NCBI GenBank assembly: GCA_003224755.1
Contig: QHZR01000050.1
Span: forward strand, 1-37,826
DNA from: Acidobacteriota bacterium
Lineage (GTDB): Bacteria > Acidobacteriota > Terriglobia > Terriglobales > Acidobacteriaceae
DNA length: 37,826 nucleotides
Direction: 5' to 3'
Within the stretch, counting starts at the first letter, position 1. Each line of letters opens with the position of its first letter. Below the pieces are notes generated by a model. The model searched no databases. It was not told the origin of the DNA and saw only the letters and a list, made by a program, of their open reading frames with translations. Made by a program: the position numbers and the translations under genes. This document shows, one piece after another, positions 1 to 37,826 of this stretch.

Positions 1-1264
1 GTTTTTGCCCTGCATCACGATGCAAAACGATGTTCTCGACGACGACAATGGCATCGTCAATTACCAGCCCCACGGCTGCGGCCAGTCCGCCCAGGGTCAT
101 CAGATCAAAACTTTCACCGAGTACTTTCAGAATGACAAAGGTGACCAAAATCGTGACAGGGATCACCAGGCCGGCAACTACTGAGGTTCCCCAATCATGC
201 AAGAACACGACAAGGATGACCGAAGCCAGAATTACGCCGATCAGGATCGCGTCGCGCACGCTGGCAATGGAATCGGTGACCAGTTGCGACTGGTCGTAGA
301 ATGCTTCGATCTTCACTCCTGCCGGCAGCATGGCGCGGATCTTTTCGACTTCCTGATGTGCTTCGTCAGCCACTTCCTTGGTGTTGCTGTCGGGCTGGCG
401 GTTGATATTGAGCAGTACCGCCGGTTTTCCATTGGCAGTGACAATCGTATAAACCGGTTTCACAGCCGGGACCACGTTCGCCAGATCGCCAACCCGCACC
501 GGAATTCCTGCCGGCGTGATCTTCACCACGACCCCTGCAAGCTGCTCGGGGCTGTGGACCTGTCCGCTGATCAGTCCGAGCACAAGCTGATGGTTTTGCT
601 CGAACAATCCCGGAGAGTCAATCAGATTGGTCTTCTTGATCGCGTCGAGAATATCGGTGACCGTGACACCGGCAGTGAGCAACTTTGCCGGATCAGGCTC
701 AATGTGGAACTCCGGTTCCTGCCCGCCTTGTACCATTACCGTGGCAACGCCATTCAGGCGATTCAATCTCGGCTTGAGCTCGTACGTCGCCATCTCCCAG
801 AGCCGCGTCTGCGGAACCGCGTCCGACATAAGGCTGTAGCCAATAATCGGAAAGCTGGCGAAGGTCATCCGCCGCGTATCAATTTTGGCTGTCGAAGGCA
901 GTTCCGGCTGGACGCGGGAGATCGCCGCATTGACGTATTGCAGCGTCTGGAACATGTCTACGTTCCAGTTGAAGAAAAGATCTATTTCCGCCGAGCCGCG
1001 GCTGGTAGTTGACCGCACCTCTTCGAGTCCGGGAACACTGTTCACGGCTTCTTCAACCGGGCGCGTGATGGTGACCATCATCTGGTCGATCGGCATCACG
1101 CCGTTGTCCACAGCCAGCACAATTCGCGGAAAGTTCGTGGTCGGGAAAACTGCAAGCGGAATGTTGAAGGCAAGGTATCCGCCCAGCGCCGCAATGGTGA
1201 GGATCAGAAAGACTAACGGCTTCGAATGGCGCGCAAACCAGTAGGAAGATTCGGGACGGTTCAC
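1..1264 (-). CDS. RND efflux permease (AcrB/CusA superfamily), N-terminal part
   Basis: Inner-membrane proton-driven pump subunit of a tripartite exporter. The frame is open from a GTG at 1264 to the window edge, about 421 codons of a protein that normally has about 1000-1050, so it is cut by the window and not necessarily broken. The N-terminus has the usual charged stretch and a first membrane helix (KPLVFLILTIAALGGY). A porter domain follows (PVEEAVNSVPG and similar), and near the cut comes the TM4 motif DDAIVVVENI with the proton-relay aspartates. The start is fixed by an in-frame TAG two codons upstream and by AAGGAG 7 nt before the GTG, inside the end of the adaptor gene. It is the last visible gene of the tolC-adaptor-permease operon. 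The substrate cannot be told from sequence: the protein resembles multidrug (HAE1) pumps more than metal pumps. Confidence 0.93.
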   Translation of the reverse strand, partial: MNRPESSYWFARHSKPLVFLILTIAALGGYLAFNIPLAVFPTTNFPRIVLAVDNGVMPIDQMMVTITRPVEEAVNSVPGLEEVRSTTSRGSAEIDLFFNWNVDMFQTLQYVNAAISRVQPELPSTAKIDTRRMTFASFPIIGYSLMSDAVPQTRLWEMATYELKPRLNRLNGVATVMVQGGQEPEFHIEPDPAKLLTAGVTVTDILDAIKKTNLIDSPGLFEQNHQLVLGLISGQVHSPEQLAGVVVKITPAGIPVRVGDLANVVPAVKPVYTIVTANGKPAVLLNINRQPDSNTKEVADEAHQEVEKIRAMLPAGVKIEAFYDQSQLVTDSIASVRDAILIGVILASVILVVFLHDWGTSVVAGLVIPVTILVTFVILKVLGESFDLMTLGGLAAAVGLVIDDAIVVVENIVLHRDAGQK

Positions 1265-1267
1265 CCG

Positions 1268-2587
1268 CTACTCCTTCTCATTCTTCGCTTCTGGTTTGGC
1301 CTCAGCGGTCGTGATCCTGCTCTTGTCCGGCAGACCGTACGCACCGGAGGCGACGACTTTGTCTCCCTCGTGCAGGCCTTCAACGATCTGCACTCGGTCC
1401 CCATCGCGAATGCCAGTTTTCACTTGCTTCTGCAGCGCGCAGCGATCGCTGGCATTTTTGCTGTCAGAGCAAGTGCTTTCGACCATTACCGAAGTGATTC
1501 CATCCGGGGCCGTTAAAAGTGCGGCAGCCGGTACGGCCAAAGCGCCGGGCAGAGAGCGCGCCACCATCGAAACCTGTACCGTGGTCCCGGGCTTCAACTT
1601 TTCACCGGGATTCTCGATCTGCATCCAGACTTCAACGGTGGTGCTATTCGTATCGAGCGCTGGACTCACCAGTGAGACCTTGCCTGTCATGGGCTGATCC
1701 AGTCCGGGAACAGTGATTTTGGCTTTATTTCCAGATTTCAGCAACGCCGCGCTCTGCTGCGGAATATGCGCGCGGGCGGTGACGGTCGAGATGTCCATCA
1801 CAGTCAACAAAGGCGTTCCGGCGGCAGCCATTTCCCCCGGATAAAGCGGACGGTCTGTGATGATGCCGTTGATCGGACTCCGCACTTCGGAATAACCAAG
1901 TTGAGCCGCCGCGCCTTGATACTTCCCCTGCGCCGACTCGAGCTGTCCCTTCGCCGATTTCAAGGTCTGCTGCTTGCCGACGGCGTTCAGTGCGTCCAGA
2001 TGTTTTTGCGCAATCTCATATTGATTGCGGGCGTTGGTTAAGTCCACCCCAGCCTGGTCCAATTCTTTGCGGGGCAAAGCTCCCTGCTGAAACAGTTCCT
2101 GCCGGCTGTCATACACTTTTTGCTGCGCGTCGAGTTGCTGCTTGGCGGCTTGTGCATCGAGTTGCGCCTTCTGAATTTCCGCCGGCAGGTCGGCGGCAGT
2201 GGTGGTTGCATATTGGGCCTGGGCTTGATCGTAGCTGCCCTTATTCTCCTGCGCAGCGGCGGCCAGATCACGATTTTCGAGGACCGCGAGCAATTGGCCG
2301 GCGCGGACGTGGCTCCCGCGATTGACCAGAAATTTCTGAACTGGGGCGCTGATCTTCGGAACAATCGCCGATTGCGCGATCGGGAACAGCACTGCATCCG
2401 CTGTCACTTTTTGCTCTAACGTCGCCTTCGCGACTTGCACCAGTTGCACCGGTACAACCGGCGCCTCATCTTTGGCTGTACCCGAGCAAGCCAGCAACAT
2501 CCCTAACGCCGAGACAAGCACCGTCGTCACTGCGACGCGGGATCGAAATCCTCGACACGGTCCTTTTCGATTGAGCCAGTTTTCCAA
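1268..2587 (-). CDS. Efflux RND periplasmic adaptor (membrane fusion protein), lipoprotein
   Basis: HlyD/AcrA-family adaptor of 439 aa that bridges the permease and the outer-membrane channel in the periplasm. The N-terminus has an Arg/Lys-rich region, a hydrophobic stretch and a lipobox LLAC with Cys34, so it is probably lipid-anchored. A biotinyl-lipoyl-like half follows (VNRGSHVRAGQLLAVLENRDL), then a long Gln/Ala-rich coiled-coil hairpin at about residues 110-220. The second lipoyl half and beta-barrel (SEVRSPINGIITDRPLYPGE) come next, with an MFP C-terminal domain up to KNEKE. The TTG start directly follows the TGA of the tolC-like gene (TGATTG), implying translational coupling. A GTG 19 codons further in would still leave a usable lipoprotein signal, so the exact start is uncertain. 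It lies 3 nt from the permease start. Confidence 0.93.
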   Translation of the reverse strand: MENWLNRKGPCRGFRSRVAVTTVLVSALGMLLACSGTAKDEAPVVPVQLVQVAKATLEQKVTADAVLFPIAQSAIVPKISAPVQKFLVNRGSHVRAGQLLAVLENRDLAAAAQENKGSYDQAQAQYATTTAADLPAEIQKAQLDAQAAKQQLDAQQKVYDSRQELFQQGALPRKELDQAGVDLTNARNQYEIAQKHLDALNAVGKQQTLKSAKGQLESAQGKYQGAAAQLGYSEVRSPINGIITDRPLYPGEMAAAGTPLLTVMDISTVTARAHIPQQSAALLKSGNKAKITVPGLDQPMTGKVSLVSPALDTNSTTVEVWMQIENPGEKLKPGTTVQVSMVARSLPGALAVPAAALLTAPDGITSVMVESTCSDSKNASDRCALQKQVKTGIRDGDRVQIVEGLHEGDKVVASGAYGLPDKSRITTAEAKPEAKNEKE

Positions 2588-3952
2588 TCAGAATTTTCCC
2601 GTCAGTGTCTGGAGATTTGCCACTGCCACTCGAAACCGCACCTGCCCATCGCCAAACGCATTCTGCGCCGTGGTCAGCGTGTTCTGCGAATCTACCACTT
2701 CGAGAACTGTGGCTTCGCCAGCCTGATAGCGCAAGGTAGTCAGGCGCTGACTCTCAGCAGCCAGATCAGCAGACTGACGCAACGATTCGAGTTCGGAACG
2801 TGCGGTCTGTGCTTCTCCATAGAACGCCTTCAGGTCCGCAACCTGTTTTCGCTGGGCAAAACTCAATTCCCGCTTCGCCTGATCGCGCTGCAACTCCGCA
2901 CTCTTTACCTTGCTCCGGCCCGCTCCCCAATTCCAGATCGGAAGCTGCAATGTCGCAGCCGCTGAGTAGCCCAAGTTACGGAAAGTGCTGCCGGTTGCCG
3001 GATCGAACCCGTTCACCGCAAATCGGTTTGCATCAATCCCGTAAAAGTAGTCCAAGCTCAGCGATGGCAGGAAGCTGTTCCAGGCAACGGCGACTTCCTG
3101 ATTTGCAGCCTTGAGCGACGCCAAGGCCACGCGAAGCTGCGGATTCTTGTCTCCGGCCGCGGTCTCCACTTCCTGGTACGAAGGCAGTGGCTCGACATTT
3201 TCCAGATCGTCAACAGTAGTAAAGTTCTCGTTAAAATTCGGGAAAATCAGTACCGCAAGTTCCAGCCGATTTCGTTCCATTTCAAGCTGTGCATCCTGGA
3301 GGGCGCGCTGTTGCTGCTGAAGCTGAAGTTGCGCCTTGATAGTATCGGAGTGGGCGATCTCACCGCCGCGCTCGAGTTTCTGCGTGATGTCGAAGAAGTG
3401 TGCCGCCTCCCCCGCTGCTCGCTGTGCAGTCGAATACTTGCGCTGCGCCACCACCGACCCGTAGTAGGCTCCAGTTACCGCCACCACCAGTCCCCGAGCG
3501 GCAATCTCCGACTTGGCTTTGGCCAGTGCTTCGAGAGCGCTTGCGCGCCGATACTCGGCAACATCCTGCAACGAAAGCGCCTGGTGCGCATTGCCTTGGC
3601 TGATGTATTCATGCAAGCCATTATTCGCAATGTACCGTCCGGTGTTGGAATGGGTGCCATTTCCTTCCGTGTAAATGAAGCCTGCGTCATAGTTGAGATT
3701 GGGCAGCAGCGCCGCGCGGCTTTGCATCCGCTGCTCTTTTGCCACTCCGTATTCGGTCAATGCGGCGTGGTACTGCGGTTCGTTTGCCTGCGCGCGCGTT
3801 AGCGCGTCCTGCAGGGTAACGGTGACTGGCGCAGACTGACTGGACGGTGCAATCTGGTTGGCAGCTGGTCCGGCGCTGCATGGACTTAATAAGCCACCGA
3901 GCAGCGCAAGTCCCGAAAGATTTTTAATCGCGAAGCGAAGGCCGCCTCTCAT
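2588..3952 (-). CDS. TolC-family outer-membrane efflux protein
   Basis: Outer-membrane channel of the tripartite pump, 454 aa, a normal length for the OEP family. A signal sequence (LSGLALLGGLLSPC) could end in a lipobox-like SPC. The mature part has the two internal OEP repeats: long Gln/Ala/Arg-rich helices (EALAKAKSEIAARG; QLQLQQQQRALQDAQLEMER) and beta-strand segments such as SLDYFYGIDANRFAVNG. The end, TTLRYQAGEATVLEVVDSQNTL, is a typical OEP C-terminal motif. The ATG at 3952 is preceded by GAGGA at good spacing, so the start is well supported. First gene of the operon; the damaged LuxR-type genes are divergent from it across about 250 bp and may once have regulated it, but nothing in the sequence proves that. 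Confidence 0.93.
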   Translation of the reverse strand: MRGGLRFAIKNLSGLALLGGLLSPCSAGPAANQIAPSSQSAPVTVTLQDALTRAQANEPQYHAALTEYGVAKEQRMQSRAALLPNLNYDAGFIYTEGNGTHSNTGRYIANNGLHEYISQGNAHQALSLQDVAEYRRASALEALAKAKSEIAARGLVVAVTGAYYGSVVAQRKYSTAQRAAGEAAHFFDITQKLERGGEIAHSDTIKAQLQLQQQQRALQDAQLEMERNRLELAVLIFPNFNENFTTVDDLENVEPLPSYQEVETAAGDKNPQLRVALASLKAANQEVAVAWNSFLPSLSLDYFYGIDANRFAVNGFDPATGSTFRNLGYSAAATLQLPIWNWGAGRSKVKSAELQRDQAKRELSFAQRKQVADLKAFYGEAQTARSELESLRQSADLAAESQRLTTLRYQAGEATVLEVVDSQNTLTTAQNAFGDGQVRFRVAVANLQTLTGKF

Positions 3953-4205
3953 AGTTCCTCCAACAGTGTTGCTCCAACAATCGCCTCCAGCGAGTTTTCA
4001 TTGTGGCACAACTCCGCCCGATAAGGGACTGACCTCGGGGTTTCATCACACTCAGGTCACTGCCCTCTTGCCCCTAAGTGCCGTCTCCGCCGGTATTTGT
4101 CCCGCCGTGCGCGACGGCGAAACTTTGGCGAAAGACGTTGCATTGAAAATTCTGTCGTTGGTCGTCGGCGCTCTCGGTAACCCACAACTAAGAAGGAGCT
4201 CAATC
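3953..4205. other. Divergent intergenic region between efflux operon and LuxR-type genes
   Basis: About 250 bp that should hold the promoters for the leftward efflux operon and the rightward regulators. I see no convincing paired -35/-10 boxes or a clear operator. A good Shine-Dalgarno (AAGGAG, about 4193) belongs to the first LuxR-type gene. Confidence 0.4.
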
Positions 4206-4414
4206 ATGTTAAGCCTCGATCAAATCAAGATCACCCGCTGGTACAGGGCTGCAGCAATAAGGAGATTGCATTGGAGCTCAGAATCAGCCCACGTACGGTA
4301 AAGCAGCATCTGCGCACGCTATTTCTGCGGTCTGGAACCAAGCAGGGACGCAAGCGCGTCATCCTGGCAACCGCCATCTTCGAAAAGGAGCGAATGAGTC
4401 ATGTCGCCTCGTGA
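4206..4414 (+). pseudogene. LuxR-type HTH protein, frameshifted (copy 1)
   Basis: Small DNA-binding protein of the GerE/LuxR C-terminal type, read in two frames. From ATG 4206 (AAGGAG 8 nt upstream) the frame gives MLSLDQIKITR. After position about 4237 the next frame gives LVQGCSNKEIALELRISPRT, VKQHLRTLF and so on to TGA at 4412. That second stretch is a clear LuxR HTH (core SNKEIA, recognition helix SPRTVKQHL). Restoring one C at the CGC-CTG junction gives a continuous protein of about 69 aa, so the defect is a single-base deletion. Its end overlaps the start of the second HTH gene, as in a translationally coupled pair. It is either a decaying gene or a sequence error; no receiver domain is present. 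Confidence 0.72.
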
Positions 4415-4672
4415 TCAATTGAGCCAGAGGGAAGTTCAAGTCGCCACCATGGTCTGGGGTAAGACCAACCCGGAAATTGCCACTGTCCTGGGCAGCACCG
4501 AGCAGGTGGTGAAAAATCAGTTGCGCGGAATCTTCGACAAGCTGGAGTATGGAGCCGGCTCGAACTGGCTCTCTACGTGGCTTCCCATGGGGGACGAAGC
4601 TGGGCGACAACGGAGTTGCCCGCCGTAAAAGCCGAAGCCGCAACTCAGAGTGTCGCTGCCCGGATTGCATAG
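4401..4672 (+). pseudogene. LuxR-type HTH protein, frameshifted (copy 2)
   Basis: Second small LuxR-type HTH protein, from ATG 4401. Frame one gives LSQREVQVATMVWGKTNPEI and ATVLGSTEQVVKNQLRGIFDKL, a full HTH. It then turns into unrelated residues and stops at 4628. In the next frame from about 4545 the expected continuation appears (GVWSRLELALYVASHGG) and runs to TAG at 4670. One missing G in the GG run near 4544 explains this. The corrected protein is about 90 aa. The start lies inside copy 1, so the two would be co-translated. The function is inferred only from the fold; DNA targets are unknown. Confidence 0.72.
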
Positions 4673-4697
4673 CGTCCCATCGCATCTGGCGGCAGCC

Positions 4698-5334
4698 TTA
4701 GGAGGCGATGCCTTCCATGTGCCGGCGCAGGAATTCTTGAGTTTCGGGCGACACATCGGTGAAACGCATGCCAATGCCGAAACCCGGCGAGGTGCTGGCG
4801 ACTTGTCCGTGCAGGCGCAGCTTGGTTTCGCCCAACCAGAGCGCCTTCGCAAGCCGGTTTCGACTGGCAGAGGGATGGGCATTTCAACGAAACAGCCGCC
4901 CACGCTCAAATCCGAGGCTTTACCCCAAATCACCGGCTGCCCGTCACAATGCAGCTCTACCGAGATCGAGCACTTCATTCGCGGAGAGCGCCGCCGCTCA
5001 ACCGCCGAAGGAAGTTATCGACCGCAATGCCATGAGGAACGGGAAAATCCCAGAACGGCTTCTCCGGGCTCAGATTCAACAGCCCTATCTGGCCTTCGCG
5101 CGGAGAGCCTGCCCTCGCTGCCCATTTCATACGGAAATGCACTTTGCTCTTTCCGTAGGTCAGACCGACGATTTCGTCCAGTTTAATTTGAGAGCGCACT
5201 CCGCCCAGCCGTGCCCCGCTCTGACTGACGTCCAGGGCTGTAACATTCTCCGAGAATATCTTGCCGTGGGCGTCCGTCCCAAAGATGCGCACCGGCACTT
5301 CCACTACTTTCCTGGGCTCTCGGCGCTTTCCCAT
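4698..5334 (-). pseudogene. Double PilZ-domain protein, broken by two frameshifts
   Basis: PilZ domains bind cyclic di-GMP. The first frame (ATG 5334) has RREPRKVVEVPVRIFGTD, then NVTALDVSQSGARLGG, a PilZ with RxxxR and a D/N-x-S-x-x-G-like motif. It leaves frame after AVDNF near 5010. The second frame begins ERRRSPRMKCSISVEL and contains SDLSVGGCFVEMPIPLPVE, a second PilZ with RRxxPR and DLSVGG motifs. It leaves frame near 4854. The third frame has LAKALWLGETKLRLHGQV and GFGIGMRFTDVSPE and ends at TAA 4700. Each break is repaired by adding one base. The corrected product is about 210 aa with two PilZ domains. It converges on the HTH pair, which is also frameshifted. Either the locus is decaying or the local sequence is poor. 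Confidence 0.72.
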
Positions 5335-5449
5335 CTCGACGGTCCCGTCGGCTGGTTATCCTACTGGAGAACGGGGCGACTGGGCTGGAAATCGCATGTA
5401 TAAGGCCGCACCATTGGACGCGCATCAGCGGTTGCCGGCCGCATGGGGA

Positions 5450-5466
5450 AACGGTTGCAAACCGTT
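5450..5466. repeat. Short perfect inverted repeat (possible operator)
   Basis: AACGGTT-GCA-AACCGTT, two perfect 7-bp arms with a 3-bp spacer. It lies in the 299-bp gap (5335-5633) between the double-PilZ gene start (-) and the hypothetical gene at 5634 (+), so it could serve either promoter. Nothing else is recognisable in this gap. Confidence 0.4.
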
Positions 5467-5633
5467 GCAGAGCGAATTCGAATACGCGCTAAACCTGCCA
5501 AAAAGCAACCAATTAGCGCGACACTTGCGGCACTCCAATTGCTCAGTAACAGCTGCGGAACATCGCGTTTCCCGTTTTGGAAGCGAACTAAAGAACACGA
5601 CAGTTACGTGAAATCCTCCCGGGGCGAAGCTGA

Positions 5634-6038
5634 ATGATCTACAAGGAAACGTTTTGGATGGCCTGCGACTCCACCGAGCAGTTGCGGGCCGAATACGGGC
5701 CGTTCCACACTCGTGCCGAGGCCGAGCGCGAAGCCGGTAAGCTGGGCTTTGATTACATTCTGCGCTACGAACATGTCATCGGCGAAAATGACGACATCAA
5801 GGAAGTTCGCTGCATCTTCATCGAACTTCAGCCGCAGCGTTCGTTGCCGCTCGTGCCCACCAAACTGCACACCCGTTGCGCCAGCTGCGGAGAGTCGGCA
5901 GTCCACGAGCTGTCCTGGCAAGCCGAAGTCTGGGCCGATATCCACGAGTTCGAACACTCCCGGCATCGAGTGCGGCTTTTCGAGCACCGCGGCGAGGGGC
6001 TGAAGGAAATCGCCGGTTGGCGCGACTTGTGCGCCTGA
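5634..6038 (+). CDS. Conserved hypothetical protein with one CxxC
   Basis: A 134-aa soluble protein with no signal peptide or membrane segment; I do not recognise a named family. The first half reads like a small alpha/beta domain (RAEAEREAGKLGFDYILRYE). The second half has a single CASCGES motif at about residues 82-88 and a conserved-looking block HEFEHSRHRVRLFEHRGEGL. One CxxC alone is not enough for a full zinc ribbon within the chain; the nearby HEFEH histidines might complete a metal site (inference). The start is ATG 5634 with only weak purine-rich sequence (GGGGCGAAG) upstream. It stands alone between the PilZ locus and rapZ. It resembles lineage-restricted acidobacterial proteins, as far as I can recall. 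Confidence 0.75.
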   Translation: MIYKETFWMACDSTEQLRAEYGPFHTRAEAEREAGKLGFDYILRYEHVIGENDDIKEVRCIFIELQPQRSLPLVPTKLHTRCASCGESAVHELSWQAEVWADIHEFEHSRHRVRLFEHRGEGLKEIAGWRDLCA

Positions 6039-6095
6039 GTCAGGGTTCGGGCATCAGAGTTGAGCACCTAGCATTCAGTAATTTTCAAATTCCTC

Positions 6096-6204
6096 GCCAC
6101 GGATTTACCCGGATTAGCGCGGATCAACACAGATCAAGGAAGGGGTTTCCATATTTTCCGAGCCAATTCGTGTCAATCCGTGTGAATCCGCGTAAATCCG
6201 CGGC
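6096..6204. repeat. Dispersed CGGATT-type inverted repeat
   Basis: Left arm (from 6096) and right arm (to 6204) are imperfect reverse complements of about 40 nt around a loop of about 30 nt. Each arm is itself built of units of about 10 nt resembling CGGATTNAC (CGGATTTACC, CGGATTAGCG, CGGATCAACA). It lies between the hypothetical gene and rapZ. It resembles a repeat family that recurs between genes in acidobacterial and other environmental genomes; this is from memory. Confidence 0.7.
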
Positions 6205-6305
6205 CCAAGAATTGGGTCTTTTCTCCACGCCTCCGAGGTGACCTCGTAGTGGACATCGCAAGGAACTGGTTGGAACCACGTTCCCACTGCTAGCATCTTC
6301 TCAGA

Positions 6306-7238
6306 ATGGCCTTTCGCCGCCTCACTTCAAAACTCACCGACGCGACCCGAAAGCTAAAGAAACCGCTCCCGCATGATGGCCGGCCCGCGGGCGAACTGGT
6401 CGTCATCACGGGGATGAGCGGTTCGGGAAAGGCCTCGGTCCTGAAAGCTTTTGAAGACCTGGGTTACTACTGCGTGGACAACCTGCCGGTCGGCTTGATC
6501 CCGCGCTTTGCCGAACTCGCTGGCCAGTCTGCGGAGATCGAGCGAACTGCGCTTGTAGTGGATGTGCGCGAAGGACGCCAGCTCGAAGAACTTCCCGCGA
6601 TCGTCAAATCGGTGCGGCGAATGATCGCCACCAAAGTTATTTTTCTCGAAGCTTCCGATTCGGTCCTGCTGCGCCGCTACAGTGAGACCCGCCGCCCGCA
6701 TCCCCTGGGAACGCACTCGCCGGTGAAGGCATCGCTCGCCGCCGAACGCCGCCATCTGCGCCACATCCGCGCCATGGCCGACTTGGTCATTGACACCTCG
6801 AAGTTCAACGTACACGAGTTGCGTTCGCACATCATCGAGCTGTTTCAAAAAAAGGAAAAGGGCAGGAACATTCTGGTTTCGTTCGTGAGCTTCGGATTCA
6901 AGCACGGCGTCCCGGACGACGCAGACTTGATGTTCGATGTCCGGTTCTTACCCAACCCACACTTTGTTCCCGAGTTCAGGCCTTTGACCGGACGCCATCC
7001 CAAAGTCGCGAAATACATTCGCTCGTTTCCGCAGACGACCGAATTCATTCAGCGCATCTCCGATCTGCTGATTTATCTTCTGCCGCATTACATCCACGAA
7101 GGCAAAAGCTATCTGACCATCGCCTTTGGTTGCACCGGGGGCCAGCACCGCTCGGTGATGATTGCCGAAGATGTGGCGAAACACCTGAAGAAGGCGGGCT
7201 ATCGGGTAAAAGTCGCTCACCGCGACAGTCCCAAGTGA
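6306..7238 (+). CDS. rapZ: RapZ/YvcJ-family nucleotide-binding protein
   Basis: P-loop protein of 310 aa. In Enterobacteria RapZ steers RNase E to the GlmZ sRNA; in Firmicutes YvcJ is a nucleotidase of unclear role. The Walker A is GMSGSGKAS at residues 36-44. The family landmarks ALEDLGYYCVDNLP-like (AFEDLGYYCVDNLP), VDVREG and the C-terminal RNA-binding-type domain with GCTGGQHRSV near residue 285 are all present. An N-terminal extension of about 28 basic residues precedes the usual start. There is no strong Shine-Dalgarno before ATG 6306. No glmS, PTS or hprK gene, frequent neighbours elsewhere, is in the window. Only 3 nt separate it from the methyltransferase gene downstream, so the two are probably co-transcribed. 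Confidence 0.93.
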   Translation: MAFRRLTSKLTDATRKLKKPLPHDGRPAGELVVITGMSGSGKASVLKAFEDLGYYCVDNLPVGLIPRFAELAGQSAEIERTALVVDVREGRQLEELPAIVKSVRRMIATKVIFLEASDSVLLRRYSETRRPHPLGTHSPVKASLAAERRHLRHIRAMADLVIDTSKFNVHELRSHIIELFQKKEKGRNILVSFVSFGFKHGVPDDADLMFDVRFLPNPHFVPEFRPLTGRHPKVAKYIRSFPQTTEFIQRISDLLIYLLPHYIHEGKSYLTIAFGCTGGQHRSVMIAEDVAKHLKKAGYRVKVAHRDSPK

Positions 7239-7241
7239 GAT

Positions 7242-7844
7242 ATGCAATTGCGCCCTGTGCCATTTTCGGGAGGGCTGATTCAGGCGGCGGTTTTTTGGAT
7301 TGCTTTCGCGCTGTGGCTCCTGCCGGAAATCATCGCGTCAATATTCAAACGGTCCGCTGCCTCGGCGCAAGCCAGAGATCGGGGATCTCTTGCTTTGATT
7401 GCACTCCTATGGTGGGTGGGGATATTGTCGGGCTTTCTCATATCATTTCTCCTGCCAAAAACGGCCATTCACTGGGAAAGAACTTTGGTTTTCTTAGCCA
7501 GTATTTGCCTGATGATTGCCGGAACTGCGTTTCGTTGGTACTCAGCGCGACTATTGGGAAAGTACTTTACTTTCGATGTCGCAACCCAAGGCGGTCAGGT
7601 CCTGATTGAGTGCGGCCCCTACAGATACGTCCGTCATCCGTCGTACAGCGGTGCTCTTGTCAGCTTGCTCGGGTTTGGGCTGGCGCTTGGAAACTGGGCG
7701 GCGCTGATTGCATCGGTCTCTTGTTTGAGCGCCGCCTACGCGTATCGCATACCTGTCGAAGAGGCCGCGTTGAGCGCGGCGCTTGGCGAGCCCTACAGAC
7801 AGTACATGCGTCGAACGTGGCGACTGGTGCCCTTTTTGTTCTAA
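7242..7844 (+). CDS. Isoprenylcysteine carboxyl methyltransferase-like membrane protein
   Basis: A 200-aa integral membrane protein of the ICMT/PEMT-like family with about five hydrophobic helices (LIQAAVFWIAFALWLLPEII, LIALLWWVGILSGFLISFLL and others). The C-terminal SAM-binding signature is clear: GPYRYVRHPSYSGAL, then EEAALSAALGEPYRQYMRRT with the paired glutamates. Bacterial members methylate small or lipid-linked acceptors, but the substrate is usually unknown, so no specific reaction is claimed. It starts 3 nt after rapZ ends, and the FAD oxidase gene follows 20 nt after its stop, suggesting a three-gene transcript. Confidence 0.88.
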   Translation: MQLRPVPFSGGLIQAAVFWIAFALWLLPEIIASIFKRSAASAQARDRGSLALIALLWWVGILSGFLISFLLPKTAIHWERTLVFLASICLMIAGTAFRWYSARLLGKYFTFDVATQGGQVLIECGPYRYVRHPSYSGALVSLLGFGLALGNWAALIASVSCLSAAYAYRIPVEEAALSAALGEPYRQYMRRTWRLVPFLF

Positions 7845-7864
7845 CGCAATTCGGGAGGCCAAGA

Positions 7865-9340
7865 GTGATCTCAAGACGCGAATTCGTAGCGGGCTCCGCT
7901 GCTCTTGCTATTGCGTCGGCCGCTCCAGCTGCGGTCCGGAGACCTGAATTACCCCTCGTCAACGATATTCATTCGCAATTGAATCCCACCCGGGTGCTAA
8001 AAATCCTGGAACCAAAATCTTCGCAAGACGTGCAGGAGATCGTTCGTACGGCACGTAAGAACCGGCAACATATTTCAATTGCCGGCGGCCGGCACGCAAT
8101 GGGCGGGCAGCAATTTGGCACGGACACGCTCCTCATCGACATCCGAAAGATGAACCGAGTGCTGCATCTCGATCATGATCGCGGAATTGTAGAAGTAGAA
8201 GGCGGAATCGAATGGCTGGAACTTATCAATGGCTATCTCGCACTGCAGGATGGTAACGCTCAGCCGTGGGGAATTGCCCAGAAACAGACTGGCGCCGACC
8301 GGCTCACCGTCTCTGGCACCATTGCGGCCAACGCGCACGGACGCGGCCTGAAAATGAAACCATTCATTAACGATATCGAATCGTTCACGCTCGTGGATGC
8401 TTCCGGGAATGCCCGCACTTGCAGTCGAACTGAGAACTTCGAATTGTTTCGCCTGGCGCACGGAGGATACGGGCTCTTCGGCGTCGTCACATCTGTGCGA
8501 CTGCGGCTCGTGCCTCGGGTAAAGGTCGAACGAGTGGTGGAAGTGCGCGATGTCGAAGGCCTGATGCAAGCCTTTGAGAAACGTACTTCCGACGGATTTC
8601 TGTACGGCGATTTTCAGTTTTCCATCGAGCGCGATTCCGAAGACTTTCTAAGGAAAGGCGTCTTCTCCTGCTACCGGCCAGTTCCGATGGCAACTCCGAT
8701 ATCGCCAGCCCAGAAGGAATTATCCGATGAGAATTGGAGACAGCTTCTTTATCTCGCACACACCGACCAGAAAAAAGCGTTCGAGCAATACGCGAAGTAT
8801 TACCTTTCGACCAGTGGACAGGTGTACTGGTCGGACACACACCAGTTGAGCATTTATCCGGAAAACTATCACCGCGAAATTGATGCGAAGCTCCATGCTC
8901 CATATCCGGCCACGGAAATAATCACAGAGATCAATGTTCCCAGAACAATGCTGAGTGAGTTCTTTGATGAAGTGAGGGCCGACTTTCGAAAGAACAAAGT
9001 TGATTTGATCTATGGCACCGTCCGTCTAATCGAACGCGACGACGAAAGCTTTCTGGCCTGGGCGAAACAATCGTACGCCTGCACGATTTTCAACCTGCAC
9101 ACGGTCCATAGCCCCGAAGGACTGCAGCGTTCCGCGGACGCATTTCGCCGCCTTATCTCGATGGCAGCGAAGCGCGGAGGTACTTACTATTTGACCTATC
9201 ATCGGTACGCATCGCGAGAGCAGGTTGAAAACTGTTATCCGCAGTTTCCCGAGTTTCTCCAATTCAAGAAAAAGTACGATCCGGACGAGCGCTTTCAAAG
9301 CGATTGGTATCGGCATTACCGAAGCATGTTTCAGGCCTGA
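7865..9340 (+). CDS. Tat-exported FAD-binding oxidoreductase (VAO/GlcD-type)
   Basis: FAD-dependent oxidase/dehydrogenase of 491 aa with a twin-arginine signal (SRREFVAGSAALAIASAAPA), so export of the folded flavoprotein is expected. The PP-loop FAD domain follows: AGGRHAMGGQ with His77 at the place where many family members bind FAD covalently, then GTIAANAHGRG and GGYGLFGVVTSVRLRLVP. The C-terminal cap ends with KYDPDERFQSDWY. The open frame runs back to 7610, but GTG 7865 is chosen because GGGAGG lies 6 nt upstream and the Tat signal begins there. The substrate is unknown: aldonolactone, glycolate and secondary-metabolite oxidases share this fold. Confidence 0.9.
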   Translation: MISRREFVAGSAALAIASAAPAAVRRPELPLVNDIHSQLNPTRVLKILEPKSSQDVQEIVRTARKNRQHISIAGGRHAMGGQQFGTDTLLIDIRKMNRVLHLDHDRGIVEVEGGIEWLELINGYLALQDGNAQPWGIAQKQTGADRLTVSGTIAANAHGRGLKMKPFINDIESFTLVDASGNARTCSRTENFELFRLAHGGYGLFGVVTSVRLRLVPRVKVERVVEVRDVEGLMQAFEKRTSDGFLYGDFQFSIERDSEDFLRKGVFSCYRPVPMATPISPAQKELSDENWRQLLYLAHTDQKKAFEQYAKYYLSTSGQVYWSDTHQLSIYPENYHREIDAKLHAPYPATEIITEINVPRTMLSEFFDEVRADFRKNKVDLIYGTVRLIERDDESFLAWAKQSYACTIFNLHTVHSPEGLQRSADAFRRLISMAAKRGGTYYLTYHRYASREQVENCYPQFPEFLQFKKKYDPDERFQSDWYRHYRSMFQA

Positions 9341-9406
9341 GAGAACCCCGGGCGATTTCTTATTCCAGCAAACAGAATCTCACTGTACTGCCGGAGCAGA
9401 AGAGAC

Positions 9407-10219
9407 TCACTCTTTTTGGCCCTCGGGCGAGCCTTCTCTGGGATCAGTGAGCTCCATCCGCCAGACCGGCCCGCCTTCGTACAGCTGCCCTTGGAACCTG
9501 ACGAATGTCGGGGCCTCGCTCTTGATGAGCCAAAGATGAATATCCGCGGGCTGCTTTCCTACCAGCGGTGCGATTTTCCCCTTCACTCCGCCAATTTCAA
9601 TCTTGAGCAGATACTGTTGCGCTTTATATGGGACCGCACCCACGTGAAACGTGGTTTCCGGCTGTGGCGAGAAACTCACCTTTACAACACGTGGGCTGGT
9701 CGAAACCGCTACCATCGAAACGGTAGTTTGCGGCGCGCTAGGGTCAACATTTTTTGCCAGGGTCAACAGCAAACCATTGGCCAGGTCCGGCGGCAAATCT
9801 AGCCGTTTCGTAGTTAGTTTTTCTTTTCCCTCTTCAGAGGTGCGCACTGTGACGGTCCCGGCCGTCGCATCTACCCACGATTCCATCGGCTGCTTGAACG
9901 AAGGCCCTCTTTGGATTACTTGATCGCTTAACAACCGGAACTTGCCATCCTGAGTGAATTTCGTGATCTCTTCATAGAAGGACCCGTCTTTGAAATAGAA
10001 TTTCATGTCCTCCATGACGTGGTCTTTCTTAGCCACCTGTTGCAGATCGCCATAGGCGATCGGAGTGCCTTCTTCCGTGCGCAGCACCAGAAATCCCAGG
10101 CTCACCCCCTCCGTGTGACGCACAGGAATCTGCTCGGCCGTTGCGCATTCACACAGTGACGGTAGCAACAACAGAGTGAGCACGATGCAGTAGACAAATC
10201 GGATGCAAGACGATGTCAT
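9407..10219 (-). CDS. Secreted hypothetical protein
   Basis: A 270-aa protein with a clear Sec signal peptide (IVLTLLLLPSLCECATA), which could also be read as a lipobox-like region. The mature part is beta-rich and polar: GFLVLRTEEGTPIAYGDLQQ, MKFYFKDGSFYEEITKF and a C-terminal block HLWLIKSEAPTFVRFQGQLY. I do not recognise a named domain; it recalls periplasmic proteins that acidobacterial genomes annotate as hypothetical. It sits between two Tat flavoprotein genes but on the opposite strand and converges with the first, so it has its own promoter. No metal or catalytic motif stands out. Confidence 0.8.
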   Translation of the reverse strand: MTSSCIRFVYCIVLTLLLLPSLCECATAEQIPVRHTEGVSLGFLVLRTEEGTPIAYGDLQQVAKKDHVMEDMKFYFKDGSFYEEITKFTQDGKFRLLSDQVIQRGPSFKQPMESWVDATAGTVTVRTSEEGKEKLTTKRLDLPPDLANGLLLTLAKNVDPSAPQTTVSMVAVSTSPRVVKVSFSPQPETTFHVGAVPYKAQQYLLKIEIGGVKGKIAPLVGKQPADIHLWLIKSEAPTFVRFQGQLYEGGPVWRMELTDPREGSPEGQKE

Positions 10220-10359
10220 CTGGCCACTAATCTAAGATGCTGGCCGGCCTCCCCCCGGATTCCAGGTGCCGTAAGTTTCCCGCGGTTCATACGTATTTTC
10301 CTGGTGTCCTGGTTTCAGGCTTTACCAATGCAGCCGGTGACCACTAGAATTCCGACCAC

Positions 10360-11809
10360 ATGCCGATCAACCGTCGTCAATTTCTAAAGCGGGCGGGAGT
10401 GGTGACCGGCGGGCTGCATTTCGCCTTCCGCTCTGGCTGGGCAATGCCGCAAGCCGAAGTTCCCAGGAACTCGAGTGGCAAGCGAGTGGTGATACTTGGC
10501 GCGCGCCTCGCGGGGCTTTCTGCTGGATGGGAACTCAAGGAAGTCGGATACGAGATTGTAATTGTCGAGGCGCAGCTTCATCCCGGCGGCCGCGTACACA
10601 CGATCCGGGAAGGACTCTCCGACGATCTTTACTCGGAGGCTGGTGCCGGACGCATTCCGAATACACATGCAATTACTCTCCAATGGGTGAACCATTTTGG
10701 ACTTGAGCTGGAACCGTTCTTCCCTAAGGAACTCTCGGAAATTGCGTTGCTCAAAGGCAAACGGGTCAAAATACCCGTGGGAAAGCCCGTGGACATGTCG
10801 CAAGTTCCTCTTGAGCTCACTCCTGATGAGCATCGCGTGGGTCTAGCTGGCCTCGACGAGCACTATTACGGCGAAACTATGCGCAAGATCGGCGACGCCA
10901 TCCGCGAGGACTGGCCGCCGGAGATAGCACGGCTCGGCGATGTCAGCATGAAGGACTTCCTGCGCCAGTGTGGAGCGTCAGACGATGCAATCCACTATTT
11001 GCTTTTTGGTTTCGAAGAAGACGCTGCGCTCGATTTCATGCGCGATGCCTACAGTCACCACACCGAGTCGCTGTCAAAGATCAAAGGCGGCAACGATCAG
11101 CTGCCGCGCGCATTTGCAGCCAAACTCAGTGACGCGATCCGCTATAGCTGCGTGGTCGAACACATCGAAAGAGCTGAATCGAAAGTGACGAATCGCGTAC
11201 CGACGCGCCGGAATGCTCGACCATGTCAAGGCCGATGCTGTCATCTGCACTATCCCGTTCGGTGTATTGCGACACATCGCGGTCACGCCCGATTGGTCTC
11301 CCGAGAAACGCAAAGTGATTGATGGACTGGTTTACGGTCCGGTGGTACGCACGACGTTTCAGGTAAGTCGCCGTTACTGGGAAGATGAGGGCTTGAACGG
11401 CTTCGGTTCTTCCGACAGGAATTTCGAAGTATGGCACCCGACCTACGGTAAGTCTGGCAGGCGCGGCCTGCTGCAGTCGTATTGTTACGAGGATTACGCC
11501 CACCGCCTCGACCAACTTGATCAGGCGGAAAGAATGCAGCAAGTCATCGCCGACATGAATGAAGTTCATCCTGGGCTCCGCCAGCACCTGGAGACTGTGG
11601 TGACAAAATCGTGGGCCAACGATCCATACCAGCACGGTGCCTACGTCGTCTATCATCCCCACCAACGGCAGTGGTATCCCGCCATTTGCCGGCGCGAAGG
11701 CAAAATTTGGTTTGCCGGCGAGCATGCCTCCCCGTGGCCGGGATGGATGCAGGGCGCGATTGCGTCCGGCATGAAAGCTGCTCGCGAAGTCAGTGGGGCA
11801 CTCGGGTAA
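10360..11809 (+). pseudogene. Tat-exported flavin amine oxidase, frameshifted
   Basis: Flavin-containing monoamine oxidase family. ATG 10360 gives a Tat signal (NRRQFLKRAGVVTGG) and an FAD domain (VIVEAQLHPGGRVHTIREG). The first frame continues correctly to about residue 277 (ERAESKVT) and then degenerates, stopping at 11322. The next frame resumes with YRRAGMLDHVKADAVICTIP and runs through FAGEHASPWPGWMQGAIASG, the FAD-clasping C-terminal motif, to TAA 11809. Removing one A near 11191 joins them into about 482 aa. The Rossmann motif is also altered: GARLAG where the family has GxGxxG, the second Gly being Arg. The substitution together with the indel argues for real decay rather than a read error alone. 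Confidence 0.82.
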
Positions 11810-11939
11810 TTTTTCTTCTCAAGTAGAATAATAAGGACTTGCACCCGACGCTCTATTCAACTGACGGCTGCTCCACCCTTTGCGGTTTTCAAAGGGTGTG
11901 CAGAAGCGGAATGTCGTACTCACCCGGCAGGAGCACCGC

Positions 11940-13784
11940 ATGCGCCAACTGACGCGCCTTCTGCGCTTCCTGGTGCCTTATTGGTGGCAGTTCATTCCCT
12001 CGGTTTTGTTATTAGCGGCCGTCGGATTCTTCGACGCATTCCGCGTATTGCTGGTCGGGCCCATTCTCGACCGGGTTTTGAATCCTGCCTCCGGCTCGGA
12101 AAACATTCTGCTGTTCACTATTCCTCATACTCATCGCACTATCTACCTACAGCGTTTCGTTCCCTCTCACTTTCACAATGCGTGGACCGTCGTTGCGTTT
12201 GCGTTTGTGGCTTCCACGATCCTCAAGGGAATCTTCGATTACGCGGGCACGTACCTTGTGAACTACGCGGGATACGGACTGATCACTGACCTTCGCAATT
12301 CGCTCTACAACTCTGTCTTGCGCCGATCAGCCGCATTTTTTCAGAAGCACACCACCGGAACTTTGGTTTCGACCATTGTCAATGACATTGAGCGCGTTCA
12401 GTTTGCGATGTCCAGCGTTCTAGCTGAGTCCCTCCAGCAACTGTTCACCTTCATTTTCACGGTTGCCGTGGTGATTATGAAGGGGAAGGAACTCTCGTGG
12501 CTGCTGCTTCTGTTCGTCCCATTCGTCATTTTCTCGGCTTGGAAAATCGGGCATCGTGTCCGAAGCACGACTCGTGGCGGTCAAGACAAGCTTGCGGATA
12601 TCCAAAACATTCTTCACGAGACCATCACGGGCAACCGCATCGTGAAGGCCTTTGGCATGGAGGCATGGGAATTCGCGAAATTTAAACGAGCTGCCCAACG
12701 CCTCTTTCGAGCAAATTTGCGCTCGGTCGCAGCTTCTTCCATAAGTTCCCCCCTCATGGATATTTTCGGGGCGATCGCTATCGCCCTGCTCTTGCTGCTT
12801 GGCCGCGAGCAGATCGTTCATGGGGGGATGACCACGGGCGACTTCTTTGTTTTCATTGTTGCCGTTTTCAGGCTATACGACCCCGTTCGCAAGTTCGCTC
12901 TTTTCTATAACAACTTTCAGCAGGCAATTGGCGCTTCCTCAGAAATTTTCAAATTCATGGATGTGCAGGACGAGGTTCGCGAAAAACCCGGCGCTCCTGC
13001 ACTGCCGCCGTTCTCGAAAAAGATCAGTATTGAGAATGTGAGCTTTTGCTACGAGTCGGAAGGCGTGCAGCGAGAGGTCCTTCGCAAGATCAATCTGGAC
13101 GTAAAAGCGGGAGAGATACTCGCACTGGTCGGATCGAGCGGTGCGGGCAAAAGCACGCTGGTTTCGCTGGTTCCCCGCTTCTTTGACGTGACCTCAGGCC
13201 GAATTGCCATTGATGGCCAGAACGTTCGCGATGTCTCGGTCGCATCCATTCGCTCTCAGATCGGAGTCGTCACACAAGAAACGGTGCTCTTTAATGACAC
13301 TGTGCGCAATAACATTGCGTACGGCCAACCTGGAATTCCGCAGAAGCAGGTCGAAACGGCAGCACGCGCGGCGCTGGCGCATGACTTTATTATGGAACTG
13401 CCTAACGGATATGAAACGGTTATCGGCGAAAAGGGCGTGCGGCTTTCCGGCGGCGAACGTCAGCGCATTGCCATCGCGCGTGCCCTGCTCAAGAACGCGC
13501 CCATTCTGATCCTCGACGAAGCGACTTCGGCCCTCGATAGCGAATCTGAAGCGCTGGTCCAATCGGCGCTGGGAAATCTAATGGCGGGACGCACCGTGGT
13601 CGTGATTGCACACCGCCTCTCCACTGTGCGCCGCGCGGATAGAATCGTAGTTCTTGACAATGGAACAATTGCAGATATAGGAACGCACGAAGAGCTGATG
13701 CAAAAACTCGGCACTTACCGCCGTCTATATGAGCTCCAATTCATCGACGTGGAAGTTCCGCGTGTGGGAGCAGTTACCCGATGA
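11940..13784 (+). CDS. ABC exporter, MsbA/lipid flippase type
   Basis: Half-transporter of 614 aa, fused membrane domain plus ATPase, working as a homodimer in the inner membrane. Six helices lie in the first 320 residues (FIPSVLLLAAVGFFDAFRVL, AIAIALLLLLGREQ). The ATPase domain has Walker A GSSGAGKST (398-406), signature LSGGERQR (from 502), Walker B ILILDEATSALD (from 521) and the H-loop AHRLST. The start at ATG 11940 is chosen over the longer frame (11880) because CAGGAG is 7 nt upstream and the first helix follows soon after. Its stop overlaps the yicC start (ATGA). The similarity and its place before yicC/gmk fit a lipid A-core flippase, but the substrate is not proven. Confidence 0.9.
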   Translation: MRQLTRLLRFLVPYWWQFIPSVLLLAAVGFFDAFRVLLVGPILDRVLNPASGSENILLFTIPHTHRTIYLQRFVPSHFHNAWTVVAFAFVASTILKGIFDYAGTYLVNYAGYGLITDLRNSLYNSVLRRSAAFFQKHTTGTLVSTIVNDIERVQFAMSSVLAESLQQLFTFIFTVAVVIMKGKELSWLLLLFVPFVIFSAWKIGHRVRSTTRGGQDKLADIQNILHETITGNRIVKAFGMEAWEFAKFKRAAQRLFRANLRSVAASSISSPLMDIFGAIAIALLLLLGREQIVHGGMTTGDFFVFIVAVFRLYDPVRKFALFYNNFQQAIGASSEIFKFMDVQDEVREKPGAPALPPFSKKISIENVSFCYESEGVQREVLRKINLDVKAGEILALVGSSGAGKSTLVSLVPRFFDVTSGRIAIDGQNVRDVSVASIRSQIGVVTQETVLFNDTVRNNIAYGQPGIPQKQVETAARAALAHDFIMELPNGYETVIGEKGVRLSGGERQRIAIARALLKNAPILILDEATSALDSESEALVQSALGNLMAGRTVVVIAHRLSTVRRADRIVVLDNGTIADIGTHEELMQKLGTYRRLYELQFIDVEVPRVGAVTR

Positions 13785-14671
13785 CTCCAATCCGTTCTAT
13801 GACCGGTTTCGCTCAGGTTAAAGGCCAGATCGATGGAGGCGCGGCTTTCAGTCTCTCCATCAAGTCTGTGAACCACCGCTTTCTCGACCTTCATTTCAGG
13901 CTGCCGGCGAACACCGATACGCTCGAAGTGTCGCTGCGGCGCGTGCTTAAAGAAGAGCTCGCGCGCGGCCACGTGGATGTGAATCTCTCATTCGAGCAAG
14001 CTGGGAGTGTGCCTCTCACACTCAACCGACAACTGGTTGCAACATACGTACAGGCATTTCGCGCCGCCGCCATCGAAGCCGGCATCGCCGCCGAACCAGA
14101 TCTGAACGCGGTGCTCCGCCTTCCTGGTGCGCTTGATTCGAACGCCGCGCCTGCCGATGCTGAACTCACACCTGCCGTGCTCGCAAAAATTAATGAGGCC
14201 CTCCTAAACTTGAATCGTATGCGCGAAGAGGAAGGCCGCGCCATGGATCGAGAGCTTCGAGAACGATTGGCTCACCTGCAGTCGGGCTGCACTGAGGTAC
14301 GCAAACATCGCGAGACCGTGCTCAAAACGTATTCCGAGAGGCTAAAATCGCGCTTGCAGGAATGGCTCGGGGCATCGGTTGATCCGGACCGGATTGTTCA
14401 GGAAGCGGCGCTGCTCGCCGACCGCAGCGACATTCAGGAGGAACTTGTCCGCCTTGAAAACCACGTGCAGCATTTTCTCGGATTGCTTGACGCTGGCGGC
14501 GAGGTGGGCAAGAAGCTGGACTTCCTCCTGCAGGAAATGAATCGGGAGGCGAACACTTTGCTTTCAAAAACCTCTGGCCTGGCCGGAGATGCAGTACGCA
14601 TAACCGAAGCGGGACTCGCCATGAAGTCCGACATCGAGAAAGCGCGCGAACAAGTGCAAAATATCGAATAA
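13781..14671 (+). CDS. yicC: YicC/YloC-family endoribonuclease
   Basis: A 296-aa protein of the YicC family, shown in E. coli and Bacillus to act as an endoribonuclease. The N-terminus IRSMTGFAQVKGQIDGG is the family hallmark (SMTGF). NHRFLDLHFRLP and the C-terminal block GKKLDFLLQEMNREANTL, then SKTSGLAGDAVRITEAGLAM, are the conserved catalytic-region motifs. The length is standard. It overlaps the ABC exporter gene by 4 nt and is followed after 2 nt by gmk. The yicC-gmk-rpoZ-coaBC order is found in many phyla. Confidence 0.95.
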   Translation: MTPIRSMTGFAQVKGQIDGGAAFSLSIKSVNHRFLDLHFRLPANTDTLEVSLRRVLKEELARGHVDVNLSFEQAGSVPLTLNRQLVATYVQAFRAAAIEAGIAAEPDLNAVLRLPGALDSNAAPADAELTPAVLAKINEALLNLNRMREEEGRAMDRELRERLAHLQSGCTEVRKHRETVLKTYSERLKSRLQEWLGASVDPDRIVQEAALLADRSDIQEELVRLENHVQHFLGLLDAGGEVGKKLDFLLQEMNREANTLLSKTSGLAGDAVRITEAGLAMKSDIEKAREQVQNIE

Positions 14672-14673
14672 GG

Positions 14674-15351
14674 ATGACGACTATCTTCATCATCTCCGCG
14701 CCCTCCGGATCAGGTAAATCAACGCTGGTTAACGTAGTTCGATGTACCCTGCCGAATCTTGAATTCTCAATTTCCTACACGACCCGCGAGCCGCGCGGAG
14801 CTGAAAAGAACGGCTGCGAATATTTTTTTATTACGCGCGAACAATTCGAAGAGATGATTCGTGATGACGAATTTCTGGAACGTGCGAACGTGTTCGGCAA
14901 CTATTACGGCACCGCGAAACGGTTCCTGAACAAGGCTGCAGCAGACGGCAAAGACCTGCTGCTCGATATTGACGTCCAGGGTGCCCAGCAGATCAAAGCA
15001 AAGCTTCCGGAGGCGGTGAGTGTTTTCATTTTGCCGCCGAATCGTGCGGAACTAGAACGACGATTACGCGAACGCAGCCAGGATTCTGAGGAAGTAATCC
15101 AGAAACGGCTCAAGGCCGCCGGTCGCGAGATTGAGAATTACTGGAAATACGACTATATTTTGGTGAACGACCGCCTGGAGGACTCTGTGGATACGCTCAA
15201 CGCTATTCTGTTGTCGGAGCGGCTCCGGCGCAACGGGCGGGCGGACGCCAGTTTGAGTGCGCGGGCTGATTCGTGCCGCCTCGAACAGATTCGCGAACGG
15301 ATTCAGCCAATCTTACGGTCCTTCGGAGATACGGCTGCCAGCGGGCAGTGA
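14674..15351 (+). CDS. gmk: Guanylate kinase
   Basis: Cytosolic enzyme converting GMP and ATP to GDP and ADP. The P-loop is SAPSGSGKST at residues 8-17. The GMP-binding segment SISYTTREPRGAEKNG has the conserved Arg and Tyr residues, followed by YFFITREQFEEMI. The lid/catalytic segment is DIDVQGAQQIK. The length is 225 aa against about 205 in E. coli, the extra residues forming a polar C-terminal tail (ADASLSARADSCRLEQIRER). The ATG overlaps a purine-rich stretch at the yicC end, so translation is probably coupled. Confidence 0.97.
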   Translation: MTTIFIISAPSGSGKSTLVNVVRCTLPNLEFSISYTTREPRGAEKNGCEYFFITREQFEEMIRDDEFLERANVFGNYYGTAKRFLNKAAADGKDLLLDIDVQGAQQIKAKLPEAVSVFILPPNRAELERRLRERSQDSEEVIQKRLKAAGREIENYWKYDYILVNDRLEDSVDTLNAILLSERLRRNGRADASLSARADSCRLEQIRERIQPILRSFGDTAASGQ

Positions 15352-15367
15352 TGCAGGGGAGAATCAA

Positions 15368-15604
15368 ATGAAGTTGATTGATGGTTTCGACAGCAACTAT
15401 AGGTACATCCTGGTCGCAGCGCGGCGTGCTCGCCAACTCCAGGGTGGAGCGCCGCCCGTAATTGACACCCATTCCCGCAAGCCCTGCCGGATCGCACAAG
15501 ATGAAATCAAGGCAGGCAAAGTGAAGTGGGTCATTCCGGAAGTGCCTGCTTCCGCCGCCGAAGTTGCCGGCGAATTGCTCGACCAGGCCATGGGGGAAAG
15601 TTAA
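15368..15604 (+). CDS. rpoZ: RNA polymerase omega subunit
   Basis: Small subunit (78 aa) that helps fold and hold the beta' subunit of RNA polymerase. Recognisable omega features are SNYRYILVAARRARQL near the start, corresponding to the usual RFxLVxxAxxRAxQL, and the motif APPVIDTHSRKPCRIAQDEI. The open frame begins at 15257, but the ATG at 15368 is right: it is preceded by GGGGAGA at good spacing and gives the normal N-terminus. It lies 16 nt after gmk. The following gap to coaBC holds a palindrome-rich dispersed repeat. Confidence 0.93.
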   Translation: MKLIDGFDSNYRYILVAARRARQLQGGAPPVIDTHSRKPCRIAQDEIKAGKVKWVIPEVPASAAEVAGELLDQAMGES

Positions 15605-15618
15605 GCTGCGAGCATTGA

Positions 15619-15690
15619 GCTTCGAGCCGTGAGCGAACTGTGCACAGTTTCGTTGCGCCTACCTCCCGAGTGCAATGGCTCGCTCGAAGC
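15619..15690. repeat. Nested palindromes between rpoZ and coaBC
   Basis: Outer arms GCTTCGAGC (15619-15627) and GCTCGAAGC (15682-15690) are perfect reverse complements. Between them lies a perfect 14-bp palindrome AACTGTGCACAGTT (15636-15649). AGCTC/GAGC words abound, as in a related stretch just after coaBC (about 16923-16950). It could form an RNA hairpin separating omega from coaBC expression. Confidence 0.6.
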
Positions 15691-15715
15691 GCATAGCTCA
15701 TAGCTAGTTGTTCTC

Positions 15716-16930
15716 ATGAAAATTGCACTCGGAGTTTGCGGCGGAATCGCGGCCTACAAATCCGCCGAGATCGCTCGCCTTCTTCAAGATCGAGGCATCC
15801 GCGTTCAGGTCGTCATGACCGCCTCGGCGCAAGAGTTTGTTCGTCCTCTTACCTTCGCTGCTCTCTCCGGAGAAAAGGTCATCACCAACATGTTTGTGGC
15901 GGAGGCCAACGCAGAGCCAAACATAGATTCCGCCATCGAGCACATCGCAGTCGCGCAATCCATTGACGCTTTGCTGGTCGCGCCTGCAACCGCTGACGTA
16001 ATCGCCAAGTTCGCGCAGGGGCTTGCCAATGATTTTCTGACGACTCTGTATTTGGCGACCACAGCGCCGGTCGTCGTTGCTCCGGCGATGAACGTGAATA
16101 TGTGGGACCATCCGGCCACGCAGCAGAACCTTGAGGTCCTTCGCAAGCGCGGGGTGAAGATTGTAGAACCGGGCAGCGGATATCTCGCCTGCGGAATGAC
16201 GGGCCCGGGCCGTCTCGCGGAAAGCGATGCGATTGTGGCAGCTACGCTCGATGCACTCGGGGCGGCGCAGGACTTGGTCGGCGAAACAGTTCTCATCACC
16301 GCTGGCCCAACCCGGGAAAAAATTGATCCGGTACGGTATTTAACGAATCGGTCGTCGGGCCGCATGGGATATGCACTCGCAGAAGCCGCGATTCGGCGCG
16401 GCGCGCGCGTTCTGCTTGTGACCGGGCCGACGGCCCTCAAGCCTCCTTCCGCGGCGGAAGTGACCGCAGTCGAATCGGCCAGCCAAATGCGTGACGCTGT
16501 GCTGAGGTTGTTGCCCGAAGCGTCGGTCGTAATTAAAGCGGCGGCCGTTTCCGACTACACCATCAGTAATCCTCCCGATCATAAAATCAAACGCACGGGA
16601 CCGATGACATTGGAACTCTCACCGGCAACAGACATCCTCGCCGAAATTGCACGGCGGAAGGCTTCGCAGATTGTCATCGGTTTCGCCGCGGAAACTCAGG
16701 ACGTACTCGAAAATGCACGCAAGAAGCTTCTCGCGAAATCGCTCGATGCGATTGTCGTAAATGATGTTTCCCGCGAAGGCATCGGCTTCGACTCGGAGAG
16801 AAATGCAGTAACGATCCTCACGGCCGACGAGACCCTAAACGTGCCAGAAATGACGAAATGGGAAGTTGCGCAGTGCGTGCTGGATTGTGCGGTGAATCTC
16901 AGGAAGAAGCTCGTACCTACTAGCTCGTAG
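15716..16930 (+). CDS. coaBC: Bifunctional phosphopantothenoylcysteine decarboxylase/synthase
   Basis: Two consecutive coenzyme A biosynthesis steps: CoaB joins 4'-phosphopantothenate to cysteine (CTP-dependent) and CoaC decarboxylates the product with FMN. The N-terminal flavodoxin-like CoaC half starts IALGVCGGIAAYKSAEIARL and has the PAMNVNMWDHPATQQN motif. The flexible active-site flap is LACGMTGPGRLAE with Cys159, matching E. coli Cys158. The C-terminal CoaB half begins ITAGPTREKIDPVRYLTNRS and contains AAVSDY and the substrate-lysine region HKIKR. The length of 404 aa is normal. The start at ATG 15716 has no strong Shine-Dalgarno. Confidence 0.96.
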   Translation: MKIALGVCGGIAAYKSAEIARLLQDRGIRVQVVMTASAQEFVRPLTFAALSGEKVITNMFVAEANAEPNIDSAIEHIAVAQSIDALLVAPATADVIAKFAQGLANDFLTTLYLATTAPVVVAPAMNVNMWDHPATQQNLEVLRKRGVKIVEPGSGYLACGMTGPGRLAESDAIVAATLDALGAAQDLVGETVLITAGPTREKIDPVRYLTNRSSGRMGYALAEAAIRRGARVLLVTGPTALKPPSAAEVTAVESASQMRDAVLRLLPEASVVIKAAAVSDYTISNPPDHKIKRTGPMTLELSPATDILAEIARRKASQIVIGFAAETQDVLENARKKLLAKSLDAIVVNDVSREGIGFDSERNAVTILTADETLNVPEMTKWEVAQCVLDCAVNLRKKLVPTSS

Positions 16931-16986
16931 TTGCGAGTTCGCAGCTTCGGGCGATTTCCTCTGCCTTACGTTCCCTCAAGGCTCCA

Positions 16987-17065
16987 GCCCCGTAGGGGCG
17001 GAACATGTTAGCCCAGGACGTAAGTCCTGGGTAATATGCGAAGACAAGCCAAGTCCCGGAGGGAC
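16987..17065. repeat. Triple-hairpin dispersed repeat, copy 1
   Basis: Three hairpins in series: GCCCC-GTA-GGGGC (16987-16999), CCCAGGAC-GTAA-GTCCTGGG (17012-17031) and GTCCC-GGA-GGGAC (17053-17065). It lies between coaBC and the uracil-DNA glycosylase gene. Two more copies (19731, 30658) have the same order of hairpins with changed but still paired bases. Confidence 0.8.
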
Positions 17066-17125
17066 GACACAGGCGCACGCGAAGAAGATAATATTTTTTC
17101 AAGGTTCGGTTTAGAATCGGAGGCA

Positions 17126-17926
17126 ATGCCCTCAGCTCTGGATCCCCGACTTCGACAGGCCCTCGCCGATCGCGTCCGTTACTACCACGATCTTGGCATT
17201 TACGATTTTTATCGCAGGCCGATACAGGTCTCGGGCGAAGGATCAGCCAGTGTGGCGCGGGCGCCCTCGCCCGCGATCTCGGAATCTGAGGGCCGGCAAA
17301 CTCTAATGGAAGTTCGAACTGAACCCTCTATGACAGATCCAGCTTCTGGCCTCCGCCTCATCCGCGAGGACATCGGCGACTGCACCCGCTGTCGTCTTCA
17401 TAAGCAAGGGCGCAAGCAGATCGTCTTCGGTGTGGGCAATCCGCGCGCGGAGCTGATGTTCATTGGCGAGGCCCCGGGCGCAGATGAAGACGAGCAAGGC
17501 GAGCCGTTCGTGGGCCGTGCCGGACAATTGTTGAACAACATGATCAAAGCGATGGGCCTGCGCCGCGAAGATATCTATATTGCCAACATCATCAAGTGCC
17601 GCCCACCTGGCAATCGCACTCCGGAGCGCGATGAATGCGAAACCTGCTCACCTTTTCTCATGCGACAGATCGAAGTGATCGGTCCGAAAGCCATTGTTGC
17701 GTTAGGCGCGGTTGCAGCCAAAACTTTGCTGGCCATCAATGCGCCGATGTCCGAACTGCGCGGCCAGTGGTACGACTTCCGCGGCACCAAATTGGCAGTC
17801 ACCTATCACCCAGCGTATCTCTTGCGCGACCCGCGCCAGAAAAAAGAAGCCTGGAAAGACCTGCAGATGGTGATGAAAGAGCTTGGACTCAAGCCGCTGG
17901 AGAAATCTGCGGAACAAACTTCATAG
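17126..17926 (+). CDS. Uracil-DNA glycosylase, family 4 (Fe-S)
   Basis: Removes uracil from DNA to start base excision repair; family 4 is the thermostable 4Fe-4S type. The 266-aa protein has the cluster ligands Cys86, Cys89, Cys158 and Cys174, the last two 16 apart as in the Thermus enzyme. The catalytic segment is [20 protein letters not shown], then [16 protein letters not shown], and the DNA-binding HPAYLLRDP. An extra N-terminal region of about 75 residues (LGIYDFYRR) joins the domain through a low-complexity linker. That linker is partly encoded by a dispersed hairpin (17256-17275). The ATG at 17126 follows GGAGG closely; a start in frame at 17036 would run through the intergenic repeat and is unlikely. 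Its stop overlaps that of the convergent gene. Confidence 0.93.
17256..17275. repeat. Dispersed GC hairpin inside the uracil-DNA glycosylase gene
   Basis: CGCGGGCG-CCCT-CGCCCGCG, two perfect 8-bp arms, encoding about residues 44-50 of the glycosylase linker (ARAPSPA). Similar hairpins lie between genes at 24495, 25799 and 32987. Confidence 0.75.
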
Positions 17927-19561
17927 CAGGCCAAAAGCGGCGAGTTCTGTTTTTCCAGCTACATAGACTTTCCCATTGATCACAGTCGGCACCGTGAATC
18001 GGGTGGCCGCGCCGAATTTGTCGCGAGCACCCGCCTGGTTGCTGTTGTAGAGCTCATTCGAAACATCCGTCGCGTCGTAGGCGTGCAGGATGTTTATGCC
18101 GCCAGCCTCAATCGCCCACAGAATCCCGCCGCTCCCGCCATTCGACGAGATGCTCATATTTCCACCGGGAAAGCCGTATTGCTGGCTTCCTTGCGCGACC
18201 GGTGTCGCCGAAAGCTGCCCGTTTGTAAGCTGGAATTGCTTAACAACATCGCCATTGCCAATGAAATAAATGTTACCTTGCCAGTGGGTTGCGGTGCTGT
18301 AATTGTTATCATTGGCCGCGGAGCCCAGCGCCGCTGGAAGCGACTGCACGATTTGGCTGTCGCTTCCCGATTGAAATTTGCCCAGATTGTCGCGGTTGAG
18401 TAAATAAATCTTGCCCGATTTTCCAGCGCTGACACCCAGATGCGTCACCGCGCCCGGCTGATCAGGAAGCAGCGTGAATCCGGCCGAGCCCACGTCAATG
18501 TCGTTCGCCGCTAGATTCTGCTGATCGAACGGCGTGAAGTAGTCGCTGACGCTCAGCGTTCCCCCATTAGGCGTCAGCCTCAGGAATGAATCGCCGTAAT
18601 CGGGTCCGCCATTGTTCGCGTCAAAGGTGCCGTTGCCGGCGATCGCGAAAATGTTCCCAGCAGAATCGGCCGAGAGAGATGCGCCTGAGAGCCATATTCC
18701 GCCTTTCTGTCCGTTTGGCGTGTCATTCCAGACAGTGACCTGCTTCAGCGAAGATGCGTCATAGCCCAGGATCCATCCGTGGTACGGCCCCTTATCGTCG
18801 AACGACGCGAACGCGATATAGACAGTTCCATTCAGCAGGAGCAAACCAGTACGCTGCAATTGATATAACGACTGAAACGCAATTTGTCCCCCACTACTTC
18901 CGGACCCAGTTCCAGCGACCGACGCTTGAATCACCACGGGACTGCCGGCCCTTTCTTTACCGTTTGTGATGTCGAGAGCATGCAGCTTGTGAACGTAGCT
19001 GCCGTTTTCCTTCGTCATCGCAACCACAAAGAGGGTACCGCTCTTCCCCCCAATCACCGGTGTTCCGGTAATCCCTACTTCCGGGACGATAGGACCGAGA
19101 CCACCTCCCAGATCCGTGTACGGCACAGTCGTAATTCCGGCAGAAGCATTTGTAAAATTGACCGACCAAAATGGCGTCGTCGCTCCGCCGTCTGCGTCGA
19201 AAGCGTAAACACTGTCGTGCTCGGTGGCGACATACACCACATTGTGTGTTCCGCCGAAGATTTGCACATTCGAGACATAGAGTGGTTGCGCGTAGGCTGA
19301 CCCGTCCAGCGGGTAAGAAAACAGCTTCCCAAACAGTGTCTGGTTCACATTCGCCGGCGTCAGCACAGTTTCGTTCAAATTTTGGCCGGTGCTGCCCAGG
19401 TCATTATGGTGCATCAGCACGCCGGTATAGCTCGGGGCCGGCGGAGGTGGCGGAGGAGGCGGAGGAGGCGGCGGTGTAGTCAGTGTATTTCCACCACCGC
19501 AGGCGAACAAGATTGACAGTAATCCTAGGACTATGGGCAAGCGCGCTTTAACGCATCTCAT
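17921..19561 (-). CDS. PQQ-type beta-propeller repeat lipoprotein
   Basis: Predicted exported lipoprotein of 546 aa. From ATG 19561 there is a basic start, a hydrophobic stretch (LPIVLGLLSIL) and a lipobox LFAC with Cys21. Twelve prolines in a row follow (residues about 29-40), a rigid surface spacer encoded by a slip-prone GGC/GGA tract. The rest is beta-propeller sequence with repeated blades such as VVYVATEHDSVYAFDADGG and GKIYLLNRDNLGKF, of the kind seen in PQQ-like and outer-membrane BamB-like repeats. No PQQ-ligand set or cytochrome motif is visible, so no enzyme activity is claimed. The longer frame to 19780 would cross the repeat at 19731 and spoil the lipoprotein signal. It converges with the glycosylase gene. 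Confidence 0.85.
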   Translation of the reverse strand: MRCVKARLPIVLGLLSILFACGGGNTLTTPPPPPPPPPPPPAPSYTGVLMHHNDLGSTGQNLNETVLTPANVNQTLFGKLFSYPLDGSAYAQPLYVSNVQIFGGTHNVVYVATEHDSVYAFDADGGATTPFWSVNFTNASAGITTVPYTDLGGGLGPIVPEVGITGTPVIGGKSGTLFVVAMTKENGSYVHKLHALDITNGKERAGSPVVIQASVAGTGSGSSGGQIAFQSLYQLQRTGLLLLNGTVYIAFASFDDKGPYHGWILGYDASSLKQVTVWNDTPNGQKGGIWLSGASLSADSAGNIFAIAGNGTFDANNGGPDYGDSFLRLTPNGGTLSVSDYFTPFDQQNLAANDIDVGSAGFTLLPDQPGAVTHLGVSAGKSGKIYLLNRDNLGKFQSGSDSQIVQSLPAALGSAANDNNYSTATHWQGNIYFIGNGDVVKQFQLTNGQLSATPVAQGSQQYGFPGGNMSISSNGGSGGILWAIEAGGINILHAYDATDVSNELYNSNQAGARDKFGAATRFTVPTVINGKVYVAGKTELAAFGLL

Positions 19562-19730
19562 ACAGGTGAGTTGTAAGCAGTGGCGGAGCTGAGATGGCAG
19601 GTACAGTTTTCGAGTTGCCCGGACTCCCCGACTGGCGCGGAGAGCCGAGACCTTCAGAAATCCAGCCCGATAGAGTCTGAGTGAGAACTCAAACTCCGAA
19701 CCACAAGTGGCAAGCGAATCGTAATTCCCA

Positions 19731-19808
19731 GCCGCGAAGCGGCACCAGAATACAGCCCAGGGCGGAAGCCCTGGGTGCAAGTGCGAAATGACTCAGCTCC
19801 AAAGGGGC
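19731..19808. repeat. Triple-hairpin dispersed repeat, copy 2
   Basis: GCCGC-GAA-GCGGC (19731-19743), CCCAGGGC-GGAA-GCCCTGGG (19756-19775) and a weaker GCTCC-AAA-GGGGC (about 19796-19808). It sits in the 400-bp divergent gap 19562-19962, in which no gene is seen. Stem bases differ from copy 1 but remain paired. Confidence 0.78.
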
Positions 19809-19962
19809 GTAAGAAGCGTTCTCACACAGACTCGTAAGCCCTGGGTCCCGGCAGATCTCGGAAAGAATCGTGGTTCCCACCCCGCAACTTGACTGGCGTT
19901 GCGCTCCGGAGTATGTTTCGGGCAATTTGTAGGAAGCCTTTGCGGTTATTAGGGGGAAAACT

Positions 19963-20697
19963 TTGCTCTGCCCAAATTGTGGCGCATCCATCGCCGACAA
20001 CAGTCCATTCTGCTCGAATTGCGGAAAATCCACCTCTCCAGTTCGACTCAACTCAGCGACGGTTCCTCCGCCGCCAGGCGCGGTGCCCATCGCCCCGCAG
20101 CAAACCAGCGGGAAGGCAATTGCCAGCCTGGTGTGCGGAATTATCAATATCTTTCCCCTGTTTATCATTGCGGTCGTCCTGGGACACATGTCTCTTTCGG
20201 AGATCAAGAAGAGCGGAGGCCGGCTAAAAGGTGAGGGGCTCGCCATTGCCGGCCTGGTGATGGGCTATCTCGGTATTGTGGCCATTCCACTCATACTGAT
20301 CATTGCTGCCATCGCGATTCCGAATCTGCTGCGGGCGAAAATGGCTGCGAACGAGGCGTCTGCGGTGGGATCCATTCGCGAAATCATCTCTGCAGAAGTC
20401 AGTTACCAGACAACTCATCAGGACGCTGGTTTTACATGTAACCTTTCGGATTTGGCCGCACTCGTGAATGATTCCAGGTTGGCTGGCGGACAAAAAAACG
20501 GTTACGCCTTTTCCCTGCAAAATTGCACTTCAGAAACTACGGGAGGTACGGTTTCTAAATTTCAAGTCACCGCATCGCCCATCACCGCCAACGCAAGCGG
20601 CCAACGCGCATTTTGTGCGGATGAATCGAATGTAATTCGGGTGGACCGAACGGGGGCTGCTGAAAGCTGCCTGGATCACGGCTCGCGGCTGGAGTAA
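19963..20697 (+). CDS. Zinc-ribbon / DUF4190 / pilin-like membrane protein
   Basis: A 244-aa protein joining three parts. Residues 2-20 are a zinc ribbon with two CxxC knuckles (CPNCGASIADNSPFCSNCGK). After a Pro-rich linker come two membrane helices of DUF4190 type (AIASLVCGIINIFPLFIIAV and a second of the form LAIAGLVMGYLGIVAIPLIL). The latter runs into a pseudopilin-like stretch AIAIPNLLRAKMAANEASAV, followed by the GSIREIISAEVSYQTTH helix and a small globular C-terminus with two or more Cys. The TTG start has AGGGGG 7 nt upstream. The pilin-like helix is not at the N-terminus, so it cannot be a standard prepilin-peptidase substrate; its role is unknown. Confidence 0.85.
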   Translation: MLCPNCGASIADNSPFCSNCGKSTSPVRLNSATVPPPPGAVPIAPQQTSGKAIASLVCGIINIFPLFIIAVVLGHMSLSEIKKSGGRLKGEGLAIAGLVMGYLGIVAIPLILIIAAIAIPNLLRAKMAANEASAVGSIREIISAEVSYQTTHQDAGFTCNLSDLAALVNDSRLAGGQKNGYAFSLQNCTSETTGGTVSKFQVTASPITANASGQRAFCADESNVIRVDRTGAAESCLDHGSRLE

Positions 20698-20760
20698 TTG
20701 GATCGATTATATTTTCGGCGCTTGAACCGGATATCTTGTCACGAAACAATAGCCGGGGCG

Positions 20761-21108
20761 TTAAGCCGCCTTGCGTTTCGATTCGACGGGCAATCCGACG
20801 TCCTGCCATGCGCGGAATCCGTCCTTGAGCGCCCAGACGTTTTTGTAACCGCGTTCTTGGAGTTTCAGCGCCAAACTGGCGCTTGAGCCCTCGTTCGGTC
20901 AAGTACAGTAAGCGACGACGGGCCTGTCCTTGGGAATTCTGGGCAAGTTCGCTTCCAAATCGTCCACACGCACTCGGATCGCTTCCGGTATCTGCGTATC
21001 CGATTCCGCCCAAGCCTGCGGATTGCGAGTGTCGATCAGAGTAAAGTCCTCTCCCGCGTCCATTCGCCTTTTCAATTCCTCAACTGTGATTCGCGGAGCG
21101 TCAGCCAT
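20761..21108 (-). CDS. Rhodanese-like sulfurtransferase with in-frame UGA (candidate selenoprotein)
   Basis: A 115-residue single-domain rhodanese if the UGA at 20899-20901 is decoded. The ATG at 21108 is preceded by AAGGAG at 7 nt. Residues 1-69 show rhodanese features: TVEELKRRMDAGEDFTLIDT, then PQAWAESDTQIPEAIRV and DRPVVAYCT, with Cys68 the expected sulfur-carrying Cys. Codon 70 is TGA. After it the same frame continues PNEGSSASLALKLQERGYKN and VWALKDGFRAWQDVGLPVE to TAA, exactly the rest of the fold. In the family form I remember, the residue at the UGA is usually Cys (YCxCPNE). A hairpin downstream fits the bacterial SECIS rule. The alternative is a nonsense mutation giving a dead 69-aa stub. 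No sel genes are in this window. Confidence 0.7.
20867..20883 (-). promoter_or_regulatory. SECIS-like hairpin downstream of rhodanese UGA
   Basis: On the minus strand AGCGCCA-GTT-TGGCGCT, a perfect 7-bp stem with a 3-nt loop whose first base is G. The loop starts 22 nt after the UGA. Published bacterial SECIS criteria ask for a loop 16-37 nt from the UGA with a G in its first two positions. The hairpin is inside the coding region, as bacterial SECIS elements are. Confidence 0.5.
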
Positions 21109-21239
21109 GGTGAATCTCCTTCGCTCGACCTCAAATAATAGATGCCGCATGACTCTGTATGTTGCCCGCGCAGGCAAATCGGAGCCCTCATTTGCAGCCT
21201 TGCACTGAGACTTAACATCGAACGCGACGAGGTAGCCAG

Positions 21240-21557
21240 ATGGCGAAAAAATCAAAGGAATCAACCCGGAACTCTGACTTGGACTCGCTCAAAGGCTGGC
21301 AGCAGATCGCCGCTTTTCTGGGGCAACCAATCTCAGTCGCGCAACGCTGGGCAGACTCAGGAATGCCAGTGGAAAAACACGGGCGCTACGTCTCTTCCTC
21401 GCGTAAAGAATTGAATCGCTGGTTGGGACGCGAGTCTGCTGGAGAGCCGGTGCAGATCGCAACCGTGAGCACTGATCTCAATTCGGAACTAACGCGCAGT
21501 CTGACACTCATTCGAAAGCACAGTGGTGGGAGAACCACGAAAGCGAAAGTAGCATGA
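21240..21557 (+). CDS. Small helix-turn-helix (excisionase/MerR-like) protein
   Basis: A 105-aa protein. Residues 16-60 (LKGWQQIAAFLGQPISVAQR and WADSGMPVEKHGRYVSSS) look like a winged HTH of the excisionase/MerR-like kind, with a C-terminal ELNRWLGRES helix. The tail is basic (KHSGGRTTKAKV). There is no ligand or sensor domain, so it is a bare DNA-binding protein. I recall similar proteins as common and multi-copy in acidobacterial genomes, without a defined role. A GAGG stands before the ATG. It is divergent from the rhodanese across about 130 bp and lies next to tRNA-like sequence, so a link to a lost mobile element is possible but unproven. Confidence 0.75.
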   Translation: MAKKSKESTRNSDLDSLKGWQQIAAFLGQPISVAQRWADSGMPVEKHGRYVSSSRKELNRWLGRESAGEPVQIATVSTDLNSELTRSLTLIRKHSGGRTTKAKVA

Positions 21558-21593
21558 ACCTACGATGGTCTGCGCGCACGAAAAGGGAAAAGA

Positions 21594-21616
21594 TGATGGG
21601 CGCTATAGGATTCGAC
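21594..21616 (-). other. Fragment resembling the 3' end of tRNA-Val
   Basis: The stretch TGATGGGCGCTATAGGATTC (from 21594) matches the acceptor/T-arm end of the tRNA at 21683 (TGGTGGGCGCTGTAGGATTT) with three differences. No other tRNA arms follow, so it is a remnant, possibly an old attachment site. Confidence 0.5.
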
Positions 21617-21682
21617 CTTGGCGTTTACGCGGCCTACGAGCCGCGAGCCAAAGTGACCAACGAACTCGAGGGACCTGAAAAA

Positions 21683-21757
21683 TGGTGGGCGCTGTAGGAT
21701 TTGAACCTACGACTTCCACCGTGTGAGGATGGCACTCTACCGCTGAGTTAAGCGCCC
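21683..21757 (-). tRNA. tRNA-Val (anticodon CAC)
   Basis: Cloverleaf visible on the minus strand: acceptor GGGCGCT/AGCGCCC, D-arm ACTC-GAGT, anticodon stem CCATC/GGTGG with loop CTCACAC (anticodon CAC, reading GUG), T-arm GTAGG-TTCAAAT-CCTAC, discriminator A and an encoded CCA. The tRNA is complete. Confidence 0.95.
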
Positions 21758-21845
21758 AACTGTCAGCGATTTTTAGTTTGCCATTCCACTTCCGAAATGT
21801 CCAACCAGCACCAGCGTGCGCTGGATCATTTAGATTAATCTGCGA

Positions 21846-22952
21846 ATGAAATCCATCATAGTTTTGCTGGGTCTCGTCGTGAGCGCTGCTGCTGAGACGA
21901 GGGCGCCCGCGCCCACCTTCGACGCCCACGCTGCCGAGCGCTTCGCCAATTTGGCGCTGGCCTGTGTTCACAAAGAGTATCCCAACAAGATCAGCCACAC
22001 CCTGAACAGTGACGCGGACGTTGCTCCGCCGCGCAAGCTCACACCGGCATTCTTCGGATGCTACGACTGGCATTCTTCCGTTCACGGGCACTGGCTTCTC
22101 GTGCGTCTGGTACGGACTTATCCCAACCCACCCTTTGCGCAGCCGGCCCGTGCAGCTTTGCGCCAGAGCCTAACGGTAGAAAATCTCGCTCAGGAAGCCG
22201 CGTATCTCCGCGGCGAAGGACGCACCAGCTTCGAGCGTCCCTATGGTCTTGCATGGCTGCTTCAACTTGCGGCAGAGCTGCGCGAGTGGGACGATCCCGA
22301 TGCCAAAAAGCTAGCTACGAACTTGCACCCTCTGGAGCAAGCCGCCGTCGAACGGTTGAGCGCCTGGCTGCCAAAACTATCGAATCCCGTGCGCATTGGC
22401 GAGCACGACCAAACCGCATTCGCTCTCGGACTGATGCTCGACTACGCGCGCGCAGCTGGCAACGGACGATTTGCTCACTTGGTCGAGACGAAAGCGCGGC
22501 AATTCTATTCTGATGATAGAGATTGCCCCCTTGCGTACGAACCGTCCGGTGAAGATTTTCTCTCACCCTGCCTGGGCGAAGCTGAGGTAATGCGCCGCGT
22601 CTTGCCGCAGAGCGAGTTCGCATATTGGCTGAAGACTTTTCTGCCACAGCTTTCTCGCGCGAAAAATGCACGTTGGCTGCAGCCGGTGGTATCGCCCGAT
22701 CCCAGCGATCCCAAACTCGCACACCTCGACGGCCTGAACCTGAGCCGCGCTTGGATGTTGCGTGGCATTGCTTCTGCGCTTCCTGCCGACGACAAACGTC
22801 TGAAGGCGATCAATGCCGCCGCCGAAGCACACGCGCGCGCCGGACTGGCGGCGGTGACGGGAGAGCACTATGAAGGTGGTCACTGGCTGGGAAGCTTCGC
22901 TGTGTATTTGGTGACAAGCCGCGGCATTCAGACGAGTCACGCCCCGGAGTAG
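21846..22952 (+). CDS. DUF2891 family secreted protein
   Basis: A 368-aa protein with a short signal peptide (MKSIIVLLGLVVSAAA). The body matches what I know of DUF2891: FANLALACVHKEYPNKISHT, the pattern PAFFGCYDWHSSVHGHWLLV, then RPYGLAWLLQLAAELREWDD and PSGEDFLSPCLGEAEVMRRV. The conserved Cys, Trp, His and Asp residues sit in all-helical sequence suggesting an alpha/alpha barrel like those of glycan-acting enzymes, but the activity is unknown. No Shine-Dalgarno is seen before ATG 21846. It starts about 90 bp from the divergent tRNA-Val and is followed after 41 nt by the NTF2-like gene. Confidence 0.88.
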   Translation: MKSIIVLLGLVVSAAAETRAPAPTFDAHAAERFANLALACVHKEYPNKISHTLNSDADVAPPRKLTPAFFGCYDWHSSVHGHWLLVRLVRTYPNPPFAQPARAALRQSLTVENLAQEAAYLRGEGRTSFERPYGLAWLLQLAAELREWDDPDAKKLATNLHPLEQAAVERLSAWLPKLSNPVRIGEHDQTAFALGLMLDYARAAGNGRFAHLVETKARQFYSDDRDCPLAYEPSGEDFLSPCLGEAEVMRRVLPQSEFAYWLKTFLPQLSRAKNARWLQPVVSPDPSDPKLAHLDGLNLSRAWMLRGIASALPADDKRLKAINAAAEAHARAGLAAVTGEHYEGGHWLGSFAVYLVTSRGIQTSHAPE

Positions 22953-22993
22953 ATGTCGACCTCGTTGATGAACCTTCAAGTGGAGAGACAACA

Positions 22994-23350
22994 GTGACGA
23001 AAGACGAAGCTTGGAATCTGGCCAACCATTGGGTTGCGGCTTGGAATAGTCATAATCTGGATTCGATCATCACGCATTACGACGACGCAATCGAGTTGAC
23101 GTCGCCGGTTGCCGCCCAGCTGCTGGGGATGTCCGATGGCAGGGTAGTCGGAAAGGCAAACTTGAGAGCATACTTTCAGCGAGGGCTGGAAGCCTACCCG
23201 GATCTCCACTTTCGCCTTGAGGACGTGCTCTGGGGCATAAACACCGTGCTGCTCTACTACACAAATCAAAAAGGAACGCGTACGGCGGAGTTCATGGAGC
23301 TATCGGCGACTGGAAAGGTGGCGCGAGTGGTGGCGAACTACAGCGCTTAG
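22994..23350 (+). CDS. SnoaL/NTF2-like fold protein
   Basis: A 118-aa cytosolic protein with the cone-shaped alpha+beta NTF2 fold: helix WNLANHWVAAWNSHNLDSII, then HYDDAIELTSPVA, the segment GKANLRAYFQRGLEAYPDLH and closing strands such as NTVLLYYTNQKGTRTAEFME. Members of the superfamily bind small hydrophobic ligands or act as isomerases and hydrolases; no specific role can be read here. The start is GTG 22994 with GGAGAG upstream. It may be co-transcribed with the DUF2891 gene. Confidence 0.82.
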   Translation: MTKDEAWNLANHWVAAWNSHNLDSIITHYDDAIELTSPVAAQLLGMSDGRVVGKANLRAYFQRGLEAYPDLHFRLEDVLWGINTVLLYYTNQKGTRTAEFMELSATGKVARVVANYSA

Positions 23351-23377
23351 CAACTCGTGCGTCAGCTATCCTGATGC

Positions 23378-23575
23378 GTGGTGAACGAAGCCTCGGCAGA
23401 CGAAACAAAATGCGTCGGCCTTTGTGCTGACTGTCAGCACATGCGCCTCATCCAGTCCGACCGCGGATCAAAATTTTATATGTGTCTCAAGTCCCTGACC
23501 GACGCTCGTTTTTCAAAATATCCGCGTCTTCCAGTGACGCAGTGCACGGGATATGAATCGAAAGAGTCGCCATAA
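23378..23575 (+). CDS. Small four/five-cysteine protein
   Basis: A 65-aa protein with Cys residues arranged CVGLCADCQHMR, then YMCLKS, then QCTGYE, plausibly a small zinc-binding domain. The conserved-looking end KYPRLPVTQCTGYE suggests a defined family; I recall similar short acidobacterial proteins but no function. The start is one of two adjacent GTG codons (23378 or 23381). It lies 27 nt after the NTF2-like gene. Confidence 0.7.
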   Translation: MVNEASADETKCVGLCADCQHMRLIQSDRGSKFYMCLKSLTDARFSKYPRLPVTQCTGYESKESP

Positions 23576-23719
23576 CTTTCCCTGCTTTTGCGCACCGTGG
23601 TAGCCTACCCTCTGGTCACCAAAGGGCTTGCGGGAAAGCACGCGGATCCCTGAGTCCGGATTTTCCCGCTCCGAACGTCGTTCAGGGTGGACAGTGGGCT
23701 GCCCGTTCCGCATATCGGC

Positions 23720-24490
23720 ATGTGGAAGAAGCGTAAACCCGAAAGCTCCGATGTAAGTGCTTCAAAAGAGGGCACATCTGCGTCCACAGACAGTCAGCAG
23801 GACCCGCAACTTTCTGAATCCAATCGGGTTCAAGAAGATGTGGGCAGCATTGCACTCAATCACGGGTTGCTCGCGATGGGCGCGCGCGCGTCAACGGCGG
23901 TAGCCGATTCCATTGCTGGAGGACTGACTGACGCGGACGTAATGCTTCGCGTCAAGGCGGGCGACGATTCTGCTTTCGATTATCTGGTGCAGAAATATCG
24001 TCGGCAGATTATTAATTTTATGTACCGCATGGCCCATAATTCGGCCGCGGCGGAAGATCTGGCGCAGGAAGTTTTTTTGCGGGTCTATCGTTCGCGGGCA
24101 AATTATGAACCTAGCGCAAAGTTCACGACCTGGCTTTACCGGATCGCGACCAACCTGGGCGTAAATTATGCGCGTGACACGCGCCATGAACGTCCGGAAA
24201 ATGTAATGAATCTGGACGAGCCCGACAGCGAAACCGGGCAAGCTCAGGATCTGGCCGACAAGACGCCGAGCGTGGAAGAAGAAATTTTGCGGCGTGAAAG
24301 GCTGGCGGCGATCAAGGCGAGAGTCGAGGCCCTGCCGGAAAGACAAAAGATGGCGGTCCTGATGCACAAGTACCAACAGATGGACTATCGCCAGATCGCA
24401 GAAGTTTTGAAGCTGAGCGAATCAGCGACCAAGTCACTCCTGTTCCGCGCGTATGAAACGCTGCGAACGGAGCTGAAAGAATTTGTTTGA
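23720..24490 (+). CDS. ECF (extracytoplasmic function) RNA polymerase sigma factor
   Basis: Group 4 sigma-70 factor, about 256 aa. After a poorly conserved N-terminal tail of about 65 residues, region 2 reads DADVMLRVKAGDDSAFDYLV, then AAEDLAQEVFLRVYR and KFTTWLYRIATNLGVN. Region 4 reads LPERQKMAVLMHKYQQMDYR and QIAEVLKLSESATKSLLFRA, giving the -35-binding HTH. The start is uncertain: ATG 23720 (MWKKRK) is used here, while GTG 23687 would add 11 residues and neither has a good Shine-Dalgarno. A hairpin and then the anti-sigma gene follow, so the pair is a standard envelope- or metal-stress switch. Confidence 0.92.
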   Translation: MWKKRKPESSDVSASKEGTSASTDSQQDPQLSESNRVQEDVGSIALNHGLLAMGARASTAVADSIAGGLTDADVMLRVKAGDDSAFDYLVQKYRRQIINFMYRMAHNSAAAEDLAQEVFLRVYRSRANYEPSAKFTTWLYRIATNLGVNYARDTRHERPENVMNLDEPDSETGQAQDLADKTPSVEEEILRRERLAAIKARVEALPERQKMAVLMHKYQQMDYRQIAEVLKLSESATKSLLFRAYETLRTELKEFV

Positions 24491-24494
24491 GCGA

Positions 24495-24515
24495 GCACAG
24501 GCGAGCCGCCTGTGC
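24495..24515. repeat. Hairpin between sigma and anti-sigma genes
   Basis: GCACAGGCG-AGC-CGCCTGTGC, a perfect 9-bp stem with a 3-nt loop, between the sigma stop and the anti-sigma start. There is no T-run, so it is not a classic terminator; it could adjust the ratio of the two proteins. Confidence 0.65.
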
Positions 24516-24537
24516 CACACGGGGAAAGGGAACGATC

Positions 24538-25053
24538 ATGAAGTGCACAGAAATTAACGAGCTGCTTCCGGACCTGGCCGCCGGACTTGCATCTGCTCCG
24601 CCCGGCATCAGCGATCATCTTCACATCTGCAACGAGTGCGCGGGAAAGCTGGAGGAATTTCGCAAGACCATGGCGCTGCTCGATGAATGGCAGGCGCCAG
24701 AGCCGTCGCCGTACTTTGATACGCGGCTGCACGCCCGATTGCGCGAGGAGGCGGCGAGACAGCCGCGTAGTTTTTTCGCCTGGATGCGGCGCCCAGCATT
24801 CGCGGTTTCACTGGCGGTTGCCTTAGTAGCAGGAGTGAGCCTTTTTGAGGTTAGAAAGATTGGGCACGGGCATCCCACTCAGGTCGCTGAGACTTCACAA
24901 GGTACATCGCAGCCGGTCCAGCCTGGCACGGCAGTAAGCGATTTGCAGGTCCTCGACAAGAATCAGGACCTGTTGGCTGACTCTGATTCGGATACGGCTT
25001 CTGATCTGCTCGACGATTTGCAAGTTCAGCAGGACGTGACCGCAAATCCGTAA
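24538..25053 (+). CDS. Anti-sigma factor with zinc-finger (ZAS-type) domain
   Basis: A 171-aa membrane-bound partner of the upstream sigma factor. The N-terminal ZAS motif is complete: Cys3, then His27-x3-Cys31-x2-Cys34 (HLHICNEC). A helix-rich linker and a single membrane helix follow (about residues 87-103, AFAVSLAVALVAGVSLFEV). Outside is a short acidic tail (DSDSDTASDLLDDLQVQQD). It probably holds the sigma factor at the membrane until a redox, zinc or envelope signal. The ATG at 24538 with GGGAA upstream is preferred over the longer frame beginning 17 codons earlier, which crosses the hairpin. Confidence 0.88.
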   Translation: MKCTEINELLPDLAAGLASAPPGISDHLHICNECAGKLEEFRKTMALLDEWQAPEPSPYFDTRLHARLREEAARQPRSFFAWMRRPAFAVSLAVALVAGVSLFEVRKIGHGHPTQVAETSQGTSQPVQPGTAVSDLQVLDKNQDLLADSDSDTASDLLDDLQVQQDVTANP

Positions 25054-25074
25054 TAGTCCGGGGATGAAGGGGAA

Positions 25075-25791
25075 ATGAAGTTAACGCCACAATTCGGCAA
25101 GTGGTTGCTCTCCGCCGGTATTTCGCTGGCGTTGGTTCTGCCCTCGCTCGGGCAGAACCGCCACAACGACAGGCAGCCCGCGCCTCGCCCTAATCGCCAG
25201 GAGCAACGGCAGTCACGACCGGAACCGCCGCGTCCTCAAAACCGTCCACAACCGCAGCCTCAGCCTCGCTATGAAGCTCCACGGCCGTACCAGCCGCCTG
25301 CGGAAGGGCATCACTCCGGACAATGGCTCAATCAGCACCGTGAACAACCGTTAGACCAACAGAAGCGGGCTCTTCAGAGTGATCCTCAGTTCCGCAAGCT
25401 GCCGCCCGAAAGACAGCAAAAATTCGAGCAGCGACTTCAACGCTTCGACAGTTTGCCCCAGGATCGGCAGCAGCAGGTTTTGCGCCGCATGGAAACCTGG
25501 GAGCACTTAACCCCACAGCAGAAACAGGACTTTCGCTCAATGGATTCTCAGTACAAGGGCCTGCCGCCCGACCGGCGTCAGGCAGTGCGGAATGCGATCC
25601 AGACATTACGAGCGATGCCGCCACAGGCCCGCCAGCACGAGATCCAGTCTGGCCGCTTTAGTCAGTTCTCTCCACAGGAGAGACAGGTATTGAATGATGC
25701 CTCGCGGCTTCCCCTGGTACCGGCGCCACAATCGGAGCCGGAGCAGCCAGGAACTGGGCCCCGGCGCTACATTCCGCGGCCTCCGCGATAG
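25075..25791 (+). CDS. DUF3106 secreted Pro/Gln/Arg-rich protein
   Basis: A 238-aa exported protein with a signal peptide (WLLSAGISLALVLPSLGQ). Residues about 22-80 are disordered and rich in Pro, Gln and Arg. Then comes a repetitive helical part of the DUF3106 kind: ERQQKFEQRLQRFDSLPQDR, the block RMETWEHLTPQQKQDFRSMD, and YKGLPPDRRQAVRNAIQTLR. The unit LPxxRQQxxxxR recurs about four times. It is probably in the sigma/anti-sigma transcript (21-nt gap, strong AAGGGG before the ATG) and could be a periplasmic sensor or effector of that switch, in the way CpxP/Spy-like helical proteins work (inference). Confidence 0.88.
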   Translation: MKLTPQFGKWLLSAGISLALVLPSLGQNRHNDRQPAPRPNRQEQRQSRPEPPRPQNRPQPQPQPRYEAPRPYQPPAEGHHSGQWLNQHREQPLDQQKRALQSDPQFRKLPPERQQKFEQRLQRFDSLPQDRQQQVLRRMETWEHLTPQQKQDFRSMDSQYKGLPPDRRQAVRNAIQTLRAMPPQARQHEIQSGRFSQFSPQERQVLNDASRLPLVPAPQSEPEQPGTGPRRYIPRPPR

Positions 25792-25798
25792 TTCATAT

Positions 25799-25825
25799 GT
25801 GGGACAGGGGAGCCGCCTGTCCCAC
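25799..25825. repeat. Hairpin after the DUF3106 gene
   Basis: GTGGGACAGG and CCTGTCCCAC, perfect 10-bp arms with a 7-nt loop, 8 nt after the DUF3106 stop. It may act as a weak terminator or RNA end protector; no T-run follows. Confidence 0.65.
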
Positions 25826-25947
25826 GCGAAGTGTGGCGATTTCAATGCTCTTCTTCTTTCTTTGATAAACTGCTGCCAATCCCCCGATCGGAGAAAGAGT
25901 TGCAGCTTCACTCCTACTGCGTGAGCTAGCGGTTCGTGCATGTGTCT

Positions 25948-27345
25948 ATGTTGAGCCGCCTGACAGCTCGCATTGCCTTCGTCATAGCCATCGGCTTGCT
26001 GCTTGTATGCGCGATATTGGTCTATAGCACGGTCCTCAATCTCGCCGAAAGCGAGCGCCTGGTCACGCATACTCATCAGGTGCAGGAGTTTCTCGGCGAG
26101 ACAGAATCTGCGATTGCTTCCGCTGCGCGGGCGCGATTGAGCTACGTATTGAGCGGTGATGATGCGGCGCTGGAGCAGTATCAGCGCTATGTCGCACACA
26201 TCCCGGTGGTCCTCAATAATCTGCGCCAAGGCACTACCGACAATTCCAAGCAGCAAAAACACTGCGATCAATTGGAAGCTCTAGTCAACGATCGTATCCA
26301 GCTCTGGGAGAAGTCTGTCGCATTAAAACGGAGCGGGCTTTCAACCCCCGACGGCCAGCCCGACATGACGCGGCAGAGCGTAGTTGTTGCCGACGAAATC
26401 GTCTCGGTCACTGATGCTATGCGACGCGAAGAGGCCAAACTGCTCGAGCAGCGCACGACTGCGTTGCACGTGCACTTCGTGTTCCTCATCTTCATTCTTT
26501 CGATCACGTTTATCGCAGCTGTCATGCTTTTACTCTGGCACTATCGTCTGCTGCGCGATGAGTTACACGCCCGCGAACGCGCCCAAAAAATCGCTGCAGG
26601 TGCCGCAAACGCCGCCGTTGAAGCCGAGCGCAAGGCGCATGCATCAGAATCCGCAGCATTGGCCAGCCAGAACGCGGCACGGCGCCTAAGCGCGCGTCTT
26701 TTGCAATTGCGAGACGATGAGCGACGGAAATTTTCGCGTGAATTGCACGACAGCATCGGACAGTACCTTGCCGCTGCCAAGATGACGCTGCAGTCCCTCG
26801 CCAACGGACACGAAAGCGATCGCAGATTTTCGGAATGCGTGAACCTGCTGGACCAGTCCATCAGAGAAACGCGCACAATTTCGCATTTGCTTCATCCCTC
26901 GGGTCTCGACGAAATCGGGTTCAGTGCGGCCGCAACCTCCTACGCTGAAGGCTTTGCTCAGCGCAGCGGCTTGCAGCTCGATTTCAAGATCTCAGAGCCC
27001 ACAAAACGATTGCCGCGAGAAACGGAAATCGCGTTATTTCGCGTGTTGCAGGAATCTCTAACTAATATTCACCGGCACGCAAAGAGCACGTCAGCCGAAT
27101 TGATTTTCGAGACAGCGCCCAAAAATGTAGTGCTCACCGTCCGGGACAAGGGCATAGGCATTCCGAAAGACGTGCTTGACCGCTTCCGCTCCTCCGGCAC
27201 TTCCGGCGTTGGCCTCGCGGGCATGCGAGAGAGGATTCGCGAGTTGGGCGGAACGTTTGAAGTCGAATCAGGCGGCGAGGGGACCTGTGTGCGCGTCATT
27301 GTGCCACTGACTGAAGGCCAGGCATTCGCCGCGGACCCGGGCTAA
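25948..27345 (+). CDS. Sensor histidine kinase (CHASE3-like, HisKA_3)
   Basis: Membrane histidine kinase of the NarL/DegS-type class, 465 aa from ATG 25948. Helix 1 (RIAFVIAIGLLLVCAILVY) and helix 2 (VFLIFILSITFIAAVMLLLW) bracket a helical extracytoplasmic domain resembling CHASE3 (ETESAIASAARARLSYVLSG). An Ala/Glu-rich coiled coil leads to the dimerisation/phosphoacceptor motif DERRKFSRELHDSIGQYLAA, His267. The ATPase has the N box (LQESLTNIHRHAKST), DKGIGIP, and GVGLAGMRERIRELGG. Two GTG codons 6 and 12 nt earlier are alternative starts. No response regulator is adjacent, so the partner, probably a NarL-type regulator, is elsewhere. Confidence 0.9.
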   Translation: MLSRLTARIAFVIAIGLLLVCAILVYSTVLNLAESERLVTHTHQVQEFLGETESAIASAARARLSYVLSGDDAALEQYQRYVAHIPVVLNNLRQGTTDNSKQQKHCDQLEALVNDRIQLWEKSVALKRSGLSTPDGQPDMTRQSVVVADEIVSVTDAMRREEAKLLEQRTTALHVHFVFLIFILSITFIAAVMLLLWHYRLLRDELHARERAQKIAAGAANAAVEAERKAHASESAALASQNAARRLSARLLQLRDDERRKFSRELHDSIGQYLAAAKMTLQSLANGHESDRRFSECVNLLDQSIRETRTISHLLHPSGLDEIGFSAAATSYAEGFAQRSGLQLDFKISEPTKRLPRETEIALFRVLQESLTNIHRHAKSTSAELIFETAPKNVVLTVRDKGIGIPKDVLDRFRSSGTSGVGLAGMRERIRELGGTFEVESGGEGTCVRVIVPLTEGQAFAADPG

Positions 27346-27462
27346 TCTTGGCGTTTTCACCCGGAGACAGGGATGGATTCTCGTCTTTGAGCGTTTGTCC
27401 TTGATCGGTCGCAACAAGTCCTCACGACACGTCGGAAACACCCGCCCGGTGGCACGACAACG

Positions 27463-27483
27463 CCGACGACCAACGACCAAAGA
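27463..27483. repeat. Short CCAACGA-type heptamer repeat
   Basis: Three tandem heptamers, CCGACGA CCAACGA CCAAAGA, between the convergent kinase and hydrolase genes. Same motif as the array at 33021. Confidence 0.6.
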
Positions 27484-27494
27484 CGAGAAGAGAA

Positions 27495-29504
27495 TTACGG
27501 CCCATAAACAGTCGCCGCCACTTTACTGCTTCCTATCTTTCCGGTGATCTGTGCCGTGCTGCCAGGAACCCTGCTGTTCCATTTGATGTTCAGCGTTCCT
27601 TTCGCTCCCCCGAGCCCACTCACCTTCAGGTAGGCTTTGACCGCGCCCGGAAAGTTGTAATCCCAGTCAGCGCGGCCCGAAACACTCACATCATCCGTCC
27701 AGCGAAGGTACTCCAGCTTGTAAATCGAGTGGCTGCCTGAAGTCTTATATTTGAAATGGCCGCCGCGCAGCCCCACGCCTTTTCCTGTGTCGTTCACCCA
27801 CCACCGGGCCAAGGCATCGCCGACGGTTTGTGCAGCGACGGCAGCGACTCGCAACTCTTTTTCATTCGCCTGATTTCCCGCAATCGCCGTCGCCGGATCG
27901 AGCTCCGCGGCCTGCAGCGGAAACTTCGGAACCAAGTGCACTTCCGCAGTCTTCGTCGCGCAGGACGTGTCGCCGGCGTCGAGGGTCTCTACAAACCGAC
28001 GCACCATTTCTGAACCGCAGTTGTCATAATCCTCCAGGGCGATCACATGACCTGTGTTTTCAACGATCACCTGTTTTGCATTCGGAAACTGTTTTGCAGC
28101 CGCCGCGCCCTGAGGCCATGGCGTAAGCGGATCGAAATCTCCCGAAAGTATGAGAACAGGAACGCTCGGAAAAACTGCATTCGCCGGAACCGGAGAGCCA
28201 ACTGAAATTTGCGGTGGCGCCTCGGGCCAGTTCAAACATAAATCAAGCACGCTGTCGTCGAGCGGCATGGCCTCGAATTCGCCCACAGTAAAGGGTGCGT
28301 ACGTGGTCGGCTCGTTCCTTTCTTTCTCCGCGATCACACGTTGCAGTTGCGCCTCTCGATCGGCAGGATGCGCCTTCATGTCATACAACTGCGGATACGA
28401 AGCGCAGCTCGTAGAGACGAAACTTGCGGCGCTGTATGTGGCGATCTGCGTATCGCGGCCGCCGGTCTCTCCGGCTTTCCTGTTTTCCGCTACCAGTCGC
28501 AGAAGAGGAATGGAGTCCTGCCGCTCGAGATATGCTCTGGCGGCTGCATCGAGTTCACGAAAAACCACCAGAGCCGTTGCGTTTGAGTACATCAGATATG
28601 CAATGTTCGAAGGATCAGCCGTCACAGCCACCATTTTTCCATCGCCATCTTGCACTGTTCCAGACAGCGGCTCCTCGCGCAACTTTGCGACAAGCTGTTC
28701 CAGTCTGACTGCGCTGTCGCCGGGAATATCGTGGCATGCAGCCGACCGCTGGCAAGCCAACCGGAATCCTTCGCGAATCGTCGGCGCAATCTCCGGATAC
28801 CAAGGTGAGAGTCCCACAATCGGGTAAGCACTATCCAGCACCAAAGCTCGAAGTCGCTGCGGATGCCTTACCGCGAACGTCTGGCTGAAGTAAGTTCCGT
28901 ACGAATCGCCGTACAAATCAACCTGATTGATCGCGAGCGCGTCAAGTACGGCCGCTAGATCGTCCGCCGCTAGCGCGGTGCCATACAGATACGCCCCGTT
29001 GCCCAGAGTGGCCCCGCAGGCGGAGATTCCCTCATGCTGCGGGTTCGGTTCGGATTGAAGCAACGGACAATCTACCGCGTGAGAAAGACCTGTGCCTCGG
29101 TGGTCCACCAGGAGCAAATCGTGACGGTCCATCAACGGCCGAAACAGTCCGATATAGCTATGCCGGGTTTCGGTTGTCGGATATCCCGGACCACCTTCCA
29201 TTGCGACAATCGTCTCGAGCTGCTGGGCAGTGGAGTTCTGATGAGGATAGAGCTGAAATCCAACCTTAATAGTTCCAGGCGCTGCGCCAGACGGGTAAAG
29301 CGCGCGAATAATCGCACCGCAGTAAGCGGGGACACCTTTGCATCGGCGAAGCCGGACAGAGCCGACCTGGATTTCAGTCTGTGACGGCTTGCGCACTAAC
29401 TCAGCTGGAGGTTTCAAGCGTCTAGCGAAAACCGGTGCCGTAGCTGCGAAGGTAAGGGACAGCGCGGTCCCCAAAACGAAGAAGCGCCCCACGCGGATCA
29501 TCAT
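27495..29504 (-). CDS. Secreted alpha/beta hydrolase, S33 (TAP-like) peptidase family, with extra C-terminal domain
   Basis: A 669-aa exported hydrolase with an N-terminal signal peptide (LGTALSLTFAATAPVFA). The core resembles tripeptidyl/proline aminopeptidases: oxyanion-hole GGPG at 104-107, DHRGTGLS at 134-141, nucleophile Ser201 in GDSYGT, acid Asp458 in GDFDPLTP, His486 in ENTGHV. Family TAP-type proteins usually end shortly after this His; here about 180 residues follow. They include a beta-rich tail (TSGSHSIYKLEYLRWTDDVS and GLGGAKGTLNIKWNSRVPG) of unknown function. Cys pairs suggest disulfides in the cap. It likely trims N-terminal peptides outside the cytoplasm. The ATG at 29504 is followed by a second Met. 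Confidence 0.88.
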   Translation of the reverse strand: MMIRVGRFFVLGTALSLTFAATAPVFARRLKPPAELVRKPSQTEIQVGSVRLRRCKGVPAYCGAIIRALYPSGAAPGTIKVGFQLYPHQNSTAQQLETIVAMEGGPGYPTTETRHSYIGLFRPLMDRHDLLLVDHRGTGLSHAVDCPLLQSEPNPQHEGISACGATLGNGAYLYGTALAADDLAAVLDALAINQVDLYGDSYGTYFSQTFAVRHPQRLRALVLDSAYPIVGLSPWYPEIAPTIREGFRLACQRSAACHDIPGDSAVRLEQLVAKLREEPLSGTVQDGDGKMVAVTADPSNIAYLMYSNATALVVFRELDAAARAYLERQDSIPLLRLVAENRKAGETGGRDTQIATYSAASFVSTSCASYPQLYDMKAHPADREAQLQRVIAEKERNEPTTYAPFTVGEFEAMPLDDSVLDLCLNWPEAPPQISVGSPVPANAVFPSVPVLILSGDFDPLTPWPQGAAAAKQFPNAKQVIVENTGHVIALEDYDNCGSEMVRRFVETLDAGDTSCATKTAEVHLVPKFPLQAAELDPATAIAGNQANEKELRVAAVAAQTVGDALARWWVNDTGKGVGLRGGHFKYKTSGSHSIYKLEYLRWTDDVSVSGRADWDYNFPGAVKAYLKVSGLGGAKGTLNIKWNSRVPGSTAQITGKIGSSKVAATVYGP

Positions 29505-29531
29505 CTTGTGTTCAAACCTCGTTCTAGCCGT

Positions 29532-30458
29532 TCAATTTCTGAGCAAGTTTCTCATAACAAACCTGACATTCGCCGGCCGCTCCGCCAGTCGCCGCATCAT
29601 GTACGGATACCACTCAGTTCCGAAGGGGACATAGACTCGCACTCTCCAGCCCTCATGCACCAGCGAATGTTGTAAGTCGCGGCGGATACCATAAAGCATT
29701 TGAAATTCAAACGTGTCTTTCGGGATGCCCTCGCCAGTGGCAAATGTTTTTGCTTCACGAATGATCTTTTCGTCGTGCGTCGCCAGCCCATGATAAACGC
29801 CGCTTTTTAGCAAAGTTTTCATGAGCCGGAGATAGTTACTGTCCACCTCGGACTTGGCCTGAAATGCGATCTCCGCCGGCTCCTTGTAGGCGCCTTTACA
29901 CAACCGAATGCGAATCCCGTGCGTCAGCAGTTTGGTCACATCGTCTTCCGAGCGCCGCATGTAACTTTGGATGACCGCGCCCACACATCCGCGATTTTGT
30001 GGCACAGAGTGCAGTTCGTGCACGATGTCGAGCGTTCGCTGCGTGTAGGCGGATCCTTCCATATCAACCCGCACAAAATTTTTCGGCTGGACCGAGGCCG
30101 CTCGGTCCACCAGCGCACTCACCTGACTGTAAGCCAGCTTGGGATCAACATCGAGCCCCATGTGAGTGAGTTTCAAGCTGACGTTGGCGTTGAGACCTCC
30201 TGCAGAAATTTCCGACAGCAACTGTTCGTAAAGACGCGCACTTTGCTGCACTTCTTCTACAGAGCTTGCGTTTTCTCCAAGATTGTCAATGGAAACGCTC
30301 AGCCCGGCTTCGTTCAATCTTCGGGTAACTCGAAGCGCATCCTCGACCTGGGTACCTGCCACGAACCGGCCTGAAATCCTCTGGCCAATGGACGAGCGCT
30401 CCGCAAGTGAGCGCAGAGAGCGGCTCTCCGAAAGCGAAATGAACAGCGCCCTCAGCAC
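29532..30458 (-). CDS. putA-like PRODH: Proline dehydrogenase
   Basis: FAD enzyme oxidising proline to pyrroline-5-carboxylate, here as a stand-alone 308-aa protein rather than fused to the aldehyde dehydrogenase. TIM-barrel landmarks are present: VSIDNLGENASSVEEV, then SLKLTHMGLDVD, FVRVDMEGSAYTQRTLDI and IRIRLCKGAYKEPAEIAF. The proline-binding end EWYPYMMRRLAERPANVRF holds the paired Arg residues. GTG 30458 gives the normal N-terminus (LRALFISLSES). No pyrroline-5-carboxylate dehydrogenase gene is nearby. It is 27 nt upstream of the hydrolase gene, and a peptidase plus proline oxidation would fit peptide catabolism (inference). Confidence 0.93.
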   Translation of the reverse strand: MLRALFISLSESRSLRSLAERSSIGQRISGRFVAGTQVEDALRVTRRLNEAGLSVSIDNLGENASSVEEVQQSARLYEQLLSEISAGGLNANVSLKLTHMGLDVDPKLAYSQVSALVDRAASVQPKNFVRVDMEGSAYTQRTLDIVHELHSVPQNRGCVGAVIQSYMRRSEDDVTKLLTHGIRIRLCKGAYKEPAEIAFQAKSEVDSNYLRLMKTLLKSGVYHGLATHDEKIIREAKTFATGEGIPKDTFEFQMLYGIRRDLQHSLVHEGWRVRVYVPFGTEWYPYMMRRLAERPANVRFVMRNLLRN

Positions 30459-30657
30459 AGGGCCCCAGGTGTTGAGAACTCTCCCCTTAACTCAATGATC
30501 AGGCAATTCATCACAGAAATGGTAGTGGTGAAGTTCAGGGCGAAGATCACTGAAAGTTTTACCACAACCAGTCGCTAGTGGTTGGTGGTCGGTGGCGGGT
30601 GGTCAACAGGCTTAGTGGCTCAGGGAATCCAGACTCTGACATCCTAATTCCGTCGGA

Positions 30658-30736
30658 GCCCCGGCGGGGCGAACGAACTTAGCCCAGCGCTTCAGCGCTG
30701 GGGAAAAGCAGCAAAAAGAGTGAGTCCCGCAGGTAC
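30658..30736. repeat. Triple-hairpin dispersed repeat, copy 3
   Basis: GCCCC-GGC-GGGGC (30658-30670), CCCAGCGC-TTCA-GCGCTGGG (30683-30702), and a decayed third hairpin GTCCC-GCA-GGTAC (about 30724-30736). It lies in the 330-bp gap 30459-30789 along with degenerate GGTTGGTGGTC-type heptamers (about 30575-30605). Confidence 0.78.
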
Positions 30737-30789
30737 CTCAAGACAACTATGAGACGTTCCCATCGTCACTGCCCGCAACTGGCCACGAC

Positions 30790-31125
30790 TTACGGATGGA
30801 ACCTGAACTCAACTTGCTCCGTCGATTCGTGTTCCGCCTTCTCCCATTTCCAATCCTGTACGGCGCGCTGAGCGGACTGCACCAGCAACGGGTTTCCACC
30901 TTTGACCTGCACGGCCTTAACGCTTCCATTAGCAAGCACGAGCGCTTCCAGTTTTACCGTTCCGCTAAGGTTCATGCTGCGCGCTATGGCAGGATAAGAA
31001 GGCACAACCTTGGTGACCACTTTCCGGTCGCTTGTAGATTCATCACTCTGCGCTGTCGCGGGCCCAGGTTGGAATGTGAAAAGAAGAACTGATAACAGTA
31101 CCAGCAGTCTAGGGAAACGTTTCAT
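30790..31125 (-). CDS. Secreted TonB C-terminal-domain protein
   Basis: A 111-aa exported protein: signal peptide (LLVLLSVLLFTFQPGPATAQ) and then one TonB_C domain, VVPSYPAIARSMNLSGTVKL, EALVLANGSVKAVQVKGGNP and LLVQSAQRAVQDWKWEKA. It lacks the N-terminal membrane anchor and Pro-rich spacer of a real TonB, so it probably does not energise transporters. Such stand-alone domains are numerous in Acidobacteriota, as far as I recall. A large palindrome overlaps its start codon, suggesting strong regulation. No Shine-Dalgarno is seen. Confidence 0.88.
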   Translation of the reverse strand: MKRFPRLLVLLSVLLFTFQPGPATAQSDESTSDRKVVTKVVPSYPAIARSMNLSGTVKLEALVLANGSVKAVQVKGGNPLLVQSAQRAVQDWKWEKAEHESTEQVEFRFHP

Positions 31126-31148
31126 AATGTTTACACGGTAAACATTAT
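31124..31148 (-). promoter_or_regulatory. Palindromic operator over the TonB_C gene start codon
   Basis: Perfect inverted repeat with 11-bp arms around ACG: ATAATGTTTAC and GTAAACATTAT. The final ATG-containing part reaches into the start codon at 31125. A repressor bound here would block both the promoter and translation start, and the site occupies the place where a Shine-Dalgarno would be. The binding family is not identified. Confidence 0.65.
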
Positions 31149-31210
31149 CGTGGGGCGCGGCAAATTACTTCGGTAGGCATGGCGGTGGGACGAAAGTAAC
31201 CTCGGAGGGT

Positions 31211-32140
31211 TCAGTGCCCCTGATCTTCGAGGAATTTCTCCACTTCCAATGCCGCCATGCATCCGGAACCGGCAGCCGTGATGGCTTGCCGGTAGCGGCG
31301 ATCTTGCACGTCTCCGCAGGCATAGACACCCGGTACTTTAGTGAAGATGAAATTCGTCGTCTCCAAATACCCATCCTGATCGGTATCCAACTGACCCTCG
31401 AAGATCTTGGCATTGGGAATGTGGCCAATTCCGAGAAACATTGCACTGGTCGGGAAGTTCCACGATTTCCCGTTGTTGACCTCACGCAGCTTCAGTCCGG
31501 TCACTTCTCTTTGCGAGGCGTCATAGACATCTTCAACAATCGTGTTGGTAAGGAATTGGATCTTCTCGTTTTTCTGTGCGCGTTCCAGCATGATCTTCGA
31601 AGCGCGGAATTCCTCGCGGCGATGAATTAGCGTCACCTTGGTGGCAAACCGAGTAAGGAAGAGCGCCTCTTCCATCGCCGAGTCTCCACCGCCGATTACT
31701 GAAATCTCTTTGCCCGAAAAAAAGAACCCGTCGCAGGTGGCGCACGATGAAACCCCGTGGCCGATCAGCGCTTGCTCATTCGGCAGTCCCAGCCAACGTG
31801 CCGACGCTCCGCTGGCAATAATGAGCGTTTGCGTCTCGACCGCATCTTTGCCCACCTGAAGCGTGAAAGGACGTTTGCTGAGGTCCGCCGCAGTCACATG
31901 CGCCAGTTTGTATTCGGCGCCAAAACGCTCCGCTTGGCGGCGCATATTGGCAATCAGCTCTGGGCCCTGAATTCCGTCCGGAAATCCGGGAAAATTTTCC
32001 ACCAACGTGGTCAGCGAAAGTTGGCCGCCGGGCTCGTGCCCTTCCAACACCAACGGATTCAGCTTTGCCCGTGCCGTGTAAAGCGCGGCGGTGTGCCCGG
32101 CGCAGCCTGATCCGATGATCACAACATCTCTTCTGTCCAT
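31211..32140 (-). CDS. trxB: Thioredoxin-disulfide reductase
   Basis: Cytosolic FAD/NADPH enzyme that keeps thioredoxin reduced, 309 aa. The FAD motif is GSGCAG (10-15), GGQLSLTTLVENFPGF is typical of the family, the redox-active site is CATC with Cys133 and Cys136, the NADPH motif is GGGDSAMEEALFL, and the end YACGDVQDRRYRQAITAAGS is standard. Note that the first motif has an extra Cys13. The ATG at 32140 is preceded by no clear Shine-Dalgarno. The TonB_C gene follows after 85 nt with its own palindromic control site, so it is probably a separate transcript. Confidence 0.97.
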   Translation of the reverse strand: MDRRDVVIIGSGCAGHTAALYTARAKLNPLVLEGHEPGGQLSLTTLVENFPGFPDGIQGPELIANMRRQAERFGAEYKLAHVTAADLSKRPFTLQVGKDAVETQTLIIASGASARWLGLPNEQALIGHGVSSCATCDGFFFSGKEISVIGGGDSAMEEALFLTRFATKVTLIHRREEFRASKIMLERAQKNEKIQFLTNTIVEDVYDASQREVTGLKLREVNNGKSWNFPTSAMFLGIGHIPNAKIFEGQLDTDQDGYLETTNFIFTKVPGVYACGDVQDRRYRQAITAAGSGCMAALEVEKFLEDQGH

Positions 32141-32197
32141 AGAATGCTTTAGATTACAAAATCCAATTTCGGTTTCAACGCCAGAATTCGACCTTCA

Positions 32198-32944
32198 TTA
32201 TTTGACTCTTGGCGCCGCCGTTGTTTTTCGAAGCGCCCCCGGCGCTGGGCTGCCGCCTATTCTGGCCAGTTCTTCAGGAATAAGTCTTCTTGCCCCAAGC
32301 AGGGCGCGATAACTCGACAACAGCGTCGATGCGGACGAAAAAAGCGGTTCATAAGCGCTCTGATCGGGAGGTGTTCCTTCGCTCGAAGCCGAGCAGCGCG
32401 CCAGCACTACCGACGATTTTCCGAAGCGCTCTAGCTTGATGCGGCTCGTGGGCGTTGTCGCGCTCAGCATTGTGATCACCGATGTCACGGAGGAAGCACT
32501 GTCCTCGATCGAGACCTGCAATAAATCTTTCGGATCGCGAACGCGAAAAACCAGCGTCTCTACCATTTGGTGACTATCGCGGCTGAAGGAATACTGCACG
32601 TTCAAGTACGTGGTGCCCGTCAGGTCATGCCTGATGCGGACAAAATCCGCGGCGGCTGTGGTGTCCGTGGTTATCGCTCCACTGCCTGCCATAGCTAATG
32701 GATTGGCTCGTGGATCAAGCACCGAACGCCCGCGGTCCACTTCAAAATCCGCACTAAAAGCCGGCTTCCTGGGAATTTCTGCCAGAGCCGAGGCGATTTC
32801 CTTCTGCTCGTCAGGCGAAGGGGTGCACACGTTCAGAACGTTGACCTTGACTTGTGGCTGTTGCTGCTGCGACGCAGGCGCTTGCGCGCGGCAGAGACAC
32901 ATCACCGCCATCACGATGGCAAGCGTTAAGATTTTCCGGAACAC
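32198..32944 (-). CDS. Secreted hypothetical protein
   Basis: About 248 aa from GTG 32944, which gives a good signal peptide (FRKILTLAIVMAVMCLCRAQ). After a Gln-rich stretch (ASQQQQPQVK) comes a soluble domain with VNVLNVCTPSPDEQKEIASA and DFEVDRGRSVLDP, plus a segment RIRHDLTGTTYLNVQYSFSR. I do not recognise the family. The open frame extends to 33052 only because the heptamer array and a hairpin are read as codons (repeating VVGRWSL), so the longer start is rejected. It is upstream of trxB on the same strand with a 57-nt gap. Confidence 0.78.
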   Translation of the reverse strand: MFRKILTLAIVMAVMCLCRAQAPASQQQQPQVKVNVLNVCTPSPDEQKEIASALAEIPRKPAFSADFEVDRGRSVLDPRANPLAMAGSGAITTDTTAAADFVRIRHDLTGTTYLNVQYSFSRDSHQMVETLVFRVRDPKDLLQVSIEDSASSVTSVITMLSATTPTSRIKLERFGKSSVVLARCSASSEGTPPDQSAYEPLFSSASTLLSSYRALLGARRLIPEELARIGGSPAPGALRKTTAAPRVK

Positions 32945-32986
32945 AGCAAAATTGTAGCAGCATAAGAACCAGCAGAGTCCACGTGG

Positions 32987-33008
32987 GGACAGCCGCCATC
33001 GGCTGTCC
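32987..33008. repeat. GC hairpin in the divergent gap upstream of the small hypothetical gene
   Basis: GGACAGCCG-CCAT-CGGCTGTCC, perfect 9-bp arms. Related in style to those at 24495 and 25799 (GACAG/CTGTC core). Confidence 0.65.
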
Positions 33009-33020
33009 TGCGTACGCGGA

Positions 33021-33062
33021 CCAACGACCAACGACCAACGACCAACGACCAACGACCAACGA
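33021..33062. repeat. Tandem CCAACGA heptamer array (six perfect copies)
   Basis: Six identical 7-bp units followed by a partial seventh, ending 18 nt before the ATG of the small gene at 33081. Degenerate relatives occur at 27463 and about 30575. A TAAAAT (33068-33073) right after the array is spaced as a possible -10 box for a near-leaderless transcript. Confidence 0.85.
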
Positions 33063-33080
33063 CCAAGATAAAATCATCCT

Positions 33081-33281
33081 ATGGCAAACCTAACTCTAGT
33101 CTATGGAATGCGCCTGCTTCCGGCGGATGAAGTCGCCGAGGTGGGCGATGCGACCTTAAAGTTGAACAACGGACGCGAGGCACATGTCACCATGCACGTG
33201 CTCGAAGGCAGCAAGGACCAGATCGAGAAGCAGCTCAAGTCGAGCCTCGACGCTTTCTTTGATTTCTATCCGGAAATCTAA
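33081..33281 (+). CDS. Small conserved hypothetical protein
   Basis: A 66-aa acidic soluble protein with the regular pattern MANLTLVYGMRLLPADEVAE, strands such as ATLKLNNGREAHVTMHVLEG and a closing amphipathic helix (KDQIEKQLKSSLDAFFDFYP). No motif or family is recognised. No Shine-Dalgarno precedes the ATG, and a possible -10 (TAAAAT) is 8 nt upstream, so the mRNA may be leaderless (inference). It is divergent from the secreted hypothetical protein and 93 nt before the phosphatase gene. Confidence 0.7.
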   Translation: MANLTLVYGMRLLPADEVAEVGDATLKLNNGREAHVTMHVLEGSKDQIEKQLKSSLDAFFDFYPEI

Positions 33282-33374
33282 TTCGCATCCCACTTCTCGA
33301 AAATCGCGAGAAGTGGGGCACCCATTACGAAGCCTTTTCCGCTCGCCTACCATCTATAATTCACCCGTCGAAGC

Positions 33375-35408
33375 ATGCGTTCCCGTCTCTTATCTCTGCG
33401 TCTGTGGCTGGAGAAGAACGACCTCTTTCCCAAGGGGAAGCTCGCGCTCATCACCTGCTACATGGCTGGACTTGACCTTGTTATCTATATAGTCAAAACG
33501 CTTGCCGGGCGACTGCGACCTTCTTATGCGAGCTATCTGGATGGTTGGGTTTTCTTTCTAACCGCGATCGTGGTCACGCTGCTTTTGTGGCTGGCAAAAA
33601 GATGGGTGTCGGCGCGGCTGTTATGGCGCGTCAGAAGCCGCCTTATCGTTACGTATTTTTTTATCGGAATCATACCTGTGGTGCTGGTAGCGGTGCTGGC
33701 TGGATTGGCTTTTTGGCTGCTGTCCGGCCAATTTGCAGCGTACATTCTCAGAACCAGGATCGACGCAATACTTCAAGCGCTCAATGCCAGTAATGCGGCG
33801 GTTAGCGCCGAGATCGCATCCGATTTAGATGCCGGGCGGGACATCAGCAGCGCCAAAGTTAAGAGAGAGCCCGGTCGGACGACGATTGCTTGGCTCAATG
33901 GCGCTATCGTGTTCAGCGCCGATAGCGGAGCCGATTCAAAGCTTCCGGCTTTTGTAAGCCGCGAGCTTACTGCGGTGGTAGAAGACGGAGACAGGCTTTT
34001 CCTGCGGTCGGTAACTTCACTTCCCACAAAGCGAGGCAATCTGACGGTGGCATCGAGCCGGCAGCTGGATCCTCGCCTCCTGACGGAATTATCCAATGAC
34101 CTCGGTGAAATCACATTGTGGAAGTCCGACACCGAATCCGAACACCCGACCCCGCTTTACAGCATGGGTAGCCTCCCGTCATCTCGTCGTGCGCTGGATT
34201 TCCCGGTGAAGCTGGTGACTTATCGGCCTGTGGTCAACTGGGCGAATGGACTGCCCGCAAGTCCGGCGCCCGTGAGTGTTCGGACGCGCCTGTCTAAGCT
34301 CTACGACCATGCGTTCTCTTCCCTTGGGACCTTCGCACCGACGCTTGAGTTTGTGCTTATTGTTCTTCTGGTTGCGCTCGGTGTTTTCGAAAGCATCGCC
34401 TGGTATATCGGCACCCGCCTGACCCGTTCCATTACTGGATCCGTGGCACAACTCTATTTGGCCACCACACATATTAACCGTGGAGATTTCAGCCACCGCA
34501 TACCCATTCGGTCTAAAGATCAGCTCGCGGCATTAGCAACCTCATTCAACTCGATGACCGACTCCATCGAGAAGCTGATCGTGGAGCAAAAAGAAAAGCA
34601 GCGCCTGCAGAACGAGATCACCATCGCTCAGGAAGTGCAAGCACAACTGTTTCCCCGTCATATTACTCAGCTTCCGAGCCTCGAAGTGCACGGCTTTTGC
34701 CGTCCCGCGCGCAGCGTGAGTGGCGACTATTACGATTTCCTTCCGCTCGGAGCAGAAAAGCTCATGCTCGCCGTAGGTGATGTGAGCGGCAAAGGAATTT
34801 CCGCGGCCCTGCTTATGGCAACCATCCACTCGGCGGTCCGGGCCTATTCCATGGAGGGCATTCCCGCGCTGCGGCAAGTGCAGGCTGTCGGTGCCGGCCC
34901 AGCCCTGATCGAACAATATGACTCCATCCTTCCCGGCGCCGAAGTCGCTCCGGGCACTCTGCTTTCACTACTCAACCATCAGCTTTACCACACCACTCCG
35001 ATGGAGAAGTACGCGACCATGTTTCTCGCGCTATACGACGGCGCCGAACGCATCCTGACCTTCAGCAACGCCGGACATCTGCCTCCGTTGTTGCTCGGCG
35101 AAACTGGTTCCGTCCGCAAGCTTGAACGCGGCGGAACCGTCGTGGGACTCTTCGACGATCTCAACTTCGATGAGGGTTCCGTGCAGCTTCGGGCGGGCGA
35201 AATTTTTCTCGCCTACAGCGACGGCGTCACTGAGCCGGAAAATGATTTTGGGGAATTTGGCGAGCAGCGGTTAATCGACCTTGTTCAGAAGAATCGTGAC
35301 CTGTCGTTGGAACGAATTTCGGAAATCGTGACCGCTGCCGTAGATGATTGGATTGGCGGAGCCGAGCAACCCGACGATGTCACACTGGTACTCGCTCGCG
35401 CCCGCTGA
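33375..35408 (+). CDS. Membrane PP2C-type phosphatase (RsbU/SpoIIE) with HAMP
   Basis: A 677-aa sensor phosphatase of the partner-switching type, which dephosphorylates anti-anti-sigma (STAS) proteins. Hydrophobic helices occur near residues 25-45, 55-75 and 90-120 (IIPVVLVAVLAGLAFWLLS), then a large extracytoplasmic region, another helix (LEFVLIVLLVALGVFESIAW), and HAMP (INRGDFSHRIPIRSKDQLAA, then FNSMTDSIEKLI). A coiled linker with EITIAQEVQAQLFPRH leads to the PP2C domain: SGDYYDFLPLG, VGDVSGKGISAALLMA, YSDGVTE, and a C-terminal DDVTLVLAR. These acidic motifs bind the metals. No STAS or anti-sigma gene is adjacent. Confidence 0.93.
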   Translation: MRSRLLSLRLWLEKNDLFPKGKLALITCYMAGLDLVIYIVKTLAGRLRPSYASYLDGWVFFLTAIVVTLLLWLAKRWVSARLLWRVRSRLIVTYFFIGIIPVVLVAVLAGLAFWLLSGQFAAYILRTRIDAILQALNASNAAVSAEIASDLDAGRDISSAKVKREPGRTTIAWLNGAIVFSADSGADSKLPAFVSRELTAVVEDGDRLFLRSVTSLPTKRGNLTVASSRQLDPRLLTELSNDLGEITLWKSDTESEHPTPLYSMGSLPSSRRALDFPVKLVTYRPVVNWANGLPASPAPVSVRTRLSKLYDHAFSSLGTFAPTLEFVLIVLLVALGVFESIAWYIGTRLTRSITGSVAQLYLATTHINRGDFSHRIPIRSKDQLAALATSFNSMTDSIEKLIVEQKEKQRLQNEITIAQEVQAQLFPRHITQLPSLEVHGFCRPARSVSGDYYDFLPLGAEKLMLAVGDVSGKGISAALLMATIHSAVRAYSMEGIPALRQVQAVGAGPALIEQYDSILPGAEVAPGTLLSLLNHQLYHTTPMEKYATMFLALYDGAERILTFSNAGHLPPLLLGETGSVRKLERGGTVVGLFDDLNFDEGSVQLRAGEIFLAYSDGVTEPENDFGEFGEQRLIDLVQKNRDLSLERISEIVTAAVDDWIGGAEQPDDVTLVLARAR

Positions 35409-35476
35409 CTTGAAATCGTTTCAACGATCAGTTCGGGAGAGAACCGCTTCACAGGCTGCGGAAAACGTCGCAAATG

Positions 35477-35555
35477 CTTGCGCCACTGGTCGCGATTACT
35501 TGCGCCAGTGATCCGAAAGCTTGCGCCACCGTGGAAGAGCGGCGCTTAGCGCCGC
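35477..35555. repeat. Three CTTGCGCCA direct repeats plus a hairpin
   Basis: CTTGCGCCA at 35477, 35499 and 35520, spaced 22 and 21 bp (about two helix turns), followed by the perfect hairpin GCGGCGC-TTA-GCGCCGC (35539-35555). A second weaker hairpin GGGCT-TT-AGCCC lies at 35577-35588. All sit between the convergent phosphatase and Kelch genes, where terminators would be expected. Confidence 0.65.
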
Positions 35556-35614
35556 GTAACTCGTTTGAAAAGACCGGGGCTTTAGCCCTTGGCGCTCTCC
35601 AACTTTGCGAGGCC

Positions 35615-36658
35615 TCATTTGCCCTTCGGCAACAACTCCACGGTTGCCACCACCTTCTGACCTGAAGCCATCCCGCCCACCACAATCAGCCCATCCGAAC
35701 TCACCGCCATTCCGTGATGATCCATCGTCGGACTCGGCGCACTTTCCTGAATCGTCTCCCACCCATTGCTTTTCAGGTTGTAAGCGAAAGTCAGCGGAGA
35801 CGGCTCCGCGGGCTGGCCGTCGAGTCCGATTCCATCGAATTCATAGACCTTGTCAGTGCCGCCAGCAAAATAAATTCTCTGGTCTCTTTCCGAGACGCCG
35901 GCGGCAATTCGATACTGCGCTGTACCCGGATGAGTCGGCAACTTGCTCCACTCGATCTTCCGTGGGTCCTTTTTGTCAATCTTTCCAATCCAAGCCTCAT
36001 TCGAAGTGGTGAATGCCGGCTTGCCCGAGCTGGTTACAGCACCGCCCGTATACACGATGCTGTCGTTCACGATGCTGCCGGCATGTCCGAACACCGGCGT
36101 GCCAGGCGATGGCGTTGCCGAAGTCCACTTGTCGGTTAGGCTGTCATAAAGCTGCACCTGATTGGTAGGACCGGTCTTGGAAAATCCGCCAACAACATAG
36201 ATATATCGATCGCGATAAACACCCGCGACTGCATCACGGACCGCAATTGGCATTTCCGCACCGCGATACCAGCGCAGCGCCACCGGCTCGTAGATCGCAA
36301 CGTCGGGGACAATCGCTTGCCCGCCCTTGGGATCGGGAACATATCCTCCCATCAAAAAAATCTGTTCCTTCACACCGGCGGCGACCGCCCCCAGCCGGCC
36401 CGAGCCTGGCACGGGCTTGATGGCGGTCCACGTATCGTATTTGACGTTAAGCGCATAACAGGCGCTGGTGACGGAGTTCCAGCTCTTTTTCGAGCCGAGC
36501 CCCATCATCGAATACACCAGCAGCTGACCGTTCACTTTGATTCCTACAACCGCGTTGTTGGAAACCGGAATCGGCAGCGGCTGCAGCTGCTCTTCCGCAG
36601 CCAGGGCACTAGTGACGTTCAGAGCCAGCGCCAGGATCAGAAGAAGAATTTTCCACAT
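35615..36658 (-). CDS. Secreted Kelch-repeat beta-propeller protein
   Basis: A 347-aa exported protein: signal peptide (ILLLILALALNVTSALA) and then five or six Kelch blades with the GG...W pattern, such as QIFLMGGYVPDPKGG, YIYVVGGFSKTGPTNQVQLY, RIYFAGGTDKVYEFDG and GLIVVGGMASGQKVVATVEL. Kelch propellers bind proteins or sugars; the Tyr/Cys copper site of galactose oxidase is not seen, so it is probably non-enzymatic. The start is ATG 36658. It converges with the phosphatase gene and diverges from the OB-fold lipoprotein. Confidence 0.88.
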   Translation of the reverse strand: MWKILLLILALALNVTSALAAEEQLQPLPIPVSNNAVVGIKVNGQLLVYSMMGLGSKKSWNSVTSACYALNVKYDTWTAIKPVPGSGRLGAVAAGVKEQIFLMGGYVPDPKGGQAIVPDVAIYEPVALRWYRGAEMPIAVRDAVAGVYRDRYIYVVGGFSKTGPTNQVQLYDSLTDKWTSATPSPGTPVFGHAGSIVNDSIVYTGGAVTSSGKPAFTTSNEAWIGKIDKKDPRKIEWSKLPTHPGTAQYRIAAGVSERDQRIYFAGGTDKVYEFDGIGLDGQPAEPSPLTFAYNLKSNGWETIQESAPSPTMDHHGMAVSSDGLIVVGGMASGQKVVATVELLPKGK

Positions 36659-36713
36659 CGAGTATCAAAATACCATGAGCCGCACACCTCGAGGCGCTCC
36701 ATTTAACAACGAA

Positions 36714-36755
36714 CTCTGTCATTCCGAATCGCTTTAGCGGTGAGGAACCTGCTTT
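36714..36755. repeat. Dispersed repeat upstream of the OB-fold lipoprotein
   Basis: The stretch with CTGTCATTCCGAATCGC and GAGGAACCTGC resembles a widespread intergenic repeat (GTCATTCCGAGCGAAG...GAGGAATCTGC) known in several environmental phyla. From memory only. Confidence 0.4.
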
Positions 36756-36840
36756 TCCGGGCGGGGCACATCTCGTGGAAGCTAAGATTAAGATTTCCTG
36801 TAAGCTGTCGGGTTAGAAGCAATCTCTGCCGCGAGGAACC

Positions 36841-37182
36841 GTGCCCAAACTCCTAATCAGAGTCGCAATGCTGACCCTTGGGAACCTAATATTGTCGGCT
36901 TGCTACCATCGCGTAAGCGTTGAATCCATTAATCGCGTTCCTGGGCAATTTCATGACACAGAGATCACCATCGCCGGTCGCGTGGCAAATTCTTTCGGAG
37001 TCGCCGCCGCAGGCGCATTCGAACTCGACGACGGTACTGGCCGCCTCTGGGTACTTAGCGACACACCTGACCTGCCGGCCCACAACTCGAGTGTCACCGT
37101 GACTGGACGAATCGAACAGGGCCTTAGTTTCGGTGGCCGGACTTTTGTCATCATTCTTCGCGAGACGCGCAAGGCCAGTTGA
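36841..37182 (+). CDS. OB-fold lipoprotein
   Basis: A 113-aa protein from GTG 36841 (GCGAGGAACC upstream). The lipobox LSAC places the lipid on Cys21. The mature part is a small five-stranded OB-like domain: DTEITIAGRVANSFGV, then GAFELDDGTGRLWVLSDTPD and SSVTVTGRIEQGLSFGGRTF. This resembles bacterial tOB/NiRdase-like single-strand-binding-type folds found in exported proteins. No binding role can be fixed. It stands alone before the tRNA-Glu. Confidence 0.8.
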   Translation: MPKLLIRVAMLTLGNLILSACYHRVSVESINRVPGQFHDTEITIAGRVANSFGVAAAGAFELDDGTGRLWVLSDTPDLPAHNSSVTVTGRIEQGLSFGGRTFVIILRETRKAS

Positions 37183-37232
37183 AAACGAAGTCTGATACAA
37201 AGCCGGTTTCAACAGGCTCAGCACTTTCGCAT

Positions 37233-37268
37233 GTAATTGATGTCCTTTGCGATCTCTGCGTCCTTTGC
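37233..37268. repeat. CTTTGCG-type dispersed repeat
   Basis: TGTCCTTTGCGATCTCTGCG followed by TCCTTTGCGGTT: tandem pieces of an intergenic repeat common in environmental genomes (from memory). It lies in the tRNA-Glu upstream region. Confidence 0.45.
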
Positions 37269-37310
37269 GGTTACAGCTTTTGCAAGACAGCAAAGATGCT
37301 GATTTCGCTT

Positions 37311-37319
37311 TGTTATAAT
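37311..37319 (+). promoter_or_regulatory. Extended -10 promoter for tRNA-Glu
   Basis: TGTTATAAT, a consensus TATAAT preceded by TGn. It lies about 50 nt before the tRNA. No good -35 at 17 bp is seen, which is consistent with an extended -10 promoter. Confidence 0.55.
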
Positions 37320-37367
37320 GACCTCTCACACGCGAAGACGGCAGAAATCAGCCGTCCGCAGCCAAAT

Positions 37368-37442
37368 GGCGCTATCGTCTAGGGGTTAGGACGGAAGATT
37401 CTCAATCTTCAAACCCGGGTTCGATTCCCGGTAGCGCTACCA
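37368..37442 (+). tRNA. tRNA-Glu (anticodon CTC)
   Basis: Acceptor GGCGCTA pairs with TAGCGCT (first pair G-U). The anticodon stem GAAGA/TCTTC carries loop TTCTCAA with anticodon CTC (reading GAG), the T-arm is CCGGG-TTCGATT-CCCGG, the discriminator is A and CCA is encoded. The D-arm GTCTAGGGGTTAGGAC is typical of Glu. The tRNA is intact, so the neighbouring integration would have restored its 3' end. Confidence 0.95.
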
Positions 37443-37470
37443 ACTCTCTTTCAATCAATTACAGCATTTC

Positions 37471-37826
37471 CTAATACGGTTGCCTCAGGCGACTGTGGCC
37501 ACTTTTGTGGCCAGCTTTTGCACAGCTTCCCACAGGCTTCGTGGACAACTGGTTCCGACGCTCGATCGCTTCCCTGATCTGCTGCACATTAGAGTGGGTG
37601 TAGATACGTGTGGTATTTACCGACCCATGCCCCATAGCATCCATCACCGCCATCACGTTACCTGTGCCCTCCATCGCATCTGTGGAGAAGCGATGACGTG
37701 CACAGTACAGAACCACAGACTCAGGAACGCCCGCCAACCGTTTGGCTTCGAGCCATTGTTTTGAAACCTCACGATCGGTGATATGGCCGGACCGGGCGCG
37801 CTTCGAGGGAAAGATCCATCCTTCGT
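37471..37826 (-). CDS. Tyrosine recombinase/integrase, C-terminal catalytic part
   Basis: The catalytic end of a phage-type integrase, open to the window edge; only 117 codons are visible. Visible motifs are EGWIFPSKRARSGHITDREV, the Arg-bearing box VVLYCARHRFSTDAM (where the common HxLRH first His is Tyr), then MGHGSVNTTRIYTHSN with the GH pair and the nucleophilic Tyr in RIYTH. The protein would end with a basic tail (KAGHKSGHSRLRQPY). The gene points towards the tRNA and its stop is only 29 nt from the tRNA CCA, the classic arrangement of an element integrated into a tRNA gene. The element extends right, outside the window. Confidence 0.9.
   Translation of the reverse strand, partial: EGWIFPSKRARSGHITDREVSKQWLEAKRLAGVPESVVLYCARHRFSTDAMEGTGNVMAVMDAMGHGSVNTTRIYTHSNVQQIREAIERRNQLSTKPVGSCAKAGHKSGHSRLRQPY

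Follow-up and report, generated by a model that had tools for sequence, protein, structure and literature searches.

Bacterial selenoproteins with a rhodanese domain and a Cys-x-Sec (CxU) motif are already catalogued, with predicted status: they are listed as 'Rhodanese-like domain-containing protein form 3, CxU' in a 2026 review (PMC13188914) and as 'COG0607 form 2, CxU' (PMC9312934), and NCBIfam contains a model for a 'rhodanese-related (seleno)protein', NF041203 (rhodanese_LYCAU). A sequence-only reading of the DNA studied here (hereafter the window, a stretch of 37,826 nucleotides from a soil bacterium of the Acidobacteriota) had stated that rhodaneses are among the reported selenoprotein families. 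NF041203 was also the best NCBIfam match of the rhodanese-like protein that we predict from this window. The protein agrees with the model in its single rhodanese domain, its YC-x-U motif (YCTU), the position of Sec two residues past an invariant Cys, and the interchange of Sec and Cys among homologues. Its score was 107.5 bits (102 in the genome scan), below the curated cut-off of 115. The model was matched by 30 of 30 aligned homologues, and a match over the cut-off was found in only 1 of 297 searched genomes of the phylum. Compared with this last sequence (L080), the window protein lies in a separate branch of acidobacterial short forms, the separating branch being moderately supported. On the strength of its motif, UGA codon, machinery and SECIS element, we file the gene as a putative bacterial CxU rhodanese selenoprotein that formally scores under the NF041203 cut-off. 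A literature search of partial coverage found no paper on the acidobacterial CxU rhodanese set.

Three other kinds of rhodanese invite comparison. The single-domain rhodaneses of the GlpE, PspE and Alr3790 type share the fold of the window protein (PDB 1gmx, 3ilm, 3nhv, 6mxv) but have no Sec, whereas the window protein has the CxU motif and an active-site loop two residues longer than that of the 3tp9 type; on the GlpE thiosulfate sulfurtransferase model (NF001195) it scored 38.3 bits, below the curated cut-off of 102. TsoB (NF045694, UxxxxU) likewise has Sec in the active-site loop of a rhodanese domain and gave a weak domain-level match to the window protein (31.7 bits), but its Sec positions are different and it resembles a rhodanese/DsbD fusion, so that it belongs to a different family. 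The third kind are the fusions of a CxU rhodanese domain to a VTT/DedA membrane domain, which are widespread among relatives. One of them, with an in-frame UGA, is a second CxU rhodanese, and predicted selenoprotein, of the source genome itself (L110 2426-3559, contig C435); its rhodanese domain is C-terminal to the VTT/DedA domain, and the gene has the same hairpin at the same spacing as the window gene. The fusions differ from the window gene by the membrane domain in front, by their placement on other branches of the tree and by repeated switching between Sec and Cys.

The predicted coding sequence (115 codons, rhodanese fold) lies on the minus strand at 20761-21108, from an ATG at 21108-21106 to a TAA at 20763-20761, and is preceded by a Shine-Dalgarno sequence, AAGGAG, at 21116-21121 (minus), 7 nt 5' of the ATG. 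Translated with TGA read through, it gives MADAPRITVEELKRRMDAGEDFTLIDTRNPQAWAESDTQIPEAIRVRVDDLEANLPRIPKDRPVVAYCT-U70-PNEGSSASLALKLQERGYKNVWALKDGFRAWQDVGLPVESKRKAA*, with a single TGA. This codon, number 70 (20899-20901, minus), is predicted to be read as Sec and stands in the context Y67-C68-T69-U70-P71-N72-E73. It is followed by 45 sense codons before the TAA. Cys68 (TGT, 20905-20907, minus), which opens the C-x-U motif, is invariant in 30 of 30 aligned homologues. The Pfam rhodanese domain (PF00581) matched residues 8-102, on both sides of the UGA, with 57.8 bits against a gathering cut-off of 22.2 (1.6e-15). The frame proposed by the sequence-only reading was thus confirmed by translation and by a domain match that spans the UGA. 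Its expectation that normal gene calling would truncate the protein also proved correct, since a plain open reading frame call stops at the UGA and gives 20899-21264 alone. UGA is an ordinary stop codon in the source genome and terminates 12 of the 24 genes of the window, which indicates that the genetic code is unchanged, with no reassignment. A promoter scan found no promoter, and two terminator-like sites were both on the opposite strand. An Rfam scan of the region of the gene gave no match. Elsewhere in the 38-kb window there are three copies of the Acido-Lenti-1 RNA (RF01687), at 16986-17031, 19730-19775 and 30657-30702, all on the minus strand.

We searched for homologues in 150 related genomes and in the GTDB species genomes. 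The short-form homologues (about 28 loci, 44-81% identity) all had UGA at this exact codon, which speaks against a chance reading frame, while distant homologues, which are in many cases fusions with other domains, had either UGA or a Cys codon at position 70. UGA exchanged with Cys and not with Trp. The closest relatives that bear a name belong to the order Terriglobales of the Acidobacteriota, Candidatus Sulfotelmatobacter among them; in a plasmid collection, only distant rhodaneses (<60% identity) were found. Residues D26, R28, C68, residue 70 (Sec or Cys), P71, E73, G87, G97 and W101 were invariant in alignment A2. Changes between Sec and Cys numbered 8 on a maximum-likelihood tree built from 73 domains, at least 5 of them on well-supported branches. 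The median dN/dS in a 20-sequence clade was 0.142 on the 5' side of the UGA and 0.143 on its 3' side, pointing to purifying selection of equal strength on both sides. The frames downstream of the UGA were intact in close relatives, except for one-base frameshifts 3' of the UGA in L041 and L065, which retain the hairpin described below; these frameshifts may be either assembly errors or (recent) pseudogenes. Synteny comparison of the homologue loci showed no conserved neighbour genes, save among a few close loci, and therefore no operon-based function or substrate could be deduced from the context. A gene for a thioredoxin-reductase-like flavoprotein is present in the same window (31211-32140) and is not linked to the rhodanese gene.

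A bacterial SECIS-like hairpin, AGCGCCA-GUU-UGGCGCU, is found at 20867-20883 (minus), with a stem of 6-7 bp, a 3-nt loop opening with G, and 22 nt between the UGA and the beginning of the loop. The constraints published for bacterial SECIS elements are a loop of 3-9 nt, a stem of 4-16 bp, a G in the first two loop positions, a spacing of 16-37 nt and a minimum free energy of at most -7.5 kcal/mol (PMC13188914 Fig. 2A). With its 3-nt loop, 6-7 bp, G in first position, 22-nt spacing and -8.7 to -10.3 kcal/mol, the window hairpin satisfies all of them. Among synonymous recodings of the sequence, 108 of 1500 satisfied the general constraints and 106 of 5000 recreated the window stem. The hairpin covers codons 76-80 (AGC GCC AGT TTG GCG), at which codon identity between same-residue pairs of 20 relatives was 1.0, 1.0, 1.0, 0.9 and 1.0, compared with a mean of 0.44 for the 87 other codons, none of which reached 1.0. 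Correspondingly, pS was 0.027 in codons 76-80 versus about 0.75 elsewhere. In L034, two amino-acid substitutions (SSTSLV in place of SSASLA) turn a G-C pair of the apical stem into A-U and leave the stem intact, which makes one compensatory pair.

Further evidence for the hairpin came from the contrast between Sec and Cys genes. It was present, with the right spacing and a G first in the loop, in 59 of 59 UGA genes as against 3 of 14 Cys genes, these three retaining hairpin-like pairing. An earlier count (57 UGA and 11 Cys genes) gave p = 1.9e-10 without correction for relatedness. When phylogenetically independent pairs were compared, the hairpin followed Sec in every informative pair, the 5 supported pairs being too few for significance. 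Covariation was slight because the stem hardly varies (RNAalifold term -0.03; control shuffles scored no lower on covariation). When the 54 nt surrounding the UGA were folded as a single sequence, the result was unexceptional compared with shuffles (z -0.70), and thermodynamic stability alone is therefore no evidence for the hairpin. The case for a functional RNA element, which we consider probable, rests on the freezing of synonymous sites and on the Sec/Cys contrast. An extended lower stem (columns 12-16 with 43-47) was dropped, as it was paired in just 76% of cells.

A second rhodanese paralogue, with its UGA elsewhere (YC-x-x-x-x-U-H-A-S, or C-x4-U), immediately precedes the CxU gene in four loci. 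It lies in L054 (near 2578-2910), L063 (near 447-790), L064 (2581-2910) and L065 (near 2580-2910), and was also seen at L113, L114 and L117. A near-invariant hairpin, GCCGCCCGUGAAYUGGCGGC, is found 3' of its UGA; the Cys homologues L115 and L116 are without it. The paralogue has no NCBIfam model of its own, its best domain matches being far under the cut-offs, and we consider it a candidate for a separate rhodanese selenoprotein.

The source genome (5.68 Mb, 628 contigs, 87% complete) contains all four components of the Sec machinery. It has a tRNA-Sec with anticodon UCA (69.9 bits), SelB (376.7 bits, over the curated cut-off), SelA (two stretches, 537 bits summed) and SelD (348 bits summed). 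The SelA profile match (contig C317, and also in genus relatives) is split near profile position 138/139 within one open frame, which suggests a small lineage-specific insertion. The SelD gene (L111 1120-2469, minus, contig C86) also carries an in-frame UGA, close to the N-terminal end (VKAAG-U-ASKLSP) and at the place of the catalytic Cys or Sec of SelD proteins, and SelD is thus itself a predicted selenoprotein.

Among the matches listed, a UGA rhodanese was found in at least 67 of the 150 related genomes; at least one of selA, selB and tRNA-Sec was present in all 67 of these, compared with 53 of the 83 others (Fisher p = 1.7e-9), and selA in 65 of the 67. SelB was not found in several draft genomes with a UGA rhodanese. 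A renewed search for SelB recovered pieces in G042, G043 and G083. In G003 (99% complete) and G035 (96%), SelB was not found despite the presence of UGA rhodaneses, SelA and tRNA-Sec, which is harder to account for; the renewed search gave partial matches alone. In length and score these resemble the matches that the N-terminal GTPase half gives in the source genome in addition to the true SelB, and we take them to be EF-Tu.

We put the probability that the window gene encodes a selenoprotein, with Sec at its UGA codon 70, at about 0.95. This Cys-x-Sec pair had been proposed by the sequence-only reading and is supported by the machinery, the conserved UGA, the SECIS-like hairpin and the equal selection on both sides; the same reading had also admitted that a mutation of TGC to TGA could explain the UGA, and this did not hold. 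Two findings that it had named as refuting Sec, a genome lacking the machinery and close relatives with a normal codon and a decaying downstream frame, were looked for, and the opposite was seen in both cases. TGC and TGA are indeed one base apart, distant homologues have Cys at position 70, and L041 and L065 are frameshifted 3' of the UGA, all of which would suit a sequencing or assembly error, or a fresh nonsense mutation, in what would be a pseudogene or a normal Cys rhodanese. However, about 28 species (44-81% identity) with independent assemblies share the UGA at this codon, which rules out a lone TGC-to-TGA sequencing error, and the intact frame, the dN/dS of about 0.14 3' of the UGA and the frozen synonymous sites just downstream argue against both an error and a pseudogene, so that this explanation is very improbable. 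It is even harder to credit that the UGA is a true stop, with a downstream frame that decays and a 69-residue N-terminal rhodanese fragment as the product. Such a fragment is the output of standard gene calling, but purifying selection 3' of the UGA matches that on the 5' side, and the rhodanese domain requires both halves, the helix after the active-site loop beginning only at residue 71. Because frame evidence alone does not name the residue at position 70, one may also think of readthrough by another route (a reassigned codon, a near-cognate tRNA or generic readthrough) that would insert a residue other than Sec, for instance Trp or Cys. Against this stand the use of UGA as a stop in 12 of 24 window genes, its exchange with Cys and not Trp, the complete Sec machinery with a SECIS-like hairpin, and the fact that UGA genes track the machinery; we hold it for highly unlikely. 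As far as sequence comparison can do so, the comparative evidence shows that codon 70, a UGA, is translated and does not act as a stop, and it makes a TGC-to-TGA error, a pseudogene or a reassigned UGA appear effectively excluded. From established bacterial Sec biology, we infer that SelA would charge the tRNA with selenophosphate from SelD, itself a probable selenoprotein, and that SelB with Sec-tRNA-Sec would bind the hairpin and insert Sec70.

An AlphaFold2 model of the window protein, made from a 30-sequence alignment, showed a confident rhodanese fold (mean pLDDT 90, pTM 0.84), and its Foldseek matches among solved structures included the rhodanese domains 3tp9, 6mxv, 3ilm and GlpE (1gmx). 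In the model, a strand (64-67) is followed by C68-T69-U70 and by a helix starting at residue 71. Compared with 3tp9, the solved domain that it matches best, the protein has 2 extra residues in its active-site loop. The UGA had been described as adjoining the codon of the active-site Cys. This is plausible from the strand register, as profile alignments pair C68 with the Cys at the catalytic position in 3tp9 and in 3nhv; the alignment with 6mxv, on the other hand, puts U70 itself on that position.

Redox pairs are often located at the start of a helix, and a C-x-U pair resembles the redox pairs of other selenoproteins. Since the strand of the model ends at residue 67 and the helix begins at 71, C-T-U-P would sit at a helix start in the manner of such pairs. 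The function that we infer and favour is that of a Sec/Cys redox pair acting on sulfane sulfur or disulfides and reduced by thioredoxin. Within the active-site loop, where the helix starts, C68 and U70 would make up the redox pair (C-x-U); Sec70, or C68 aided by Sec70, would attack a sulfane sulfur, a disulfide or another oxidised thiol substrate, the partner residue would resolve the intermediate by way of a Se-S bond, and the pair would be recycled by thioredoxin or another thiol reductant. We think it somewhat probable that C68 and U70 act as a redox pair with a Se-S intermediate. The protein might instead be a classical sulfurtransferase and no reductase, with a C68 persulfide (or a U70 selenenyl-sulfide) passed to an acceptor. 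The rhodanese fold would fit this, as would the pairing of the catalytic-position Cys with C68 (3tp9, 3nhv) or with U70 (6mxv); the C-T-U-P sequence, which stands at a helix start where a short active-site loop is usual, and the likeness of C-x-U to the redox pairs of other selenoproteins, speak against it, and we regard this as a real possibility, though on the less probable side. With the favoured redox pair, the role would be that of a sulfane-sulfur/disulfide reductase or a sulfurtransferase in which selenium makes the reaction faster or the enzyme less prone to over-oxidation.

A bolder proposal, which we consider speculative and rather unlikely as a whole, is that CxU rhodaneses are selenium-dependent thiol redox enzymes and not sulfurtransferases, with a thioredoxin-type C-T-U-P pair in a rhodanese fold, and that the expanded set of Acidobacteriota (stand-alone CxU proteins, VTT-membrane-fused CxU proteins and the C-x4-U paralogue sometimes directly upstream) would amount to a selenium-dependent system of sulfur handling in soil that has gone unrecognised. 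The window protein, of 115 aa, is a small test case for a C-x-Sec pair in a rhodanese fold. The NF041203 model of NCBIfam could be broadened to include it. Normal annotation, moreover, cuts short a set of rhodanese genes that is widespread in acidobacteria, and the clade of the window gene adds a near-invariant SECIS-like hairpin to a selenoprotein family that has so far merely been predicted.
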